From: Hyalangium versicolor | GTDB lineage: Bacteria; Myxococcota; Myxococcia; Myxococcales; Myxococcaceae | Reading direction: 5' to 3' | DNA: 64,000 nucleotides | Assembly: GCF_020103695.1 (NCBI RefSeq) | Contig: NZ_JAHXBF010000037.1 | Location: forward strand, 1-64,000 | In this document: positions 1-64,000 of the stretch, in pieces | How the letters are laid out: each line of letters begins with the position of its first letter | Position numbering within the stretch: position 1 is the first letter of the stretch | Program-made: the position numbers and the translations under genes | The notes under the pieces: generated by a model | What the model was told of the DNA's origin: nothing | Databases searched by the model: none | The model's input: only the letters and a program-made list of their open reading frames with translations

Positions 1-61
1 TCTCCAAGTACGCTGCTTCTTCGGGGACCAGATGGATCAGGTGCGGCGGTCGTCTCCTCAT
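1..61 (-). CDS. Partial ORF running off the left edge
   Basis: An ATG at 61 opens a minus-strand frame that is still open at base 1. Twenty codons are visible, including PHLIHLVPEEAAYLE. It starts 9 bases beyond an alternative stop of the lipoprotein gene to its right (71-73). It could be the next gene of that operon, possibly an immunity gene, but it is too short to identify. Confidence 0.2.
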   Translation of the reverse strand, partial: MRRRPPHLIHLVPEEAAYLE

Positions 62-87
62 CCACCAGAGCTATTCATTCCCCACGA

Positions 88-1371
88 CTATGTCGAATGA
101 CTTGTCGGACACTCCACTAGCCCCCGCAAAGAAGCACGCTCCTCGGTGGTGAGGGCGCGCTCGCCTTCCAGCTCCAGCTTGGCCCAGAGCCACTCGAACT
201 CCCGCTTCTTGTCTCCAGGTAGCCGTGCGAGCGCAGTCCGCAACCACCCGGCCGCTGCCTGGCCGCCGTGGCCCAGGGCCCGGCGCATGATGGAGCCGGA
301 CCAGCGCGCCAGGTAACTGCCGCCCTTGAGCAGGACACCCCCTGCGTACCAGAAGGCCAGCTCCTCGACACCGCGCTGAGCCAGCCAACGGGCGCCCTCT
401 TCCACCTCTCGTCCCCAGCGCCAGAGGATGAGCTCGTGCATCGCCCGGTACTCGGCCACGAAGGCCGCGTTGGCCTCGGGAGGAGGTGGCTGGTGCATCA
501 CCTCGGCGGACTCCACCCAGCCCTGTGCTTGGTGTTCCTGGGGAGCGTGGAGCAACTTCAGGCGCAGGCGGACGGTGCGAGGGCCGAGTCCAAGGGTGAA
601 AGGCAGCAGTACCTGCACTGCCTGCTGCGAGACCTGGGGAGAGAGTGCTCGAGGGGGTCCACCTCCTCGTGTGATTTGGAACAGGCGTAGACGCCATCCC
701 TCCACCCGGCCATCGTCCAGGTTCGCCTCAAGCTCCACCCGAGCCTCGCCGCCCGAGGGCACCTGGAGAGCCGCGAGCAAGGGGCGGAGACCATCGGTGG
801 TTGCGTGCACCGTATCCGCTGGAATCTCTCGCAGGAGCAGTGGCAGTGAGCGAGCCTCTGGGGGCCGCAAGGCGGCTGCTGTGACGTAGTCCACCGTCCA
901 GCGCCCTGGATCACGCTGCAGTGTGAGGGTGGACGCTCCCGTCTGGCGAGGGGCATAGCGGGAGAGGACGGTGGCAACCGCGAACCGGGTCTCCTCGTCG
1001 TCCCCTGAAGTTGTGGCAGGAGCGGCGAGCCCCTCTGCCGAGAAGCCTGTGAGGGTGAGGGCGCCGCGCTGGTTCCAGAAGATGAAGGAGAGGCGAGTTC
1101 CCGGTACTCGAAGAGCCCCGGCCACGGACGCTACCTGAGCCGCCAGCAGGGAGGACTCTGCCTTGGTGGCCTCTTCCAGCTCCTGCTCGCTCAAGGCGGG
1201 TGTCAGCCCGGTGCCGGAGGAGCCACTTCCCCCCATCCCCGATTGCCCCGTTGCGCACCCCAAGCCGTTCAGGCTCAGCCACAGGCACAGCACGGTCTGG
1301 ACGAACCACCCCACGTGAGAGGTCGAGTAGAGCAAGGCACGTGGAAAGAGCGAGGGGCGTCGAAGGCTCAT
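88..1371 (-). CDS. Large lipoprotein, candidate polymorphic-toxin backbone
   Basis: The product has 427 residues. The N-terminus has a hydrophobic segment (about residues 21-38) ending in GLGCATGQ, a plausible though weak lipobox, so it is probably a lipoprotein. A middle beta-rich domain of about 200 residues is followed by a helical, Trp/Arg-rich region (about 305-410) ending in GERALTTEERASLRG. I associate this helical region with myxobacterial Sit-type lipoprotein toxins (SitA5-like), which normally continue into a nuclease tip; none is present here. The last 10 codons look unnatural and a G5 run precedes them, so the end may be frameshifted. It lies downstream of an Imm11 gene on the same strand, about 180 bp away. 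The toxin call is inference; the lipoprotein reading is fairly secure. Confidence 0.6.
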   Translation of the reverse strand: MSLRRPSLFPRALLYSTSHVGWFVQTVLCLWLSLNGLGCATGQSGMGGSGSSGTGLTPALSEQELEEATKAESSLLAAQVASVAGALRVPGTRLSFIFWNQRGALTLTGFSAEGLAAPATTSGDDEETRFAVATVLSRYAPRQTGASTLTLQRDPGRWTVDYVTAAALRPPEARSLPLLLREIPADTVHATTDGLRPLLAALQVPSGGEARVELEANLDDGRVEGWRLRLFQITRGGGPPRALSPQVSQQAVQVLLPFTLGLGPRTVRLRLKLLHAPQEHQAQGWVESAEVMHQPPPPEANAAFVAEYRAMHELILWRWGREVEEGARWLAQRGVEELAFWYAGGVLLKGGSYLARWSGSIMRRALGHGGQAAAGWLRTALARLPGDKKREFEWLWAKLELEGERALTTEERASLRGLVECPTSHST

Positions 1372-1554
1372 GAAGAGGCCAGAGAAGGGCTTGCTGCTAC
1401 ATGTCTGAGGTGGCTGAGGCGGGGCCTACGTGCCGTAAGTCCCAGGGAAAGGTGAGGGCTGGGAAGAAGCCTCCATTGGACGCGATGGAGAGTAGCAGGG
1501 ATACGCCGGACGGGCGGCTTGCGCGGGCCCAATCCGAGCACTGCCCCTCCGGGT

Positions 1555-2118
1555 CTAGACCTCCTCGAACCTTGTGCCTTTGGCTCCCATGTCCGCCAAG
1601 GCGTCCTTGATCTCCCCTGAGACGATCAGCGGGCCGGTCCATCCCTCGCACCGGAACACCTGTGCGCTTCCCACCTTGGTCTTGTCGATGCGCATGTCCC
1701 GCACGGAGGCATACTGACCGACCTTGTGAGGCACTCCGTCCTCGTGCGTCCAGAGTTCGATCCGGGACGCTTGCTCGTCGATACAGCGGATCAGGTGTGT
1801 GGCCACCAGGATGAGGTACTGATCCGGTTGGCCCTCCACGTCCACGGGGATCAGTTGCACCTCGTCCGGAGTCAACTCCGCGAACATGGACGCGACCCGT
1901 ATATGGACCACCGGGATCATGATGCCCGCTTCTGTGAAGTCCAGCGGCTTGCCCGCAGCTTCGACGGGAATTCTCAAGCGGTCCGCGATGTGGATGGGCG
2001 TTCCGAGCCTGAACTGCCCGTCATCCACCTTTCGGCCCTGACTGTCCGTCGGCGTGTCGAGGTCCCAGCGGTGCGGGACTTTCAGATCGTCGGCCAGTCT
2101 GAAGAACCGCTTGGTCAT
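1555..2118 (-). CDS. Imm11-family immunity protein (DUF1629), copy 1
   Basis: This 187-residue protein starts MTKRFFRLADD and carries the conserved blocks PVVHIRVASMFAEL, PVDVEGQPDQY and ELWTHEDGVPH. These match the Imm11 (DUF1629) family of immunity proteins, common in myxobacteria beside AHH-nuclease toxins. It would be a cytoplasmic antidote. Its ATG overlaps the stop of an upstream minus-strand frame that carries an AHH motif (ATGA overlap), so it was once translationally coupled to a toxin. A close paralogue lies head-to-head at 2301-2864. The two are almost identical from about residue 86 to the end. Confidence 0.85.
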   Translation of the reverse strand: MTKRFFRLADDLKVPHRWDLDTPTDSQGRKVDDGQFRLGTPIHIADRLRIPVEAAGKPLDFTEAGIMIPVVHIRVASMFAELTPDEVQLIPVDVEGQPDQYLILVATHLIRCIDEQASRIELWTHEDGVPHKVGQYASVRDMRIDKTKVGSAQVFRCEGWTGPLIVSGEIKDALADMGAKGTRFEEV

Positions 2119-2291
2119 GGGCTCCGTTTATCGCGGCTTGGGTTGGGTGACGGGTTGCTTGAATTCTGTTTCCGGCGTGGCGATCTGCCTGGCCAGTTTC
2201 CGGAGTCGGGCCTGCGCGCGGTGGACTTCTCGTTGCGGATGGTGGCGATGTGGTGCGTCTCGATCTCGTTACCCGGCGGTAGTCGCGCTAA
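2115..2291 (-). pseudogene. Remnant of an AHH-type nuclease toxin
   Basis: Reading the minus strand, the gap between the two Imm11 genes encodes GNEIETHHIATIRNEKSTAR (2273 downward). This is the core of the AHH/HNH nuclease motif, with the His-His pair that binds metal. The frame then reads unusual sequence and stops at TGA 2117-2115, overlapping the Imm11 ATG. A second frame in the same stretch gives a natural-looking tail (QARLRKLARQIATPETEF), ending in TAA. This suggests an internal deletion or frameshift joined the nuclease motif to the toxin C-terminus. No upstream toxin body remains, because the inverted Imm11 gene occupies that place. Confidence 0.6.
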
Positions 2292-2300
2292 GTGAAGTTC

Positions 2301-2864
2301 ATGGCTCAGCGTTACTTCAAGCTGGCTGACGACGTGACGTTCCCGAACCGCTGGCACCTGGCGATGCCCCGAAACACTCAGGGCATCAAAGTGGACGACT
2401 ATGAGTTCTGGAGGGGAATGCCCGTCCACATCATGGGGCGTTTGAGAATCCCCATCGAGATCGCGGGTACGCCGCTGGACTACACGGAAGCAGGCCTCAA
2501 CATCCCGGTCGTCCATGTCCGGATCGCATCCATGTTCGCGGAACTCGCCCCTGATGATTTGCAACTGATCCCTGTAGACGTCGAGGGCCAGCCGGACCAG
2601 TACCTCATCCTTGTGGCGACACGCCTGAGCTGTTGTATCGACGAGCAGGCGTCCCGCATCGAACTGTGGACGCATGAGGACGGAGTGCCTCACAAGGTCG
2701 GCCAGTATGCCTCCGTGCGGGACATGCGGATCGACAAGTCCAAGGTGAGCAAAGCCCAGGTGTTTCGCTGCGAGGGGTGGGAAGGCCCACTGATCGTCTC
2801 CGAGAAGATCAAGGAAGCGCTGACGGCCATGGGTGCCACAGGCCCGCGATTCGAGGAAGTCTAA
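2301..2864 (+). CDS. Imm11-family immunity protein (DUF1629), copy 2
   Basis: This 187-residue paralogue of the gene at 1555-2118 lies in the opposite orientation. I chose the ATG at 2301 (MAQRYFKLADD) because it matches the other copy's start; an in-frame GTG at 2292 is possible. The second half (EGQPDQYLILVAT, ELWTHEDGVPHKVGQYASV, FRCEGW) is nearly identical to copy 1, while the first half differs more. It ends 2 bases before the converging DUF2381 gene. No toxin is left beside it, so it is an orphan antidote or part of an inverted duplication. Confidence 0.85.
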   Translation: MAQRYFKLADDVTFPNRWHLAMPRNTQGIKVDDYEFWRGMPVHIMGRLRIPIEIAGTPLDYTEAGLNIPVVHVRIASMFAELAPDDLQLIPVDVEGQPDQYLILVATRLSCCIDEQASRIELWTHEDGVPHKVGQYASVRDMRIDKSKVSKAQVFRCEGWEGPLIVSEKIKEALTAMGATGPRFEEV

Positions 2865-2866
2865 CG

Positions 2867-3796
2867 CTATGGGAACTTCAACCCGGGCACGGTGATGGTT
2901 CGTGCCTTGCCCTCGTCCCACAACTCGAGGGTATAGCTCCCATGAACCCTGCGGTTGGAGATCTCCACCCAGACCGAGCCCGAGTCGCCCGCCAACAGCG
3001 GAGCGGGTTGGAAGATCCATGGCTGCAGCGCCGGGCCTGAAGGCTGCTGCAATGAGGCCCCCTGCGTCCGCCAGGCCTTCCCCCCCTCACGCATCGCCAT
3101 CTCCACCTCCACCACGATTCGCGTCTTGGCGCGGTACACCGTGACTCGAATCAACTGGGGCATGTCCTCATTCGAGGAAAGCTGCTTGCGAAACGTGAGT
3201 TGCTGGACCGTGAGTCCATTGTCATCGATGGCGCCCTGCGCGAGCAGTTGCGCGAGAAGGGCGCTCTCTTCCAGCCCCGCAGGGGGCGCAGCCCGCTCCG
3301 CCAGGCAACGTTGCAACTCCGCCTCCTTGCGTTGCAACTCCGCCTCCTGACGCTGAACCTCGCCCTGACAGGCGTCCGCCGGGCGCGCCGGACGGGAGAC
3401 TTCCACCTGGCGCTCGGCTTGGTCCCGATAAACGACGAGCACGAAGCTCACGCTCTCGGGGGCCTCCGCGTCCGCGAAGCGCACCTTCAGCGAGAGCCGC
3501 TCTCCCGGCTGGAGCTTCTCCGAGGGTACCAGCACCAGCAGGCTTCCCAGGGCTTCCACTCTCCGGAAGCGCTCGCGCCCCTCCAGTAGCACCGCATCCC
3601 GGACCAGGGCCCGGTCGAACAGCACCGTGGTGGACAGGCCCGGGCTGATGCAGAGCTCCGGGGGAACCGCGCCACCACCCGTCGGCAGCTCGATGCGGCG
3701 CACCGCCGTCTGACAGGGAGGAGGCTGCGCCCCCGCGACGGAGGCTGTCACGAGCAGCACGAGCGCCAGGAGGACTTCACGAGGGGAAGGGCGCAT
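2867..3796 (-). CDS. DUF2381 family secreted protein (TIGR02268)
   Basis: This protein has 309 residues with a signal peptide of about 23 residues (MRPSPREVLLALVLLVTAS..., cleavage near AGA-QP). I placed the start at 3796, since the longer in-frame extension is Arg/Pro-rich and lacks a signal. It has the DUF2381 layout: a first beta domain (ISPGLSTTVLFD, LLVLVPSEKLQPGE), a short coiled coil (QRQEAELQRKEAELQRC, about 150-170), a GAIDDNGL turn and a second beta domain. The family is a myxobacterial paralogous group of unknown role, expected in the periplasm. It lies 100 bp downstream of a kinase on the same strand; a DUF2381-kinase arrangement recurs in these genomes. A relative with the same layout is at 27646. 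Confidence 0.85.
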   Translation of the reverse strand: MRPSPREVLLALVLLVTASVAGAQPPPCQTAVRRIELPTGGGAVPPELCISPGLSTTVLFDRALVRDAVLLEGRERFRRVEALGSLLVLVPSEKLQPGERLSLKVRFADAEAPESVSFVLVVYRDQAERQVEVSRPARPADACQGEVQRQEAELQRKEAELQRCLAERAAPPAGLEESALLAQLLAQGAIDDNGLTVQQLTFRKQLSSNEDMPQLIRVTVYRAKTRIVVEVEMAMREGGKAWRTQGASLQQPSGPALQPWIFQPAPLLAGDSGSVWVEISNRRVHGSYTLELWDEGKARTITVPGLKFP

Positions 3797-3896
3797 GCGA
3801 CGGAATCTCCGGATCGGCGGGGGATGCGGACGTTCCGCCTCTACCACGCCTTCCAGGATACAGAGCGGGAGGAGCCCGCTACACCCCCCAGTCGAC

Positions 3897-5909
3897 TCAG
3901 TGGTCCTCGAACGTGGCGCGGACCCGCTGGCCGGCCCCCACCATCATGGCACCCGGCTTCGAGCCCGGAAGGAAGGGGACGCCCCAAGAGCCGCGCTCCG
4001 TATCCAACTCGGCACAGAACGGGATGCGCTCTCCATTGGGCAGCCGAGCCTCGACGAATCGCGCGTAGAGCTTGTCCGCGATGATGAAGTCGCCCACGAG
4101 CACGAGCCCCGGGGGCACCTTGGGGGCCGCGCTTCTCCTATAGGCAACCACCTCATGCCGCCCCTCTGTGACGATGACGGGCTCTTCATCCGTCATGCCC
4201 TTCTTCCATCCCGGCATGCGCACCCGCTCGTACCAACCCAGCGCATCTCCCAGGCCGAAGCGCTCCTTCATCGCCTCTTCGGCTCCGGGAGGACACAGTT
4301 GGCGGGGCGGAGGCCCAAGCCGCACGGCCGCATCGGATGAGGCACAACCCCCCACCAGGGCGCAAGCGGCCACGACTCCCGCGAGCGGGCTGACGGTGCC
4401 GGAGCCCGGGCTCCGCGGCTTCTCTGGCTCTGGCGGGGCAGAGGGGTTCTTCGCGGGAGGTTTCGTCCTCATGGATGGACCTTTCAGGTGTGGGGAAGAG
4501 GGGTGCGCTTCGGCGAGCGCCGACAGGCCCGCGTCAGCAGAGAGGCTCGCGACGCCAGAATCCGGGCCCGCATCGCCGCGGAAGTCCGCCGCCGTGAGCC
4601 CCGAGCCCGCGTCCCGTACTGCCTCGGAGGGAACTGGCTCGGTGGGGAGCAGCAGGGGTTCGGACGAGATGACGGGGGGCTCCCAGGCGGGAGCGTCCGG
4701 ACTCGAAGGCTCCACAGGCCGGTTACCCCACAGCGCCACGCCCAGCACGGCGAGCAACACGAGGCCCGAGGCTCCCAGCAGCACCCACCGGCGGCGTTCC
4801 GGCTTCGAAGGACCCGGAGAGGCCCGCTCCTCGAGCACCGTAGGGGCACGGTCCTCGCTCGGAGAGGTGGTCCCAGGCAAGGCCCGTGGCCCCCCCCAAT
4901 CCGTCGGGCCCGAGAGGGGCCCCTCCGGGTCTTCGGCGCTGGACATGACGGCCGGGCCCCCCATGCCCTCTGTCGTCGCGGCATTCGCGCCGGGCGAGAG
5001 CGACACGTCCAAGTTGGGGGCTTCGTCACGCAGCCACGGCTCGAACAGCTCGTGCAGCGCCCGTCCGCTCGCAGGGCGATCCTCGGGACGCTTGGCCAAC
5101 AGCCGTAGTACCAGTTCCCCCAGCGGCTCGGGCACCTGCGCGTTGAGCGCGGCCGGTGAGGCGGGCATCTCCTTCTCAATCAGCGAGGTGAGCACCTCTC
5201 GAGGCAGCGTGGGCGGGAAGGGCGGAGCGCCGGTGAGCACCTCGTAGAGCGTGCAGCCCAGCGCGTACAAGTCATCCGAGGGCTGGAAGCGGTAGCGCGC
5301 CTCGGGGTCGGCGTACTGCTCGCGGTGGAAGCGCACGGCCTCGGGGGTGCGCAGGTGCGGGGTGCCCGGAGGCAGGGGGCCCTCGGTGAGCGGCTCGTGC
5401 ATCAAGGGGTGCTCGGCCGCGCCGAAGTCCACCAGCATGGGCTCGCTGTCCCGCGCGCGCACCAGGATGTTGGAGCCCTTCAAGTCCCGGTGGTGGATGC
5501 CCTCGGCGTGCAGCGCGTCCAGCGTGAGGGCCAACGTGTCGAAGAGGCGGAGCACCTGGCGCAGCGGGGGGCGCGTCTTCTTCACCCACTCGAGCAGGGT
5601 CGTGCCCTCCACATAGTCCATGACGAAGTAGAGGTGGCCGGTGAGCGGGTGGGGCCAGCGGCCGTGCGCCCAGACGCGGACGACGTTGGGGTGGCGGATG
5701 AGCAGCAGGCAGGCCAGCTCGCGCCGGGTTCGCGCATCCGTGAGGTTGAGATCCTCGCTGCCTGGGGGGTGCGCGGCGAACTTGATGGCATACAGCTCGC
5801 CGTTGCACTCCGCGCGGAACACCGCGCCGAAGCCCCCAGCTCCCAGCCGAGCCTGGATGCGAAAGGGGCCCACCATCATGTCCGGCATCAGGTGGAAGGG
5901 GTGCTGCAT
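3897..5909 (-). CDS. Ser/Thr protein kinase fused to a lipoprotein-like domain
   Basis: This is a Hanks-type kinase of 670 residues. The Gly loop GAGGFGAV is at 23-30, the catalytic Lys at 43, HRDLKGSN at 140-147 and DFG at 161-163. A Pro/Ser-rich linker leads to a membrane helix (about 375-395). The outer part is Ala/Pro-rich, then a second hydrophobic stretch ends in LVGGCASSD (C522), which has the form of a lipoprotein signal and lipobox. The last 150 residues (KLYARFVEARLPNGERIPFC) resemble the free lipoprotein at 28581. The gene therefore looks like a fusion of a kinase gene with a downstream lipoprotein gene. I used the ATG at 5909; the earlier in-frame extension is low-complexity and overlaps the divergent gene. 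Confidence 0.9.
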   Translation of the reverse strand: MQHPFHLMPDMMVGPFRIQARLGAGGFGAVFRAECNGELYAIKFAAHPPGSEDLNLTDARTRRELACLLLIRHPNVVRVWAHGRWPHPLTGHLYFVMDYVEGTTLLEWVKKTRPPLRQVLRLFDTLALTLDALHAEGIHHRDLKGSNILVRARDSEPMLVDFGAAEHPLMHEPLTEGPLPPGTPHLRTPEAVRFHREQYADPEARYRFQPSDDLYALGCTLYEVLTGAPPFPPTLPREVLTSLIEKEMPASPAALNAQVPEPLGELVLRLLAKRPEDRPASGRALHELFEPWLRDEAPNLDVSLSPGANAATTEGMGGPAVMSSAEDPEGPLSGPTDWGGPRALPGTTSPSEDRAPTVLEERASPGPSKPERRRWVLLGASGLVLLAVLGVALWGNRPVEPSSPDAPAWEPPVISSEPLLLPTEPVPSEAVRDAGSGLTAADFRGDAGPDSGVASLSADAGLSALAEAHPSSPHLKGPSMRTKPPAKNPSAPPEPEKPRSPGSGTVSPLAGVVAACALVGGCASSDAAVRLGPPPRQLCPPGAEEAMKERFGLGDALGWYERVRMPGWKKGMTDEEPVIVTEGRHEVVAYRRSAAPKVPPGLVLVGDFIIADKLYARFVEARLPNGERIPFCAELDTERGSWGVPFLPGSKPGAMMVGAGQRVRATFEDH

Positions 5910-6119
5910 CGTGCTTGCTCTGGCGCGGGGAGCCGATCCGTCACGTCTCCACCGACTCGCGCCTGGGTGCGGGCCATGTGACCCATGAGGAGGGGTTGGA
6001 ACAGTATGACCTACAGAGCAGGTTGGTTCAAGAGAGAAGGACCTGATGGGTTGAGCCCTGGCCGCGCGGGTGGCGAAAGGGCCCTGCGCAGGGGCGTGGG
6101 CCGGGCTAGGGTGCGCGGC

Positions 6120-6593
6120 ATGGTCGACGAGCTGGTGAGAGCGTTGGGGCTCCAGCCCCATCCCGAGGGCGGCTTCTACAAGGAGACGTACCGCGCCTCG
6201 GTGCGGGTGGAGACGCCTCGAGGTTCACGCTCGGCGGGCACGGCCATCTACTACCTGCTGCCGCGCGGAGAGTTCGCGGCCTGGCACCAGGTGGCCTCGG
6301 ACGAGGTGTGGCACTTCTACGATGGCGCGCCCCTGACGTTGTACCTGCTGAGGGATGCGGGGCTGGAGGAGGTGACGCTCGGCCGGGACGTGGCGCGCGG
6401 GGAGCAGCCCCAGGTCGTCATCCCGGCGGGAGTGCTCCAGGCGGGGGTGCCTCGAGGGGACTACACGCTGGTGGGCTGCACCGTGGCGCCCGGCTTCGAC
6501 TTCGCGGACTGGGAGATGCCCACGCGCGACGCCCTGCTGGCGCGCTACCCGGAGCACGCGGAGCTGTTCCGCCAGTTCACCCGCCCCGGCTGA
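6120..6593 (+). CDS. DUF985 cupin-family protein
   Basis: The product has 157 residues from the ATG at 6120; an 45-codon in-frame extension is composed of unlikely residues. It starts MVDELVRALGLQPHPEGGFY and has the DUF985 (cupin-5) signatures GTAIYYLL, WHQVASDEVWHFYDG and VIPAGVLQAG, with a C-terminal FDFADWEMP. The His and Glu residues of WHQVASDEVWH are the expected metal or sugar-binding cupin positions. The family is cytoplasmic; its substrate is uncertain, with relatives linked to nucleotide-sugar or uncharacterised isomerase chemistry. It stands alone, divergent from the kinase. Confidence 0.9.
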   Translation: MVDELVRALGLQPHPEGGFYKETYRASVRVETPRGSRSAGTAIYYLLPRGEFAAWHQVASDEVWHFYDGAPLTLYLLRDAGLEEVTLGRDVARGEQPQVVIPAGVLQAGVPRGDYTLVGCTVAPGFDFADWEMPTRDALLARYPEHAELFRQFTRPG

Positions 6594-6596
6594 GCC

Positions 6597-6614
6597 GTGG
6601 GTGTGCGCACCCAC
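6597..6614 (+). terminator. Hairpin after the cupin gene
   Basis: GTGGGTG-TGCG-CACCCAC forms a perfect 7-bp stem with a 4-base loop, 3 bases after the stop codon. There is no T tract, so it may act as a transcript 3' end or a weak terminator. Confidence 0.4.
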
Positions 6615-6719
6615 AGGGGAGGGAGTCACCGGCTGGCGGGTTGCTCGGCGCTACAGCGTTCACGGGTACTGGAAAATTGAAAATATGGGAGGATGGGGGT
6701 GGGTGGTGCGCCAGGGCAT

Positions 6720-7583
6720 ATGATCCAGTCGGTCCGCTTCGAAAACTTCCGGAGTTTGAAGGACGTGGAGGTGTCGCTGGAGCCGTTGACGGTCCTGGTG
6801 GGGCCGCCGGCTTCGGGGAAGACGACGTTGCTCGACGGGTTCGATTTGCTGCTGGGCTGCGACGCGACGGACTTCTGGCGGCAGGATGAGGCGCATCCGG
6901 CGGTGGTCGAGTGGCGGTACGACACCGGCACGAAGACGCGGGTGGAGTACCCGGTGGGGAGGTTGGATTCGACGCCGATGCTGACCCACACGGTCCAGGC
7001 GCTGGCGTTGGACCTGGTGGCGCTGCGGGAGGAGAGCACAACGGGGCGCTCGCCGGCGCTGAACCGGACGGGAGACAATCTGGCGGGGGTGTTCGCTTCG
7101 CTGCAGACGGGGCAACGGCAGCGGGTCATCCAGGAGCTGTGCCGGCTGGTGCCTTCGTTGGGGGATGTGGCGCTCCACCAGACGGGGACGCGGACTCAGC
7201 GGCTGAAGTTCCGGGACTGGTGGAAGACGGACCTCTGGTTCACACCGGATCGGGTATCGGACACGGTGTTGCTGCTGCTGGCCTACCTGGTGCTGCCGTA
7301 CCAGGTGCCACCTCCGGACCTCATTACCCTGGACATGCCCGAGCGAGGGTTGCCGCCTCAGCTCATGAGCGACCTGATGAAGCTGCTGCGGAGCATGAGC
7401 ACGGGCAGCCTGGGGAGCGCGCCGATCCAGGTGGTGGTGGCCACATCCTCGTCCGGGCTGCTCAAGCATGTGGACTCGAAGGAGATCCGCGTGTTCTCAC
7501 GCTCCACGGATGATGGCGCGGTGACGGTCAGCTCGGCTCTGGAAGTCGTGGCCGACTGGCGGCAGCGGCTCGAGATGGCGTGA
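6720..7583 (+). CDS. AAA-family ATPase (RecF/SMC-like head)
   Basis: The product has 287 residues from the ATG at 6720. It starts MIQSVRFENFRSLKDVEVSL, typical of RecF/OLD-like ABC-ATPases. A P-loop GPPASGKTT lies at about 31-39. A Walker-B-like segment (PDLITLDMPERGLP) and the switch region VVVATSSSGLLKHV follow. It is short for the family and has little coiled coil, so it is a compact single-gene AAA ATPase of unknown target. No partner nuclease is adjacent. The AT-rich stretch at 6660-6690 could hold its promoter. Confidence 0.8.
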   Translation: MIQSVRFENFRSLKDVEVSLEPLTVLVGPPASGKTTLLDGFDLLLGCDATDFWRQDEAHPAVVEWRYDTGTKTRVEYPVGRLDSTPMLTHTVQALALDLVALREESTTGRSPALNRTGDNLAGVFASLQTGQRQRVIQELCRLVPSLGDVALHQTGTRTQRLKFRDWWKTDLWFTPDRVSDTVLLLLAYLVLPYQVPPPDLITLDMPERGLPPQLMSDLMKLLRSMSTGSLGSAPIQVVVATSSSGLLKHVDSKEIRVFSRSTDDGAVTVSSALEVVADWRQRLEMA

Positions 7584-7613
7584 GTGGATCCACGGTAGGC
7601 ACGGTAGGACGCG

Positions 7614-7692
7614 CAGGTCGCGGGCCCCTCGTCTCGGCGCGGGTCCCCCCGTCGGCGGACGGGTCCTCCCGCGCCGGCCGTCCCGCTCTTCC
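7614..7692. repeat. 79-bp intergenic repeat, copy 1
   Basis: This 79-bp sequence begins caggtcgcgggcccctcg and ends tcccgctcttcc. It recurs at 59116-59194 with 3 substitutions. It contains an imperfect hairpin: GCGGG/CCCGC outer stem, a small internal loop, then CCCGTC-ggcg-GACGGG. Both copies sit between convergent genes. See the matching finding. Confidence 0.85.
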
Positions 7693-7716
7693 TCGTCACA
7701 CAGCTCCTTTACGAAC

Positions 7717-8595
7717 CTACGTGCCCCCAAGTCGTTGAGCGTGGGTGTACACGTTGAAGCGTCCGTCTCGGACGAACGTGGCCAGTGTCACTCCCGAACG
7801 ATGGGCCAGATCGATCGCGAGCGAACTGGCCGCGGACACACTGGCCACCACGGGAATCCGCGCCACGGCGGCCTTCTGGACGATCTCGAAGCTCGCTCGC
7901 CCACTGACCACGAGCAGCGCGGGAGGCAGCTCGGAACGCGGGACCGAGGAACTCGTCGAGGCCCGTGAGGAGCGCACCCTCCCACTGAGCACCAGCGCCC
8001 CCACCACCTTGTCCACCGCGTTGTGCCGACCTATGTCCTCGGCGGCCGCGAGGAGCTCTCCCCGCGAGTCCAGCACCGCTGCCGCGTGCACTCCGCCCGT
8101 CCTCGCGAAGTTGAGCTGCACCTCGCGCAGCCGCTCCGTGGCGCGAGCCACCACCTCGGGCCCAAGCGCCAGTCCCGCAGGAATCGGTGAACACACGGCC
8201 ATCAGGTCATCCACGCTCCGCCGCCCGCAGACGCCGCACGCTGCCGTCGTCAACGTGCCGCGCCTCGCCGCGCTGACCCGCTCCACCTCCAGCACCAACC
8301 CGGCAGCGGGAGTCACCTCGATGACGTTGCCCCAGCCCTCCTCTCCCGGCCGGCCACAGTAGGCGACACCTCCCAGGTCATCCACGGAGCGGAGGATTCC
8401 CTCGGAGAACAGGAACCCCACCGTGAGCTCCCGGTCCTGACCCGGGGTACGCATGGTGATGGCCACCGTGTCGCCGCTCACGCGGATCTCCAGCGGCTCC
8501 TCCACAGCCACCGAGTCCTCCTCGGAAGCCAGGCCCCCCGCATCGGAGAACCGCACCATCGGGCGTTGGGTGATGCCCTTCTCTTCACGACTCAT
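7717..8595 (-). CDS. fdhD: Formate dehydrogenase accessory sulfurtransferase FdhD
   Basis: FdhD passes sulfur from a cysteine desulfurase to the molybdenum cofactor so that formate dehydrogenase becomes active; it is cytoplasmic. The 292-residue product has the catalytic loop AACGVCGRRS (C120 and C123), preceded by LTVGFLFSEGIL, and FARTGGVHAA and EDIGRHNAVDK blocks, all typical of FdhD. The start at 8595 overlaps the end of mobB by 11 bases, so it is the third gene of a moeA-mobB-fdhD operon. A longer in-frame start is antisense-like and unlikely. No formate dehydrogenase is in the window. Confidence 0.95.
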   Translation of the reverse strand: MSREEKGITQRPMVRFSDAGGLASEEDSVAVEEPLEIRVSGDTVAITMRTPGQDRELTVGFLFSEGILRSVDDLGGVAYCGRPGEEGWGNVIEVTPAAGLVLEVERVSAARRGTLTTAACGVCGRRSVDDLMAVCSPIPAGLALGPEVVARATERLREVQLNFARTGGVHAAAVLDSRGELLAAAEDIGRHNAVDKVVGALVLSGRVRSSRASTSSSVPRSELPPALLVVSGRASFEIVQKAAVARIPVVASVSAASSLAIDLAHRSGVTLATFVRDGRFNVYTHAQRLGGT

Positions 8596-9109
8596 GCGTC
8601 TGCCCTCGCGCAAGGCGCGTGATGAACTCCGCGAGCCCTGGAAGTTCCGTCGTCCCGAACCGCAATAGTCCCGTGGGTGCACCCTCGGGGAGCCGAGGCT
8701 CATCCGTCACCACCGCGAGCACGTCCGAGCGCGTCGAAGCCAGCAGTGGCCCATGGTCCTCGCGCCAGACCTCCAGCTTGGGCAGAGGCCCGTCCTTCCA
8801 GCCCTCGACGAGCACCACATCCACCCTGTCCCGGAAACGCTCGAGCAGCGGCAGCAACGCCTGCTCCGGTGCATCACTCACCGAGAGCTGTACGCCAGCC
8901 GGTGTGGCGAAGGCGACCAGCGCCGCACCTCCCTGCTCGAAGCGAGCCGTGTCACTGCCGGCACGGTGCAGCGGGTGCGCATCCGAAGAGTGTTTCACCA
9001 CGCCCACGCGCAAGCCTCGGGAGCGCAGCTCGGGTACGAGCCGCTCCACGAGCGTCGTCTTCCCTGCTCCGGACCAACCGATGATGCTCACCGCGGGCAG
9101 GGTCTTCAC
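8585..9109 (-). CDS. mobB: Molybdopterin-guanine dinucleotide biosynthesis protein MobB
   Basis: This 174-residue GTP-binding accessory protein supports attachment of GMP to molybdopterin with MobA. The P-loop GWSGAGKTTL is at 11-20, VKHSSDAHPLHRAGSDT follows, and VVLVEGWKDGPLPKLEV is the family's DxxxxEGxK block. Length is normal. It overlaps moeA by 4 bases (ATGA) and fdhD by 11, so the three genes are translationally coupled. Confidence 0.95.
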   Translation of the reverse strand: MKTLPAVSIIGWSGAGKTTLVERLVPELRSRGLRVGVVKHSSDAHPLHRAGSDTARFEQGGAALVAFATPAGVQLSVSDAPEQALLPLLERFRDRVDVVLVEGWKDGPLPKLEVWREDHGPLLASTRSDVLAVVTDEPRLPEGAPTGLLRFGTTELPGLAEFITRLARGQTHES

Positions 9110-10350
9110 TCCTCCACCGCCACGTACCGGGGCCGGTCAAATAGCTCCAGGTCCACCTCATCGCCCTCGGCGAAGTCGGCCCGGCCAGGAGCCAGGATGG
9201 CGAACCCCTCGGCGCCCACGTTTTGGAAGATCTGCCCCGCTCCCTGGGGCCTCAGCCGGGCCCATGGAAGGCCACCGCCCTCGCGGGACTCCACAGTAGC
9301 GGTGATGAGGTAGGTGAGACCCGCCTGCTTGTGCCGGCCCTCGGAGAGCCTTACGCGCAGACGGCGGCGCTCCTCGTGCACGCCCTGGAGCCTGAGCAGC
9401 AGCGGCCGCCCAAGCTGATCAAACGCCACGGTGGCTGCACCGGGATTGCCGGGGAGCACCACCACGGCCAGGTCTCCCAGCCGCGCCACCGCCACGGGCT
9501 TGCCGGGCTTGAGGGCCACGCCGTCCACGAAGAATCGGGCTCCCAGCTCCGCGAGCACTCGCTTGACGCGATCCTTGTCGCCCACGGAAGCACCACCCGT
9601 GGTGACGAGCACGTCCACCTTCGTGGCCAGCGCCGTGATGGCGGCACGCAACTCCGCGTCGTCGTCTCGGGCCCGCTCGGTGGCAACCACCTGTGCACCG
9701 GCCTCCTGAGCCAGCGCAGCCATGAGGATGAGGTTGCTCTCGTACACCTGGTAGGGCAGGGCGGGTGTCCCAGGAGAAATCAGCTCATCACCCGTGGCGA
9801 GCACGGCCACGCGAGGCGCGGGGCGCACGAGCGCGGTGGCAGCGCCCATGGAGGCCAGCACCCCCAGCACATGGGAGTCCACACATTGGCCGGCAGGGAA
9901 GAGCGCAGTCCCCGCAACGACTTCCTCTCCCGCACGGCGGATGTCGTGGCCGGGAGGAACGGTGATGAAGATGGAGACATGGCCATCCTCCTCGGCGCGC
10001 GCGGCCTCCTGACGGACCACGGCATCGGCGCCTGGAGGAATGGGGGCACCGGTGAAGACACGCGCGGCCTCGCCGGGCTGGAGGGTGCGCAAGGCCGGAG
10101 CCCCGGCATACACAGTGTCGACGATGCGCAGGCGCGCGGGCCGATCCCGGTTCACCCCCCGAGTTTCCTCGGCCCGCAGGGCCCACCCGTCCATGGCGGA
10201 GTTGTCACAGCCGGGCAGCGATCGCGCCGCACTCACGGCCGAGGCCAGGAAGCGGCCATGGGCGAGCAGCAGGGGCACGGACTCCGGAGCCGCCGGGGTG
10301 ACGGCCTCGAGTGCGGCTTGACGCGCGGGGATGAGGGGAGTGAGCGACAT
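9106..10350 (-). CDS. moeA: Molybdopterin molybdenumtransferase MoeA
   Basis: MoeA inserts molybdenum into adenylylated molybdopterin. The product has 414 residues from the ATG at 10350. Visible family blocks are DNSAMDGWAL, VFTGAPIPPGADAVV, VAVLATGDELI, VLVTTGGASVGDKD and VVVLPGNPGA, in the normal order. It is the first gene of the minus-strand Moco operon and diverges from mobA across 153 bp (10351-10503). I found no convincing Moco riboswitch in that gap. Confidence 0.95.
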   Translation of the reverse strand: MSLTPLIPARQAALEAVTPAAPESVPLLLAHGRFLASAVSAARSLPGCDNSAMDGWALRAEETRGVNRDRPARLRIVDTVYAGAPALRTLQPGEAARVFTGAPIPPGADAVVRQEAARAEEDGHVSIFITVPPGHDIRRAGEEVVAGTALFPAGQCVDSHVLGVLASMGAATALVRPAPRVAVLATGDELISPGTPALPYQVYESNLILMAALAQEAGAQVVATERARDDDAELRAAITALATKVDVLVTTGGASVGDKDRVKRVLAELGARFFVDGVALKPGKPVAVARLGDLAVVVLPGNPGAATVAFDQLGRPLLLRLQGVHEERRRLRVRLSEGRHKQAGLTYLITATVESREGGGLPWARLRPQGAGQIFQNVGAEGFAILAPGRADFAEGDEVDLELFDRPRYVAVEE

Positions 10351-10503
10351 GAACTCTCGCTGAGTCTCCAAGACTCCAACAAAACCGTCGGGGGAGGAAC
10401 TCCCGCGAGCATGAGAGGCGCCTGCTGGACAGAAAACGCTCTCAACCCTCCACGGCGGGTGCGGGGGTGCGATGCTGGGCGGGTGGGCTCCGGAGGTGGA
10501 TTC

Positions 10504-11103
10504 ATGGACTTCTTTCCCGATGTCACACTGGCAGTAGTGGCTGGAGGCCAGGGCCGGCGGCTGTCCGGAGTACCCAAGGGGCTCCTGAAGCTGGGCGACC
10601 GCACAGTGCTGGAGCGGCTGCTCGAACTGTCGCCGCTGTTCGCGGAGGTGCTGCTCGTCGCGAACACACCCGAACCCTATGCCCGCTTCGGCCTGCGCAC
10701 GGTAGCGGACGTGGTGGAGGGCAAGGGCGCCCCGGGAGGTGTGCACGCGGCGATGGCGGGAGCGAAAACGGCGTGGGTGCTGGCGGTGGCGTGCGACATG
10801 CCCTTCGTGATGCCCGAGGTCGTGCGCGTCCTGCTGGAGGCCCGGAGCCCCGAGGTGGACGCGGTGTGCTTCACCGTCGAGGGGCGTGTCGAGCCGCTGC
10901 TCGCCGTCTACCGCTCCACCCTCGCGGGCCCATGGGGCGGGGCCTTACAGCAGGGAGACCCCTCCCTGCGCGAACTCCTCTCGCAGTGCAGGCCCCAGCT
11001 CCTGCCAGAGGAAGCGCTTCGAGCCGTGGACCCGGAAATGAACTCCCGGGTGAACGTGAACACGCCCGAGGACCTGCTCCGTTATGGGCTCTCGTTGCCC
11101 TGA
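10504..11103 (+). CDS. mobA: Molybdenum cofactor guanylyltransferase MobA
   Basis: MobA transfers GMP from GTP to molybdopterin. The 199-residue product has the nucleotidyltransferase start VVAGGQGRRLSGVPKGLL, the GAPGGVHAAM block and the metal site CDMPFV. I chose the ATG at 10504, since it places the glycine-rich motif near residue 12 as in the family. It converges on the histidine kinase gene, overlapping its last 22 bases. Confidence 0.95.
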   Translation: MDFFPDVTLAVVAGGQGRRLSGVPKGLLKLGDRTVLERLLELSPLFAEVLLVANTPEPYARFGLRTVADVVEGKGAPGGVHAAMAGAKTAWVLAVACDMPFVMPEVVRVLLEARSPEVDAVCFTVEGRVEPLLAVYRSTLAGPWGGALQQGDPSLRELLSQCRPQLLPEEALRAVDPEMNSRVNVNTPEDLLRYGLSLP

Positions 11104-12548
11104 GGCGAGCGCGGCAGGCGCACGGTGAAGGTGGTGCCCTCCTCTCGAGTGGAGCGGGCCTCGAGCGTCCCGCCATGCGCCCGCGTGATCTGGTACGCGA
11201 TGAAGAGCCCCAGCCCCAACCCGGCGCTCTGCCCGTTCTCCTCCTTGCGCATGCCCCGGCGGAACGGCTCGAAGAGCCGAGGGAGCAACTGAGGCTCGAT
11301 GGGCTCGCCCAGGTTGTGCACCTCGAGCCGCACCCATGCCTCCTCACCTCTCACGGTCACCGTCACCGGCTGATCCGGAGGGCTGTAGTCCAGGGCGTTC
11401 TTCACCAGGTTGCCCACCAATTGCGCCAGCCGATCTCCATCCCACTCGCCCTGGAGATCTCCCTCCACGTGCACCCGCAGCTCTCGCTCCGGCCACGCCA
11501 CCCGCAGCTCCTCCAGCACCGGGCGGCAGGTGACGCGCAGGTCCACCTGCTGGCGGATGATGGGAATGCCTCCGCCCAGCCGCCCGCGCGTGAAGTCCAG
11601 CAGGTCGCTGATCATCCGCGCCATCCGCTCGGCGCTCTGGGAGATGCGCCCGGCCGGCTTGCGCAGGCGCGTCGGCATCTCGTCGTCGCGCAGCAACACG
11701 CTGGCCGACAGCGCGATGGCATTGAGCGGGTTGCGCAGATCATGACTGACGATGCCCAGGAAGCGCTCGCGGAACTCCGCCGTCCGCCGCAGCTCCTCCT
11801 CCCGCCGCTGGTGGTCCGTCAGGTCGGTGCTGATCACCACCGCGCCCACGATGCGCTCTCCCATGCGCACCGGTGCCGCCGCGCAGCGGGCCACCAGGGT
11901 CCGGCCCGTGCTCGCGTGGCGCAGCACCACGTCGCGTGTCACCGCCTCGCCCCTCAGGGCGCGCGCGAAGGGCTCCTCCTCGGCGGGGAGACGCTGGCGC
12001 GTCACCGAATCCAGGCTCTGGAGCCGCTCCCCAAGCTCCAGTGGGGAGGTGTTCTTGAGGTTGCCTCCCAGCAGCGCCCGGGCCGGAGCGTTGGCGTGCG
12101 TGATGGACTCGGAGTCTCCCACGTACACGGCGTCCGGGATGCTCTCGAGGATGGCCTCCAGCTGCGCCGCGTGGTGAGCCACGGTGTCCTGCTCCTCTGG
12201 GCTCTTCGCGGCGGCCGCCTCCTGGACCTGATCGAGGAAGCGGTGGAGCACCCGCAGCTCCGAAAATTGGAGCACTCCCCCGGTCTCCTCCAACAACCCG
12301 AGCAGTCCATCGCGCAACAGTCCACACGCCCGAGCCACCACCGCGGCACCTGGCGACATCGAAGGCAGCACTCCGTCCAGCGGCTTCCCTTCGAGCCGGG
12401 CCTGGAGCCCGTCCAACATCCGGGGCAGCAGCTCGAGGAGCCGCTTGCGCATCGACTCCGCGTTCGGGAGCCCTTCGGATACATTTCGCCCGAGCCGGGA
12501 GAGGAGTTCCTCGCGCCGGGTCGCGAGCACCTCTCGCAGGCCGTTCAT
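11082..12548 (-). CDS. PAS-containing sensor histidine kinase
   Basis: This 488-residue protein has no clear membrane segment, so it is probably cytoplasmic. An N-terminal helical region is followed by a PAS domain (ILESIPDAVYVGDSES), then the dimerisation block GIVSHDLRNPLNAI with the phospho-acceptor His, and an ATPase domain (NLVKNALDYS, GLGLGLFIAYQI). The start at 12548 lies 4 bases after the stop of a single-domain response regulator on the same strand, so the two form a two-component operon. A GTG 12 bases upstream is an alternative start. Confidence 0.9.
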   Translation of the reverse strand: MNGLREVLATRREELLSRLGRNVSEGLPNAESMRKRLLELLPRMLDGLQARLEGKPLDGVLPSMSPGAAVVARACGLLRDGLLGLLEETGGVLQFSELRVLHRFLDQVQEAAAAKSPEEQDTVAHHAAQLEAILESIPDAVYVGDSESITHANAPARALLGGNLKNTSPLELGERLQSLDSVTRQRLPAEEEPFARALRGEAVTRDVVLRHASTGRTLVARCAAAPVRMGERIVGAVVISTDLTDHQRREEELRRTAEFRERFLGIVSHDLRNPLNAIALSASVLLRDDEMPTRLRKPAGRISQSAERMARMISDLLDFTRGRLGGGIPIIRQQVDLRVTCRPVLEELRVAWPERELRVHVEGDLQGEWDGDRLAQLVGNLVKNALDYSPPDQPVTVTVRGEEAWVRLEVHNLGEPIEPQLLPRLFEPFRRGMRKEENGQSAGLGLGLFIAYQITRAHGGTLEARSTREEGTTFTVRLPRSPQGNESP

Positions 12549-12552
12549 TGCT

Positions 12553-12918
12553 TCATCCACAGTGCATGGAGACAGTAGCGAACAGCTCGCTGATCTCGAA
12601 CGGCTTTTTGAGGATGCCCTGGGTTCCCGGAAGGACCGTGCGGCCACTGGCGGTGACGATGATGATGGGCACCGGGCTCATGGCCGGGTTGTCCCGGATG
12701 TGCCGGAGGAACTCCTCGCCACTCATCACCGGCATCATCAAATCCAACAGCACGAGGCAGGGGGGGCCGATCTGATCGAGCACCTCCAGCCCCTCCTGGC
12801 CATTCGAGGCCACGGCCACCTCGAAGCCTTCGGTCTCGAGGAGCTCAGCCATGGCCGCACGGATGTCCTCATCGTCCTCGACGATCAGGATGTTGCCTCG
12901 TTCGCCGATCGTGCTCAC
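12553..12918 (-). CDS. Single-domain response regulator
   Basis: The product has 121 residues, starting at a GTG (12918; reads STIGERGNILIVEDDEDIR). It has the acidic pair EDDED, the phospho-acceptor Asp in LVLLDLMMPVMSGEE, the conserved Thr in IIIVTASG and the Lys in GILKKPFE. There is no output domain, so it must act through a partner, as CheY-like proteins do. It is the first gene of an operon with the kinase at 11082-12548. It is embedded in a much longer minus-strand open frame that is only antisense to the regulator gene at 13099. Confidence 0.9.
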   Translation of the reverse strand: MSTIGERGNILIVEDDEDIRAAMAELLETEGFEVAVASNGQEGLEVLDQIGPPCLVLLDLMMPVMSGEEFLRHIRDNPAMSPVPIIIVTASGRTVLPGTQGILKKPFEISELFATVSMHCG

Positions 12919-13098
12919 ACCTGGATTGTAGGCAGCCTTACGGTGATGGGGAGTGCGTGCCCGAGAACTCTGTCGGATTCCAACGAGCGCACGGCCTCGG
13001 AGTGCGAGTGGGGGGTGATCCGGACTCCTTCGCGCCACCGTCCAACGTTCGATACAGTGCCACGCCGGGACGGTGGTCAGCCGGAGCGGATTTCTACC

Positions 13099-14727
13099 AT
13101 GCGCGAGGGAAGATTTGCCGACGAGTCGACGATCGGCTTCAAGAAGCGGAACCACAGCGAGCCCGTGGCCCGCCTCGTCCCCGCGTTGACCATCGTCTCG
13201 CACCCCATGTCGCATCGCGTGGGCGAACGCCTGCTCCTGGACGGAGTCATGGCGGGCCGCGAGGAGGGCGTCTCCCGCAACGCCCCGGACTTCATGCGCC
13301 CGGATGCCGCGCTGGGCTCTCCCCTGGCCGATCCCTTCCTGAGCCGCAAGCCCGTCGTCTTCGCGTCGGGCTCGACAGGGGGCGTGCGGTTGACCCCCGG
13401 CGATGGCATCAAGGTCACCCTGGCGGGCGAAGTGCTCAAGAGCCCCTGGGAGTTCTCTCCCGAGGAGCTCTCGGTGGGCGTGGCGCTGGAGCTGGCCGAG
13501 CGCGTGGTGGTGCTGCTGCACTGGGCCGATCCTTCGGCGAACTCCCCCGTGGATGCGCTGGGCATGGTGGGCACCAGTGTGGGCATCCAGAACGTGCGTC
13601 ACCACATCGAGCAGGTGGCGGACTTGCGGGTGCCGGTGCTCGTGCGCGGAGAGACGGGCTCGGGCAAGGAGCTCATCGCCCAGGCCATCCACCGGCAGAG
13701 CGCGCGCCGCGAGAAGGTTTTCATCAGCGTGAACCTGGGCGCCATCCCCAAGGAGCTGGCGGCCTCGGAGCTGTTCGGCGCCACGCGCGGCGCCTTCACG
13801 GGCGCAGTGAGGGACCGCGAGGGCTTCTTCCGCGCCGCCCACGAGGGCACGCTCTTCCTGGACGAGGTGGGCGAGGCGCCCCCCGAGGTGCAGGTGATGC
13901 TGCTGCGCGTGCTGGAGACGGGGGAAATCTATCCCGTGGGCGAGCGCACTCCGGTGAAGGTGGATGTCCGGCTCATCGCCGCGACGGATGCGCATCTGGA
14001 GCAGCAGATCCAGGAAGGGCGCTTCAAGGCGCCGCTGCTGCACCGGCTGGCGGGCTATGAGATTCGCGTGCCTCCGCTGCGGGAGCGGCGGGAGGACATC
14101 GGGCTCTTGTTCCACCACTTCGCGCGCGAGGAGCTGGAGTCCATCGGCGAGGCGTGGCGGCTGAAGCCGGAGGACTCGTCCACCGAGCCGTGGCTGCCGG
14201 CACCGTTGGCCTCGCGGCTGGTGCGCTACGGGTGGCCGGGCAACATCCGGCAGCTGCGCAACCTCACGCGCCAGCTCATCATCGGCAGCCGGGGGCACTC
14301 GCGGCTGCGGCTGGATCCGCGCTTGGAGAAGGAGCTGGAGCAGTCCCTGCTGCCACGGCCCGGCCGTCCCATCTCCGGGACCGGGCAGGCCGTGGGGGCC
14401 GAGCCGAAGCCTCCCGAGCAGAAGGGCTCCTCCCGCCGCAGGGCCTCGGAGGTCTCCGAGCCGGAGCTGCTCGCGGCCCTGCGCGAGAGCGCGTGGGACC
14501 TGAAGGCCGCCGCGGACCGGCTGGGCATCCCCCGCTCCTCCATCTACGACTTGATCGACAAGAGCCCCAACATTCGCACCGCGGGGGACCTCACCGTGGA
14601 GGAGATCACCCGCTGCTTCCAGGAGTGCTCCGGAGACCTGGATGCCATGGCGCAGCGCCTGGAGGTCTCCAAGCGGGCCCTGGGCCGCCGCATCAAGGAG
14701 TTGGGTCTGGAGGACCGGAGGACCTGA
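13099..14727 (+). CDS. Sigma-54 enhancer-binding regulator with FHA-like N-terminus
   Basis: This 542-residue activator has a beta-rich N-terminal region (about 25-142) resembling the FHA-type input domains of myxobacterial regulators. The AAA+ core carries Walker A GETGSGKE (184-191), the sigma-54 contact loop GAFTGA (231-236) and Walker B TLFLDEV (251-257). The C-terminus (454-542) holds two successive Fis-type helix-turn-helix units: DLKAAADRLGIPRSSIYDLI and DLDAMAQRLEVSKRALGRRI. One such unit is usual; two could widen or strengthen DNA contact. There is no receiver domain. The gene is followed by a tandem dyad, a -24/-12 promoter and a small ORF, its likely local target. Confidence 0.92.
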   Translation: MREGRFADESTIGFKKRNHSEPVARLVPALTIVSHPMSHRVGERLLLDGVMAGREEGVSRNAPDFMRPDAALGSPLADPFLSRKPVVFASGSTGGVRLTPGDGIKVTLAGEVLKSPWEFSPEELSVGVALELAERVVVLLHWADPSANSPVDALGMVGTSVGIQNVRHHIEQVADLRVPVLVRGETGSGKELIAQAIHRQSARREKVFISVNLGAIPKELAASELFGATRGAFTGAVRDREGFFRAAHEGTLFLDEVGEAPPEVQVMLLRVLETGEIYPVGERTPVKVDVRLIAATDAHLEQQIQEGRFKAPLLHRLAGYEIRVPPLRERREDIGLLFHHFAREELESIGEAWRLKPEDSSTEPWLPAPLASRLVRYGWPGNIRQLRNLTRQLIIGSRGHSRLRLDPRLEKELEQSLLPRPGRPISGTGQAVGAEPKPPEQKGSSRRRASEVSEPELLAALRESAWDLKAAADRLGIPRSSIYDLIDKSPNIRTAGDLTVEEITRCFQECSGDLDAMAQRLEVSKRALGRRIKELGLEDRRT

Positions 14728-14760
14728 TCCTCTGAGCAGGTTTCCGTGTCAACGGCCGGT

Positions 14761-14794
14761 CCGACGTGTCGGGTCTCCCTGTCCGACGTGTCGG
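14761..14794 (+). promoter_or_regulatory. Tandem 12-bp dyads, candidate enhancer (UAS)
   Basis: CCGACGTGTCGG occurs at 14761-14772 and again, identically, at 14783-14794. Each copy is an inverted repeat (CCGAC-gt-GTCGG) and the copies are 22 bp apart, two helical turns. They lie about 110-135 bp upstream of the start expected from the sigma-54 promoter at 14875, the usual range for activator sites. The likely binder is the regulator encoded just upstream (inference). Confidence 0.6.
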
Positions 14795-14874
14795 AACCCG
14801 GCCTGACACATCTGTTGGCCAGCCGATAGAAATGACAGACCCGAAAGAGCAGCCGATTTTCCGGCTCTTGGGCG

Positions 14875-14890
14875 TGGCATCGCGATTGCT
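14875..14890 (+). promoter_or_regulatory. Candidate sigma-54 (-24/-12) promoter
   Basis: TGGCATCGCGATTGCT matches the consensus TGGCACG-N4-TTGCA/T with correct 10-base spacing between the GG and GC pairs. It points right toward the small ORF at 15009; transcription would start near 14901. A leader hairpin TCTCAC-ggggg-GTGAGA lies at 14946-14962. Confidence 0.6.
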
Positions 14891-15008
14891 CAAGCGTTCC
14901 CTCGGTAGGGAGGAGCGCAGGGGGTTGGGTAGGGCAGTGGCGGGTTCTCACGGGGGGTGAGAGCCTCCTCCACCTTCCAAATCAGTTCAGGACACAGGGG
15001 GTAGCACC

Positions 15009-15149
15009 ATGGCGACCGAGAGCGACAAGAAGACGACCCAGACGAGCGGTTCAGGCAAGTCGACGAACAGCGGTAACACCGGGTCGACCTCGAGCGCCGG
15101 TGGTGGCGGCGGCGGCGGGACCGGGGACGTGATCATCGTCTCGGGTTAG
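15009..15149 (+). CDS. 46-residue Ser/Thr/Gly-rich small protein
   Basis: A short ORF starts at the ATG at 15009, 6 bases after a purine-rich AGGGGGT. The first 35 residues are polar (TESDKKTTQTSGSGKSTNSG), followed by seven glycines in a row and a hydrophobic tail GDVIIVSG. It has no signal peptide or membrane helix. It is flanked by a sigma-54 promoter, a plausible ribosome-binding site and a terminator. Its end overlaps the converging kinase gene by 17 bases. The function is unknown. The polar linker, polyglycine and short hydrophobic tail recall peptide precursors, but no modifying enzyme is adjacent. Confidence 0.55.
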   Translation: MATESDKKTTQTSGSGKSTNSGNTGSTSSAGGGGGGGTGDVIIVSG

Positions 15150-18100
15150 TCCCCAGGTGGGGGTTCTTTAGCAGTGCTCGGGAGAAGTCCTCCTGAGCCC
15201 GAGCCCGCAGGGTCAGCTGCTCATCAGGGCGGTTCTCCAAGGACGCCCGCAGCAACGACAACTGAGCACGCACAAGCAGCGCCTGCGGCCACTCGGGACA
15301 TGTTGACAGGGCTTCTTCCACCAAGGCGAGGCCGCGCTCTAGCTGGGGGGCTGGGGCGCGGCCCGCATCCTTTTCGAACATCGCCCAGGAGTGCTGCAGC
15401 GAACCGAAGGCCAGTCGAGCCTCGGCCGCATCCGGCAGCAGCGCGAGTGAGCGCTCGAAGTGGCGTTCCGCCTCCTGGAATTCCTGCAGGCTTCCCTGTC
15501 CGCGCTGTGCGTGCCAGCGGGCCATGAACCCCTGGAGCTCCGCCAGCTCGAGCCACGCCCGGCCATGTTGAGGGTTGATGGCCAGGGCCTCGCGCAGGGC
15601 CTTCTCCGAGTGCTGGAGCTGAGGGCGCGGATCCTTTCCCTGCCGCAGGTCCACCTCGGCCAGCAGGAGGAAGCCGCTGCCCACGCTGATCTGCGGCTCG
15701 GTGCCATTCTTTCCCAGTCGGATGGCCTGCTCGAGCGACGCGAGCGCGGAGCGCATGCTCGCGGTGGGGTTCTGGGACTGGCGCCAGAGGTACGTGGCGC
15801 GCCACAGGTGGGCCTCGCCCAGGTTGGTGTGACCGAACACTTGTTGCGGCGCCAGGTGGATGGCCTGCTCGAAGGCGGCCTGGGCCTTGTCGAGGAGGGG
15901 GAAGGGATCGCCTCCGTGCTCCCACGTCTGCTGCGCCTGGTGGAGCAGCGCGATGCCCAGTCCATTGTGGAGCTGTGGGTTCTGATTGATGGCCAGCCCC
16001 TGGCTGTACAGCTCGAGGGCCGTGCTCAGGTGGCGCGAGGCCTCCGGGCCGCACGGGTGCAATTCGGCCCACTGTGCCTGGATGAGGCCGCCATAGAGGT
16101 AGGGCACCCAGTTGCGGGGGTTGAGCTCCATGGCCCGTTGGAGCGCGGTCCACGCCTGCCTCAGGTCCTCCTCCTGCTGCTCGCTCACCGGGCCCTTCTC
16201 GTTGGGCGCGGGGTGCTCGGCCCGGCGGTAGAAGGCCATGCCGAGGTTGCTCCACGCGTCCGGGATGCGCGGGCTCAGGCGGGTGGCCTCCTGGAAGGAC
16301 TCGATGGCCTGGCGACGATGGTCCGCGGAGCTGGCGCCGGTGTCGTCCTCGTAGCCGGCCCACATGAAGAAGAGCCCGCCCAGCGTGTTGTGGAAGTCAT
16401 AGTCCCGATCCTTGGGAGCGATCTGCTGGAGGGCCTGCACCGACTGGCGCAGTTGCTCGCGCGGATCCTGGCCCCGGCTCACGCGGAAGTTCGCGGACTG
16501 GAAGAGGATGCGCCCCAGCTCCAGGTGCGTCTGCGGACCGGTGAGCCCCTGTTCGAGCGCCTTTCGCGCGGCGGCGAGCGCCGCATCGAGCGCGGCCTGC
16601 GGATCCTCTCCGTGGGTGGTGCGGTACTCGGCGAGCCGGCGGTGGAAGCGGGCCTCGAGCAGCAGCGAGGTGGGATCCTCGGGCAGGGCCTCGAGGGCGT
16701 GCACCACGGCTTGCCTGCCTCGGGTGAGGGGAGGCAGCACGTCACCGTGCCCGTACATCTCCATGAGCGCGGCGGTGTATTCGAGCTTGGCCAGGGCCTG
16801 GTGCACGGCGGGCACGCTCTCGCCAATGGCGGCAGCGGCGGCGTAGGCGTTGCGGCCGGCCTCGAAGTCGGCGAGCGCGCCCTCACGGTCTCCCTGGTTC
16901 CAGCGCCGGGCGGCGCGAGCCTGGAGGATGTCTCCGTGCAGCAGGGGCACCTCGTAGAGCCAGGGCAGGCGATTGCCCATGGCATCCACTCGCGCGAGGG
17001 CCTCGTCCAGCCGGTCCTCATAGAAAGAGAGCAGGGCCGAGACGTAGTCAGCGGAGGGCACGTCGGCGCCCTGGCTCAGGCGCAGGTAGACGAGGGCCGG
17101 ATCGCGGAAGTCGCGTTGGAGCTCCTGCTTGCGGACCTCGCGCAGTTCGGGGTTGCGGGTGCGCTCCACCTCCAGGAGCTGATCCTGGTACAGGTGGCCC
17201 AGCACGAGGGCCAACGCATAGGCGACGCGGGGTTCGTGGAAGCCGCTGTTCCATGCGAGCTCCAGGTGCTTGCGCGCCAGCGCATCATCCCCGAGCGCCA
17301 GGTAGCCGCGGGCCAGGGCGTAATTGCCGGGGCCCACGGCGGCGTCTCCGGCTTGGCGGATCTGCGTGCCCAGCTCCTCCATGTGCTGGCGGATCTCCTT
17401 GCGGTCCTCGCGCGTGTCGTGGAGCGGCGAGAGGCCCGAGTAGCGCGCCAGGGCTTCGATGTGCTCGACCTTCTCGGTGAAGCGGCGGGCGAGCTCCTCG
17501 CGGTGGGTGGCCTGGGAGTGGGTGTAGATGGCCGAGCCCAGCGCGAGGGCGACGGCGAGCAGGGCCGCGGAGGCCACGCTGACGATGAGCCGGTGCTTGC
17601 GAGCCTTCTTGCGCAGCCAGTACCAGAAGCCGGTGGGGCGGGCCTGGATGGGCTCGCCGGCCAGGAAGCGATCGAGATCCTCGATGAGGGAGCGCGCCGA
17701 GTCGTAGCGGACGGAGCGGTCCTTCTCGAGACACTTGAGGACGATGGCCTCGAGGTCCGCGGGGATGTTCGGGTTGAGCTTGCGGGGCGGGGTGGGCTCG
17801 ACGGTGGCGATGTTGTTGAGAACCTCCAACCCGTTGGCGCCGGGGATGGGAGGCTCGCCGGTGAGGAGGAAGTAGAGCGTGGCGCCGAGGCTGTAGACGT
17901 CGGCGCGCCGATCCAGGCTCTGCACCTCGCCCCGGGCCTGCTCGGGAGACATATAATGTGGCGTGCCGAGCACCGAGCCGGTGGAGGTGGCGCCGCCCTT
18001 CTCACTCCAATCATGGGCCAGGCCGAAGTCCATGACGAAGGGCTTGAGGCGGCCGTCTTCGGAGCGCTCCACGAGGATGTTGGAGGGCTTGAGGTCTCGG

Positions 18101-18744
18101 TGGATCAGCCCGGCGCGGTGGGCGGCGTGAACGCCCTCGGCGGCATCCCGGAGCGCGAGCACCTTCTGTTCCACGGTGAGCTCGTCCGACAGTTGCCCCA
18201 GGGGCAGGCCATCGACGAACTGCATGGCGATGTAGGGCTTGCCCTGAACTTCGCCGACTTCGTGGACCTTGCAGACGCGCTCGTGCTCGACGCGGGCCTG
18301 GGAGCGAGCCTCGGACAGCAGGCGGCGGACGAGTTCCGCGTCATCGCCCTTGACGAACTTGAGGGCGACGTTGCGGCGCAGGCGCAAGTCGTAGGCGAGG
18401 AAGACCTGGCCCATGCCGCCCTGGCCGAGGAAGCGGACCCCCGAGTAGCGATCCCAACCGGGGATGGGGAAGGCGGGGTCTACCTTGTCGCGATCGTTGA
18501 GCGTGAGGGCGGGGCCGAGCGTCTCGCCATTGTCCGTCCGCGAGCGCGGCACGAGGGTGGGGTCGACATCGGCCTTGCGGATTTCGGCGAGGGACTCCTC
18601 GGAGATGAGGCCCCGCTCCTTGAGGAGGGACATGGGGCTGCGGCCCAGGCGGCGGGCCTCTTCGCCCAGCGAGGTGGCCTCCTCGCGCGAGATGAGGCCC
18701 TCGGCCACGGCCATGCGCAGCTCTGCCTCGGTATCGACGCGCAT
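15133..18744 (-). CDS. Membrane Ser/Thr protein kinase with TPR sensor region
   Basis: The product has 1203 residues. A helical N-terminal section (1-60) precedes the kinase: Gly loop GQGGMGQV (107-114), catalytic Lys129, HRDLKPSN (215-222), DFG (239-241) and PHYMSPEQARG. One membrane helix lies at about 385-406 (RLIVSVASAALLAVALALGS). The remaining 790 residues are TPR-like helical repeats, probably in the periplasm or facing a protein partner. This is a PknB-like architecture typical of myxobacteria. The 3' end overlaps the small sigma-54-controlled ORF by 17 bases in convergent arrangement. Confidence 0.92.
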   Translation of the reverse strand: MRVDTEAELRMAVAEGLISREEATSLGEEARRLGRSPMSLLKERGLISEESLAEIRKADVDPTLVPRSRTDNGETLGPALTLNDRDKVDPAFPIPGWDRYSGVRFLGQGGMGQVFLAYDLRLRRNVALKFVKGDDAELVRRLLSEARSQARVEHERVCKVHEVGEVQGKPYIAMQFVDGLPLGQLSDELTVEQKVLALRDAAEGVHAAHRAGLIHRDLKPSNILVERSEDGRLKPFVMDFGLAHDWSEKGGATSTGSVLGTPHYMSPEQARGEVQSLDRRADVYSLGATLYFLLTGEPPIPGANGLEVLNNIATVEPTPPRKLNPNIPADLEAIVLKCLEKDRSVRYDSARSLIEDLDRFLAGEPIQARPTGFWYWLRKKARKHRLIVSVASAALLAVALALGSAIYTHSQATHREELARRFTEKVEHIEALARYSGLSPLHDTREDRKEIRQHMEELGTQIRQAGDAAVGPGNYALARGYLALGDDALARKHLELAWNSGFHEPRVAYALALVLGHLYQDQLLEVERTRNPELREVRKQELQRDFRDPALVYLRLSQGADVPSADYVSALLSFYEDRLDEALARVDAMGNRLPWLYEVPLLHGDILQARAARRWNQGDREGALADFEAGRNAYAAAAAIGESVPAVHQALAKLEYTAALMEMYGHGDVLPPLTRGRQAVVHALEALPEDPTSLLLEARFHRRLAEYRTTHGEDPQAALDAALAAARKALEQGLTGPQTHLELGRILFQSANFRVSRGQDPREQLRQSVQALQQIAPKDRDYDFHNTLGGLFFMWAGYEDDTGASSADHRRQAIESFQEATRLSPRIPDAWSNLGMAFYRRAEHPAPNEKGPVSEQQEEDLRQAWTALQRAMELNPRNWVPYLYGGLIQAQWAELHPCGPEASRHLSTALELYSQGLAINQNPQLHNGLGIALLHQAQQTWEHGGDPFPLLDKAQAAFEQAIHLAPQQVFGHTNLGEAHLWRATYLWRQSQNPTASMRSALASLEQAIRLGKNGTEPQISVGSGFLLLAEVDLRQGKDPRPQLQHSEKALREALAINPQHGRAWLELAELQGFMARWHAQRGQGSLQEFQEAERHFERSLALLPDAAEARLAFGSLQHSWAMFEKDAGRAPAPQLERGLALVEEALSTCPEWPQALLVRAQLSLLRASLENRPDEQLTLRARAQEDFSRALLKNPHLGTNPRR
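15151..15168 (+). terminator. Intrinsic terminator of the small ORF
   Basis: CCCCA-gg-TGGGG followed by gTTCTTT lies directly after the stop codon of the 46-codon ORF. It is inside the 3' end of the converging kinase gene. Confidence 0.55.
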
Positions 18745-18872
18745 CAGGGAAGAAGGGGGCCCACGGGTGGCGGGCCCCAGTCATACCCGATGCAGGGCTG
18801 TCTGCGTAGGGGACGAGCGGCGGACGGTGGCCGTACCCTTGGTACGCGGGTGAACGGGCGGCGGGGCGTGCT

Positions 18873-20225
18873 TCAGTGCGAGTGAACGCGAGCCAGGCGC
18901 TGAGCGGTGCGGAAGAGCTGAGAGCAGGAGTAGTCCAGAGGCGCCTCCTGGTTCTGGAGGGCATGGCGGGCCCGGAGGAAGGGCAGCCAGGCCCTGTCAC
19001 CGATGATGACCGCGGCCTCTTCCAACTTCTTGCGCGGCAGCCAGCGGCCGCCGAGCACATCCACCAGATAACGGCCGAGGAAGGCCCCCAGGGCGGGTAC
19101 GAGGGTTTCTCGCTGCTCGTGGGACAGGCGCCTGCCCCAGTTCGCGTGCCACAAGTGCCAGTCGAGGTGAGGCAGGGCCTCCAGGGTACCCTTCATGACC
19201 TGGGGCACTTTCTTATGGAACAGGGCGACGAGCTGCTCGGAATAGAGGCCCTCGTAGGTGTCGATGGCGGCCTTGATGTTGTCCACATCCGACTCGGGAG
19301 CCTGGGAGGCGGGCAACCACTCGGAGACGGCGGGAGGGCGGTAGCGGTTGAAGCGCTCGACGAGGGCGCGCTTGCCGCCGAGCACGCCTTGGAAGTCCGC
19401 CTCCATGCGCAGGATGTCGGCGACGTCAGGGTCGAACTCCATGGGGACGGGAACGAACTCGAGCGAGCGCTGACGCAGGGTGGCCAGAGTGGAGTCCAGG
19501 GAGAGCTCGGGGCGCAGGTGGACGAGGGCACGGGCCTGGGCGAGGCGGGCCTCTTCGGAACTGAAGTCCGCGGGAGTGGGGCGTGTGAGCCAGAGGACGG
19601 CGCCGTGGGGTAGTTCCTCCATGAGGGCGGAGGGGGTGGCCAGCAGGCGCTCGCGGCCGATGGCCTGCACCGTGGCCGGGCCGTACACGTTGAGCCAGAA
19701 CGTCTCGTAGATGGGCCGGGGCGTGCTCAGGTCATTCACGGTGGGATCGGTGCTCAGACCGAGATCGGCGGAGTTGTGCCCTACGCCGAAGGTGAGCGGG
19801 AGGCAGGAGGCCATGGCTCGCACGAAGGAGACGAGGTACGCGGCGCGCCTGTCGGCTTGACCCGGCTCACGCAGGAACGAGAAGGGCTGCAGGTATATGG
19901 AAAGAGAGCAATAGACTCCCTCCTCCTTAGTCGTCCTGCTCGCGAACGAGACAATGACCTCTGGCGGCTGGGAGCGCACCAGCATGAGCGTGAAGGTCTC
20001 TCCAATGTAGGACTCAGGGAGCCGCTTCCGCAGAGCCTGGCGCGAGTAATTCAGCCAACGACGACGACCGACGTGCGACATCTTGTTTGGGCGTACCTCG
20101 GGGTCCAGTGACTCGATGGTCTCCAAGACTTTCTCCAGTTCCTCGAAGCCCCTCTCCATGGGGTTCTGGGAGAAGAAGAGATCAAGCCGCAAACTGGCGT
20201 CATGGTTCCATTCGTCAGGGGACAT
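18873..20225 (-). CDS. Candidate immunity protein coupled to the upstream lipoprotein
   Basis: I do not recognise the family with certainty. The product has 450 residues from the ATG at 20225 (MSPDEWNHDASLRLDLFF); a start 21 bases earlier is also possible. It has no signal peptide, so it is cytoplasmic. Features include FGVGHNSADLGLS, TFWLNVYGPATVQAIGRERL and a helical C-terminal half. The layout slightly recalls DUF3396-type immunity proteins, but this is weak. The start overlaps the stop of the toxin-like lipoprotein gene by 11 bases, so the two are translationally coupled. A coupled lipoprotein and cytoplasmic partner is the usual arrangement of myxobacterial Sit toxin/immunity pairs. Confidence 0.6.
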   Translation of the reverse strand: MSPDEWNHDASLRLDLFFSQNPMERGFEELEKVLETIESLDPEVRPNKMSHVGRRRWLNYSRQALRKRLPESYIGETFTLMLVRSQPPEVIVSFASRTTKEEGVYCSLSIYLQPFSFLREPGQADRRAAYLVSFVRAMASCLPLTFGVGHNSADLGLSTDPTVNDLSTPRPIYETFWLNVYGPATVQAIGRERLLATPSALMEELPHGAVLWLTRPTPADFSSEEARLAQARALVHLRPELSLDSTLATLRQRSLEFVPVPMEFDPDVADILRMEADFQGVLGGKRALVERFNRYRPPAVSEWLPASQAPESDVDNIKAAIDTYEGLYSEQLVALFHKKVPQVMKGTLEALPHLDWHLWHANWGRRLSHEQRETLVPALGAFLGRYLVDVLGGRWLPRKKLEEAAVIIGDRAWLPFLRARHALQNQEAPLDYSCSQLFRTAQRLARVHSH

Positions 20226-21609
20226 AGAAGTGAAGTTGGACCCCAAATCGAGGTGCTGCTTTCAAGAGGGCATCCTTGAATTCGAAAGAAAGCTCTGCCC
20301 CGTCATAGACGACGTGCACTTGTGAGACCCGCACTTTCTGGCCGAAGAGCGGGTGGCTGCGTCGACGCACCTCGACCCCTCCCCCGTACTTGGTTGTGGC
20401 CTCCCGGCTGTCGATCTCGAGCTGTTTGAGCACCTCGTTAGGGTTCTTCCCAGAGAAGTCGTGCTGCTTGTTGCTGAAGGAGTGGATGGAAGGTTGACGG
20501 CCTGGGCCGAGCGTCGCCTGGTCGACGGCGAGCTGATCGACATACACGGGGGTGGCACGGCCCTCGAGCTGGAGCCCCGTGTTGTCGGTGACCAGGGGTT
20601 GCTTCATCCCCGGGAGGCACTGCCGCGAGCCCTCTGCCTGCTGGAGCCAGCGTGTGACGGCGCGCTGGAACTCCAGGGAGCGCTGGAACGTGTTGAGAAG
20701 TCCCGAGTAGCTGTTCCAGATGAGAGGCGGCTTGACTTGCACCCCGGGGGACACGGGGCGTGTACCGGCCAGCTCCTCGTAGCGGCGATGCCAGTAGGCC
20801 ACGTAACTGGTCCAGCGAGGATGATCGGCCTCGATGCCTGCGGGAGGCTGCGAGGAAGCAGGGCGGTGGCGGGCGAGCTCATTCAGGCTCCGAGGGTGGC
20901 GCGCGCCCGTCTCCAGGGCCTCGGCTTCGGCGAGGCGAGCCTCCAACGCCGGCAGTTCCTCCGCGGCGATACGAGCCTCCAAGCCTGCCAACGCCAGCCT
21001 TCCAGCCTCTACCGGAGCAGCGGCTTCCGCTGCTGTGGTCCTGGCATCGGCCGTTGCTGCTTCCACTTCCGTGGCACCGGCGGCACCTTGCTTGAGGACG
21101 GTGCCCACCAGGAGCACGTCGAGCACGGCGGCGATGGTGGTGTTCCTCACATGCTGGAGCTTGGCCTCTTGGGAGAAGCTGGCAGCCATGACCTGGCGCA
21201 GGTGCATGCCCCCTTCGCCGCGTGAGGGCATGAACTCGTCCAGCTTGTGCCACTGCACCACGCAGGCGGGCAGCGAGCCGCAGACAATGCCCAGGGATTG
21301 TCGGGCCAACTCCTGGCCAGTGGCGCGGAGGGAGGTCTCCAACTGTCCGAAGAGTGCCCGGGCACGCAAGTTGCCGGTCTGGGAGTCGGCGTAGACGCGC
21401 TCGAGGTGCTCCGCACGGTAGACGAGGAGCACCGCGGAGCGCTTACCCACCAGGGTGCCGCGCTCGTCGCAGTAAAGCGCGTAGTCGAAGGAAGGAGCGA
21501 TGTCCTTCTGCAACTCCTCGAGAGGAACGGCGTCGGGTTCGGAGCACGAGCCGCCCAGTTGCGTGGAGGCCAGCAGGACCAGGAGCACCCAACAGCACAG
21601 GCGTGGCAT
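20215..21609 (-). CDS. Lipoprotein, candidate polymorphic toxin
   Basis: The product has 464 residues from the ATG at 21609. A signal segment (MPRLCCWVLLVLLASTQ) ends in GGSCSEPD, a lipobox. An N-terminal domain (SFDYALYCDERGTLVGKRSAV) is followed by a hydrophobic stretch (TTIAAVLDVLLVGTVL), then a long Ala/Glu-rich helical or coiled-coil region (about 205-260). A C-terminal domain runs from about 340 (LVTDNTGLQLEG) to HFYVP. The final module (SFSNKQHDFSGKNPNEVLKQ, FGQKVRVSQVHVVYDG) would be the active tip, of unknown activity. It is followed by an overlapping gene for a cytoplasmic protein, consistent with immunity. The toxin role is inference from architecture and context. Confidence 0.6.
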   Translation of the reverse strand: MPRLCCWVLLVLLASTQLGGSCSEPDAVPLEELQKDIAPSFDYALYCDERGTLVGKRSAVLLVYRAEHLERVYADSQTGNLRARALFGQLETSLRATGQELARQSLGIVCGSLPACVVQWHKLDEFMPSRGEGGMHLRQVMAASFSQEAKLQHVRNTTIAAVLDVLLVGTVLKQGAAGATEVEAATADARTTAAEAAAPVEAGRLALAGLEARIAAEELPALEARLAEAEALETGARHPRSLNELARHRPASSQPPAGIEADHPRWTSYVAYWHRRYEELAGTRPVSPGVQVKPPLIWNSYSGLLNTFQRSLEFQRAVTRWLQQAEGSRQCLPGMKQPLVTDNTGLQLEGRATPVYVDQLAVDQATLGPGRQPSIHSFSNKQHDFSGKNPNEVLKQLEIDSREATTKYGGGVEVRRRSHPLFGQKVRVSQVHVVYDGAELSFEFKDALLKAAPRFGVQLHFYVP

Positions 21610-21722
21610 GGGCGCAAAGCCTGTCATCGCCCCCGAGTCGGCAGAAGGACCTCACAGGCAGGGACCCGGGACGGACGAAAGCCGTACCCCTCAAGGCCCT
21701 CTTGTTGGCGCTGCTCGACGAG

Positions 21723-22805
21723 CTATGCGCCGGTGGCCTGGATGCGCACGGGAATGCGCCGCCGCCCGAACTTCCCCGGCGCAGCATCGAAGCGGCCCGG
21801 CACTGCGGCTCCACAATCCGGGCAGTGGCCCTCCGGCGTCACCCGGTACTCCAACAACTGGTACCAGTCCCGCACGATGAGCGATGCCCCACACCCTCCA
21901 CAGAGCGTGGTGTCCCCTTCCACGTCATGCACGTTGCCCGTGTACACGTGGCGCAGGCCCACCTGCCGGGCAATCCGCCGCGCCCGCCTCAACGTCTCGG
22001 GAGGCGTGGGCGGCACGTCCATCATCTTGAAGTCCGGATGGAAGCCCGAGAAGTGCACCGGCACGTCCGGTCCCAGCTTCTCGTGCACCCACTCGGAGAG
22101 CTGCGTCAGCTCCGCCTCCGAATCATTGTGCCCGGGGATGAGCAGCGTGGTGATCTCGAACCACACGCGCGTCTCGTGCTTCAGGTACTCCAACGTCTCC
22201 AGCACCGACTGGAGCTTCGAGAACGTGATGCGGTGGTAGAAGTCCTCGGTGAACGCCTTCAGGTCCACGTTCGCCGCGTCCATCTTCGCGTAGAAGTCGC
22301 GCCGCGGCTCGGCGTGCATGTAGCCCGCGGTCACCGCCACCGTCTGGATGCCTCGCGCATGGCACGCGTCCGCCACGTCCATCGCGTACTCGGCGAAGAT
22401 GACCGGATCATTGTATGTGAACGCCACGCTCTTGCAGCCCAGCTCCTGCGCGCGTTTCGCGATGGCCTCGGGCGAGGCCTGATCCATCAGCCGATCCTGC
22501 TCGCGAGACTTGGAGATGTCCCAGTTCTGGCAGAAGCGGCACCCCAGGTTGCACCCCGCCGTGCCAAACGACAGCACGCTGCTGCCCGGATAGAAGTGGT
22601 TCAACGGCTTCTTCTCGATGGGGTCCACGCAGAACCCAGACGAGCGGCCATACGTGGTGAGGACCATCCGGTCCCCCGCTCGCTGCCGCACGAAGCAGAA
22701 GCCCCGCTGGCCCTCGTTCAGCTTGCAGTCGCGCGGACACAGGTCGCACTGGATGCGCCCGTCCTCGAGCACGTGCCACCACCGCCCTGGATATTCGAGG
22801 CTCAC
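21723..22805 (-). CDS. amrS: AmmeMemoRadiSam system radical SAM enzyme (AmrS)
   Basis: This 360-residue radical SAM protein of the AmrS/PflA-like family has the iron-sulfur motif CNLGCRFC at C85, C89 and C92, then AFTYNDPVIFAEY, and the block TLLIPGHNDSEAEL. An N-terminal cysteine group (CDLCPRDC) and two CxxC pairs near the end (CGGCG, CPDCG) suggest a zinc site. In other organisms amrS is next to amrA and amrB; neither is adjacent here. The substrate is not established from the sequence. It diverges from the P450 gene. Confidence 0.85.
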   Translation of the reverse strand: MSLEYPGRWWHVLEDGRIQCDLCPRDCKLNEGQRGFCFVRQRAGDRMVLTTYGRSSGFCVDPIEKKPLNHFYPGSSVLSFGTAGCNLGCRFCQNWDISKSREQDRLMDQASPEAIAKRAQELGCKSVAFTYNDPVIFAEYAMDVADACHARGIQTVAVTAGYMHAEPRRDFYAKMDAANVDLKAFTEDFYHRITFSKLQSVLETLEYLKHETRVWFEITTLLIPGHNDSEAELTQLSEWVHEKLGPDVPVHFSGFHPDFKMMDVPPTPPETLRRARRIARQVGLRHVYTGNVHDVEGDTTLCGGCGASLIVRDWYQLLEYRVTPEGHCPDCGAAVPGRFDAAPGKFGRRRIPVRIQATGA

Positions 22806-22910
22806 GCCAGTCCTCCTCCCGTCCTTCGATGATTATCAGCCACGAGCGGGATCCGCCTCGTGCTCGGCCGGTGCGCGGCCGGGTCTCCAGGCCCCTGGCG
22901 CACAGGGCAT

Positions 22911-24221
22911 ATGATGCGTCCCATGGCCAAGACTCCCCCGCACCCTCCTGGCGCCTCCGAGGGCCGCAAGCCCCTCTCCGCCGACCAGTGCCCGCATCTG
23001 GGCCGCGAGTACAACCACTTCGCCGGCCCGCACCTCGAGAATCCCTATCCGTTCTTCGAGCAGCTGCGGAAGGAGGCGCCCGTCACCTTCAATCCCATGC
23101 TGGGCATGTGGCTGATCAGCCGCTACGACGACGTCATCTCGGTGCTGAACAACCCCACGGCCTACTCCTCGGCGGGCGTCGCTACCACCTCGGTGGACAG
23201 GCTGACGCCCGAGGCCCAGGCCATCCTCGGGCCCGGACCCATCATCCATGACAGCCCGCTCAACATGGATCCGCCGGTCCACACCCGCATGAAGCGCCTG
23301 CTCCAGCGCGGGTTCACGCTCGCCAAGGTCTCGCGCCAGGAGGAGCGCGTCCGGCAGCTCACCAACGCCCTCATCGATGGCTTCATCCACGAGGGCCGGG
23401 TGGATCTCGTCCAGCGGTTCACCCATCCGCTGCCCGCACAGGTCATCCTCAACATGGTGGGCGTGCCGCAGGAGGATGTGGAGAAGGTGCGGCGCTGGTC
23501 CGGTTCCCTGTTCGGGCTCATCTTCGCGGACATTCCCCCTACGGTGCAGCCCGCCATGGCGCGCGACGTGGTGGAGTACCGCAACTACTGCACGCAGCTC
23601 ATCGAGCAGCGCCGGCGCCAACCGCAGGAGGACCTCACGAGCGATCTCGTGCAGGCCGAACCCGATGGCGAGGCACTGACGATGCCAGAGCTCATCTCGC
23701 TGATCGGCGGCTCCCTGCTGGCCGCAGGCCATGAGACGACGAGCGCGCAGCTCTCCATCGCCGTGAAGAACCTGCTGGAGCATCCAGAGCGCTGGCAGCA
23801 GCTGCGCGAGGACCGGACGCTCATCCCCAAGGCCCTGGAGGAGTGCATGCGGTTGGAGGGCGTCGCGCCCGGCATGGTCCGCACCGCCATCCAGGACGTG
23901 GAGGTGGGAGGCGTGCTGCTGCCAAAGGGCTCGCGCCTGTTCCTGGTCTACGGATCCGCCAACCGCGACGAGGCGCACTTCAAGGACCCGGAGCACTTCG
24001 ATCCGCACCGCGAAAACATGCAGCACCTCAACTTCAGCCGGGGCATCCACTTCTGTCTGGGCGCTCCCCTGGCCCGGCTGGAGCTGCGCGTGGCGCTCGA
24101 GCAGCTCATCGAGCGCATTCCCGGCATGCGCCTGGTGCCCGGCCAGGACTACGGCTACCACCAGGAGATGCTGATCCTTCGCGCCATCCGCCAGCTCCAG
24201 GTGGAGTGGACCGTTTCCTGA
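22911..24221 (+). CDS. Cytochrome P450
   Basis: A soluble bacterial P450 of 436 residues starting MMRPMAKTPPHPPG (22911; a start at 22923 is also possible). It has the oxygen-activation motif AGHETTS, the ExxR helix (EECMR) and the heme-ligand loop FSRGIHFCLGAPLAR with the proximal Cys. It is a haem monooxygenase; the substrate is unknown and no ferredoxin gene is adjacent. It is isolated and not in a visible biosynthetic cluster. Confidence 0.93.
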   Translation: MMRPMAKTPPHPPGASEGRKPLSADQCPHLGREYNHFAGPHLENPYPFFEQLRKEAPVTFNPMLGMWLISRYDDVISVLNNPTAYSSAGVATTSVDRLTPEAQAILGPGPIIHDSPLNMDPPVHTRMKRLLQRGFTLAKVSRQEERVRQLTNALIDGFIHEGRVDLVQRFTHPLPAQVILNMVGVPQEDVEKVRRWSGSLFGLIFADIPPTVQPAMARDVVEYRNYCTQLIEQRRRQPQEDLTSDLVQAEPDGEALTMPELISLIGGSLLAAGHETTSAQLSIAVKNLLEHPERWQQLREDRTLIPKALEECMRLEGVAPGMVRTAIQDVEVGGVLLPKGSRLFLVYGSANRDEAHFKDPEHFDPHRENMQHLNFSRGIHFCLGAPLARLELRVALEQLIERIPGMRLVPGQDYGYHQEMLILRAIRQLQVEWTVS

Positions 24222-24254
24222 GCCGAGCGGAGGCCCCTCGCACAGCTGGGGGCC

Positions 24255-24902
24255 TCACCTGCTCATCGCTGGCGAGTGGCTGAGCACATCGCGCCGCCAC
24301 TCGCCGAGCCGGTCGAATTCATCCTCCGGCCACGTGCCCAGGTGCACCATGACGATGCCTCCATCCGAGGTCATCAGGCTCGCGTCCACGTGGACGCTCG
24401 GCTCCACCACGGCATTCGGAGGATCCACGTAGCCTTCCTGGTGCTCCAACTCGAGCGATGCCAGGCGCGCCCCGGGAAACTCCGCGAGACAGAGCGTGAG
24501 GAACTCGTGCGGCGGCCGGTACGGCGGAGGCGAGCCGATGTGCATGCCCCACGGATCCATGCGCCGCTGGAGCGTGGTGGTCCGCACCCAGGCGAGCACG
24601 GCCCGCTCGTACAGGGCTCCCACGTGGTCCACCGCCTGCGGGTGCCGCATGCCGTCCTGCCCTCGCAGGTGCAGCGTGTAGTGCGGCCGCTCGCCCGGCC
24701 ACCACCAGCTCAGCTCGAAGCGATCTCCCGGGCCGGACTCGTTGGAGGGGAAGAGCGCCTCCAGGTGCCGGAGGTATTGCTCCTGGCTCAGGCTCAGCCG
24801 GTGCGCGCGCAGGGCATGCCAGTCCGTGCGGGAGAAATGCAGGACTCTCGCGCGGTATGCGCGCGGATCCGTGTTCAGCAATTCTACCCAGTCGTCGCTC
24901 AT
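24255..24902 (-). CDS. Conserved hypothetical protein
   Basis: I do not recognise this 215-residue cytoplasmic protein. It starts MSDDWVELLNTDPRAYRAR and has aromatic-rich blocks (SWWWPGERPHYTLHLRGQDG, YVDPPNAVVEPSVHVD). No signal peptide or membrane helix is present. Codon use matches its neighbours. It converges on the P450 gene (33 bp apart) and diverges from the SDR gene. The small soluble fold with no partner could be an immunity-type protein, but nothing in the sequence proves it. Confidence 0.65.
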   Translation of the reverse strand: MSDDWVELLNTDPRAYRARVLHFSRTDWHALRAHRLSLSQEQYLRHLEALFPSNESGPGDRFELSWWWPGERPHYTLHLRGQDGMRHPQAVDHVGALYERAVLAWVRTTTLQRRMDPWGMHIGSPPPYRPPHEFLTLCLAEFPGARLASLELEHQEGYVDPPNAVVEPSVHVDASLMTSDGGIVMVHLGTWPEDEFDRLGEWRRDVLSHSPAMSR

Positions 24903-25020
24903 GCGGACGGTACCAGCCTACTCCTTCACGGCCGCGCGTGCCGGAAGTTCCCCGTGGAAGGGGCTTGCCCCTCCGTCGCGGTCTTGCGTTCAGTGGTAGG
25001 CACCGCGGGTGCAAAGGGTG

Positions 25021-25039
25021 GTCCGCCCTACAAGCGGAC
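25021..25039 (+). promoter_or_regulatory. Inverted repeat upstream of the SDR gene
   Basis: GTCCGC-cctacaa-GCGGAC is a perfect 6-bp inverted repeat in the divergent gap 24903-25123. It could be an operator for the SDR gene. The rest of the 221-bp gap shows nothing else I can name. Confidence 0.3.
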
Positions 25040-25123
25040 AGCCGAGCCATCCTCCCGCAACCCCTGTTTCCTCCCTTCTCCCCTGCCCATCCTGGGGGAC
25101 GGACGAGCGGATCGAGGACGGGA

Positions 25124-26119
25124 ATGGCTCGAGAGAATCTTCAGGGCAAGGTGGCGCTGGTCACGGGGGCTTCGAGCGGAGTGGGCTGGCAGTCCGCGGT
25201 ACGCCTGGCGGAGCAGGGCGTGCGGCTGTGCGTCACCGCGCGGCGTGTCGAGGCACTCGAGAAGCTCCAGCGCGAGGTGCTGCGGCGGGGCGGCGAGTGT
25301 CTCGTGGCGCCAGGGGATGTCACCGTCCAGGAGGATGTGGAGCGCGTGGTCCACGCCTGCCTGGAATACTACGGACAGTTGGATCTCCTGGTGAACGTGG
25401 CGGGCGTCCAGTCCTACGGGTATTTCGACCAGCTGCCGTGGGAGCACGTCATCCGCACCTTCGATGTGAACTGCTTCGGGTACATGCGCTTTGTGCGCGC
25501 GGTGCTGCCGCACTTCCGGGCTCGGGGCCGGGGCCACATCCTCAATGTCCAGTCCATGCTCTCCGTGGGCGCGGCGCCGCTGCTGGGTGCGTACACGTCC
25601 TCGAAGCACGCGGCGCTCGGATTTGCCCAGTGTCTGGAGTTGGAATTGCGCGGCACGGGCATCCGCGTGTCCAACGTGCTGGTGCCCTCGGTGGCCACGC
25701 CGATGTTCGACCACGCGCCCACGCAGTTCCACCTGGCACCGGTGCCGGTGCCGCCCACGTACGAGCCGGATGTGGCGGCGCGCGCCGTGGTGAGGTGCGC
25801 GCGGCGGCCGGGGCGGACCTCGGTACCGGTGTTCCTCCAGGGGCGGCTCATCCTCTGGATGGATCAGTTCCTGCCGCAGGTGGGCAAGTGGCTGCTGGGG
25901 AAGTTCGGCGCGCGGATGCAGATGCGCGAGAAGCCGGTGGAGCGCTCCGAGGGCAACCTCTTCGTCCCGGTGGCACAGGGCGTGGGGCCTCGGGGGAGCG
26001 TGCCGCCCACGCCGCGCTGGAAGCGCTTCTCCGCGACGGCGGCCCTGGTGGCGCTGGCGGGCGGGGCGCTCGGGGGAGTGGCGCTCGGGGCGCACGAGGT
26101 GGCTCGGGCCGTGAGGTGA
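25124..26119 (+). CDS. Short-chain dehydrogenase/reductase
   Basis: The product has 331 residues from the ATG at 25124 (MARENLQGKVALVTGASSGV). The NAD(P) motif TGASSGVG is at about 14-21, NVAG precedes, the catalytic Ser lies in NVQSMLSVGAAPLLG and YTSSK is the Tyr-xxx-Lys. The core SDR fold ends near residue 250. An additional C-terminal tail has a hydrophobic segment (FSATAALVALAGGALGGVAL) that may anchor it to the membrane. The substrate is unknown. The 3' neighbour is a convergent small membrane protein. Confidence 0.92.
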   Translation: MARENLQGKVALVTGASSGVGWQSAVRLAEQGVRLCVTARRVEALEKLQREVLRRGGECLVAPGDVTVQEDVERVVHACLEYYGQLDLLVNVAGVQSYGYFDQLPWEHVIRTFDVNCFGYMRFVRAVLPHFRARGRGHILNVQSMLSVGAAPLLGAYTSSKHAALGFAQCLELELRGTGIRVSNVLVPSVATPMFDHAPTQFHLAPVPVPPTYEPDVAARAVVRCARRPGRTSVPVFLQGRLILWMDQFLPQVGKWLLGKFGARMQMREKPVERSEGNLFVPVAQGVGPRGSVPPTPRWKRFSATAALVALAGGALGGVALGAHEVARAVR

Positions 26120-26144
26120 GCGGAGGACGGTCGTCCTCGAGAGG

Positions 26145-26477
26145 TCATGTCTGGGTCGGGCGCTGCAGGCTGCGAGCGGGGGCCTGCCCGGACAGGACGG
26201 ACATACAGATGACGAGCACGCCGACGATGATGTCGTGCGCCGTGGGCAGGGTGCTGTCGCCGTAGCCGAGCAGGAGCGGGGCGAGCAGGAGCCAACCTCC
26301 GAGCGCCACATTGACGAAGCGCAGCGCGGGGCGGGAGGCGGCGCAGAGGGCCACGATGGCGACGGCCAGCCCCACGATGAGCTCATTGAAGCGCGCGGCG
26401 CGCTCGGGATAGGCGAAGACGAGGGGGGCGATGAAGAGCCAGACACCCAGGACAAAACTCAGCCAGCGAGCCCACAT
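26145..26477 (-). CDS. SPW-repeat type small membrane protein
   Basis: The product has 110 residues from the ATG at 26477. It has four hydrophobic segments, with FVLGVWLFIAPLVFAY and NVALGGWLLLAPLLLGYGD as two similar half-repeats. This fits the SPW-repeat family of small integral membrane proteins. The role is unknown. It converges on the SDR gene. Confidence 0.75.
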   Translation of the reverse strand: MWARWLSFVLGVWLFIAPLVFAYPERAARFNELIVGLAVAIVALCAASRPALRFVNVALGGWLLLAPLLLGYGDSTLPTAHDIIVGVLVICMSVLSGQAPARSLQRPTQT

Positions 26478-26611
26478 GATGCAGCCCTCCCGTGCACTGT
26501 CCAACACAAGGTGGGGAGCGCCGGGGGGAACCCGCAAGCAGAGGAGGAGGCGGGCGAGCGTGCGTCACGCGGGCCCCTGGCACAGCGGAGACAGTCATCC
26601 GCCGGAGTGAG

Positions 26612-27352
26612 TCACAACACGCGGGCGGCGCGGGCCTCCTCCAGGGTGTACTCTCGCCCGGCGGTGGTGAAGGGGCCCGTCTTCTGGAGGAGCCACGCGC
26701 GGGCGCCCGGAGGCATGTAGAAGTCCTCCTCGAAGGGCGAGAGCCCCAGGTGGCGCAGGTAGTCCTTGAGCATCTCAAAGGTGAACCGGTCCCTCACCCG
26801 GCGCGCCTGGTACTGCTCCACCTGCTCGAAGGGGAAGGGCTCGCCCGACTGGTCGAAGACCCAGCGGCCCCCATCATTGGAAGCGGCCAGGGCGCGCACA
26901 TAGTTGTTGAGTTTCCCCGGCTGTTTCGGGCCGTACACCTCCAGCATGACGGCACCGTAGCGGCCTCGGTCTCCGCGCAGTGTGTGGGGCACGGCGACCA
27001 CCCGCAGGCACCGGATGCTCAGCTTCCGGGCCATGACGCTCATGGCGCTGGCGGCATCCGTCCCAGTCCACCCGCTCTCGACGTAGGCTGTCCAGGTGCT
27101 GCGCGTCGGGATGAAGAGGTACCGTCGCTGCCCTTCCCCACTGGTCAAGGGCAGCAGGCTAGAGAGGACTTGCTCCAGAGTGCCCGTAACGGGGAGCACC
27201 TCCACGGTGAGGCCACGAGAGATCTCCAGCCCTTTGTGCCAGTTGGCGAAGGCTTGCGCTGCCTGCTCCGCACCTGACTCCAGAAAGCCCATCGTCGAGG
27301 TGACAGGCGCCCAGCGGTCCTCCAGCAGGAGTCCCTTCATCTCTTGCGTCAT
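26612..27352 (-). CDS. Conserved hypothetical protein, possible immunity protein
   Basis: The product is a 246-residue cytoplasmic protein. Strong conserved-looking blocks are STWTAYVESGWTGTDAAS, AVPHTLRG, RYGAVMLEVYG and DGGRWVFDQSGEPFPFEQ. I recall similar proteins in many proteobacteria but no assigned function. It lies 11 bases after a small ORF (27364-27501) on the same strand, perhaps the tail of a lost toxin. The island context (immunity-like paralogues and a toxin remnant 2 kb away) favours an immunity role, by inference only. Confidence 0.65.
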   Translation of the reverse strand: MTQEMKGLLLEDRWAPVTSTMGFLESGAEQAAQAFANWHKGLEISRGLTVEVLPVTGTLEQVLSSLLPLTSGEGQRRYLFIPTRSTWTAYVESGWTGTDAASAMSVMARKLSIRCLRVVAVPHTLRGDRGRYGAVMLEVYGPKQPGKLNNYVRALAASNDGGRWVFDQSGEPFPFEQVEQYQARRVRDRFTFEMLKDYLRHLGLSPFEEDFYMPPGARAWLLQKTGPFTTAGREYTLEEARAARVL

Positions 27353-27363
27353 TCAGGCCCGCC

Positions 27364-27501
27364 TCATTCCTCAGGGATGATGATCAGGATGACCTCGCCT
27401 TCCGGGTCGTTGGCGGTGAGGCGCGACTGGTGGCCAGGGCCATGGCCCGAAGCGTACTCCACGGAATAGCGACGGCCCTTGATGTGAGCCGCATCGGTCA
27501 C
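27364..27501 (-). CDS. 45-codon ORF, possible toxin tail
   Basis: A GTG at 27501, preceded directly by AAGGA, opens a 45-codon frame with sequence such as RRYSVEYASGHGPGHQ and NDPEGEVILIIIPEE. Upstream the frame is closed by TAA (27505-27507). It ends 11 bases before the ATG of the 246-residue gene. The spacing between AAGGA and GTG is too short for a good ribosome-binding site, so this could be the preserved C-terminal tip of a lost toxin instead of a whole gene. Confidence 0.4.
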   Translation of the reverse strand: MTDAAHIKGRRYSVEYASGHGPGHQSRLTANDPEGEVILIIIPEE

Positions 27502-27645
27502 TCCTTAACGCATGCACGCACCGCTCGTTGAACGCGCGCCATGCGGCCGATGATGGTTGTCCCTGTCCCACTGCGGCGGGATTCGAGTGGCAGAGGCCTT
27601 CACGGGTTGGAAGCTTGGAGACCCATCTGGTAGGTTTGCCGCACT

Positions 27646-28569
27646 ATGCGGAACTTGTTCTTCTCTGGCGCGGTCCTGCTTGTTGCGCTCGTGTCATCCG
27701 TCACGCTGGCCCGAGAGCGTGACCCGGTCGCCGTTCGGACACTCCTGCTCTCGGAGCACCCGCACGATGCCACCCATCGCATCTACGTGGCGGGGCAGGT
27801 GGTGACAGTGCTGCGGTTCGAGCAGGCGTGCGACCCCGCCAGGACGAAGCTGCTGGGCTGGGAGGGCCGGTTCGAGCCGCTGGCCTGCGTGGGGAAGCAC
27901 GTGGTGCTTGAGCCGCTGCGGGATCTCGACGAGGACGAAGGTGTCCCGCTGCTCGTGACGCTCGCTGACGAGACGGAAGTGCCGTTCCTGTTGAGGCCGC
28001 CCAAGCGCGACGAGTGGGCATGGACGGACCAGCAGGTGAACGTGTTCAAGGACCGCGAGAGCTACGCGTCCATCGTCTCGGCTTTGGGTGACGCGCGCCG
28101 CAAGAACGCGGAGCTGCGAGAGGAGGTCGAGCGCCTCCGACAAGAGAAGACCTCGAAGGACAGTGCCCTTGCCGCGGTTCTGGCTTCGGGTGCCATTGAT
28201 CAGACGCAGTTCAAGCCGGCGGATTGGGTCTCCGGCAAGGACACTGATGCCGAGTTCCACGTCACTTTGTTCCGGGGAAAAGGTAAAGCGGGGGCGGTGT
28301 TCAAGATCAAGAACCTCGACGCGCGGCAGTCTTGGGCTTTGAAGACGGCGCGCCTTGTGACTCTGGCTGGCGGTCAGGAGCGGGTGGTCGCTGTGAGCGC
28401 GACCAGCACATCGATCTCTCCAGGCGGGTCCGGCGTTGTTGCCTTCGTCGTGGACAAGAGCGCGTTCATGGAGGAGGGGGCTCTGACGAACTTGTTGCTG
28501 GAAATCTACCGGCACGATGGGCTTCGGCAGGGGTTCGTCCAACTGGATCATTCACTGGTCGAGAAGTAA
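27646..28569 (+). CDS. DUF2381 family secreted protein (TIGR02268)
   Basis: The product has 307 residues with a signal peptide of about 22 (MRNLFFSGAVLLVALVSSVTLA). It shares the layout of the DUF2381 protein at 2867: a beta domain (RIYVAGQVVTVLRFEQ, KHVVLEPLRDLDEDEG), a coiled-coil link (KNAELREEVERLRQEK), the SGAID turn, and a second beta domain with NLLLEIYRHDG. It is likely periplasmic. It is followed 11 bases later by a small lipoprotein, which it probably partners; the same two modules occur at 2.9-5.9 kb. The role is unknown. Confidence 0.85.
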   Translation: MRNLFFSGAVLLVALVSSVTLARERDPVAVRTLLLSEHPHDATHRIYVAGQVVTVLRFEQACDPARTKLLGWEGRFEPLACVGKHVVLEPLRDLDEDEGVPLLVTLADETEVPFLLRPPKRDEWAWTDQQVNVFKDRESYASIVSALGDARRKNAELREEVERLRQEKTSKDSALAAVLASGAIDQTQFKPADWVSGKDTDAEFHVTLFRGKGKAGAVFKIKNLDARQSWALKTARLVTLAGGQERVVAVSATSTSISPGGSGVVAFVVDKSAFMEEGALTNLLLEIYRHDGLRQGFVQLDHSLVEK

Positions 28570-28580
28570 AAGCGGCGAGC

Positions 28581-29075
28581 ATGAGTTCCAACAAGATCGC
28601 CCTCTTGAGCTGCGCCGTCCTGTTGGCGACCTCCTCCTGCAGTACGGCGATGGGGGATGTGTACCTCCGCCCGGACGGCACCCCGGGGCCGGAGGAGTGC
28701 CCAGCGGAGGCACGCAAGATGATGGACGTTCTCCAGATGTTCGTGGGGAAAGCCGCTTTCGCTCAGCTCGATGCGAACCAGTCTCGTGTATGGCCCATCA
28801 CTCTGTACGAAGGGCCCATCGAGAGCGTTCTCGAAGATGATATCGGCCTGCTGGCGGCGCCGGCACGACTCTATGGACGGGTCTGGACCGGAGGCCCGCA
28901 GGCAGTCATCCGGTACTACGAGGCTCACCCGTTGACAGGGGGCAGCAAGATACCCATCTGCGCGGTTGCACGGCTGGGGCTGGGCCAACTCAGGAAGCGG
29001 CCCGACTCCAAGCCCGGGACCGCCGTCCTCGACTCCTCGGCAGCAGGGGTTGTCATCGTGGACGCGTTCCGGTGA
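28581..29075 (+). CDS. Lipoprotein related to the C-terminal domain of the kinase at 3897
   Basis: The product is a 164-residue lipoprotein: signal MSSNKIALLSCAVLL, lipobox ATSSC at residue 20. Following residues (LRPDGTPGPEECPAEARKMM) and RLYGRVWTGG...GGSKIPICAV resemble the kinase fusion module (RLGPPPRQLCPPGAEEAM, KLYARFVEARLPNGERIPFC). It lies 11 bases after the DUF2381 gene, so they are probably co-transcribed. It would sit on the inner face of the outer membrane or in the periplasm. The function is unknown. Confidence 0.75.
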   Translation: MSSNKIALLSCAVLLATSSCSTAMGDVYLRPDGTPGPEECPAEARKMMDVLQMFVGKAAFAQLDANQSRVWPITLYEGPIESVLEDDIGLLAAPARLYGRVWTGGPQAVIRYYEAHPLTGGSKIPICAVARLGLGQLRKRPDSKPGTAVLDSSAAGVVIVDAFR

Positions 29076-29085
29076 GCCCTCCCGC

Positions 29086-29658
29086 TTAGAAGAGCAGCTC
29101 CACCAGCCAGGGAGCCCGGTGCTCGAAGCGCCCATGGGGCGGACGGAGATCCGGTACGGGAGTGAAAAGCACTTCATTGGGCAGGCGGGCGAAACCGAAC
29201 GTCGCCTCAACCATGGCAGCGAGCTTCTCCTCGTGGGTCTGGAACTCGAGAGGCAGCGGTGGGTAGCGCGTCCAGGATTCCCGCTCGGTCCTGTCATTCT
29301 TCCAGTGGTGCGCACAGAGGGCGTACACGGGAGCCAGCACGCTGAGCCTGCAGATGACGGAGTCCTCACGTGTCCGGTCGAGATACGGCTCCTGGCCCGG
29401 CAAGTCGACCTGACATTGGTAGGACGGGCCGTACGGAAGGCGCGTTCGTTCGAAGACCTTGCAGCCTGGGAATGATTCCTTCACCCGCTGGAAGAAGTCA
29501 CTCCAGGCGCGAGTGTCCTTGGCGGCGGAGTGGAGCCTTTGGTTCAGGTGCTGAATCTCAGGGGAACTCTCGTAGCGGGGATCCTCTTCGGAGAGACCCA
29601 CAGGGTAGTAACGGTGAACGCACTCGAGGAGCGCGGGGACGGAAATCTCCGGGAGCAT
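29086..29658 (-). CDS. Immunity-like protein, paralogue A
   Basis: The product has 190 residues from the ATG at 29658 (MLPEISVPALLECVHRYYPV); a GTG at 29670 is an alternative. Conserved blocks are ESWTRYPPLPLEFQTHEEKL and RLPNEVLFTPVPDLRPPHG. It is about half identical to the adjacent upstream paralogue and no signal peptide is visible. The two genes form a tandem duplicate, 5 bp apart, downstream of a truncated toxin tip. Duplicated immunity genes are common in toxin islands, which is the basis for the call. Confidence 0.7.
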   Translation of the reverse strand: MLPEISVPALLECVHRYYPVGLSEEDPRYESSPEIQHLNQRLHSAAKDTRAWSDFFQRVKESFPGCKVFERTRLPYGPSYQCQVDLPGQEPYLDRTREDSVICRLSVLAPVYALCAHHWKNDRTERESWTRYPPLPLEFQTHEEKLAAMVEATFGFARLPNEVLFTPVPDLRPPHGRFEHRAPWLVELLF

Positions 29659-29663
29659 CGCGG

Positions 29664-30245
29664 TCACCACCGATCAGGAGTGAAGAGCAAGTCGATGAGT
29701 CGTGCCTTCCCCAGCGCAAGGTTCCCGCCTGGAGTCGTCAGGTCGGGCAGAGGTGTGAAGAGCACTTCATTGGGCAAGCGGGTGGACCGGAAGGTGGACT
29801 CGATGAGCAACGCGAGTCTGGCCTCGTAGGGTTGGAACTCGGAGGGCAAGGGTGGATAGCGGGTCCATGACTCCGCGAACGGTCCTGTGTCCAGGGAGTG
29901 TGAAGCATAGATGACGTATGCTGGAGCGAGCAGGCTCAGCAGGCATACGACTGCGTCGTGCCGCTCTCCTTGGATCACCGGCATCGGCAAGGAAACGCGA
30001 AGGCGGTAGCATGGGTCGTGGAACAGCAAGGTCGTGTCCCAAAAGCCGCAGTTCGGGAACGCTTCTCGCGCACTCCGGATGAAGGACTTCCAGGCTTCAG
30101 TGTCTTGCTGTGCGACGGCCTTCAACAGTGCAAGCCGCTGAGCTTCCTCGGAAGCGTCATAGGCGGGGTCGTCAGGCCAGAGCCCCGAGGGGTAGAACTG
30201 GTGAACGAGTTGGCCGAAAGCATCGGCGGATGGAGTTGGCGCCAT
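29664..30245 (-). CDS. Immunity-like protein, paralogue B
   Basis: This 193-residue protein is the upstream copy of the tandem pair. It shares ESWTRYPPLPSEFQPYEA and RLPNEVLFTPLPDLTTPGG with paralogue A but differs elsewhere. It has no signal peptide and is cytoplasmic. Its ATG is 61 bases after the stop of a toxin-like remnant (30306-30722), with no strong ribosome-binding site between. The role is unknown; immunity is inferred from context. Confidence 0.7.
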   Translation of the reverse strand: MAPTPSADAFGQLVHQFYPSGLWPDDPAYDASEEAQRLALLKAVAQQDTEAWKSFIRSAREAFPNCGFWDTTLLFHDPCYRLRVSLPMPVIQGERHDAVVCLLSLLAPAYVIYASHSLDTGPFAESWTRYPPLPSEFQPYEARLALLIESTFRSTRLPNEVLFTPLPDLTTPGGNLALGKARLIDLLFTPDRW

Positions 30246-30305
30246 GAGGCAGTCACTACCGAGAAAGTGATGGAGGTGGTGGCCGTAGCGAGCGGACTGA
30301 CTTGT

Positions 30306-30722
30306 TCATGGGAATGTTCTCCGGGGGACACCCACCTCCTTGAAGCGGCTGACGCGAGTACCCGGAACGTTGCCGAACCCGGGATTGCTCATGAAGGCCT
30401 GCATCCTCGTTCGGAACTCGTCACAGGCAACGGCCGTGGGAAGTCGCTCCTTCAGAACGTATCGGGCCGCTTCGTCAGCTGCATTGGCAGCAGCGCGTTG
30501 CGCCTTGGTGGCCGTAATCTTCCCTGCCTCCTCAGTGACTTCCGGTACACCTACTTCAATGTCGCAGAGTGCTGTTTCTGGATACGCGGGCGAGAGCCTG
30601 CCCAGCAGGATGACGACCTGCGCGACCTTCCATCCCCCCGGATCCTGCCCTCGACGGGCGACGACATTGGTGAACGGGATGGCATGAAGCCCTGACCTCT
30701 TCGCATGGTGATGCGATGCTAC
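30306..30722 (-). pseudogene. N-terminally truncated toxin-like remnant
   Basis: The minus strand is open for 138 codons from 30722 to the TGA at 30308-30306, without any ATG, GTG or TTG in the first 100 codons. The sequence is clearly coding-like: HAIPFTNVVARRGQDPGGWK, VVILLGRLSPAYPETALCDI, KITATKAQRAAANAADEAAR, DEFRTRMQAFMSNPGFGNVP. A stop precedes it at 30723. It looks like the C-terminal tip of a larger protein whose body was lost where the opposite-strand gene at 30737 now begins. It is followed by the two immunity-like paralogues. Confidence 0.65.
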
Positions 30723-30736
30723 TCAGCGAGCAGTGA

Positions 30737-32128
30737 GTGCTCGCCACCAAACAATGCCCCCTCTCCCTGAAGGCTCCCATCGGAGCTACCGATTCCGGTC
30801 AGGTGCTCGGGTGGGCGGGGCGCCTGTTGCTCGCGCTTTGCGTGCTGGGCGGTGCTCTTGTCCTGGCGGCGCTCCTGTCGCCTCGAATCTGGTTACCAGA
30901 ACCCGTGGAGCCCTCGCCTCCCACCCCTCGGCCCGTGCTGCTCACCGAAAGCGCCGGGCAGGCCGTGATCGTAGGTGACGTGGCGTTGGCCCGAAAGCAG
31001 ATCGATGAAGCTGTGGCGGAAGATCCGCACCATGCCCCCGCGCTGCTGCTCCAGGCGTGCATGGCCTTGGAGTCGGGAGACTTCTCGGCGGCCCGAGTTG
31101 CTCTGACACGGCTCAAGTCCGAGGTTCCCGAGCGTCGGGGAGCGGAGTTGTTGGAGCGGTTGCTGGTGTACCGCACACGCGCCCCCGAGATGGGCTGGAG
31201 GCAGGCGTTCCTGAAGGCGTGGACAGAACTGGGTCGCCCCGGCTTCCTGGACAGCCCGCTGTTGCTCCCACGGGTGGAACTCCCAGCGGTCCAGGACTTC
31301 ATGCCCGCGCACGTGGAGGAGCACGCCACGTCCGCTGCGGGTCGGTTGGCCCTGGTCCTCGCCAGACCCCGGATTCCCCAGGAGAACGCGCGCTGGCTCG
31401 TGGAACAACTCCCCACGCTGGAGGAGCCGGGATGGGTGTTGGCTACCTCCGTGGCCCTGCTGCCAGCGAATGTCCCGCCAGCACTCCATGAGAAGGCCCG
31501 TGCTGTGATCCGAAGGCGATTGAGCCGGCTCGTGGAGGCCTCTCCACGAGTGATGCAGCCACGCCTGTTGCTGCTCTGGGCTGAAGCTCCCGAGTGGGCG
31601 GCCTTCAGCGAGCAGGAGTTCACGGTGCTGGAGGCCATCGCCGCGCTGCCTGTTTTGAGCGACACCTCTCCCTTCCAGATCTTCCTGGAGGCGCGAGCAC
31701 GCCTGAAGGAGGCGGGGATTCCCCACCCCGGTATCGGTGCCTTCGAAGCCGCACTCTGGTCCAACACCAATTGGTCCGCGTACCTGCTCCTGGATAGGGC
31801 GGAGAGCACCCGCAGTCTGCTCCTGCCCGGGGCGCGGCACAGGCTTGGCCGTATTCTCTGGAAGATTGGATCGCGGGTGAGCCAGCAGTCCACTCATCTG
31901 GAGCGCATGATGGGCCTCCAACTCATGGAGGATGGTGCCATGGACATGGAGGATGAAGCGGAACGTGAGCGCGTGGAGCACGCCAGGAAGGAGGCCATCG
32001 CGCTTTTTCACTCTGCGGATCAGGCCGACCTCGAGCGGTGGCCCCTTCCCTCCCTTTGGGAGGAGGTGGCGGAGGCCCGCGCCCGTGACGAGTGGGGCCA
32101 CATCCGCGAGTTCGCCGGCACTCCCTGA
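30737..32128 (+). CDS. TPR-like membrane-anchored protein
   Basis: The product has 463 residues. It starts at a GTG (30737, MLATKQCPLS...). One membrane helix (about 24-46, LLLALCVLGGALVLAALL) is followed by Pro-rich spacer and helical repeats (DVALARKQIDEAVAEDPHHA, ALESGDFSAARVALTRLK) that look like TPRs. The remainder is helical. The role is unknown; it is probably anchored in the inner membrane facing the periplasm. The start is close to the truncated remnant on the other strand. Confidence 0.65.
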   Translation: MLATKQCPLSLKAPIGATDSGQVLGWAGRLLLALCVLGGALVLAALLSPRIWLPEPVEPSPPTPRPVLLTESAGQAVIVGDVALARKQIDEAVAEDPHHAPALLLQACMALESGDFSAARVALTRLKSEVPERRGAELLERLLVYRTRAPEMGWRQAFLKAWTELGRPGFLDSPLLLPRVELPAVQDFMPAHVEEHATSAAGRLALVLARPRIPQENARWLVEQLPTLEEPGWVLATSVALLPANVPPALHEKARAVIRRRLSRLVEASPRVMQPRLLLLWAEAPEWAAFSEQEFTVLEAIAALPVLSDTSPFQIFLEARARLKEAGIPHPGIGAFEAALWSNTNWSAYLLLDRAESTRSLLLPGARHRLGRILWKIGSRVSQQSTHLERMMGLQLMEDGAMDMEDEAERERVEHARKEAIALFHSADQADLERWPLPSLWEEVAEARARDEWGHIREFAGTP

Positions 32129-32131
32129 CGG

Positions 32132-33067
32132 CTACCCCTTCACCAGGTTCTTCAGCACGAACCACAGGTTGGCGGGGCGCTCGGCCAGACGGCGCATGAA
32201 GTAGGGATACCAGTAGCGCCCATACGGCACGTAGATGCGCACCGGAAACCCTGCCTGTGCCAACCGCACCTGCAAGTCTCTCCGGATGCCATACAGCATC
32301 TGGAACTCGAACGCGTTCTTCGGCAGCCGCTGCTTCGCCGAGTAATCCAGCGTGGCGTCGATCATCCGCTCATCGTGCGTGGCGATGCCATGGTACACGC
32401 CGCTGTCCAGCAGGATGCGCATCACCTTCAAGAAGTTCGCATCCACGTCTCGCTTTTCCTGGAACGCCACCTCCGGGCCCTCCAGGTAGGCTCCCTTGCA
32501 CAGTCGGATGCGCACCCGCTCCGCACACAGCGCCCGCGCGTCCTTCTCCGTGCGCCGCAGGTAGCTCTGCAACACCGCGCCCACGTGCGCCTCGCCAAAC
32601 TCCGCGTGCAGCGCGCGCACCGTGTCCAATGTGGCCTGTGTCACCGCGCTCTCTTCCATGTCCACCCGCACGAACGAGCCGCGTGCCTTCGCCTCGCTCA
32701 CCACCCCCCGCGCGTTCTCCAGCGCCAGCTTCGGATTGAACAGCAGGCCGCACTGCGTCAACTTCAAGGACACATTGGCTCGCGCGCCCTCCGAGTCGAT
32801 GCGCGCCAGCAACCTCCGGTACTCACGCACCTCGTCTCGCGTCTCGGCCGGTTTGGACACCGCCTCGTTGAGGTGGTCGAAGCTGGCCATCAACCCCTGT
32901 GCGTTGAGCCCCTTCACCGCCTCTACCGCCTCCTCCAATGTCTCCCCGGCGATGAAACGCCCGGCCAGCTCGCGCAGCGGACCCACGCGCGTGGCGACAT
33001 CTTTCAATCCCTCACGGCGTGAGAGGAACAGCAGGGCGGAACGGGACAGGTGTGTGGTCGCGGTCAT
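32132..33067 (-). CDS. Monofunctional proline dehydrogenase
   Basis: This FAD enzyme oxidises proline to 1-pyrroline-5-carboxylate, feeding glutamate synthesis. The 311-residue product has the family blocks FDHLNEAV, SLKLTQCGL, VRVDMEES, RIRLCKGAYLE, IATHDERMID and FEFQMLYGIRRDLQ, and ends with the RIYVPYGRYWYPYFMRRLAE substrate region. It has the PRODH barrel without a dehydrogenase fusion. It is the last gene of a minus-strand run with the alpha/beta hydrolase (20 bp gap) and the acyltransferase. Confidence 0.95.
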   Translation of the reverse strand: MTATTHLSRSALLFLSRREGLKDVATRVGPLRELAGRFIAGETLEEAVEAVKGLNAQGLMASFDHLNEAVSKPAETRDEVREYRRLLARIDSEGARANVSLKLTQCGLLFNPKLALENARGVVSEAKARGSFVRVDMEESAVTQATLDTVRALHAEFGEAHVGAVLQSYLRRTEKDARALCAERVRIRLCKGAYLEGPEVAFQEKRDVDANFLKVMRILLDSGVYHGIATHDERMIDATLDYSAKQRLPKNAFEFQMLYGIRRDLQVRLAQAGFPVRIYVPYGRYWYPYFMRRLAERPANLWFVLKNLVKG

Positions 33068-33087
33068 GGCACTCGCAATTACATGTG

Positions 33088-33957
33088 TCAGGTGGTTCCG
33101 GAGAGGTATTGCAGAAGGAAGTCACCCACGAAGGCGTTGAAGGCTTGTGGATGGCTCATGTACGGCAGGTGGCTGGCCTCGCGGAGCACCTCCAACCGCG
33201 CGCCAGGGATTCTCCGCGCCACGTCTCGCGCGTACCCCAGCGGCACCAGCGTGTCTCGCGCCCCGTGGATGATCAGCGTGGGCACGCGCAGCTGCTCCAA
33301 TACACCCAGGTAGTTCGCATCCAGCACGTCCCGCAGCCGGCGCAGCAGCTCCAGCGGGGACAGCCTCCGCGCCTCGCGGACGATCTCCGCCCGTCCCTCG
33401 GGAGGAAGGTGCCGCCCGCCCAGCACGCGCGCCACCGTGGGCGCGAAGACATAGGCGAACGGCTTGGGCATGCGCACCAGCGTGGACAGGCTCAACGCCC
33501 ATCGCCGCACCCGCTGCACGCTGGCCACCGGAGACACCAGCACCAGCGCTCGCACGCGCTCCGGGTGCTCCAGCGCGAAGGCCAGCGACACGAGGCTGCC
33601 AAATGAAGAGCCCAACAACGCGAAGCGCTCCGGCAACCGCGCCTCCGGATGCTCCAGCGACGCCACGTTCCACTGCAGCGGCGTGTGCGTCATCGGCGTG
33701 CGCAGCGTCGGCGTCCACAGCAACATCCTCAAGTGCGGAGCCAGCGGCGCCATGGGCGCGAAGGAGCGTCCCGAAGCCCCCAATCCTGGCAGGCACACCA
33801 CCGTGCGCGACGCGTCCGCGTTGCCCCCGGGAAAGGTGAAGAGCCGCACCGGCACGCCTCGCACCCGGCGCTCCTCGAGCGACAGCTCATAACCAGGCTG
33901 GATCTCCTCCGGCTCGGGGACAAAGGGCGGTCGAGGCGTCGCCATCGTCTCAAGCAT
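33088..33957 (-). CDS. Alpha/beta hydrolase
   Basis: The product has 289 residues. The start at 33957 overlaps the upstream acyltransferase by 8 bases. The nucleophile elbow GSSFGS has the catalytic Ser, HGARDTLVPLGYA carries the catalytic Asp and SHLPYMSHP the His. It is a serine esterase or lipase-like hydrolase, no signal peptide visible. The acyltransferase neighbour suggests a lipid-related role. The alternative ATG at 33945 would shorten it by four residues. Confidence 0.9.
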   Translation of the reverse strand: MLETMATPRPPFVPEPEEIQPGYELSLEERRVRGVPVRLFTFPGGNADASRTVVCLPGLGASGRSFAPMAPLAPHLRMLLWTPTLRTPMTHTPLQWNVASLEHPEARLPERFALLGSSFGSLVSLAFALEHPERVRALVLVSPVASVQRVRRWALSLSTLVRMPKPFAYVFAPTVARVLGGRHLPPEGRAEIVREARRLSPLELLRRLRDVLDANYLGVLEQLRVPTLIIHGARDTLVPLGYARDVARRIPGARLEVLREASHLPYMSHPQAFNAFVGDFLLQYLSGTT

Positions 33958-34672
33958 GGCATGCTCGCAGCAGGAGCCGCCGCACGCTGGCGGCCACCCT
34001 GTCCCGGAAGGCACTCAGGCGCGACTCAGGCGCATCCGCCGGGGGCGGCTCGTGCGGCTCTCCCACGGCGAAGGTGATTCGCACCGGCAAGGGCAGCGGC
34101 CCCAGCCCCACCACCAGCGGCATGCGGTATTTCTCCTCCGAGGACAGTCGCAAGCACAGCCGCTCCTCGCCCGGCGGATAGACGAACGTGTCATCCACCC
34201 CGAAGCCCGCGAAGGGGACAATGGGCACACCCGTCCGCGCCGCCAGCCGCACGAAGCCCAGCGCCCGCTCCCAGCGCAGCGTGTAGCGCCCCTGCGGACG
34301 CTTGAACGTCTCCCACGCCCCGCCCGGGTAGCACACCACGAGGTTGCCCTCGCCCAGCGCCGCCAGCGCATTGTCTCGCGTGCCCTCCACCCCACCCAGC
34401 CACGGCAGCACCGTGCGGATCAACGGAATGCGGAAGAAGCCTCGCTCGGCCAGCCCCAGCGGATAGCGCCCGGTGGCCTGGTGCACCAGATGGAAGAAGA
34501 CCGGCGTCTCGTAGCCCCACACCCCGTGGTTGCCCACCAGCAACACCGGGCCCTTCGTGGGCAGGTGCTCGGCGTCCAGCAGCCGGGCGCGGTGGTACAG
34601 CGCCGACAGCGCGGCCCCCACTTCGGCCAGACGGAACACGGCGCGGCGCGTGGTGCGGAACAAGGTCTCCAC
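33950..34672 (-). CDS. Lysophospholipid/diacylglycerol acyltransferase-like protein
   Basis: The product has 240 residues. The acyltransferase block reads VGNHGVWGYETPVFF (the HxxxxD motif has Glu in place of Asp), and YPGGAWETFKRPQG is the second conserved block, as in DGAT2/PlsC-type enzymes. The C-terminal half has VPFAGFGVDDTFVYPPG. It probably attaches fatty acids to lipid acceptors at the membrane. The gene begins a run with the overlapping alpha/beta hydrolase and a proline dehydrogenase. It diverges from the hemerythrin gene (204-bp gap). Confidence 0.85.
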   Translation of the reverse strand: METLFRTTRRAVFRLAEVGAALSALYHRARLLDAEHLPTKGPVLLVGNHGVWGYETPVFFHLVHQATGRYPLGLAERGFFRIPLIRTVLPWLGGVEGTRDNALAALGEGNLVVCYPGGAWETFKRPQGRYTLRWERALGFVRLAARTGVPIVPFAGFGVDDTFVYPPGEERLCLRLSSEEKYRMPLVVGLGPLPLPVRITFAVGEPHEPPPADAPESRLSAFRDRVAASVRRLLLRACHA

Positions 34673-34876
34673 GAGAGACCAAGATGGGGACGCGCCTGTT
34701 TTCTGGCAGCCTGCTCCCCTCGCCAGACCAGCCAGCCAGCCGAGCCCTCCATCTCCAGCCCGAGTCAGGGAAAGCGCCCGCTCCTCCCGAGAAGGTGCTT
34801 CGCCTTGTCATCCCCGGGGCGGCAATGCACTCGGGCCATTGTCCCCAGGGCCCATCGTGCCGATGGTTGTGAGGCC

Positions 34877-35374
34877 ATGGGACCCTTCGACATCCTCACG
34901 GAGCAGCACCGGGAGCTGGAAGATCAGCTCGAGGCATTCGAGTCCGATGAGGGCCCACGCGAAGCCCAGACGCAGCGGGAGCGGTTCGAGGCGCTCGCCG
35001 AGCTGCTCCGGCTCCATACCTGGCTCGAGGAGCGTTACCTCTCCCCGCTGCTCACTCGCGTGGAGGGGCGGGGGCGCGCCTGCCAGGAACGGGAAGAACA
35101 CCTCACCATGAGCGAGCTCATGGAAGAGCTCGAGGAGTTCGAGCCCGAGGCCGATGAGTGGTGGGCTCGCCTCACGGCCCTGGAGGATCTCATCGTCGCC
35201 CATGCACGCCAGGAGGAGCTGGAGACCTTCCCCCGGCTCGACGCCACGCTCGAGCCCGAGGAGCAGGATTCCCTGCGCCGAGCACTCCTCGGGCTGCGGG
35301 AGCAACTGCTCTCGCGGCCGTCATCCCTGTCGGGTAACGGGCCTTCATTCGAAGAAAACTCAGGGAATGCGTGA
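34877..35374 (+). CDS. Hemerythrin HHE domain protein
   Basis: The product has 165 residues. It starts MGPFDILTEQHRELEDQL and carries HTWLEERYLSPLL, EREEHLTMSEL and VAHARQEELETFPRL, the spaced His/Glu residues of a four-helix di-iron hemerythrin. It would bind oxygen, nitric oxide or iron in the cytoplasm. The end is Ser/Asn-rich. The gene is divergent from the acyltransferase. Confidence 0.9.
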   Translation: MGPFDILTEQHRELEDQLEAFESDEGPREAQTQRERFEALAELLRLHTWLEERYLSPLLTRVEGRGRACQEREEHLTMSELMEELEEFEPEADEWWARLTALEDLIVAHARQEELETFPRLDATLEPEEQDSLRRALLGLREQLLSRPSSLSGNGPSFEENSGNA

Positions 35375-35509
35375 CTCGCGACACAACTCTTTGTAAAGAG
35401 ATTCGACAATCTCTCTCTTGAGAGCTATTGAGCGTTTCGAGCGTTCTCACGCTTGATTCACCAAGTCTCACCCACACATTCACATACCCAGTAAGGAGTT
35501 CCCCCCAAC

Positions 35510-36016
35510 ATGTCTGTCGACAAAGCGTTTCGGGAGATGATTCGCAACGAGATCGAGGTCCAACTCAAGCCCCTGCGCGCGGTGATTTCGCGGCTGGAGG
35601 CCGGCACGTCGGACCTGGACGCGTTGCGGGATGTAGCAGAGCGTCTGGCCCCCGTGGCCCAGGCGATGGCGCCGCTGTTTGGCGCTCCGGCGGCGAAGCC
35701 CATCAAGCGGGGCCCCGGCCGGCCGGCGAAGGCGGCCGCGCAGCCTGTCAGCACGGGCGGCAAGCGCCGTGGCCGCAAGCCGGCGTCGGATGGTTCGCGT
35801 GAATGCGCAATCATCGGCTGCGGCTCGCCGAGCCGCACCAAGGGCTACTGCGCCGCGCACTACCAGAAGCTTCGCATGCTGACGAAGACGAACCGTCGGC
35901 CCTCCGCGTGGGTGGACTACGCGCCGCCCAACAGCGTGGAGGACATCCGTCTTCCCCGTGGCCGCGCCGCCGCCAAGGCGCTGGCCCAGGCGGCTCAGGG
36001 CGGCAGCTCAACCTGA
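35510..36016 (+). CDS. AT-hook protein with a Cys/His knuckle
   Basis: The product has 168 residues with a clear ribosome-binding site (TAAGGAGT, 12 bases upstream). An N-terminal helical part (FREMIRNEIEVQLKPLRAVI) precedes two AT-hook-like blocks, KRGPGRPAK and KRRGRKPAS. Then comes CAIIGCGSPSRTKGYCAAHY, whose C-x4-C...C-x2-H spacing suggests a zinc knuckle. It is likely a chromosome-binding protein. I know of similar annotated proteins in myxobacteria without a defined role. The upstream gap 35375-35509 has an AGATT-cgac-AATCT hairpin. Confidence 0.8.
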   Translation: MSVDKAFREMIRNEIEVQLKPLRAVISRLEAGTSDLDALRDVAERLAPVAQAMAPLFGAPAAKPIKRGPGRPAKAAAQPVSTGGKRRGRKPASDGSRECAIIGCGSPSRTKGYCAAHYQKLRMLTKTNRRPSAWVDYAPPNSVEDIRLPRGRAAAKALAQAAQGGSST

Positions 36017-36040
36017 TACGTCTGTCGCGATTTACGAAAC

Positions 36041-36116
36041 GTTGAGACAGTTCCCCGCCGGACAACGGCCCTTGTCCACCCCACCGGGGGGGTGAGGTAC
36101 GGCGGACTGTCTCAAC
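36041..36116 (+). ncRNA. Three-way-junction-like structured element
   Basis: The outer arms GTTGAGACAGT..CCGCC and GGCGGACTGTCTCAAC pair over 16 bp with one 3-base bulge. Inside are two hairpins: GGACAA-cggccc-TTGTCC (36060-36077) and a GC-rich stem ACCCC/GGGGT (36078-36093). The 76 bases fold as a compact branched unit between the AT-hook gene and kynA. It could be a leader RNA, a transcript end or a mobile hairpin element; the sequence does not decide this. Confidence 0.45.
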
Positions 36117-36210
36117 CACACGAGGCCAGGGTCGCCACGGTTTCACGCCGGGCACCCTGGCCTCTGTCTTTTCGCCCCACGCCCATTGCGCCGGGAGGGC
36201 TCCTGGGGGC

Positions 36211-37089
36211 ATGAATGCTCCCCTCATGAACAAGCGCGAAATGGAGCCCGGCATCCTCACGGAGCTCGCCGGCCATACCACTTACGGAGAATATCTGCAG
36301 TTGGATCGCCTGCTGGCCACGCAGGTGCCGCGCTCCCAGCCGCCCCACCATGACGAGATGCTGTTCATCATCCAGCATCAGACGAGCGAGCTGTGGATGA
36401 AGCTGCTCATCCACGAGCTGACGGCGTGCATCCGCTATGTGCAGTCCGACAAGCTGGAGCCCTCCTTCAAGAGCTTCTCCCGGGTGGGCCACATCCAGCG
36501 CATGCTCTTCGAGCAATGGAGCGTGCTGGAAACGCTGACACCCAACGAGTACCTGGAATTCCGCGCTGCCCTGGGACACGCCTCGGGCTTCCAGAGCTTC
36601 CAGTACCACGCCGTGGAGATGCTGCTGGGCATGAAGGAGCCCAAGGTGCTGGGGCCCTTCAAGCACGTGCCCGCCCAGTATGCGGAGCTGGAGCGGATGC
36701 TCGAGTCTCCCAGCCTCTATGATGAGTTCCTCCGGCACCTGGCCCGCGTGGGCCACCCCGTCCCCGCCGACCGCGTGCAACGCGACTGGCGCCTGCCCTA
36801 TGAGCGCAGCGAGCAGGTGATGGAGGTGTTCCGTCGCATCTACGAGAACACCGAGAAGCACTGGGATGCCTATGAGATGTGCGAGAAGCTGGTGGACACC
36901 GAGGAGCGCTTTCAGCTCTGGCGCTACCGCCACATGATGACGGTGATGCGCATCATTGGTTTCAAGCAGGGCACCGGGGGCTCCTCGGGTGTCACGTTCC
37001 TGCGCCGGGCGCTGGATACTCGTTTCTTCCCGGAATTGTGGGATGTGCGTACGGAGCTGTCGCCGCCCCAGACCCGGCGGACCCCGTAG
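36211..37089 (+). CDS. kynA: Tryptophan 2,3-dioxygenase
   Basis: This haem enzyme opens tryptophan to N-formylkynurenine, the first step of tryptophan breakdown. The 292-residue product begins MNAPLMNKREMEPGILTELA and contains HTTYGEYLQLDRLL, FIIQHQTSELWMKL, the ASGFQSFQYH block and RHMMTVMRIIGFKQGTGGSS, all diagnostic of the family. It is a stand-alone gene with the branched structure 95 bases upstream. No other kyn gene is adjacent. Confidence 0.95.
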   Translation: MNAPLMNKREMEPGILTELAGHTTYGEYLQLDRLLATQVPRSQPPHHDEMLFIIQHQTSELWMKLLIHELTACIRYVQSDKLEPSFKSFSRVGHIQRMLFEQWSVLETLTPNEYLEFRAALGHASGFQSFQYHAVEMLLGMKEPKVLGPFKHVPAQYAELERMLESPSLYDEFLRHLARVGHPVPADRVQRDWRLPYERSEQVMEVFRRIYENTEKHWDAYEMCEKLVDTEERFQLWRYRHMMTVMRIIGFKQGTGGSSGVTFLRRALDTRFFPELWDVRTELSPPQTRRTP

Positions 37090-37193
37090 CATTTTTCATC
37101 CATGCATTAGAAAGACGCACTCCGGAAGGCGGGAGGGGTGCCATGCATTCAGGCCGATAGGCGAGACGGGCCCTAGTTTGAGAGGTTGAAAAC

Positions 37194-37208
37194 CCTTTCA
37201 TCGAAAGG
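37194..37208 (+). promoter_or_regulatory. Hairpin covering the ribosome-binding site
   Basis: CCTTTC-atc-GAAAGG forms a 6-bp stem that pairs with part of AAAGGAG, the ribosome-binding site (37204-37210) of the gene at 37217. It could lower translation of that gene. This is inferred from base pairing only. Confidence 0.4.
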
Positions 37209-37216
37209 AGCCCATC

Positions 37217-37390
37217 ATGGCCGAGCATGAGAACCCTCGTCCGGAGCCGCGGTTGCCGGAGGATGAGGAGCGCATCAAACGTCAGGCGGGAGAGAGGCCC
37301 GTCCCCACGCCGGGGCACATCGGCAACCTGCCGGATGATGCGCCGGGGCCTGGCAAGCCTGTCGTCTTCCCGCCACGTGAGCCGGAGTGA
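37217..37390 (+). CDS. 57-residue Pro/Glu-rich small protein
   Basis: The ATG at 37217 is 6 bases after AAAGGAG, the clearest ribosome-binding site in this region. The product is highly charged and Pro-rich (EHENPRPEPRLPEDEERIKR, GHIGNLPDDAPGPGKPVV). It has no membrane helix or signal peptide and looks disordered. Its stop overlaps a GTG that opens the RMD1-family frame. The function is unknown. The strong start region and codon bias make it a real gene. Confidence 0.75.
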   Translation: MAEHENPRPEPRLPEDEERIKRQAGERPVPTPGHIGNLPDDAPGPGKPVVFPPREPE

Positions 37391-37455
37391 ACACGCGCCG
37401 TGTGACTGGAGATCCACATTCCGTGGGGGGAGTGGGAGTAGACTCCTCGGCCCTT

Positions 37456-38574
37456 ATGTCCGCAGAGCCCCTCATCCTCGAGAAGGCCCACGCTCTCTGC
37501 TACCGCATCTATGACGTCGCGGACGAGATCGACCTGGAGAAGGCACGCCGGGTGCTCGCCCAGGACGCGCGCCGCCTGAAGCTCTCGCGCGAGAACAGCC
37601 AGTACATCCAACTGCCCAACCCGCCCGTGGCCTACGAGCTGGGCCGCCGGGTGCTCGCGCTGCGCGCAGGGCCCGTCACCGTGGACGCCACCGCGCGCCT
37701 GTTCGACCATGGCGCCGTCTCCATCATCCTCGCCGTCCCCATCCCCGAGGGCACCACCTTCGAGCAGCTCGCGGGGGTGGCCGACGAGCTCTATGACAGC
37801 CAGGCCCTGGAGGCGCTCACCGCCGAGCTGTTGGAGGGCGTGCGCAAGACGATCTCTCCCGCCGCCCAGGAGCGGCGCACCTGGGAGCAGAACGAGAGCT
37901 ATACCGTCCTCTTCGTCGAGCGCATCCGTGGCAATCCCCCCGCGGAGGACATCCTCGCCCGGGGAGACCTGGCCCGGCTGCTGCTGGGCGAGGTGGACTC
38001 GCGGCCCCTGTCCCGCGGCGAGAGCGAGGCCGTCACCCAGAACCGCTTCAGCTACTCGGTGGAGGACCTGGTCGTCGTCGATTGGAACAGCGCCTTCGTC
38101 TACGAGCCCTCCGGTTCGCGCGACATCCCGGATCTTCTGGAGATCGCCAACGCCCAGCTCCTGGAGTTCCGCTTCTATGACGAGGTGCTGGATGGGCACA
38201 TCGCCCGCATCCATGATCAGGTGCAGGCGCGGCGGCAGGGAATGGAGGCCCTGTTCCGCAGCCCGTACCGCGACCTGGTGCGCGAGACGCTGTCCACCCT
38301 GGTGGATCTCAATGAGTTCATCGAGCGGGTGGAGAACAGCCTGAAGATCATCGGCGATTTCTATCTGGCCAAGGTCTACGAGGCGGCGGTGAGAAGGCTG
38401 CGCATCCCCGCGTGGCAGGGCTCCGTCACCCGCAAGCACCAGTTGCTGGAGCAGACGTATGGACTGCTCAAGGGCGAGGTGGACACGGCGCGCTCGCTCA
38501 CGCTCGAGGCCACCATCGTCGCCCTCATCATCCTGGAGATCGTCCTGGCGTTCCTGCGCGTCTTCGACCACTGA
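37456..38574 (+). CDS. RMD1/DUF155 family membrane protein
   Basis: The product has 372 residues from the ATG at 37456 (MSAEPLILEKAHALCYRIYD); an in-frame GTG at 37387 would extend it by 23 residues that look unlikely. The DUF155 body includes RFSYSVEDLVVVDWNSAFVY and LLEIANAQLLEFRFYDEVLD. A terminal membrane helix (LTLEATIVALIILEIVLAFL) anchors it at the C-terminus, as in yeast Rmd1. The family function in bacteria is not known. It follows the 57-residue small gene, probably in one transcript. Confidence 0.88.
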   Translation: MSAEPLILEKAHALCYRIYDVADEIDLEKARRVLAQDARRLKLSRENSQYIQLPNPPVAYELGRRVLALRAGPVTVDATARLFDHGAVSIILAVPIPEGTTFEQLAGVADELYDSQALEALTAELLEGVRKTISPAAQERRTWEQNESYTVLFVERIRGNPPAEDILARGDLARLLLGEVDSRPLSRGESEAVTQNRFSYSVEDLVVVDWNSAFVYEPSGSRDIPDLLEIANAQLLEFRFYDEVLDGHIARIHDQVQARRQGMEALFRSPYRDLVRETLSTLVDLNEFIERVENSLKIIGDFYLAKVYEAAVRRLRIPAWQGSVTRKHQLLEQTYGLLKGEVDTARSLTLEATIVALIILEIVLAFLRVFDH

Positions 38575-38703
38575 GGTCACGAAGACCCCCCTCTTAGGGA
38601 CAATGCCCCCGGGGGAATCCGCCGGAGGGATTCGGCAACGGGGGGGCACTCGTGGGAGACTCTCCTCGTTCGGGTCCTTCGGGAGCCGAATGGGGGGAAT
38701 GAC

Positions 38704-41613
38704 ATGTCCGTGCCCGAGAGCAGTCTCGTGGCCGCCGTAGAGCGAATGGCCCGCGCTCTAGAACAGCTCGCTACAGCGCCCTCCGTGCGGGCGGTGCTCG
38801 ACGAGGTGATGCGGTCAGCTCGGGCCACCCTGTTGGCGGATCACGGCTCGGTGAGCTGGGTAGAAGAGGACGGCTCCCTGCGCACTGTCGTCACCCCCGG
38901 GCTTTCCGAGGATGTGGCCACCTCCGTGGCGGTGCTGCTGCTGCGCCAGACGCTGGGGACGGCGGAGGCACCCCAGCCGTATGAGCTGGGGGAGCTGCAC
39001 TCCAGCGCGCTCCTCGCGCCCGAGCCCGCGCTGCGCGAGCGGTTGGATTCGAGGGCGTTGCTGGCCTACCCCGTGTTCCTTGCCGATGGCACCCGGGTGG
39101 GGGTGTTGATGGGCTGGTTTCGTCAGCCCCATGCGCGGGTGCGGGAGGATGAGGTGCAGCGTTTTGCGCTGTACGCGCGGCTGACCGGCATCGCGCTGGC
39201 GAAGGACCGGATGATGGAGGAGGTGCGTGGCGCGGTGGTTCGGGCCCGCGCCGAGGCGGAGCAGGCCGAGGTGCTGCGGCTCAGCCGCTTCCAGGCGGTG
39301 ACGGAGGCCTTTGGCCGGGCCCTCACGCGGACCCAGGTGGCTCGCGCGGTGCTGGATCAGGGGCTGCCCGCGGTGGGCGCGGCGGCGGGCTCCGTGCACA
39401 TGGTGGCTCCAGACGGCCGGGACGTGGAGCTCGTGGCCTCCGTGGGGCTGGCGCCGGAGGTGGAAGCGGGGATCCGGCACCTGCCTCGGGAGGGAAGGAT
39501 GGCCGGGCACGACGTGGCGCGCACCGCGGCGCCGGTGTGGCTGGAGTCTCCCGAGGAGCTGCACGCCCGCTACCCGGAGTTCGCCTCGCGTCCGGGCATG
39601 GACGTCCATCAGTCCTTCGCCTTCCTCCCTTTGCAGGCCGAGGGCAGGGTGATGGGGGTGATCGGTTTCGGTTTCGCCGAGCCGAAGCGCTTCACCGTCC
39701 CCGAGCAGGCCTCCATTCTCGGGCTGGCGCGCCAGTGTGGGCTGGCGCTGGAGCGCGCCCTGCTCTACGAGCGCGAGCACGCGGCACGGCTCCAGGCCGA
39801 GGCCGCCGGGCTGCGCCTGCGGCTGCTCGCGGATGCCAGCATCCTGCTGTCCCGCCCGCTGGACTGGGAGCAGACGGTGGAGGGCGTGGCCCGGTTGGCC
39901 GTGGGCCCCTTCGCTGACCTCTGCATCGTGGACGCGCTCGAGGACGGAGTGGTGCGCCGGCTGGCGGTGCTGCACGTGGATCCGGCTCGCGCGGATCTCG
40001 CCCACCAGTTGAAGAGCTCCCCTCCCGATCCGGAGCGCTCCATCATCTCGGAGGTGCTGCGGACGGCGGACTCCCATTTCACGCCCCGGGTGACTCCGGA
40101 CATGGTGAGCCAGCGGATCGCCGACCCGCGCGTCCGGAAGGTGGTGCGCGAGCTGGGCATCCACTCCTTCATCGCCACTCCGCTCATCACGCGGGAGCGG
40201 ACGCTGGGGGTGCTCACCTTCGTCCGGGGGCAGGAGAACGCGCCCTATACCCTGGAGGATGTGTCGCTGGCCGAGGAGCTGGCCCGGCGCGCGGCCCTCG
40301 CCATGGACAACGCGCGGCTGTTCCGCGCCATGCGCGCCGCCGAGGAGGAGAGCCGCCAGAGCGCCACGCGGCTGCACCTGCTGGTGCGCGTCAGCCAGCT
40401 CGTCGCCGAGGCGGGGCTGAACCTGGGCCAGGTGCTGGAGGTGCTCGTCCGCGAGGTGGCCGAGGCCATCGGGGATGGGTGCATCCTCCAGCTCGTCTCC
40501 GAGGACGGGCATTGGCTGGAACCCGCCGCCGTGCACCACCCGCAGCCCGAGGGCCGCAAGCTGCTGGAGCAGGCCGTCGTCGCCCGGCGCATGCGCGTGG
40601 GCGAGGGGCTCCAGGGGGCCGCCACCTCCACGGGGCAGACGATCATCTTGAGCACCCTGCAGGCGCAGACGCTGGATGACAGCGGGCCGGAGGCGGCGCT
40701 GCGAGCCTACCTCCAGAGCTACGGGCCGCAGTGCGCCATGGTCGTGGCGCTGGTGGCGCATGGGCACGCGTGCGGCAGCCTCCTGGTGCTGCGCGCGGCC
40801 CGGGGGCGGCCCTACGGGCGGGATGATCAGATGTTGCTGGAGAGCATCGCCAACCGGGCGGCGCTCGCCATCGAGGACGCGCGGCTGTATGGCGCGGCGC
40901 TCCAGGCCTTGCGGCAGCGGGACGACTTCCTCTCCGTGGCCGGCCACGAGCTGAAGAATCCGCTCAACGCGCTGCAGCTCCAACTGCGCGTGCTGGCGCG
41001 CAAGGTGCGCGAGGACAAGCTCTCCGAGAGCATGGTCGAGCGCACGGACCGGGTGGCCCGCACCGGCGAGCGGCTGGGGCTGCTCATCGAGGATCTGCTG
41101 GACATGTCACGCATCAGCGCGGGGCAGCTGCGGCTGCAGCGCTCCGAGGTGGATCTCTCCGCGCTGGCTCGGGACGGCATCAACCGCATGGCCGAGGAGC
41201 TGGCCCGGGTCGGCTGCGAGGTGCGGGTGGAGGCCGAGCAGCCCGTGATGGGCTCCTGGGACAAGCTCCGGCTGGAGCAGGTGGTGATGAACCTGCTGTC
41301 CAACGCGGCCAAGTATGGCCATGGCCGCCCGGTGCGGGTGCGCGTGGAGGCTGCTCCGGCGGGCCTGGCGCGGCTGTCCGTCCGAGACTGCGGCTATGGC
41401 ATTGCCCCCGAGGACCACGAGCGCATCTTCCAGCGCTTTCAGCGCGCCGACGCCACGCGCCACATCCAGGGCCTGGGCCTGGGGCTGTGGATCTGCCGGC
41501 AGATCGCCGAGTCCCATGGGGGCACACTGCGCGTGGAGAGCGTGCTGGGCGAGGGGTCCACCTTCTTCCTGGAGTTGCCGCGCACGGTGCCCGAGGCCCC
41601 AGCCGTTCCTTGA
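38704..41613 (+). CDS. Multi-GAF sensor histidine kinase
   Basis: This 969-residue protein lacks a membrane segment. Three or four GAF-type sensor domains fill the first 730 residues; one reads HSFIATPLITRERTLGVLTF and another VDICILQ-like regions near residue 590. The kinase core has DFLSVAGHELKNPLNAL with the phospho-acceptor His (near 748), and NLLSNAAKYG, RDCGYGIAPEDHERIFQRFQ and GLGLGLWICRQIAESHGG in the ATPase. No response regulator is adjacent, so it is an orphan kinase. It is preceded by a 129-bp gap. Confidence 0.92.
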   Translation: MSVPESSLVAAVERMARALEQLATAPSVRAVLDEVMRSARATLLADHGSVSWVEEDGSLRTVVTPGLSEDVATSVAVLLLRQTLGTAEAPQPYELGELHSSALLAPEPALRERLDSRALLAYPVFLADGTRVGVLMGWFRQPHARVREDEVQRFALYARLTGIALAKDRMMEEVRGAVVRARAEAEQAEVLRLSRFQAVTEAFGRALTRTQVARAVLDQGLPAVGAAAGSVHMVAPDGRDVELVASVGLAPEVEAGIRHLPREGRMAGHDVARTAAPVWLESPEELHARYPEFASRPGMDVHQSFAFLPLQAEGRVMGVIGFGFAEPKRFTVPEQASILGLARQCGLALERALLYEREHAARLQAEAAGLRLRLLADASILLSRPLDWEQTVEGVARLAVGPFADLCIVDALEDGVVRRLAVLHVDPARADLAHQLKSSPPDPERSIISEVLRTADSHFTPRVTPDMVSQRIADPRVRKVVRELGIHSFIATPLITRERTLGVLTFVRGQENAPYTLEDVSLAEELARRAALAMDNARLFRAMRAAEEESRQSATRLHLLVRVSQLVAEAGLNLGQVLEVLVREVAEAIGDGCILQLVSEDGHWLEPAAVHHPQPEGRKLLEQAVVARRMRVGEGLQGAATSTGQTIILSTLQAQTLDDSGPEAALRAYLQSYGPQCAMVVALVAHGHACGSLLVLRAARGRPYGRDDQMLLESIANRAALAIEDARLYGAALQALRQRDDFLSVAGHELKNPLNALQLQLRVLARKVREDKLSESMVERTDRVARTGERLGLLIEDLLDMSRISAGQLRLQRSEVDLSALARDGINRMAEELARVGCEVRVEAEQPVMGSWDKLRLEQVVMNLLSNAAKYGHGRPVRVRVEAAPAGLARLSVRDCGYGIAPEDHERIFQRFQRADATRHIQGLGLGLWICRQIAESHGGTLRVESVLGEGSTFFLELPRTVPEAPAVP

Positions 41614-41826
41614 GGCCCGCCTCTGTTCGGAAGATGACGCGCAGCGGCGCTGACTCAACCCGTTGGGGCGGGGGGAGACAAAGAACCCCGGCGCGTAACA
41701 AACGAGGTTTTTCTCTGGACGTTTGACGAATCCTCGACTTGTGTGCGCGCCCTGGTATGGACCGGGAGCAGCCCCCAGTCCGTAGAGCACCCCAACGCCA
41801 TCGATGCTGCCCAGATGGATGATCGC

Positions 41827-43731
41827 ATGAACCGACCCACCACTTCCTCGACGCGCACGGGCACACCTGCCCGCCTGAGTCTTCTCGCCGCGCTGGTGCT
41901 GAGCACCGGCGCCCTGGCCCAGCCCGCGGGGCTGCCCGAGTTCGAAGTCGAGCGCCTGGAGTTCAACCCCAGCGGCGCTGGCTCGCTGCTCATCAACTCC
42001 GGCCAGATTCTGCCGGGGGGCTCCTACCGCCTGGCGCTGATCGGCCACTACGAGAACAAGCCCCTGACGCCGGAGCTGATCGACGCGACGCAGGAGAGCG
42101 GCTTCCGGGAAGTGAACCTGGTGGCGCACCGCACCACCGCTCACCTGGTGGGCGCCTACGGCCTGGGTGACAAGCTGGAGGTGGGCCTGCAGGTTCCCCT
42201 CATCATCAGCCAGGAGCAGGGCCGGGTGACGGACACGCCCTTTGGCGCTCCCGAGGGCGGCTTCAAGCTGGGCACGCCGATCGCCAACCTGAACATGAGC
42301 CTGTTCAACCAGTCCGAGAGCATCCCGGTGGACGTGGGCGTGGGCGTGAGCGTGGGCTTCCCCCTGGGCAGCCCGGACTCGCTGGCGCGCGAGAACTCGC
42401 TGCGCGCCATCCCGCGCCTCACGGTGGGCCGTGAGACGGACGGCCTGCGCGCCGGCTTCGAGCTGGGTGCGGATCTGCGCCCCCGCGTGTCCATTGGCGA
42501 GGGCGACAACGCCGAGGCCTACAACCGGGTGCGCCTGGGCGCCTCCGTGTCCTCCGTGGGCGAGGGCGTGCGCTACGAGGCGGACATCCTCCTGTGGATC
42601 CCCACGGGCCACGAGTTCCTCACCGCCGAGACGCTGGTGGGCGTGCGCAGCCCGCTCTCCAATGACGTCGAGGTGTTCGCCCTGGGCGGCGCCGGCTTCG
42701 GCGACACGCTGGGCAACCCGAACTTCCGCTTCATCCTCGGCGCGGCCTACGGCGGCATGCCGCCGCGCTGCGTGGCCGGTGGCAAGCACACCCCGCAGCA
42801 GTGCCCGGACCTGGATGACGACAACGACAACGTGAAGAACAAGGACGACGCCTGCCCCACCGACGGCGGCAAGGTGGACGTCAAGGGCTGCCCCATCAAG
42901 GATCAGGACAAGGACGGCGTCGAGGACAGCGCCGACAAGTGCCCCACCACCGCGGGCGCGGAGTCCGCTCAGGGCTGCCCGGATCAGGACGGCGACGGCG
43001 TGCAGGACTCGTCCGACAAGTGCCCGACGCTCAAGGGCCCGGCCGACCGCAACGGCTGCCCGGACACGGATGGCGATGGCCTGGATGACTCGGCCGACAA
43101 GTGCCCGAGCGAGGCCGGCCCGGTGGACCGCCAGGGCTGCCCGGCGAAGGACTCGGACAAGGACGGCATCCTGGATGAGCAGGACAGCTGCCCGACCGAG
43201 GCCGGTATCCCCGAGCTGAAGGGCTGCCCGGCGAAGGACTCGGACAACGACACGGTGGCCGACCACCTGGACAACTGCCCCACCGAGGCCGGTCCCGCCG
43301 ACAACCAGGGCTGCCCCGCCAAGCAGAAGCAGCTCATCGTCATCAAGCAGGACCGCATCGACATCAAGGACAAGGTGTACTTCGACTCCGGCAAGGCCAC
43401 CATCCAGGCGCGCTCCAACGCCCTGCTGGACCAGATGGCCAAGGTGCTCGTCGCGCACCCGGAGATCCAGAAGATCACCATCGAGGGCCACACGGACAAC
43501 AGCGGCCCGGCGGACCTCAACCGCACCCTGTCGCAGCAGCGCGCGGAGGCGGTGCGTGACTACCTGACCAAGAAGGGCGTGCCCGCCGAGCGTCTGGATG
43601 CCAAGGGCTTCGGTCCGGACCGCCCGGTGCAGCCGAACACCACCGCCGAGGGCCGCACGGCCAACCGCCGCGTCGAGTTCATCACCCGCTACGCGGATGA
43701 TGGCCAGACGCAGCCGGCGCCCCAGCAGTAG
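41827..43731 (+). CDS. OmpA-family protein with thrombospondin type 3 repeats, copy 1
   Basis: The product has 634 residues from the ATG at 41827; an upstream ATG at 41815 adds four. A signal peptide (ARLSLLAALVLSTGALA) leads to an N-terminal barrel-like domain (about 35-310). Calcium-binding thrombospondin-3 repeats follow (CPDLDDDNDN, KDQDKDGVEDSADKCP, DTDGDGLDDSADKCP; about 320-500). The OmpA peptidoglycan-binding domain is at the C-terminus (VYFDSGKATIQARS, IEGHTDNSGPADL, NRRVEF). It is an outer-membrane protein that ties to the cell wall. A paralogue follows at 44343. A terminator lies after the stop. Confidence 0.92.
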   Translation: MNRPTTSSTRTGTPARLSLLAALVLSTGALAQPAGLPEFEVERLEFNPSGAGSLLINSGQILPGGSYRLALIGHYENKPLTPELIDATQESGFREVNLVAHRTTAHLVGAYGLGDKLEVGLQVPLIISQEQGRVTDTPFGAPEGGFKLGTPIANLNMSLFNQSESIPVDVGVGVSVGFPLGSPDSLARENSLRAIPRLTVGRETDGLRAGFELGADLRPRVSIGEGDNAEAYNRVRLGASVSSVGEGVRYEADILLWIPTGHEFLTAETLVGVRSPLSNDVEVFALGGAGFGDTLGNPNFRFILGAAYGGMPPRCVAGGKHTPQQCPDLDDDNDNVKNKDDACPTDGGKVDVKGCPIKDQDKDGVEDSADKCPTTAGAESAQGCPDQDGDGVQDSSDKCPTLKGPADRNGCPDTDGDGLDDSADKCPSEAGPVDRQGCPAKDSDKDGILDEQDSCPTEAGIPELKGCPAKDSDNDTVADHLDNCPTEAGPADNQGCPAKQKQLIVIKQDRIDIKDKVYFDSGKATIQARSNALLDQMAKVLVAHPEIQKITIEGHTDNSGPADLNRTLSQQRAEAVRDYLTKKGVPAERLDAKGFGPDRPVQPNTTAEGRTANRRVEFITRYADDGQTQPAPQQ

Positions 43732-43761
43732 CCATCCTTAGAGAAAAGTAGAAGTGCAGAA

Positions 43762-43812
43762 GGGCCGAGGCACCGTGCCACTCCGTGGCGGGACCTCGGC
43801 CCTTTCGTTTTC
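43762..43812 (+). terminator. Intrinsic terminator after OmpA copy 1
   Basis: GGGCCGAGG (43762-43770) pairs with CCTCGGCCC (43794-43802), enclosing a smaller hairpin, and TTTCGTTTTCTC follows. It ends the first OmpA transcript, so the second copy is separately transcribed. Confidence 0.8.
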
Positions 43813-44342
43813 TCGAAGGGATGTGGCGCTGCGCGTGCTCGCTGGCCTGCTGCTTCAGGATGCGAGCAAGGGAATGGCGCCCGGCCTCACCTTGTGGCGA
43901 AACGCAGCAGGCTCTTGAATGCGCCGCCCAAGTGACCGCTTCGACTGATCATTCCCGGGGACGCGCAGTTGTTGCGGAACGCCACGGCGCGGAGCGCTAC
44001 CACGCAATTCGCCACGCCTCGCGGAGGCCTGAGTGCAGACATCTCGTGGACTTACGGGCACGCGAGAGCGTGGCACTCGCGTTGCTACATCGGACTTTGG
44101 GGAAGCACACTCCCTGTAGCAGCTTCGTGAATCTCCGAGTGTCAATCCCTCTCGCGGCTTGGGCGGGGGGGGATCCACGAAGGCCGAGAAATGGAAAGTA
44201 GCTTCCGGACCATTAACACTGCCCCGCAGGTATCCCTCTACCCCGGGCACTCGCTCGCGGATCAGCGTCGGTTGGCGCTGGTTTCGTGCGAGCGGTGCCC
44301 TCCTCTCGTTCAATCCCGGTCTCTCGCAGGAAAGACGACGAC
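43813..44342. other. 530-bp gap between the OmpA paralogues
   Basis: I see no gene, tRNA or repeat here. Open frames on both strands lack a ribosome-binding site and have unlikely composition. It presumably holds the promoter of the second OmpA gene. A ribosome-binding site (AGGAAAG, 12 bases from the ATG) lies at its right end. Confidence 0.6.
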
Positions 44343-46271
44343 ATGACTGAAGCTCCATCGCCCGCCGGAACCCAGGCTCGAGCCTCCCGACGCGCGGGCC
44401 CCAAGTCCTCCCTTCTTCCGCTGACACGTCAGCTGACGTGTCCGCTGACACTCGCCGTACTTCTGACAGGGGCCTCCGCGTTCGCGCAGCCCCAGGGGCT
44501 CCCGGAGGTGGAGCTGGAGCGCCTGGTGCTCAACCCGAGCGGTCAGGGTTCGCTGTTGCTGGGCACCGGCGAGCTGCTGCCCGAGGGCAGCTACCGCTTG
44601 TCCCTGCTGGGGCACTACGAGAATGATCCCCTCGTCCTCTATCGAGGCGAGGACGACAAGCTGGGCTCGGTGGTGAAGCACCGCGTGACGGGGCACCTGG
44701 CGGTGGCCTACGGCCTGTCGGAGCGGGTGGAGGTGGCCTTGCAGGTGCCGGTGGTGCTCCTGCAGAAGGGCGATGACCTCACGGCGCTGGGTGTGGGCAA
44801 GCCTCGCGAGGGGGTGTCGCTGGGCACGCCGTACCTCACGCTGCGCTTCGGCCTGCTGTCCGAGCGCAATGACAACCCGGTGGACCTGGCGGTGGGCGTG
44901 CACGCGGGCCTGCCGCTGGGCAGCGCCGAGGCGCTGTCCCGGGAGAACTCGATTCGCGCGGTGCCCAGCGTGATGGTGGGCAAGCGGTTCGGGTTCCTCC
45001 GCGCCGCGTTGGACGCGGGCGTGTCGCTGCGCCCGAGCGCCACCTTCAGCGGGAACACGGATGTGGATGATGAGCTGGGCAACGAGCTGAACCTGGGCGG
45101 CGTGCTGGCCACCACGGGTGAGGGCCTGCGCGGCGAGTTGAACGTCGTCGGCCGGATCCCCTTCAAGGATGGCCTCGCCACCGTCGAGGCGCTGGCGGGT
45201 GCGCGGCTGCCTCTGACCGAGACCCTGGAGGGCTTCGCGATGGTGGGTGTGGGCTTCCAGCGGTCTCCCGGAACGCCGTTGTTCCGCGGGTTGCTCGGCG
45301 TGGCCTACGGCAGCGTGCCGCCCAAGTGCGTGGCGGGTGGCAAGCACAAGCCCGAGCAGTGCCCGGATCTGGATGATGACAGTGACGGGGTGGTGAATCG
45401 CGCGGACTCGTGCCCGCTGCAGGGCGGGCGGGTGGATGCGCAGGGCTGCCCGCTGAAGGACTCGGACAAGGACGGCGTGCTGGATGCGGACGACCGGTGC
45501 CCGACGGTGCCTGGTGAGGCCGCGCTCCAGGGCTGCCCGGACTCGGACAAGGACGGCATCGAGGATGCGGCGGACAAGTGCCCGCAGGCGGCCGGCGTGG
45601 CGCAGTTCCAGGGCTGCCCGGATGTGGACAAGGACGGCATCGAGGACTCGGTGGACAAGTGCCCGGCCGAGGCGGGCCCGAAGGATCGTCAGGGCTGCCC
45701 GGTGAAGGATGCGGACAAGGACGGCATCCTGGATGAGCAGGACAAGTGCCCGACCGAGGCCGGTATCCCCGAGCTGAAGGGCTGCCCGGCGAAGGACTCG
45801 GACAACGACACGGTGGCCGACCACCTGGACAACTGCCCCACCGAGGCGGGCCCCGCCGACAACCAGGGCTGCCCCGCCAAGAACAAGCAGGTCGTGTCCA
45901 TCGGTCAGACCGGTATCAACATCAAGGACACGGTCTATTTCGACACTGGCAAGGCGACCATCCAGAAGCGCAGCTTCCCGCTGCTGGATCAGGTGGCGAA
46001 CCTCCTCAAGTCGCACCCGGAGATCGAGAAGCTCCGCATCGAGGGCCACACGGACAACGCGGGCAAGCCGGCCGCGAACCTCACGCTGTCACAGCGGCGC
46101 GCCGAGGCCGTGCGTGACTACCTGATCAAGAAGGGCGTGGCGTCGCAGCGGCTCGATGCCAAGGGCTTCGGGCAGGAGCGGCCCATCGCCGATAACAAGA
46201 CAGCCAAGGGCCGGGCGACGAACCGCCGGGTCGACTTCGTCAACGCTACCAATGAGGGCACCCAGCAGTAA
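44343..46271 (+). CDS. OmpA-family protein with thrombospondin type 3 repeats, copy 2
   Basis: The product has 642 residues. It starts MTEAPSPAGTQARASRRAGP with a long positively charged signal region, then hydrophobic LTLAVLLTGASAFA. It has the same modules as copy 1: a barrel-like domain, thrombospondin-3 repeats (DSDKDGVLDADDRCP, DKDGIEDSVDKCP) and an OmpA domain (VYFDTGKATIQKRS, IEGHTDNAGKPAAN, RRVDFVN). The region 45719-45881 is 159/163 identical to 43161-43323, far more than the flanks. The gene lies 15 bases before the Ig-repeat gene, so the two are probably one transcript. Confidence 0.92.
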   Translation: MTEAPSPAGTQARASRRAGPKSSLLPLTRQLTCPLTLAVLLTGASAFAQPQGLPEVELERLVLNPSGQGSLLLGTGELLPEGSYRLSLLGHYENDPLVLYRGEDDKLGSVVKHRVTGHLAVAYGLSERVEVALQVPVVLLQKGDDLTALGVGKPREGVSLGTPYLTLRFGLLSERNDNPVDLAVGVHAGLPLGSAEALSRENSIRAVPSVMVGKRFGFLRAALDAGVSLRPSATFSGNTDVDDELGNELNLGGVLATTGEGLRGELNVVGRIPFKDGLATVEALAGARLPLTETLEGFAMVGVGFQRSPGTPLFRGLLGVAYGSVPPKCVAGGKHKPEQCPDLDDDSDGVVNRADSCPLQGGRVDAQGCPLKDSDKDGVLDADDRCPTVPGEAALQGCPDSDKDGIEDAADKCPQAAGVAQFQGCPDVDKDGIEDSVDKCPAEAGPKDRQGCPVKDADKDGILDEQDKCPTEAGIPELKGCPAKDSDNDTVADHLDNCPTEAGPADNQGCPAKNKQVVSIGQTGINIKDTVYFDTGKATIQKRSFPLLDQVANLLKSHPEIEKLRIEGHTDNAGKPAANLTLSQRRAEAVRDYLIKKGVASQRLDAKGFGQERPIADNKTAKGRATNRRVDFVNATNEGTQQ

Positions 46272-46286
46272 CGGGGGACCAGACAC

Positions 46287-49200
46287 ATGAACGGACTCAA
46301 AAAGACTCTCCTTCAAACCGCGTTGCTTGCGGTCACCGTTTGTGCCCTGCCAGCGCTGGCAGGCCCAGACACCTACGGGTTGGGCACAGGCAAGGACGGC
46401 GCGCTCACGGTCGCCGCAACGGGCCTTCAGGTGAACGCCTATGCGCAGGTGACGGCGGCCGCCTCTCCGGGAAACACCAGCATCACGGTGGGGACCACCA
46501 CGGGCTTCGCCAACGGCGATCTGGTGCTCATCCTCCAGATGACGGGCATCACGCCCGAGCCGCCGTCGGGTGGCTCCTCGCCGGTGGACGTGACGAATGA
46601 TGCCGTGGGCCGCTGGGAGCTGGCGCGGCTGACAGGCATCACCGCCTCGACCATGACCCTGGACGTACCGCTCGTGTACTCGTACGCAGCCACCGTCTCC
46701 CAGGTCATCCGGGTGCCCGAGTACACCACGGTGACCATCAACGCGACGCGCAACATCACCGCGCCGGCATGGAATGGCATGGTGGGCGGCGTCGTGGCGT
46801 TCCTGGCCAATGGCACGGTGACGAACAACTCTTCGCCGGGCTTCCTCGCCACTGGCAGGGGCTTTCGCGGTGGCACCTATGTGGATGACGTCAGCGGGGC
46901 CATCGGATGCACGGGCTTGGATGAGCCGTCCGCCACGGGAGCGGCCAAGGGCGAGGGCATCGCGTTCACGCGGTATGGCCCCACGCAGACGGGGCGCGGC
47001 CGGGTGGCCAACGGAGGCGGTGGCGGCGTGTGCTTGAACTCGGGCGGCGGCGGCGGCGGCAATGGCGGCTCTGGCGGCCAGGGCGGCAACAGCGATCTGG
47101 GCACGGACGGCAATCGCGCGGTGGGCGGCCAGGGCGGCGCGGCGCTGACGTTCGCGAGCCTGGATCACCTGCTGATGGGCGGTGGCGGTGGCGCGGGTCA
47201 CGGTGACGGCGCGTCGCCGTCGGCGGGCGGTGCGGGTGGTGGCATCATCTGGTTCCGGGCCAATGCACTGGCCGGGCCTGGGAGCCTGGCGGCCAACGGC
47301 GCCACGGGCGGCAGCACGTCGGCCCAGGATGGAGCCTCGGGCGGCGGTGGTGGCGGCACCATCTATATGCGTTTCGCCACCTCGGCGGCCTGCGGACTGA
47401 TCCAGGCCATTGGCGGCACCGGCGGCAGCGCGAACGGTGGCGTCCAGGTGGGCCCGGGCGGTGGTGGTGGTGGTGGCCGCATCCTGTACCAGCGGGCCAC
47501 TGGTACGTGCACTCCGACGGCAGCCTCCATCATTGGCGCGAGCGCGGGTGTGCAGCAGGACTCTTCCGCTCCGGGCGGATCGCCGTACGGGGCCGGTGCA
47601 GGCGTCAACGGTAGCTCCACCACGCTGACAACCGGCTTCCCGGCCACGATGCCCGCTCCGACGGTGACGACGCCGGCCAACGGTTCGCGGACCAACAACA
47701 CCAAGCCCCCCTACAACGGCACGCTGGCCACGACCGCTCCCACGGGCACCCAGGTCGCCATCTATGTGGACGGGGTCTTCGTGACGAATGTCACGCCCGA
47801 TGCCTCCGGCAACTGGACGTTCACGCCCACTGCGGCGCTGGCCGAGGGCAGCCACACCATCTACGCAGTGGCCGTCAACACGGCTCAGGCCGTGCAGAGC
47901 TTGAAGAGCAACACCAACACCTTCACGGTGGACACCACGCCGCCCGCGGCGCCCGTGGTGAGCACGCCGGCCAACAACTCGGCGATCAGCGACAACCGGC
48001 CGACCTACGTGGGCACGGCGGAGGCCAACAGCACCGTCACCGTGTACGTGGACGGCGTGCTGCTTGGCACTACCACGGCCAATGCCTCGGGAGTCTGGAG
48101 CTTCGTGCAGACCGCGGCGCTGCTGGAAGGCTCGCACACGGTGAGGGCGACAGCCACGGACGTGGCGGGCAACGTCAGCCCCAGCTCCAACACCAACACC
48201 TTCACGTTGGACTACACGCCGCCCGCGGCCCCGGTGGTCAACACGCCCCCGGATGGGGCTCGGACGAACAACCCCCTGCCGCTCTACACGGGCACGGCCG
48301 AGGCCAACAGCACCGTGAGGGTGTTCGTGGATGGCGTGTCGATTGGCACCACCACGGCGACCGCCACGGGCACCTGGAGCCTCGTGCAGCCCACGACGCT
48401 CGCGGACGGCACGCACACGGTGTACGCCACGGCCACGGATGCGGCGGCCAACGTCAGCCCCAACTCCAACACCAACACGTTCCTCATCGACACCGTGCCG
48501 CCGCCCGCGCCGGTGGTGATCAACCCGCCCAATGGCTCGGTCACCAACGACAACACGCCGACCTATAGCGGCAATGCGACCGGCGCCGTCAGCGTCACCA
48601 TCTACGTGGATGGCACCATCGTCGGCACTGCCTCGGTGATTGGAGGTTCCTGGACCTACACGCAGATCACCCCGCTGCCGGACGGCGTCCACACGGTGTA
48701 CGTGACCTCCGTGGATGCGGCAGGCAACGTCAGTGTCCAGTCCAACACCAACACGTTCACGGTGGACACCGCGCCGCCCCCGGCGCCTGTGGTCGTCACT
48801 CCGGCCAACGGCTCGACGACCAATGACAACACGCCGACCTACAGCGGTACGGCGGAGGCCAACAGCACTGTCACCGTCATCGTGGATGGCACGGCGGTAG
48901 GCACCACTATCGCTACCGCGACTGGTTCCTGGTCGTTCACGCCGACCACGCCGATCGCGGATGGCTCGCACACGGTGAAGGCTACGGCCACGGACACCGT
49001 GGGCAACACCGGCCCCGACTCGAACACCAACACGTTCACGGTGGACACCACGCCTCCGGGAGCACCGGTGGTGGTGACTCCGGCCAACGGCTCGCGGACC
49101 AATGACAACACGCCGACCTACAGCGGCACGGCGGAGGCCAACAGCACCGTCACCGTGTACGTGGATGGCACGGCGGTGGGCACCACCACCGCCAACGCGA

Positions 49201-52200
49201 GCGGCAACTGGACTTTCACGCCGACCACGCCGATCGCGGACGGTTCGCACACGGTGGCCGCTCGGGCCACGGATGCTGCGGGCAACGTCAGCGTCAACTC
49301 GAACACCAACACGTTCACGGTGGACACCACGCCGCCTGCTGCGCCTGTGGTGGTGACTCCGGCCAACGGCTCTCGGACCAACGACAACACGCCGACCTAC
49401 AGCGGCACGGCGGAGGCCAACAGCACCGTCACCGTCATCGTGGATGGCACGGCGGTGGGCACCGCCACCACGAACGCGAGTGGTGCCTGGTCGTTCACGC
49501 CGACCACGCCGATCGCGGATGGCTCGCACACGGTGAAGGCCACGGCCACGGACGTCGCGGGCAACACCAGCCCCGAGTCCAACACCAACACGTTCACGGT
49601 GGACACCACGCCTCCGGGAGCACCGGTGGTGGTGACTCCGGCCAACGGCTCGCGGACCAATGACAACACGCCGACCTACAGCGGTACGGCGGAGGCCAAC
49701 AGCACCGTCACCGTCATCGTCGATGGCACGGCGGTGGGCACCACCACTGCGGACGCGAGCGGCAACTGGTCGTTCACGCCGACCACGCCGCTGGCGGATG
49801 GCTCGCACACGGTGGCCGCCAGGGCCACGGATGCCGCGGGCAACACGAGCGTCAACTCCAACACCAACACGTTCACGGTGGACACCACGCCTCCGGGAGC
49901 ACCGGTGGTGGTGACTCCGGCCAACGGCTCGCGGACCAATGACAACACGCCGACCTACAGCGGCACGGCGGAGGCCAACAGCACCGTCACCGTGTACGTG
50001 GATGGCACGGCGGTGGGCACCACCACCGCGGACGCGAGTGGCAACTGGTCGTTCACGCCGACCACGCCGCTGGCGGATGGCTCGCACACGGTGGTTGCCA
50101 GGGCCACGGATGCCGCGGGCAACACGAGCGTCAACTCCAACACCAACACGTTCACGGTGGACACCGCGGCGCCCTCGGCCCCGGTCGTGACGACACCGGC
50201 CAACGGCTCGCGGACCAACGACACCACGCCGACCTATAGCGGCACGGCAGAGGCCAACAGCACTGTCACCGTGTACGTGGATGGCGTGTCCGTTGGCACC
50301 GCCACCACGAACGCGAGCGGCAACTGGACCTTCACGCCGACCACGCCGCTGGCGGATGGCTCGCACTCCGTCTACGCCACGGCCACGGATGCGGCGGGCA
50401 ACATCAGCCCCAACTCCAACACCAACACGTTCACGGTGGACAGCACGCCGCCCTCGGCCCCTGTCGTGAATGCTCCGGCCAACGGCTCGATCACCGGCGA
50501 CACCACGCCGACCTACAGCGGCACGGCCGAGCCTGGTAGCACCGTCACCATCATCGTGGATGGCAACCCCGTGGGCACCGCCACCGCGGATGGCTCGGGC
50601 ATCTGGACGTTCACGCCGACCACGCCGCTGGCGGACGGTTCGCACATGGTGCGCGCCACGGCCACGGATGCGGCGGGCAACACCAGCCCCAGCTCCAACA
50701 CCAACACCTTCACCGTGGACACCACGCTGCCCGCGGCTCCGGTGGTCGTCACTCCGGCCAACGGTTCGAGCACGACCGACACCACGCCGACCTACAGCGG
50801 CACGGCTGCTGCCGGCACCGCCACCGTCACGGTGTACGTGGATGGCACCTCGGTGGGCACCGCCACCGTGGATGCGAGCGGCAACTGGACGCTCACGCCG
50901 ACCACTCCGCTGGCCGAGGGCAACCACAGCGTCTACGCCACGGGCACCAACGCCGCGGGCAACACCAGCGGCAACTCCAACACCAACACGTTCAGCGTGG
51001 ACCTGACCGCTCCGGCGGCTCCGGTGGTGACGACGCCGGCCAACGGCTCGAGCACCAGCGACACCACGCCGACCTACAGCGGCACGGCCGAGGTGGACAG
51101 CACCGTCACCATCATCGTCGACGGCACCGTGGTGGGCACCACCACCGCGGACAGCAGCGGCAACTGGACGTTCACGCCGACCACGCCGCTGGCCGACGGG
51201 CAGCACACGGTGACGGCCACGGCCACGGATGAGGCGGGCAACGTCAGCGGCAACGCCAGCACCAACACGTTCACGGTGGATACGGGCGCTCCGGCGGCTC
51301 CGGTGGTCACCGCTCCGGCGAATGGCTCGAGCACCAACGACACCACGCCGGCCTACACCGGCACGGCGGAGCCTGGCAGCACGGTCACCATCATCGTGGA
51401 CGGCAACCCCGTGGGCACCACCACGGCGGACGCCAGCGGCAACTGGAGCTTCACGCCCACCACGCCGCTGACCGAGGGTGACCACACGGTGACGGCCACG
51501 GCCACGGATGCCTCGGGCAACACCGGCCCCGCGTCCAGCGGCAACACCTTCACGGTGGACCTCACCGCTCCGGCGGCTCCCGTCGTCACCACGCCGGCCA
51601 ATGGCGATGTGATTGCGGACAACACGCCGACCTACAGCGGTACGGCGGAGCCTGGCAGCACCGTCACGGTCATCGTGGACGGCAGCACGGCGGGCACCAC
51701 CACCGCGGATGCCAGCGGCAACTGGACGTTCACGCCCACCACGGGCCTGGGCAACGGCGAGCACACGGTGACGGCTACGGCCACGGACGAGGCGGGCAAC
51801 ACCAGCGGCAACGCCAATACCAACACCTTCACGGTGGACGCCTCGGTGCCCAACGCGCCGGTGGTGACGGGCCCCGCCGATGGCACGGTGACCAACGACA
51901 CCACGCCCACCATCTCGGGCACGGCCGATCCGGGCAGCACCGTGACGGTCCTCATCGATGGCACGGCCGTGGGCACCGTCACGGCGGACGCGAACGGTAA
52001 CTGGACGTTCACGCCCACCACGCCGCTGGCCGATGGCCCGTACACGGTGACGGCCATCACGACCAACGCGGCGGGCAATGCCAGCCCCGCGTCCAATGAG
52101 GTCCACATCGTGGTCGACACGGCGGTGCCCGATACGTCCATCGTCTCGGGTCCCTCGGGCGACACAGACACCACGAGCGCCACGTTCGACTTCGGCTCGA

Positions 52201-52508
52201 CCGAGGAGGGTGTGACGTATGAGTGCAGCCTCGATGGTGGCGAGTTCAAGCCGTGCTCGGATCCCACCACGTTCGAGGACCTTGCCGAGGGCGGACACAC
52301 CCTCAGCGTTCGTGCCAAGGACAGCGCTGGCAACGTGGATCCGACGCCTGCGACCGCGACGTGGACTGTCGTGAAGGCCAGCCCGGAGGACATCAACTTC
52401 CGTGGCGGCGGCGTGGGTTGCGCCTCGACGGGTGGAGATCGCTCGGCGCTGGCGATGATGGGCCTGGCGGTGCTCTCGGTGCTGCTGACCCGGAAGCGTC
52501 GCGCGTAG
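46287..52508 (+). CDS. AgmC-like giant Ig-repeat surface protein
   Basis: The product has 2073 residues. A signal peptide (MNGLKKTLLQTALLAVTV, cleavage near ALA-GP) is followed by an N-terminal domain, then a glycine-rich part (about 245-430). Sixteen tandem bacterial Ig-like units of about 93 residues (about 458-1946) have the pattern APVVVTPANGSRTNDNTPTY, GTAEANSTVTVYVDG, NWTFTPTTPLADGSHTV, TDAAGN. A last domain (TSIVSGPSGDTDTTSATFDF) precedes a MYXO-CTERM tail, VGCASTGGDRSALAMMGLAV with a basic end, for surface sorting. I liken it to adventurous gliding motility protein AgmC, with moderate confidence. The OmpA gene upstream could supply an outer-membrane anchor. Confidence 0.8.
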   Translation: MNGLKKTLLQTALLAVTVCALPALAGPDTYGLGTGKDGALTVAATGLQVNAYAQVTAAASPGNTSITVGTTTGFANGDLVLILQMTGITPEPPSGGSSPVDVTNDAVGRWELARLTGITASTMTLDVPLVYSYAATVSQVIRVPEYTTVTINATRNITAPAWNGMVGGVVAFLANGTVTNNSSPGFLATGRGFRGGTYVDDVSGAIGCTGLDEPSATGAAKGEGIAFTRYGPTQTGRGRVANGGGGGVCLNSGGGGGGNGGSGGQGGNSDLGTDGNRAVGGQGGAALTFASLDHLLMGGGGGAGHGDGASPSAGGAGGGIIWFRANALAGPGSLAANGATGGSTSAQDGASGGGGGGTIYMRFATSAACGLIQAIGGTGGSANGGVQVGPGGGGGGGRILYQRATGTCTPTAASIIGASAGVQQDSSAPGGSPYGAGAGVNGSSTTLTTGFPATMPAPTVTTPANGSRTNNTKPPYNGTLATTAPTGTQVAIYVDGVFVTNVTPDASGNWTFTPTAALAEGSHTIYAVAVNTAQAVQSLKSNTNTFTVDTTPPAAPVVSTPANNSAISDNRPTYVGTAEANSTVTVYVDGVLLGTTTANASGVWSFVQTAALLEGSHTVRATATDVAGNVSPSSNTNTFTLDYTPPAAPVVNTPPDGARTNNPLPLYTGTAEANSTVRVFVDGVSIGTTTATATGTWSLVQPTTLADGTHTVYATATDAAANVSPNSNTNTFLIDTVPPPAPVVINPPNGSVTNDNTPTYSGNATGAVSVTIYVDGTIVGTASVIGGSWTYTQITPLPDGVHTVYVTSVDAAGNVSVQSNTNTFTVDTAPPPAPVVVTPANGSTTNDNTPTYSGTAEANSTVTVIVDGTAVGTTIATATGSWSFTPTTPIADGSHTVKATATDTVGNTGPDSNTNTFTVDTTPPGAPVVVTPANGSRTNDNTPTYSGTAEANSTVTVYVDGTAVGTTTANASGNWTFTPTTPIADGSHTVAARATDAAGNVSVNSNTNTFTVDTTPPAAPVVVTPANGSRTNDNTPTYSGTAEANSTVTVIVDGTAVGTATTNASGAWSFTPTTPIADGSHTVKATATDVAGNTSPESNTNTFTVDTTPPGAPVVVTPANGSRTNDNTPTYSGTAEANSTVTVIVDGTAVGTTTADASGNWSFTPTTPLADGSHTVAARATDAAGNTSVNSNTNTFTVDTTPPGAPVVVTPANGSRTNDNTPTYSGTAEANSTVTVYVDGTAVGTTTADASGNWSFTPTTPLADGSHTVVARATDAAGNTSVNSNTNTFTVDTAAPSAPVVTTPANGSRTNDTTPTYSGTAEANSTVTVYVDGVSVGTATTNASGNWTFTPTTPLADGSHSVYATATDAAGNISPNSNTNTFTVDSTPPSAPVVNAPANGSITGDTTPTYSGTAEPGSTVTIIVDGNPVGTATADGSGIWTFTPTTPLADGSHMVRATATDAAGNTSPSSNTNTFTVDTTLPAAPVVVTPANGSSTTDTTPTYSGTAAAGTATVTVYVDGTSVGTATVDASGNWTLTPTTPLAEGNHSVYATGTNAAGNTSGNSNTNTFSVDLTAPAAPVVTTPANGSSTSDTTPTYSGTAEVDSTVTIIVDGTVVGTTTADSSGNWTFTPTTPLADGQHTVTATATDEAGNVSGNASTNTFTVDTGAPAAPVVTAPANGSSTNDTTPAYTGTAEPGSTVTIIVDGNPVGTTTADASGNWSFTPTTPLTEGDHTVTATATDASGNTGPASSGNTFTVDLTAPAAPVVTTPANGDVIADNTPTYSGTAEPGSTVTVIVDGSTAGTTTADASGNWTFTPTTGLGNGEHTVTATATDEAGNTSGNANTNTFTVDASVPNAPVVTGPADGTVTNDTTPTISGTADPGSTVTVLIDGTAVGTVTADANGNWTFTPTTPLADGPYTVTAITTNAAGNASPASNEVHIVVDTAVPDTSIVSGPSGDTDTTSATFDFGSTEEGVTYECSLDGGEFKPCSDPTTFEDLAEGGHTLSVRAKDSAGNVDPTPATATWTVVKASPEDINFRGGGVGCASTGGDRSALAMMGLAVLSVLLTRKRRA
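47650..52125 (+). repeat. Sixteen tandem 279-bp repeats in the Ig-repeat gene
   Basis: The 93-codon (279-bp) unit is repeated 16 times. Units 5 to 9 (roughly 48780-50170) are nearly identical at DNA level, while the first and last units have diverged. Reading frame and length are kept in almost all units. Such an array can change copy number by recombination. Confidence 0.85.
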
Positions 52509-52522
52509 CACCTCGTGGCCTG

Positions 52523-52577
52523 CCCGCTCCTAGAGAGCGGGCGGGCCCTGCGGCCCGGAGTGCCCTACTCCGGGCCG
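52523..52577 (+). terminator. Two hairpins between convergent genes
   Basis: CCCGCTC-ctaga-GAGCGGG (52523-52541) is followed by CGGCCCGGAGT-gccct-ACTCCGGGCCG (52551-52577), an 11-bp perfect stem. They lie just after the Ig-repeat gene and may end transcription from both sides. No T tract is present. They overlap the 3' end of the small minus-strand ORF. Confidence 0.5.
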
Positions 52578-52793
52578 TGCGAAGTTCGAAGGGGCTTCAC
52601 GCGGTTCGGCGTGCCCTCCGCCTGGCGTCCCTGGCTGCTGGGGCAGTGCTTTGAGTTCGTGGAGCTTGTCGCGAGCAACCTCATGCTGAGCATCCTTCAC
52701 GAGGATGCGTTGGTAGAGCCCGATCTTCTTTGCCGGGCCGCGCGCGAGGGCTGCTTCGAGAGTGAGAACTTGCCGCTCAGCGGCCTCCTTCAC
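52530..52793 (-). CDS. Small ORF coupled to the DUF5953 gene
   Basis: The product would have 87 residues from a GTG at 52793 that overlaps the DUF5953 stop (GTGA). The first 55 residues are helical (ERQVLTLEAALARGPAKKIG, ILVKDAQHEVARDKLHEL). The last 30 read like non-coding sequence and are encoded by the hairpins, so the end may be eroded. I do not recognise a family. Coupling to two upstream genes suggests it was part of the operon. Confidence 0.45.
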   Translation of the reverse strand: MKEAAERQVLTLEAALARGPAKKIGLYQRILVKDAQHEVARDKLHELKALPQQPGTPGGGHAEPREAPSNFARPGVGHSGPQGPPAL

Positions 52794-53548
52794 CCCGGAG
52801 TGACGCGCCCGCCGATCTCCGGGAAGCGCTCGTAGGTCCGCAAGAGCGCTTCTAGATGGGCGGGGTTGTCAAGATTGAGCGGTGCATTCGTGAGCTGCAC
52901 CACCCACCCGCCCGACGCCGTGCGCCGCGCTCGCGTGAGCAACTCGGCGTCGCGGGCCGGGTCCGGGAACCCGATCGCTTGCGCGGCAGCGGCGGACCAG
53001 AAGTTCAGCCACCCAAGGGAATAGGGAATCTCTGGCGAGCGGATGTGGTCGAAGAGCTTCAGGGCGGGCAACCCCCGGCGTGGGGACGGCGGTCCTTCCA
53101 GCGTGGGTGCTGTCTGATACGCGATGTCCAGCGCAGCGGCATCCGGCGTCGCATGCCCCCAGAACGCGCGTGCGCCCTCCGCTACGCCCTCCAGCATCTG
53201 CGCCGCTGCCGCGATAACGGCCTCGTCTAGCGGCAACTTCGCATGAACGTGGAGTTGCGGCTGGCCGCCCGGGCTGAGGATTGCTGGGCTCTGTCTCCCC
53301 GCAACCGTCACAGGGTAGCTCTCGTCGCCATTGCACAGGAGCGGGAGCTTTCCGCGTCTTGTCGCCTCAACGAGCCAAGCGTCGCGTTGCGGTAACTCGA
53401 TGGGGCGCCCTCCTTCGCCCACTTCCCACTTCAGGAGCAAGCCGGGCAGCGCCCGTTCCATACCACTGACGACAGCGAGTGTGCGGCCGTCATTGGCCAC
53501 GAGCGCTGGCGCGTAGACGGCCAGAACGAGGCGATCTCGAGTGGTCAT
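52790..53548 (-). CDS. DUF5953 family protein, probable immunity protein
   Basis: The product has 252 residues from the ATG at 53548, whose ATGA overlaps the stop of the DUF6310 gene; an ATG at 53557 is possible. Blocks are RDRLVLAVYAPALVANDGR, SPGGQPQLHVHAKLPLDEAV, KLFDHIRSPEIPYSLGWLNF and WVVQLTNAPLNLDNPAHLEA. I recognise DUF5953, a myxobacterial family I have seen next to DUF6310 proteins. It has no signal peptide. The cytoplasmic location and coupling to a lipoprotein suggest the immunity half of a pair. Confidence 0.75.
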   Translation of the reverse strand: MTTRDRLVLAVYAPALVANDGRTLAVVSGMERALPGLLLKWEVGEGGRPIELPQRDAWLVEATRRGKLPLLCNGDESYPVTVAGRQSPAILSPGGQPQLHVHAKLPLDEAVIAAAAQMLEGVAEGARAFWGHATPDAAALDIAYQTAPTLEGPPSPRRGLPALKLFDHIRSPEIPYSLGWLNFWSAAAAQAIGFPDPARDAELLTRARRTASGGWVVQLTNAPLNLDNPAHLEALLRTYERFPEIGGRVTPG

Positions 53549-54273
53549 CGTTTGCATCCCGTGACGACGATCTTGAGAGAGGGAAGGACCTTGAGCAGCG
53601 CGTCTTTGTGCGCTTGGGTGCTCACCCCAACAACGAAGTCGTATCCACAGGCCCGCGCAGCGGCAAGTTCCATGGTTAGTTGCTCCACCTCCTTCTCAAT
53701 CTCCCGCTCCTGGATGAAGTCAGGGTAGGTGTCAAATAGGTGGGTCTTGATCTCCCACAGCACACGCACGCCGACTTGCAGCGCATCGAAGCGCTCACCG
53801 CCCACGAGTACGTCCATGCCGGGATAGCGGTTGGGCGGAAACTTATCGGCGCACTCGTTATGCGGGACATCCCCGCCCGCGTGCGGCACCAGGATGGGCT
53901 GGCACCCCGGGCGGCGCTCCAGTGTCACTGGGGGAGGCGGGGCGCTCCTGTTCACTCTGGGCTCCTCCGGTGCGGGGTTTGCCTCCGGCTGCTGCGCGTC
54001 CCGCGGAGCGTCTCCGGCCCAAAGGCCCGGCTCCCGGGTGGGCGGCAACACGCGCTTGTGTGGGCTCCGAGGCAGGGACTGGGGGTGAACCTGCCCTGGC
54101 TGCCCATGGGCGGGGAGGCCCGTGCCGGGTACAGCGGGTGGGCGCACAGGCGCCCAAGCGTAGGTCTCAGGCGCTTCTTGAGTCTTGGCCGCCTCTTGAG
54201 GAGTGGCGCACCCAGTTACGACAACGGCAACGGCAACGGCTTGGCGGAGTGCGCTGCAAGTTCGGAAGTTCAT
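53545..54273 (-). CDS. DUF6310 lipoprotein, probable toxin
   Basis: The product has 242 residues from the ATG at 54273, which has AAAGGA 7 bases upstream. A signal peptide (MNFRTCSALRQAVAVAVVVT) ends in TGCATPQ, a lipobox. A Pro-rich linker (about 40-120) leads to the DUF6310 domain: NECADKFPPNRYPGMDVLVG, FDALQVGVRVLWEIKTHLFD, AARACGYDFVVGVSTQAHKD. The pattern with DVLV...VLWEIK is reminiscent of a PD-(D/E)xK-like nuclease core, but this is my inference. It is followed by the overlapping DUF5953 gene. The frame continues open upstream to 54606. Confidence 0.72.
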   Translation of the reverse strand: MNFRTCSALRQAVAVAVVVTGCATPQEAAKTQEAPETYAWAPVRPPAVPGTGLPAHGQPGQVHPQSLPRSPHKRVLPPTREPGLWAGDAPRDAQQPEANPAPEEPRVNRSAPPPPVTLERRPGCQPILVPHAGGDVPHNECADKFPPNRYPGMDVLVGGERFDALQVGVRVLWEIKTHLFDTYPDFIQEREIEKEVEQLTMELAAARACGYDFVVGVSTQAHKDALLKVLPSLKIVVTGCKR

Positions 54274-54891
54274 TTCGCGTCCTTTCAGCGAAGAGGGGGC
54301 GGTGCGGGTCAAAGCTGGGCCAGTTCCCCTCGGGAGTTGGCCAGCAAGCTCTGACAGCTTGAGCCAGGGGCGCGCGCGTCCGACAGCACCAACTCGGCCC
54401 GGGGCACGCGCCAGGACGGCAGCCCTCGTCGCAACCGCTGTGGCCGGCAGGGAGATGACGACGGTGCTTCCTACGACGGCGACTGCGCTTACCTCTCCCA
54501 CGCTCGAGACGATGGCTGCCGCCTTGGTGAATACAGGTTCGGGGGACGAGGAGAGCTCGAGCCTGATGTCCCAGCTCCTCTTCGCCGTGGACCCGGGTCG
54601 GCTCATGTGGGATAGCCCCTACTCACTGGGGCTCATCCCTCGGGAGGGCGGCGGCAGCCGGATCGGCGCCTGCGTGCCAGAGGGCTCGGGCGTGGAGAAG
54701 CGACCCCTGGAGTCAGCACGCTCCCCCCGTTCGCGGGGGCCTGACTGGCGGCTGGAGCCTTGAGTGAGGGTCCGAAATGACTGCGAGCTTGTTTCTTGCG
54801 CTCCCTGTGTGGGACCCGGTGGGGTAGTCTCGAAGCGTCAGAAAGGAAAAGCCCTGCGGCCAGCCTTCGGGTGGCCGAGACCCTGCCTCGG
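54274..54891. other. Gap with a possible coding remnant
   Basis: There is no gene I can support. On the minus strand the DUF6310 frame remains open from 54606 to 54274 and contains AVVGSTVVISLPATAVATRA, an Ala/Val-rich stretch like those in larger myxobacterial lipoprotein toxins. It may be a remnant of an earlier toxin. The right part leads into the cyclase gene and must hold its promoter. Confidence 0.35.
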
Positions 54892-56352
54892 ATGAGTGCC
54901 TCCAGTCCCCTCTTCGGCGACCTCCTGCTCAAGCTCGGCATCGTCACGCCCGGCCAGGTCCAGGAAGCCCTCGCGCTCCAAGCCCTCACTGGCCAGCGTG
55001 TGGGCGAGGCCCTCATCTCCCTGGGCTACGTCACCCGCGAACAGATTCAAGACGCGCTCGGCGAGGCGCTCGGCATCAACAGCGACCGCACCGCCTCGCA
55101 CCCGCCCCTGGGCGAGCTGCTCGTGGGCATGAAGTACGTCTCCCTCGGCCAGCTCGAAGAGGCGCTCGCCTTCCAACGCAAGGACGGGCGCAAGCTCGGC
55201 GAAATCCTCGTCGAGATGGGCTACTGCACCTACAAGCAAATCTACGAGGCGCTCAGCCTCCAGGGCCGCATCTCCGGCCGCCAGGAGCCCCCGCGCCCCG
55301 CCACCGAGGGCAAGCACCGCGTCATGGTGGTGGATGACAGCCCGCTGGCGTGCGCCTTCGTGCAGGAGGGCCTCGAGTCGCTGGGCTACGAGGTGCTCTG
55401 CTTCGATGATCCGTACAAGGCGCTCGAGCAGGTGAACAAGCTACAGCCGGCCATTGTCCTCAGCGACTTGGACATGCCAGGCCTGGACGGAGTGGAGTTG
55501 TGCCGGCGGCTGAAGGACGGCCCGGCGCGGCAGGTGCCCGTCATCATCCTCACCGCCAACGACAGCGAGACGGAGAAGGTGAAGGGGTTGCGCGCCGGTG
55601 CGGACGACTACGTCAACAAGTCCGCCTCCATGGACGAGCTGTCCGCGCGCATCGAGAGCGTGATGCGCCGCACCGGCGAGACGGAGCGCATGCGCCGGTT
55701 GTTCGAGCGCTACACGTCCCCCCAGGTGGTGGATGAGATTCTCAAGAGCCCGGACACCGTGGTGCTCACCGGTGAGAAGCGCGAGGTGACGGTGCTCTTC
55801 GCGGACATCCGCAACTTCACCGGGCTGGCCGAGAGCCTCGCGCCTGAAAAAGTCGTCCATGTCCTCAATGAGGTGCTCGGGCGGCTGTCGGACGCGGTGC
55901 TCACCGCGGGCGGTACGTTGGACAAGTTCCTGGGCGACGGGCTCATGGCCGTGTGGGGCGCGCCGGTGCACCGCACGGATGACGCGCTGCGGGCGCTCCA
56001 GGCGGCGAAGATGATGATGGCCGCCATGGAGGAACTGCGCACGCAGGCCCATGTGGAGTGGATGGCCAACCGGGGTGGCGACCGGCCGCTCGTGCTGGAG
56101 CTGGGCATCGGCATCAACTCGGGCGTGGTGGTGGCTGGCAACATCGGCGGCGCCATGCGGACCGAGTACACGTGCATCGGAGACGCGGTGAACGTGGCCG
56201 CACGTTTGTGTGCCCTCGCGGGCCCGGGAGAGATATTGGTGGGAGAACGCACGCGCGAGCTCGTCCAGGGCCGCGAGATGGCGTTCGAGGAGTTGCCGCC
56301 GGTCCGGCTCAAGGGCAAGCAACAGCCCGTGCCGCTCTTCCGCGCGCTGTGA
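54892..56352 (+). CDS. Adenylate/guanylate cyclase with REC and GspE-N-like domains
   Basis: The product has 486 residues from the ATG at 54892. Two GspE N-terminal-like repeats (LGDLLL-type, about 5-130: [39 protein letters not shown]) are followed by a receiver domain (about 142-260: [15 protein letters not shown], phospho-acceptor in [11 protein letters not shown]). A class III cyclase follows (about 295-480: [40 protein letters not shown]). The metal-binding Asp in FADIRN and the GDG loop are present, so it is likely active. The combination couples a secretion/pilus-type module to a second-messenger enzyme. It ends 4 bases before a pseudopilin-like gene. Confidence 0.9.
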
Positions 56353-56356
56353 AGTC

Positions 56357-56752
56357 ATGAGCGAACAATCGAATCCCCCGCGCCCCGCTCCCACCAAGCT
56401 CTTCCTGGGAATCGCGGTGGCGGTGGCTCTCGCGGTGACGATGGTGACGGCCGCCTTCCGGCTGCACCGCCAGGATCCGTCCTGGGCGCGCATCCACGAT
56501 GACCTCATCCTGCTGAACTCCGCGCTCGAGAAGTACCACGCCGATCACGGCGTCTATCCCGACGAGGGCAGTATGTGGGAGGTGCTCGTGCCCAAGTACG
56601 TGCCCTCGGTGCCGGTGGATCCGTGGGGCCGCGAGTACATCTACGAGAACAATGGCAACAAGCCGCTGCTGCTCACCTTCGGGCAGGACGGCGAGCGCGG
56701 TGGCACCGGCGCCGAGCAGGATCACCACCAGTTCGACGGCCACGTGCGCTGA
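56357..56752 (+). CDS. GspG-like pseudopilin-domain protein
   Basis: The product has 131 residues. A hydrophobic segment (TKLFLGIAVAVALAVTMVTA) anchors it. The remainder reads DPSWARIHDDLILLNSALEK, then SVPVDPWGREYIYENNG and TFGQDGERGGTGAEQD, the type II secretion major pseudopilin (GspG) C-terminal pattern. The prepilin peptidase site is not evident, so it may be a membrane-anchored relative. It follows the cyclase gene by 4 bp and is probably translated from the same transcript. Confidence 0.75.
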   Translation: MSEQSNPPRPAPTKLFLGIAVAVALAVTMVTAAFRLHRQDPSWARIHDDLILLNSALEKYHADHGVYPDEGSMWEVLVPKYVPSVPVDPWGREYIYENNGNKPLLLTFGQDGERGGTGAEQDHHQFDGHVR

Positions 56753-56876
56753 GCAGCCGAGGGGGCCAGGGCTCCCCGCGCCGTTCCCGTGTCGGCCATG
56801 CGCGACCTGAGGACAGGCTTGCCATCGCTTGTCCGTGCTCGGGATGAGCACCCTGAAGCTGTCGTAGGAGGTTGCC

Positions 56877-58262
56877 ATGTCCGTCATCTGCGTCACGAAC
56901 CTGACCCCGCACTCCGTGAGAGCAGGCACCGCCGCGGCGGCGGTCGCGGCCCGGCTCGGAGAGCCCCTGGCGCTGCACGGCGTGGTCGAGCATGAAGGCT
57001 CAGGTGCTGGCGGCTTGCAGGCCGAGGCTCCTCTGAGCGAGCGACTGGAGGCGGAGGCCGAGCGCCTTCGGGGCCTGGGTGCGGAGGTGCGCACGGTGCT
57101 CCACTCGCGGCTCGACGAGGTGATCAGCGACGCGGAGTGCCGCCAGGCCCGGTGGCTGGTGGTGGCCTCGGAGGGGTGGGGGGCGTCTGCCTGGCGCCGG
57201 GGGCCGCTGCCCGAGCGGATCGTGCGCCGCGCCTGCGCTCCGGTGCTGGTGGTGCGCAACGATGGGGCACTGGTGGAATGGGCTCGGGGAAGGCGGCGGC
57301 TGACGGTGATGGTGGGGGTGGACACCTCGGAGGGGGGAGGCGGGCCCAGCGCCTTCCTGCGCTCGCTGCGCGAGGTGGGGCCGTGCGACATCATCGCCGC
57401 GTATGTCTGTTCGCCGCCGGAGGAGCGCGAGCGGCTGGGCATCCACACTCCGGTGCGCGTGGAGTTGTTGGATCCGGTGGTGCGCGGCATCCAGGCGTTG
57501 GATCCGCAGGTGGAGCATGTGCTGCTGCGCGAGGTGCGCGAGCGCGTGGGCGAGTTGCCGGGGGAGGGGCAGGTGGAGATCCACCTGGAGCCCGGCTACG
57601 GGAGACGCGCGGACCATCTGCTGCACGTGGCGCGTGAGCGGAGCGTGGATCTGCTGGTGGTGGGCACGCACCAGCGGGCGGGCCTGCAGCGGTGGTGGCA
57701 CGGCTCGGTGTCCGAGGGGGTGCTGCGCCAGGCCGAGCAGTCCGTGGTGTGCGTGCCGCCTCAGCCGGTGCGGGCCCGTCCGGCCTTGCCGCCGCGCACG
57801 GTGGTGGTGCCGGTGGACTTCAGCGAGGGGAGTCTTCGAGCCATTGCCCAGGCGCGCTCACTGGTGGCCGAGGGCGGGCGCATCCACCTGCTGCACGTGC
57901 ACGAGCGGCGGTTGGGGGATCCGGACTGGACGGACCACTACGGCGTGCTGCCCGAGCCGCCCGGTGAGCACCAGGAGGTGCTGCGCCGGTTGGAGGCGCT
58001 GGTACCCGAAGGGGAACTGGCGGTGCGCTGGAGCGTGGAGGGGGTGAGCGCTTCAGACATGGCGCTCGCGGTGTGCCAGGCGGCCGAGCGAGAGGGGGCC
58101 GACATGGTGTGCGTGGCTGCCTCGGAGAGCCGGCTGGGCCATGTGGGCGGGGTGGCGCGAGAGTTGATGGCGCGGTGTCACCGCCCGGTGATGGTGGTGC
58201 CGTCGGCCGCGCCGAGCAGAGAACCCCGGGGGTGGGCCCCCGAGCCCATCCACCCAGGGTGA
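56877..58262 (+). CDS. Triple-domain universal stress protein
   Basis: The product has 461 residues after a strong ribosome-binding site (AGGAGGT, 5 bases upstream). Three USP-like domains follow one another: first ending with APVLVVRNDGAL, second with LVVGTHQRAGLQRWWHGSVS, third with TVVVPVDFSEGSLRAIAQAR and RPVMVVPSA. The G-x2-G-x9-G-S/T ATP-binding pattern is visible in the second (GTHQRAG...GSVSE). It is a cytoplasmic stress protein. USPs are usually single or double; a triple is uncommon. The gene stands alone. Confidence 0.9.
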   Translation: MSVICVTNLTPHSVRAGTAAAAVAARLGEPLALHGVVEHEGSGAGGLQAEAPLSERLEAEAERLRGLGAEVRTVLHSRLDEVISDAECRQARWLVVASEGWGASAWRRGPLPERIVRRACAPVLVVRNDGALVEWARGRRRLTVMVGVDTSEGGGGPSAFLRSLREVGPCDIIAAYVCSPPEERERLGIHTPVRVELLDPVVRGIQALDPQVEHVLLREVRERVGELPGEGQVEIHLEPGYGRRADHLLHVARERSVDLLVVGTHQRAGLQRWWHGSVSEGVLRQAEQSVVCVPPQPVRARPALPPRTVVVPVDFSEGSLRAIAQARSLVAEGGRIHLLHVHERRLGDPDWTDHYGVLPEPPGEHQEVLRRLEALVPEGELAVRWSVEGVSASDMALAVCQAAEREGADMVCVAASESRLGHVGGVARELMARCHRPVMVVPSAAPSREPRGWAPEPIHPG

Positions 58263-58286
58263 AAATCCGTCCAGCCTGGATTCTAG

Positions 58287-58304
58287 AGGCCGGGAAATCG
58301 GCCT
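58287..58304 (+). terminator. Hairpin after the stress protein gene
   Basis: AGGCCG-ggaaat-CGGCCT forms a 6-bp stem 24 bases after the stop. There is no T tract. It may be a transcript 3' end. Confidence 0.35.
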
Positions 58305-58388
58305 GATAGAAGTGTGAGGCATTCGACGGCCAACCCGCTGGGGCGTTAGACTGGACCCGACCTCTTTTTCCGGGAAGGAAGGTCTGAC

Positions 58389-58979
58389 GTGCTGATACCG
58401 CGCGGCTATCGCGAAGAGGAGCTCGTCTCCAACCGCGCTTCGTTGTTGCTCTATGGGGGGACGGAGGAGGAGCGGCGTGCATGGGCGCAGGAGGCGGCGC
58501 ACCATTTCGAGCACGAGGGAGCGCTCATCGAAGTTCGTCAGGCAGCGGAGTTATCCGAGGCGCTCAAGCGTCCCAAGGGCGTAGTGCTCGTCTGGGACGT
58601 GTCGAAGCTGGGGCTGGAGGCACAGGGGAACATCCTGCGGTGCCTGCAGATGCAGGAGGAGCGGCCGAAGCTGGTGTTGGGGATGACGGGTTCGGCGGAC
58701 TCGGCGCTGGAGCGCGGGGCACTGCGAGAGGATCTGCACTACCGGTTGCACCAGGCGCAGGTGGATCTGACGGTGCCGGGGTTGCGAGAGGCGCTGAAGA
58801 AGCGCTGGGCGGTGCTGGCGGAGCAACGCGCGGTGAAGGAAGCGGCCGAGCGCGAGGCAGCCGAGAGTGAGCGTCAGGCGGCCCTGGTGCGCAAGCCGGG
58901 CACGGTGACGCGGTTGGCTCCGCAGCAGCGCAAGGTGCAGTCCTCGAAGGCAGCTCCGCGCAAGGCCAGCCGCAGGTAG
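58389..58979 (+). CDS. Degenerate AAA+-like protein (sigma-54 activator relative)
   Basis: The product has 196 residues from a GTG at 58389 (reads LIPRGYREEELVSNRASLLL). There is no P-loop: the equivalent stretch is LLLYGGTEEERRAWA. Later blocks LRCLQMQEERPKLVLGMTGS and ALREDLHYRLHQAQVDLTVP correspond to the subunit-interface and arginine-finger part of sigma-54 activators (FREDLYYRLNV in active members). The tail is Lys/Arg-rich with Ala-Glu helices. It appears to be a worn-down AAA+ domain kept for protein contacts. Codon bias shows that it is still coding. Confidence 0.7.
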   Translation: MLIPRGYREEELVSNRASLLLYGGTEEERRAWAQEAAHHFEHEGALIEVRQAAELSEALKRPKGVVLVWDVSKLGLEAQGNILRCLQMQEERPKLVLGMTGSADSALERGALREDLHYRLHQAQVDLTVPGLREALKKRWAVLAEQRAVKEAAEREAAESERQAALVRKPGTVTRLAPQQRKVQSSKAAPRKASRR

Positions 58980-58996
58980 CGAGCCGGAGAGGCACG

Positions 58997-59062
58997 GTGT
59001 CCGGCGAGTCTGGCCCAACTGGTACTACAGGCATACCAGTTGGCTGGTACTCGCCGGGACAC
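58997..59062. repeat. 66-bp near-perfect inverted repeat
   Basis: GTGTCCGGCGAGT (58997-59009) pairs with ACTCGCCGGGACAC (59049-59062, one extra G). After a 5-base mismatch on each side, CCAACTGGTA (59015-59024) pairs with TACCAGTTGG (59034-59043) around a 9-base loop. It sits between convergent genes, 54 bases before the 79-bp repeat, and would form a very stable hairpin or cruciform. Confidence 0.65.
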
Positions 59063-59115
59063 GGGCAGGAGCCCGGTGACGCAGGCATGGACGCGGACCC
59101 ACGGTCCATGGCGCA

Positions 59116-59194
59116 CAGGTCGCGGGCCCCTCGTCTCGGTGCGGGTCCCCCCGTCGGCTGACGGGTCCTCCCGCACCGGCCGTCCCGCTCTTCC
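59116..59194. repeat. 79-bp intergenic repeat, copy 2
   Basis: This copy has 76 of 79 bases identical to 7614-7692, with the same ends. The three changes fall at single positions: tcggTgcg, ggcTgac and cgcAccgg. It is again between convergent genes (58389 and 59256). Confidence 0.85.
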
Positions 59195-59255
59195 AGGGGA
59201 CACGGCTCAACTGCCCGGAGTGGATTCGTGAATGCCACTCCCGAGATGGCGCGGA

Positions 59256-59804
59256 TCAGCGGCCGGTATGGCGGTGCTTCTGTCCGCGCTTCACCTTGAA
59301 CCCAGGAGCCTGCGCCGCTGCCTTGGAGCGCTTGGGGGCAGCTCCCGGCATCGTCTTGCGGCCCGCCTCCCGGAGTGCCACGGGCTGGGTCTCGGTGTTC
59401 ACGCGGCGGCTCTTGGTGGAAGCACCCACGGCGCTCCTCGTCGCCGGAGCCTTCTTCATCACCACGTCCTTGAGGGACTGCTCCCGGATGACATCCTGCT
59501 TGGGTGCACGCGCCGTGGTGCGCGAGACCTTCGCCGGAGCCTTCGGCGCGGCAGCCTGGATGGGCTCGCTGGCCGGAGCGGCCTTCTGGCCCATCATGGA
59601 CTCCTCCGTGGTGCGGACCTTGGGAGCGCGACGGCCCAGCTTCTCCTGGAGCTTGTCCACCGTCTTCACCGCGGCCACCGTCGTCTCCACCAGCGCGCGC
59701 GCCCCGCGAGTGCCGGCCTTCGCCGCTACCTCCACGCCCCGCGTGCTCACCTTCGCCGCCGCCTTCTTCACCTTGTCCACCAGTCCACGCCTGAGTGTCG
59801 CCAT
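59256..59804 (-). CDS. Lys/Ala-rich basic protein, histone H1-like
   Basis: The product has 182 residues from the ATG at 59804. It begins MATLRRGLVDKVKKAAAKVS and is strongly basic, with Ala/Lys/Pro-rich stretches (AAPKAPAKVSRTTARAPKQD, SAVGASTKSRRVNTETQ) and a Lys-rich end (KVKRGQKHRHTGR). No domain is recognised. Its composition suggests DNA or polyanion binding. The first 60 residues are helical, the remainder disordered. It converges on the degenerate AAA+ gene across the repeat region. Confidence 0.7.
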   Translation of the reverse strand: MATLRRGLVDKVKKAAAKVSTRGVEVAAKAGTRGARALVETTVAAVKTVDKLQEKLGRRAPKVRTTEESMMGQKAAPASEPIQAAAPKAPAKVSRTTARAPKQDVIREQSLKDVVMKKAPATRSAVGASTKSRRVNTETQPVALREAGRKTMPGAAPKRSKAAAQAPGFKVKRGQKHRHTGR

Positions 59805-59954
59805 GTCATCCTCGGGATTTGGGAAGCCATTTCGCTTCGGCGAAAGGTAGTCACGCGCCGACCCGCGTGAAGCCGGGGGACAGCCTGCCCGCCTGCTGTC
59901 ACACTCCAGGGAAGCACACTGTCCGCTACGCACCTTTCGAGAGAGGTGAATGAC

Positions 59955-60497
59955 ATGAGCGACTCGCGGCTCGAACTCATCCAGGGCGACATCACGAAGA
60001 TCTCCTCGGATGCCATCGTCAACGCCGCCAACACCTCCCTCCTCGGCGGCGGAGGCGTGGACGGCGCCATCCACCGAGCCGCGGGCCCCGAACTGGTGAT
60101 GGAGTGCCGCATGCTCAACGGCTGCCCCACCGGCGAGGCGCGCATCACCCGGGGTTACAAGCTTCCCGCACGCCACGTCATCCACACCGTCGGCCCGCGC
60201 TGGCAGGGCGGAGGACGAAGCGAGGCAGGCTATCTCGCCCGCTGCTACCAGAGCGTCTTCGCGCTCGTGGAGAAACACGGGCTGCGCTCGGTGGTCTTTC
60301 CCTCCATCTCCACGGGCATCTTTGGCTATCCCATCGAGAAGGCCTCGCGAATCGCCCTGCGGGAGATCCACGCCGCGCTCCAGCGGCTGCCCCAGTTGGA
60401 GAAGGTGACGGTGGTCCTCTTCACCCCGTGGGACCTGGAGGTGTACCAGCGAGCCCTGGCCGGCGAGCCCGAGCCGGCAGGGGAACTCGGACGATGA
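59955..60497 (+). CDS. Macrodomain ADP-ribose hydrolase
   Basis: The product has 180 residues from the ATG at 59955, placed 5 bases after a GAGAGGTGA ribosome-binding site. It has the macrodomain signatures LIQGDITKISSDAIVNAANT, GGGGVDGAIHRAAG, HVIHTVGP and VVFPSISTGIFGYP, the sites that bind ADP-ribose and close over it. It probably deacetylates O-acetyl-ADP-ribose or removes ADP-ribose. The stop overlaps the start of the methyltransferase gene (ATGA), so the two are coupled. Confidence 0.92.
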   Translation: MSDSRLELIQGDITKISSDAIVNAANTSLLGGGGVDGAIHRAAGPELVMECRMLNGCPTGEARITRGYKLPARHVIHTVGPRWQGGGRSEAGYLARCYQSVFALVEKHGLRSVVFPSISTGIFGYPIEKASRIALREIHAALQRLPQLEKVTVVLFTPWDLEVYQRALAGEPEPAGELGR

Positions 60498-61324
60498 CGT
60501 CTCCGGAGCGCCGTACGCGGGGACGGACCGCACGCTCCCGGCTCCGGGCGCTCGATGCCTATCTGTGCCGGTGCGAGCGCCCACTGCTGGAACGCCAGGA
60601 CGGATCCTGGCGCGAAGCCGCCTTTCTCGACGTCGGCTTCGGCGAGCACCCGTGGACCACGCTGGAGAGCGCCGAGGCCTTCCGGGAGCTGAACCCCTCG
60701 CTGCCCGTCATCGGAGTGGAAGCCGATGAAGGCCGAGCCGCCGTCGCAGTGCGCCACGAGGACTCACTCACGCGGTTCCGTCACGGAGGCTTCGATTGGG
60801 CCTCCACGGCGAGTCAGCCCACGAGGCTGGTACGCGCGATGAACATCCTGCGCCAGTACCGCCCCGAGGACGTGGAGACGGCCCACGCGGAATTGGGCTG
60901 GGCGCTGCTGCCGGGAGGCCTGGTGGTGGAGGGCAGCACGGACACCCAGGGAGGTATCACCGTGGCCTACCTGCTGCGGCGCACTCCCGAGGGCCTCACC
61001 CGCGAGGCCCTGCTCTTTCACACGGACTTCCACCACGGCTTCGCCCCACTGCTCTTCCGGGACTGGCTCCCCAGGGACTTGCGTCGCCGGGTGCAGCCCG
61101 AGGAGCCCATCCACGTCTTCTTCACCGCCTGGACGCAGGCCTGGACCGAGGCTCGGGAGCACGGCGCCTGGGAGCCGAAGAGTGCCTTCCGGGAAGGTGC
61201 CCTCCGTCTCGCCGCCTCCACGGGAGCCGTGGCCACCGAGCCCTGGCTGCTGGAGAACGGTTACCTGCGGTGGCAGCCCCCCAGCGGCGTGCCCCGCCCC
61301 AACCCCGAGTCACCCCCTATATAA
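60494..61324 (+). CDS. SAM-dependent methyltransferase-like protein
   Basis: The product has 276 residues from the ATG at 60494, overlapping the macrodomain stop. Motif I reads AFLDVGFGEHPWTT, the acidic strand VIGVEADE follows, and LLPGGLVVEGSTD corresponds to a later methyltransferase block. The start is Arg-rich (MTSPERRTRGRTARSRLRAL). The substrate is unknown. Coupling to a macrodomain protein suggests linked work on nucleic acid or ADP-ribosylated targets, by inference. Confidence 0.8.
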   Translation: MTSPERRTRGRTARSRLRALDAYLCRCERPLLERQDGSWREAAFLDVGFGEHPWTTLESAEAFRELNPSLPVIGVEADEGRAAVAVRHEDSLTRFRHGGFDWASTASQPTRLVRAMNILRQYRPEDVETAHAELGWALLPGGLVVEGSTDTQGGITVAYLLRRTPEGLTREALLFHTDFHHGFAPLLFRDWLPRDLRRRVQPEEPIHVFFTAWTQAWTEAREHGAWEPKSAFREGALRLAASTGAVATEPWLLENGYLRWQPPSGVPRPNPESPPI

Positions 61325-61873
61325 GGAGGCGCGAGCCTCCCTCGAGGCCCACAGCTCGGGCGGGGTCACCGGCTCCGGCTCCGGCTCCGGCTCCGCGGCG
61401 CCAATCCGCACCCGGCGCACCAGCGAGCCCATCGGCTCATAGAGCCAACCGCACAGCCACCAGAACGGCGCGTAGTCCAGGCGGATCAGCCCGTTCACGT
61501 TCCACGGAGACGCTGAGTAGTCCCACGGGCAGCGTCCAATGGCCGCCACCAGCACCGCCCCCGCCACGTACTCCACCGCGAAGCACACCGCCATGCCCAC
61601 CAGCGCCCGCGTCGCACGGCTCAGTCCGACGCGCTGCAGCATCCCCGTGAGCCGCTCGCCCAACAGCAGCCCCGCGCCCCAGATGGGGTGCATCCACAGG
61701 TACGAGTACCCCATCAACCTCAGGTCCCCCACCCCCGTGGCCAGGTCCAACACCGAGGTGAAGAGGCACTCGATGCACCACCCCAGCAGCCCGTAGACGA
61801 TGAACCGCCCGAGCCACCCCAAGCGCTGATCGCCGGGTCCGATCTGACAGGTTGTGTCCCCCCCACCCCTCAT
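61310..61873 (-). CDS. CmpB-family membrane protein
   Basis: The product has 187 residues with four or five hydrophobic segments (FIVYGLLGWCIECLF, LWMHPIWGAGLLLGE, AVCFAVEYVAGAVLVAAIG). GLLGWCIE, HPIWG, EYVAG and WDYSASPWNVNG are features of the putative ABC-transporter permease CmpB family. The cytoplasmic end has an EPEPEPEP run encoded by a ggctcc microsatellite (61371-61394). The 3' end overlaps the converging methyltransferase gene by 15 bp. The function is unclear. Confidence 0.75.
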   Translation of the reverse strand: MRGGGDTTCQIGPGDQRLGWLGRFIVYGLLGWCIECLFTSVLDLATGVGDLRLMGYSYLWMHPIWGAGLLLGERLTGMLQRVGLSRATRALVGMAVCFAVEYVAGAVLVAAIGRCPWDYSASPWNVNGLIRLDYAPFWWLCGWLYEPMGSLVRRVRIGAAEPEPEPEPVTPPELWASREARASLYRG

Positions 61874-62032
61874 CCGCGCCTCCCACGCCTCTCGTGGCGT
61901 GAGAGAACATGGGTTTCACCCCCTACCCACCGCAAGACGTCCCATGGACAGTGTCTTGCGCAAGGTCGGAATTCCCGGGCAGACTGTTAACCCCCAGTCG
62001 CTCTCTCCAACACAATCCCCCGGAGTTCGAAC

Positions 62033-62455
62033 ATGTCCCAGGACACCGCCCCCCGCCCCAAGCGTGGTCTCAAGCGTCCCGTCGAAGTCGTCCGCGCCGA
62101 GCTGCTCAAGGATGCGGACACCAAGCGCATCGCCAAGGCGGTGGGCATGGAGCTCGAGGCCTATGTGGAGCTGGTACTCCAGTACGCCCAGGACAAGGAC
62201 AAGGAGCCCGTGCTCGACGTGGCCACGGACGAGGACCTGCAGGCCAACGGCTTCAGCACCCCGTCCGCCGAGGACGTCGCCAACTTCCTCATCAAGGGCG
62301 CCAAGGGTGAACTGGGCGTCAACCAGGAGTTCGAGAAGTCCGGCTTCGAGAACTCCAAGGGCCCCAAGGGGCCGTCCCTGGCGGGCTCCCCGACTGGGGA
62401 AGTCCCCAAGGGCGACCCGTCCCTGATGGACCAGGTGAAGAAGGGACGTAACTAG
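62033..62455 (+). CDS. Small conserved hypothetical protein
   Basis: The product has 140 residues after a GGAG ribosome-binding site. It starts MSQDTAPRPKRGLKRPVEVV, is acidic in the centre (LQYAQDKDKEPVLDVATDED) and has a Gly/Lys/Pro-rich end. I recognise no domain, and there is no signal or membrane segment. It precedes another small unknown gene. Their spacing (122 bp, AT-rich) suggests separate promoters. Confidence 0.7.
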   Translation: MSQDTAPRPKRGLKRPVEVVRAELLKDADTKRIAKAVGMELEAYVELVLQYAQDKDKEPVLDVATDEDLQANGFSTPSAEDVANFLIKGAKGELGVNQEFEKSGFENSKGPKGPSLAGSPTGEVPKGDPSLMDQVKKGRN

Positions 62456-62577
62456 TCGGCTCGCTCGCAGTGAAAAAAATGATCGGGAAATAGGCGGGTA
62501 GGAAACCTTTTCACGCCCCCCCCGATAACCTCTTTGTACCTTCACTCTCTCCAAAAAATTCGAAAGCGAGCCAAGTC

Positions 62578-63012
62578 ATGGGCCTCTTTTCCTCCATCAA
62601 GAATGCGTTCAAGGCTGTCGGCGACATCGCGGGCAAGGTTGGCGGCATCGCCAGCAAGGTTGCCAACATCGGCAGCAAGGTGCTCGGCGTCATCAGCAAG
62701 CCCCTGTCCGAGCTCACCAAGCCCATCAAGGACCTGGTCGGCAAGTTCGCTGACAAGCTCCCCTTCGGTCTGAACAAGATCGTCAAGCCCTTCGCTGACA
62801 AGTTCATCGACGGCGCCGCCAGCTTCCTGAACAAGAACGTGCTGGGCGGCATCGGCGGCCTGGCGGGCGCGGCCAAGACGGTGGGCGACATCACCAACAT
62901 CGCCGAGACGGTCGGCGGCGTGGCCAACAAGGTCGGCGCGTTCTCCAACGACATCGCCACCGGCAACTGGCAGCAGCTGATCGCCCACGCGCAGGGCGCC
63001 CTGGTGGAGTGA
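62578..63012 (+). CDS. Gly/Lys-rich amphipathic small protein
   Basis: The product has 144 residues, starting MGLFSSIKNAFKAVGDIAGK. Almost the whole chain is amphipathic helix with recurring Gly/Ala/Ile/Val/Lys (GGIASKVANIGSKVLGVISK, GGIGGLAGAAKTVGDITNI). No signal peptide is visible. The pattern fits membrane- or surface-active helices and resembles no family I can name. A terminator follows at 63049, so it ends a transcript. Confidence 0.7.
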   Translation: MGLFSSIKNAFKAVGDIAGKVGGIASKVANIGSKVLGVISKPLSELTKPIKDLVGKFADKLPFGLNKIVKPFADKFIDGAASFLNKNVLGGIGGLAGAAKTVGDITNIAETVGGVANKVGAFSNDIATGNWQQLIAHAQGALVE

Positions 63013-63048
63013 GACTCCCCCGCCTGAACAAGGCGCGTTGAACACTCT

Positions 63049-63085
63049 GGGCCGGTCCCCGATGAGGGGGCTGGCCCTTTGTTAT
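63049..63085 (+). terminator. Intrinsic terminator
   Basis: GGGCCGG-t-CCCC-gatga-GGGG-g-CTGGCCC (one G-T pair) is followed by TTTGTTATTT. It ends the transcript of the amphipathic protein gene and may serve the converging SCO gene. Confidence 0.75.
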
Positions 63086-63094
63086 TTCCAGGGG

Positions 63095-63775
63095 TTATGC
63101 GCCCCCGGCCACCGTCTCGCGGGCCAGCCGGTCCGCGTCGCGCAGCAGCTTCTCGAAGGCCGCGTCGTCCGCGCTCTCGTAGTAGCCGCGAATCTCTCCG
63201 GTGCCGTCCACGAGCACGAAGTGGTTGCCGTGGAAGATGCCCATCACGTCCGCCTCGTCCAGGTTCTCGCGGCCCATGGAGATCTTGAAGCTGTTGACCA
63301 CCGTGTCCTTGAGGCGGGCGTAGTCGCCGGTGAGGAAGCTCCAGCGGGCGGCGTTGGCGCCGTGCTTGTGGGCGTACTCGGCCAGGCGCTCGGGGGTGTC
63401 GTAGGTGGGGTCCACCGAGAAGGAGACCAGCTGCAGCTGGGGCCCGAAGGCGTCCGTCTCCTTCTGCACCCGGGCCATCTTCCGGGTGAAGGCGGGGCAG
63501 ACGGTGGGGCAGCGGGTGAAGATGAAGTTGGCCACGTAGGGGTGGCCGCGCAGCTGCGCCGAGCCGAACGCCGAGCCGTCCTGACGGGTGAAGGCGAAGT
63601 CCGGCAGGGTGCCGAGCCGAGGCAGCGACTCGGACGGGGCCTGGGAGCGCAGGAAGCCGAGGGTGAGCGCCGCGAGGCCGAAGGCGAAGACGGCGACTCC
63701 CAGCCAGAGGGCCGGGTGGCGCAGCAGGGAAGGCTGTGCCGGGGTGGCGGGGGTGGCAGCGGTGTCAGCGGACAT
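63095..63775 (-). CDS. SCO1/SenC family protein
   Basis: SCO proteins deliver copper to, or keep reduced, the CuA site of cytochrome c oxidase. The 226-residue product has a membrane anchor (about 22-42, LWLGVAVFAFGLAALTLGFL), a thioredoxin-like fold, the metal-binding TRCPTVCP (C89 and C93) and a His in FHGNHFVLVDG (H182 or H185). PTYDTPERLAEYA is the usual VDP-x-DTP block. No oxidase gene is within the window. The stop lies 10 bases from the terminator on the other strand. Confidence 0.93.
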   Translation of the reverse strand: MSADTAATPATPAQPSLLRHPALWLGVAVFAFGLAALTLGFLRSQAPSESLPRLGTLPDFAFTRQDGSAFGSAQLRGHPYVANFIFTRCPTVCPAFTRKMARVQKETDAFGPQLQLVSFSVDPTYDTPERLAEYAHKHGANAARWSFLTGDYARLKDTVVNSFKISMGRENLDEADVMGIFHGNHFVLVDGTGEIRGYYESADDAAFEKLLRDADRLARETVAGGA

Positions 63776-64000
63776 AGGCGTGCACGGGACTAACGGATGT
63801 GGCTCGGGAGCACAAGCGACGGGTTGACGCAGCGCGGCGGCAGGAGGGCCAGCGAGCGCTACCGAGGAGCCGGTGGAGTGCGGGCGGCCGTGCGGGTGAG
63901 GGAGGCGGAGGGAGCCGGCGACGCTTGAGAGGAGGGAGGGGGCATGGTAGCCGGTGAAGCTTGCCGATGCCCCGTGTCCGTCCCGTCCTCGGTGTCCCTG
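63776..64000. other. Right-edge intergenic sequence
   Basis: The 225 bases upstream of the SCO gene contain no ORF or RNA gene I can support. A short minus-strand frame of Pro/Ala/Ser codons (start near 63956) has no ribosome-binding site. Confidence 0.4.

Follow-up and report, generated by a model that had tools for sequence, protein, structure and literature searches.

The window, the whole 64-kb stretch of DNA analysed here, contains between positions 13099 and 18744 a gene for an FHA-domain activator of sigma-54 promoters, a mini-ORF behind paired dyads and a predicted -24/-12 promoter, and a convergent gene for a membrane Ser/Thr kinase. Seven further genomes, six from the same genus and one from a neighbouring genus, encode an orthologous activator (72-92% identical); the eight, this one included, form one supported clade, and all are accompanied by mini-ORFs. 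The features of the locus are as follows.

13099..14727, plus strand: FHA-domain sigma-54 enhancer-binding protein, 542 aa (Pfam, AlphaFold2, Foldseek/VIA-align); domain order disordered N-tail, FHA, AAA+ with GAFTGA, Fis-type HTH
13120..13131, plus strand: D-x-S-T motif (DEST), candidate phospho-acceptor in the disordered N-tail, about 20 residues before the FHA core
13168..13536, plus strand: FHA domain, residues 24-146 (AlphaFold2, Foldseek, VIA-align)
14761..14772, no strand: dyad 1, CCGACGTGTCGG, exact match, putative upstream activating site
14783..14794, no strand: dyad 2, CCGACGTGTCGG, exact match
14875..14890, plus strand: predicted -24/-12 promoter TGGCATCGCGATTGCT, with TGGYATCGCNNTTGCT conserved in all eight loci
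14943..14965, plus strand: leader stem-loop, recognisable in two to three of the eight orthologs (close species)
14996..15001, plus strand: Shine-Dalgarno-like AGGGGG, by direct reading, kept in G002 and G003
15009..15149, plus strand: 46-aa mini-protein MATESDKKTTQTSGSGKSTNSGNTGSTSSAGGGGGGGTGDVIIVSG, with in-frame orthologs in eight loci
15133..18744, minus strand: convergent membrane Ser/Thr kinase with C-terminal TPRs, 1203 aa (Pkinase 2.5e-38, TPRs)

Conservation of the dyads, promoter and mini-ORF

The two identical dyads and the good -24/-12 promoter claimed in a preliminary description of this DNA are both present. The exact copies of CCGACGTGTCGG lie 22 bp apart, with no further exact copy in the window, and the pair is kept as GAC-N2-GTCG in all eight orthologous loci at a spacing of 21-22 bp, dyad 2 being separated from the -24 element by 78-80 bp in every case. 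TGGCATCGCGATTGCT has GG at -24 and GC at -12 at the correct spacing; three sites as good exist in the window when both strands are counted, this genome contains a single instance of the 16-mer pattern, and few parts of the locus are as well conserved as the promoter. A transcript would be expected to start at about 14901. In a conservation check set beforehand, the layout of dyads, promoter and ORF beside the regulator was found in 8/8 orthologous loci with near-fixed spacings. A chance arrangement without function, which has nothing in its favour except that the parts are small, is already contradicted by this conservation, and when each orthologous region was shuffled 3000 times, a GAC-N2-GTCG pair at the observed spacing arose no more than once; we give such an arrangement practically no credence.

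The small ORF, described earlier as having a plausible ribosome-binding site, indeed begins with an ATG preceded by AGGGGG and has a GC3 of 0.87. Its orthologs are in frame in all eight loci, span 36-46 codons and start 62-124 nt after the GC of the -12 element. Every one of the eight mini-proteins opens with MA-, contains 17-28% Thr and carries its hydrophobic residues almost solely at the C-terminus; in the protein of this locus, which is rich in Thr, Ser and Gly, they are confined to the tail TGDVIIVSG. A GxhxV/I tail is found in six of the eight orthologs, as against 0.2-1.8% of shuffles, the other two being without the strict motif. Searches of Pfam and NCBIfam with the 46-aa ORF returned no match. 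The acidic, Thr-containing N-terminus ([DE]-x-[DES]-T in seven of eight) resembles the D-x-S-T motif of the activator; the motif is too short for this likeness to count.

The leader and the overlap with the kinase gene bear on whether the product is a peptide or an RNA. The last 17 bp of the mini-ORF are shared with the 3' end of the kinase gene, in agreement with the convergence previously noted, and no evident terminator lies between; this is what a regulatory or antisense RNA acting on the kinase mRNA, with the ORF incidental, would have in its favour. The intrinsic terminator that had been proposed is not supported: a scan gave no match, folding was unremarkable (z -0.24), and the GC-rich stem consists of codons for the conserved NPHL end of the kinase. 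The leader hairpin exists as a local stem and was considered as a riboswitch or sRNA element; this candidate was rejected, the hairpin being not generally conserved and, in this genome, folding no better than shuffled sequence (z 0.66). The whole leader of G002 does fold better than shuffles (z -2.8). The hairpin is probably inessential. As neither leader length nor hairpin is conserved, the product is more likely a peptide than an RNA; moreover, the coding frame is conserved and a search of the region against Rfam found no match, all of which makes the RNA reading improbable. The further claim that activation would produce antisense RNA over the 3' end of the kinase gene is unsupported.

The activator and the facing kinase

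The regulator had been called an FHA-type enhancer-binding protein, and both halves of that name hold, each by a different route. Pfam recognises the AAA+ domain (Sigma54_activat, PF00158, E 7.7e-61), whose GAFTGA loop can be read in the translation, and a C-terminal Fis-type HTH (HTH_8, E 1e-9, residues 454-483). The FHA domain has no Pfam match by sequence and was identified through its predicted fold: AlphaFold2 predicts an FHA fold for residues 24-146 with high confidence, all top Foldseek matches of the N-terminus are FHA domains, and the best VIA-align matches are the FHA domain of Bdellovibrio DgcB (including 6hc1), an archaeal FHA, GarA, OdhI and EmbR, with a Z of 13.1 and an rmsd of 1.8 over 99 aligned residues for 6hc0. 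Arg60 and Ser82 are invariant across 33 sequences and pair by eye with the phosphothreonine-binding Arg70 and Ser85 of Rad53; the next His is Pro in the activator ('SR.P'). Ahead of this domain, the N-tail has a pLDDT below 50 in the AlphaFold2 model and is thus predicted to be disordered, and a [DEN]-x-[S/T/I]-T motif occurs in 70 of 79 family activators, almost without exception 19-21 residues ahead of the FHA core. Judging from these sequence comparisons, the D-x-S-T motif upstream of the FHA domain is likely to be a phosphorylation switch of FHA activators.

Three observations concern the activator gene and its surroundings. Its end (window 14458-14724) seems to encode two consecutive Fis-type HTH segments, the second recognised by eye and the first alone called by Pfam; these tandem segments might be related to the paired dyads. 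Inside the 5' coding end of the gene, CCGACGAGTCGA at window 13118-13129 (the ADEST codons) lies two mismatches from the dyad; it could serve in autoregulation or be there by coincidence. Running divergently from the activator at window 11082-12920 are genes for a histidine kinase and a receiver-only response regulator, and the receiver gene also adjoins the activator in L003 and L005.

The facing kinase has an HRDLK motif and a TM helix about 171 residues beyond HRD. Its counterparts in related modules likewise carry the catalytic HRDLK, and 16 of the 17 listed show such a helix. The TPRs lie beyond this helix and are expected outside the cytoplasm. The TPR kinase is probably a part of the circuit and not merely an antisense target.

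Sister modules and further dyad pairs

The preliminary description had suggested an undescribed regulator-small protein module. The module is conserved; it is not a one-off, and belongs to a large paralogous family in which an FHA activator, a short gene and a convergent TPR kinase recur in several copies per genome. Additional FHA activators, sharing about 58-71% identity with the one studied here, are present in each genome of the genus, and a convergent TPR kinase ends less than 1 kb from the activator in 50 of the 78 loci with enough sequence for this count. In paralogous modules the GAC-N2-GTC core recurs in variant form between different flanks (CTGACACGTCAG in pairs at a spacing of 42 bp, TGACGCGTCA, TCGACATGTCGA); one module contains a different core, TCCACGCGTGGA, present twice at 21 bp. 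This variation fits activator-specific recognition sites. Distant relatives of the activator outside the Myxococcaceae were seen in Minicystis rosea (L124) and in Acidobacteriota (L126-L128, L130); of these, L124 and L130 lie near a convergent TPR kinase, which in L124 is immediately preceded by a short open frame ending in GTINVTP.

A short gene usually lies between activator and kinase, often with its own -24/-12-like site, and the mini-ORF occupies the same position. The sister short proteins are usually 110-190 aa long, some being apparent lipoproteins and some leaderless, and none reaches the curated cut-off of any Pfam or NCBIfam model. One leaderless group (AlphaFold2 mean pLDDT 79) is cupredoxin-like by Foldseek and VIA-align, the best match being a modest one (Z 9.1, rmsd 2.3, 84 residues); cupredoxin-like short proteins, which are the usual kind in this family, were seen at L061, L076, L082, L089, L093, L099, L107, L121 and other loci. 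Across 20 diverse sister short proteins the terminal G-x-[LI]-x-V strand has an invariant Gly and Val, and the L093 protein carries a similar Thr/Gly/Ser-rich tether ahead of its last strand. The cupredoxin-like domain is absent from the 46-aa mini-protein, and comparing sequence profiles of the mini-proteins and the cupredoxin-like family detected no homology (probability 0.1). The mini-protein is nevertheless probably a reduced version of the sister cupredoxin-like protein that has kept a flexible linker and a tail like the last strand, an assignment made solely from its position and short tail motif. The apparent lipoprotein signals of several sister short genes, together with the location of the kinase TPRs beyond the TM helix, also suggest that the mini-protein could be exported or otherwise extracytoplasmic, for example as a ligand of the TPR domain. 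However, signal peptides and hydrophobic N-termini are lacking from all eight mini-proteins, and leaderless proteins occur in some sister modules too; we regard export as unlikely.

The dyads also occur beyond the locus. A genome-wide search for the strict pattern CGACRYGTCG occurring twice was run on eight genomes. G005, G006 and G020 have the local pair only; G001 and G004 lack even this one owing to a degenerate first dyad. Three further pairs were found in G000, one in G003, and one cluster of three in G002. At a distance of 73-82 bp from each of the three extra pairs of G000 there is a -24/-12-like site scoring 8-9 of 10, and the extra pair of G003 has one about 41 bp away; by chance, such a site within a 40 bp stretch on either side is expected at about 2.5% for score 8 and 0.2% for score 9. 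The pairs with nearby promoter-like sites (L153 at about 5767, L154 at about 5703, L155 at about 5395, L156 at about 5518) precede genes which, by eye, encode a membrane oxidase-like protein, a lipoprotein, a GH5-like lipoprotein and a small protein; they are candidate regulon members, of this activator or of a sibling. A GDVPVV repeat in the unlinked GH5-like protein (L155) is regarded as a coincidence. The circuit had been called self-contained: the conserved self-targeting layout stands, while the three more pairs with -24/-12-like sites before unrelated genes in this genome mean that it is better described as self-targeting with a few candidate extra targets in certain species.

These extra pairs also bear on a rival reading, in which the promoter and dyads matter, a cupredoxin-like gene has been lost and the mini-ORF is its decaying remnant, and the circuit has come to serve unlinked targets. 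Besides the pairs elsewhere in this genome, the low-complexity linker and variable length of the mini-ORF would agree with such decay, as would its moderate to high dN/dS in distant pairs (about 1 or more in the most distant ones). Against this, the start, frame and hydrophobic tail are kept in 8/8 loci despite several indels, the promoter ranks with the best conserved parts, and a strict-pattern pair elsewhere is absent in five of the eight genomes, so that a purely distal function is unlikely there. A relic seems a rather poor explanation, if a slightly better one than export.

A probable phosphothreonine-controlled switch

We consider it fairly probable that the locus forms the output side of a sigma-54 switch governed by phosphothreonine. 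The TPR kinase would phosphorylate the Thr of D-x-S-T in the disordered N-tail of the activator; the phosphothreonine would bind an FHA domain in its own or an adjacent subunit, in the manner of DgcB and GarA, and drive assembly of the AAA+ ring; and the activator, bound to the paired GAC-N2-GTC dyads, would fire the -24/-12 promoter. The mini-protein would be the dedicated product of the switch. It might most plausibly feed back on the kinase or the FHA domain by acting, for instance, as a phosphorylated, Thr-rich competitor or as a feedback substrate; this is the weakest step, and we propose it tentatively. Transcription, translation, dyad binding, phosphorylation and feedback are steps that we infer. 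We favour the switch because the geometry is near-fixed across eight loci and rare in shuffles, in a single clade with the ORF in frame and a dN/dS of 0.22-0.59 in close pairs; because the activator combines an FHA fold matching DgcB, GarA, OdhI and EmbR with a near-fixed D-x-S-T and invariant Arg60 and Ser82; and because it faces a TPR kinase with HRDLK and a TM helix, in a family with a cupredoxin-like sister fold, an invariant Gly and Val in the last strand of the sister proteins, and dyad variants. The only moderate dN/dS of the mini-ORF, its rise to about 1 or more in the most distant pairs, the negative profile comparison with the cupredoxin-like family, the lack of a signal peptide in a mini-protein whose kinase has TPRs expected outside the cytoplasm, and an FHA domain with 'SR.P' in place of the usual His count against it.

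FHA-domain enhancer-binding proteins have been described in Myxococcus xanthus (Jelsbak, Givskov and Kaiser 2005, via PMC12288465). Like the protein studied here, they are FHA activators of sigma-54 promoters in myxobacteria, and they are implicated in development. EmbR of Mycobacterium tuberculosis is an FHA transcription factor under the membrane Ser/Thr kinase PknH. It is tabulated as a PknH substrate (PMC6213207). By VIA-align its FHA domain ranks with the best structural matches to the activator FHA, but EmbR is not a sigma-54 AAA+ activator and its FHA domain is C-terminal. We know of no mini-protein output in the EmbR-PknH system. GarA/OdhI and Bdellovibrio DgcB likewise have an FHA domain preceded by a phosphorylatable N-tail (a candidate one in the activator), and the DgcB FHA structure 6hc1 was solved with its phosphorylated N-terminal peptide; what they control, however, is enzyme activity or c-di-GMP synthesis rather than transcription. 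Plastocyanin/pseudoazurin-type cupredoxins share the fold predicted for the sister short proteins, whereas the mini-protein lacks the whole domain save a tail resembling the last strand. FHA activators, FHA-kinase pairs such as EmbR-PknH and phospho-tail FHA switches are already known kinds. In the open literature searched, which did not include Jelsbak et al. (2005), no description was found of the recurrent cassette of short gene, paired dyads and convergent TPR kinase with the N-tail D-x-S-T, and the three-part cassette and its reduced mini-protein form appear to be undescribed.

More speculatively, myxobacteria and some Acidobacteriota may use three-part cassettes of a membrane TPR kinase, a phospho-tail FHA sigma-54 activator and a dedicated small output protein, the output being reduced here to a Thr-rich peptide of 36-46 residues that would close a feedback loop on the FHA/kinase pair. 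Myxobacteria, which are predatory bacteria of the soil, have very many Ser/Thr kinases and sigma-54 activators. A conserved cassette of one membrane kinase, one FHA activator and one small output gene offers directly testable kinase-regulator-target triples, and a phosphorylated D-x-S-T tail suggests how FHA activators get switched. The locus also adds a conserved class of mini-proteins that curated family libraries have missed.

Follow-up and report, generated by a model that had tools for sequence, protein, structure and literature searches.

What is the strong inverted repeat in front of kynA in Hyalangium versicolor? The repeat lies in the window, the whole stretch of 64,000 nucleotides analysed here (contig NZ_JAHXBF010000037.1), between a small upstream gene and the gene for tryptophan 2,3-dioxygenase (Table 1). 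A preliminary description made from the letters alone offered three answers: an amino-acid-sensing leader of kynA, a transcript end or a MITE-like unit.

The element, the second hairpin and the flanking genes

The P1 arms GTTGAGACAGT (36041-36051) and ACTGTCTCAAC (36106-36116) form 11 perfect pairs across 54 nt, and six further pairs (CCGCCG/CGGCGG, 36055-36060/36100-36105) are possible beyond a 3-nt bulge. The coordinates and the symmetry of the element were thus correctly given at the outset, and the pairing at its tips is indeed perfect, although over 11 bases and not 10. The minimum free energy (MFE) of the element RNA is −43.1 kcal/mol (z −4.22), which none of 200 dinucleotide shuffles reached; the minus strand folds with −44.8 kcal/mol (z −4.66). 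Competing folds of three kinds differ by no more than about 2 kcal/mol: the MFE structure, whose hairpins occupy 36057-36069 and 36070-36097, a junction fold of −41.9 kcal/mol with GGACAA/UUGUCC and CACCCC/GGGGUG hairpins, each of 6 bp or nearly so, and an unbranched fold of −41.1 kcal/mol. A fold energy as good as that of the element or better was found for 43 of the 7,991 76-nt windows of this GC-rich region. The window also has six perfect inverted repeats of 11-mers whose arms are separated by 20-80 nt (0-5 in ten shuffles), two of which are the element and the hairpin directly after it. The fold is therefore unusual but not unique in the window. According to the folding calculations, the inverted-repeat element is a real folded RNA segment.

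The preliminary description noted that a T tract is missing. This holds for the bases directly after the element's own stem, which read CACACGAG and contain no U-rich tract, but a U-tailed hairpin, overlooked there, begins five bases further on. Its stem-loop GAGGCCAGGGT...ACCCTGGCCTC (36122-36164) is stable and GC-rich (−37.3 kcal/mol and z −6.34 for 36122-36172) and is followed by TGTCTTTT, with six T in the eight bases after the arms. Judged by its sequence, this second hairpin has the form of a good intrinsic terminator; a simple terminator scan detected only its inner part.

The motifs GPGRP and RGRKP in the upstream protein are, we presume, AT-hook-like and its Cys/His stretch zinc-finger-like; the protein has no match in Pfam or NCBIfam. 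The kynA product also matched TIGR03036 (E 5e-112), although its score of 373.5 bits lies below the cut-off of 390.7. Its conserved N-terminus begins at Met6 (base 36226). The start codon is uncertain within 36211-36226, the homology in many relatives running from Met6, and some relatives have an additional upstream ATG, apparently out of frame. The stop codon of the upstream gene and kynA are 194 bases apart. The element sits 24 nt past this stop codon and, as first described, 94-95 nt before the annotated ATG of kynA (36211).

Table 1 Features of the kynA upstream region (coordinates in the window)
Feature	Position	Strand	Remarks
Upstream gene, 168 aa	35510-36016	+	ORF; AT-hook-like and Cys/His zinc-finger-like stretches (by eye)
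Structured element	36041-36116	+	Outer stem P1 = 36041-36051/36106-36116
P2, 5' strand, CCGCCG	36055-36060	+	Partner 36100-36105; compensatory changes in relatives
GGACAA motif, inner edge of P2	36060-36065	+	Kept with small changes in 8/8 genomes
Inner hairpin P3	36070-36097	+	5' strand CCUUGU here, CCUCUC in the other seven genomes
Intrinsic-terminator-like hairpin, GAGGCCAGGGT...ACCCTGGCCTC then TGTCTTTT	36122-36172	+	11-bp perfect arms
CCATTGCGC box	36183-36191	+	8/8 genomes, 40-43 nt ahead of the conserved Met codon of kynA
kynA, tryptophan 2,3-dioxygenase	36211-37089	+	PF03301, E 4e-63

Copy number, spread and pairing among relatives

The element is present in one copy in its own genome (13.56 Mb). 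The arm sequence GTTGAGACAGT occurs at only four places, two of which are the element itself, whereas the other two are isolated. Neither a second full-length copy nor an empty site in a sister strain was found. A covariance model (R1) built from four relatives gave convincing matches in 4 of 39 genomes, the same four and always at the kynA locus; it recovered the orthologous site weakly in L114 (E 0.019) and not in L112, L113 and L115. Of the 96 family genomes, a sequence pattern search hit one, at the kynA locus as well. Weak R1 matches elsewhere (G039:C1:457384, G048:C159:5497 and G003:C5:43220, L170-L172; E 0.1-0.8) were taken as chance.

MITEs and REP sequences carry terminal inverted repeats, and the perfect 11-bp arms give the element the same appearance. 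A MITE, a REP-like sequence or another mobile or repeated unit would be expected in several copies, however, and this element is single and occupies the same place in eight genomes, the further arm matches standing alone and the model and pattern searches being convincing only at the kynA locus. We regard the chance of a mobile or repeated unit as negligible, and the MITE-like identity proposed earlier was rejected. A retron msr-msd, a kind of unit for which Stigmatella is known, was considered as a further candidate.

When the intergenic DNA was compared with 59 genomes by BLAST, the matches listed beyond its own site were all short and at chance level; the orthologous sites were located through kynA and the upstream protein instead. 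The kynA gene was found in 90 of the 96 family genomes, and an orthologue of the upstream gene adjoins it in 41 of 43 loci (tblastn). The corresponding position carries a hairpin of 62-80 bases in each of the seven genomes of the genus and in L114, a genome from a neighbouring genus. The other genera that were examined keep the gene pair but have different hairpins, and the element was not detected in front of their kynA genes.

The eight genomes share a common core, P1 - P2 - GGACAA motif - P3, arranged along one long axis. The outer stem reads GAGACAG/CUGUCUC in L112-L115 and GAGC or GGGC with GCUC in L116-L119. GGACAA, with small changes, is kept in all eight genomes and CCUCUC in seven, while the surrounding stems change; in most relatives CCUCUC sits inside the P3 stem. 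When the folds were read by eye, no side branch was seen within P2 in L114 and L116-L119, the side hairpins along the axis in L113 and L115 measured only 2-4 bp, and two sizeable hairpins were seen only in the source sequence. The three-way junction with two hairpins, as originally drawn, therefore survives as a near-MFE fold of the source species and is not the shared shape. In L113 and L115, an extra small hairpin (ACGT..GTC gtga GAC..ACGT) was noticed by eye just past the upstream stop codon, and the same hairpin appears degraded in the source sequence (36017-36040).

The base pairs were counted on hand-cut helices, as the 3' half came out misplaced when consensus folds were computed from MAFFT alignments. 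In these hand-aligned helices from eight genomes, a procedure which favours structure, pairs were intact in all 48 cells of P2, five of whose six columns contain at least two pair types, in 45 of 49 cells of P3 and, for P1, in 27 of 28 cells in one lineage and 16 of 16 in the other. Support from RNAalifold, run on plain sequence alignments, was weak, probably owing to the same misplacement of the 3' half. In an alignment-free comparison, arms paired better with their own partners than with swapped ones from other species, the true combination standing at rank 2 of 40,320 permutations with hand-cut arms and at rank 1,968, a borderline result (about 5%), with mechanically cut arms. The full-length elements folded better than their shuffles in seven of the eight genomes (p < 0.02; 0.07 for L116), with z values from −1.6 (L116) to −4.4 (L114). 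When 86-nt cuts were used, L113 and L116 were not exceptional (19 and 11 of 88 locus windows as good, respectively). The plus strand was more stable than the minus strand in six of the eight genomes (−304 versus −247 kcal/mol in sum), which is what an RNA transcribed in the same sense as the two genes would show; the exceptions were the source sequence and L117. Taken together, the pairing, arm-swap, shuffle and strand comparisons moderately support a plus-strand RNA structure maintained by selection. The compensatory changes sought in homologous regions were thus found, on a hand alignment and within a narrow lineage; they favour a structure and are no proof of a sensor.

Anchoring to the upstream stop codon and the TTGC box

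P1 starts 27 nt past the stop codon of the upstream gene in each of the four L112-type genomes and 37-39 nt past it in each of the four L116-type ones, whereas the distance from the end of the element to Met6 of kynA varies (112, 110, 60, 112, 92, 88, 75 and 75 nt). Within each lineage, the position of the element is therefore fixed with respect to the stop codon upstream.

Another sequence keeps its place relative to kynA. A TTGC box 35-40 nt before Met6 was found in 41 of 55 family intergenic sequences, against 3.3 expected. It is present with or without the element, also in genera lacking the latter, and in the source sequence it stands downstream of both hairpins. The genus has it as CCATTGCGC, Corallococcus/Myxococcus as CTTGCGC or CTTGCTC and the g8 genomes as CTTGCGG. 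The fixed distance implies that kynA carries a fixed signal of its own nearby. The box probably marks kynA's own start region, and its position at 36183 suggests that kynA starts later than the element. It is likely to be a family-wide start-region or operator signal. Read by eye as a sigma-54 promoter, the box has a suitable GG-to-GC spacing in several g8 sequences, whereas the spacing does not fit in the other genera inspected. A scan of 35300-37300, which covers sigma-70-type promoters only, gave no promoter-like site.

A transcript end and its alternatives

Of the three answers offered, the transcript end fits best, since the element is tied to the upstream stop codon and has a terminator-like hairpin directly after it. 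We consider it probable that the upstream AT-hook/zinc-finger-like gene ends in a structured 3'-UTR/terminator region to which the element belongs. This reading rests on the constant distance to the stop codon within each lineage and the variable one to kynA (60-112 nt), the hairpin that follows, the retained pairing, the plus-strand advantage, the terminator-like hairpins in other relatives and the TTGC box beyond both hairpins. Transcription would pass through the upstream gene and the extended hairpin and end at the U-tailed hairpin (36122-36172). The folded tail may help to define and protect the 3' end of the upstream message and keep transcripts from running into kynA, which would start from its own signal near 36183. 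We infer that the element is co-transcribed with the upstream gene, that termination takes place there and that kynA is started separately. The element resembles intrinsic (Rho-independent) terminators and 3'-UTR hairpins in being a GC-rich intergenic hairpin near a stop codon, followed by a U-tailed hairpin, and in keeping its pairing while its sequence drifts. It differs from intrinsic terminators in having no U tail, in its length (76 nt, longer than usual) and in retaining GGACAA. Several observations speak against the 3'-UTR reading: the terminator hairpin follows the element in only three of the eight genomes, the element itself has no T tract, the arm-swap test with mechanically cut arms was borderline, RNAalifold support was weak, and the minus strand folds better in the source sequence and L117. 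If the 3'-UTR reading is true, the element is an ordinary gene-end structure and a warning that a strong inverted repeat before a metabolic gene need not be a leader.

A regulatory 5' leader of kynA would require a promoter upstream of 36041, with the element sensing tryptophan or kynurenine or binding a protein and the hairpin 36122-36172 serving as the expression platform that stops transcription before kynA. Element, terminator and kynA follow one another as in a transcriptional attenuator, the GGACAA and CCUCUC motifs are kept, and the conserved structure with compensatory changes that a leader should have was seen, although on a hand alignment of eight genomes within one narrow lineage. 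Structured RNA and a terminator hairpin ahead of an amino-acid gene are likewise features of amino-acid attenuators and riboswitches such as the trp leader, the T-box and the lysine or glycine riboswitches. The element differs from these in its narrow spread and variable distance to kynA, and neither a leader peptide nor an aptamer core was recognized. Moreover, the pairing of kynA with the upstream gene is family-wide, yet the element was found in only eight genomes, and conservation upstream of kynA in related genera was not seen with R1, which matched convincingly only its four source genomes among the 39. The terminator half is absent from five of the eight genomes, the element is anchored to the upstream stop codon and not to kynA, the kynA-linked TTGC box lies downstream, and no sigma-70-type site was detected by the scan. 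Rfam gave no gathering matches in the eight loci, only sub-threshold matches of unrelated families. Given the narrow distribution, the variable distance, the lack of an Rfam match and a terminator half in three of eight genomes, a tryptophan riboswitch is unlikely, and we hold a kynA leader of any such kind, including the amino-acid-sensing one originally suggested, to be improbable. A purely DNA-level inverted repeat, with the 11-bp arms as binding sites of a regulator, e.g. for autoregulation by the upstream protein, is more doubtful still. The arms are perfect and both strands fold in the source sequence, but the arms are 54 nt apart, their sequence is lost in L116-L119, and the better folding of the plus strand in six of eight genomes is not something that a DNA site would require.

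The strict retention of GGACAA and CCUCUC exceeds what a plain terminator hairpin needs and hints at something more specific. A small RNA, derived from the 3'-UTR or transcribed independently, might span 36041-36172 and use GGACAA/CCUCUC as its target contact site. The compact folded body with a U-tailed terminator hairpin would suit such a molecule, and the motifs kept amid changing stems (GGACAA with small changes in 8/8 genomes, CCUCUC in 7/8) leave this reading viable; it is nevertheless unlikely, as the U-tailed end occurs in three of eight genomes only and CCUCUC is buried in the P3 stem of most relatives and replaced by CCUUGU in the source genome. Stated more broadly, the proposal is a lineage-specific structured RNA, an extended hairpin with the kept GGACAA/CCUCUC core, which together with the terminator hairpin after it would either supply a small RNA from the 3'-UTR or terminate conditionally, controlling read-through from the upstream gene into kynA; it has a small chance of being correct. 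If it is, a myxobacterial gene of tryptophan degradation would have an RNA switch or small RNA amenable to testing. Nothing on the element 36041-36116 was noticed in the titles and abstract openings of the papers listed.

The hairpin found right after the element in the source sequence, L113 and L115 has no clear T-tailed counterpart in the inspected sequences of L114 and L116-L119. A relaxed terminator scan placed candidates in L114, L118 and L119 only inside or overlapping the element and found none in L116 and L117. Terminator-like hairpins lie between the same two genes in several other relatives, namely the g8 genomes (L146-L151) and the deep relatives L038, L039, L043 and L044. In L146-L151, a GCGGGCC...GGCCCGC hairpin stands directly before kynA and is preceded by a long hairpin of the GGACC...GGTCC type followed by TTCTT.
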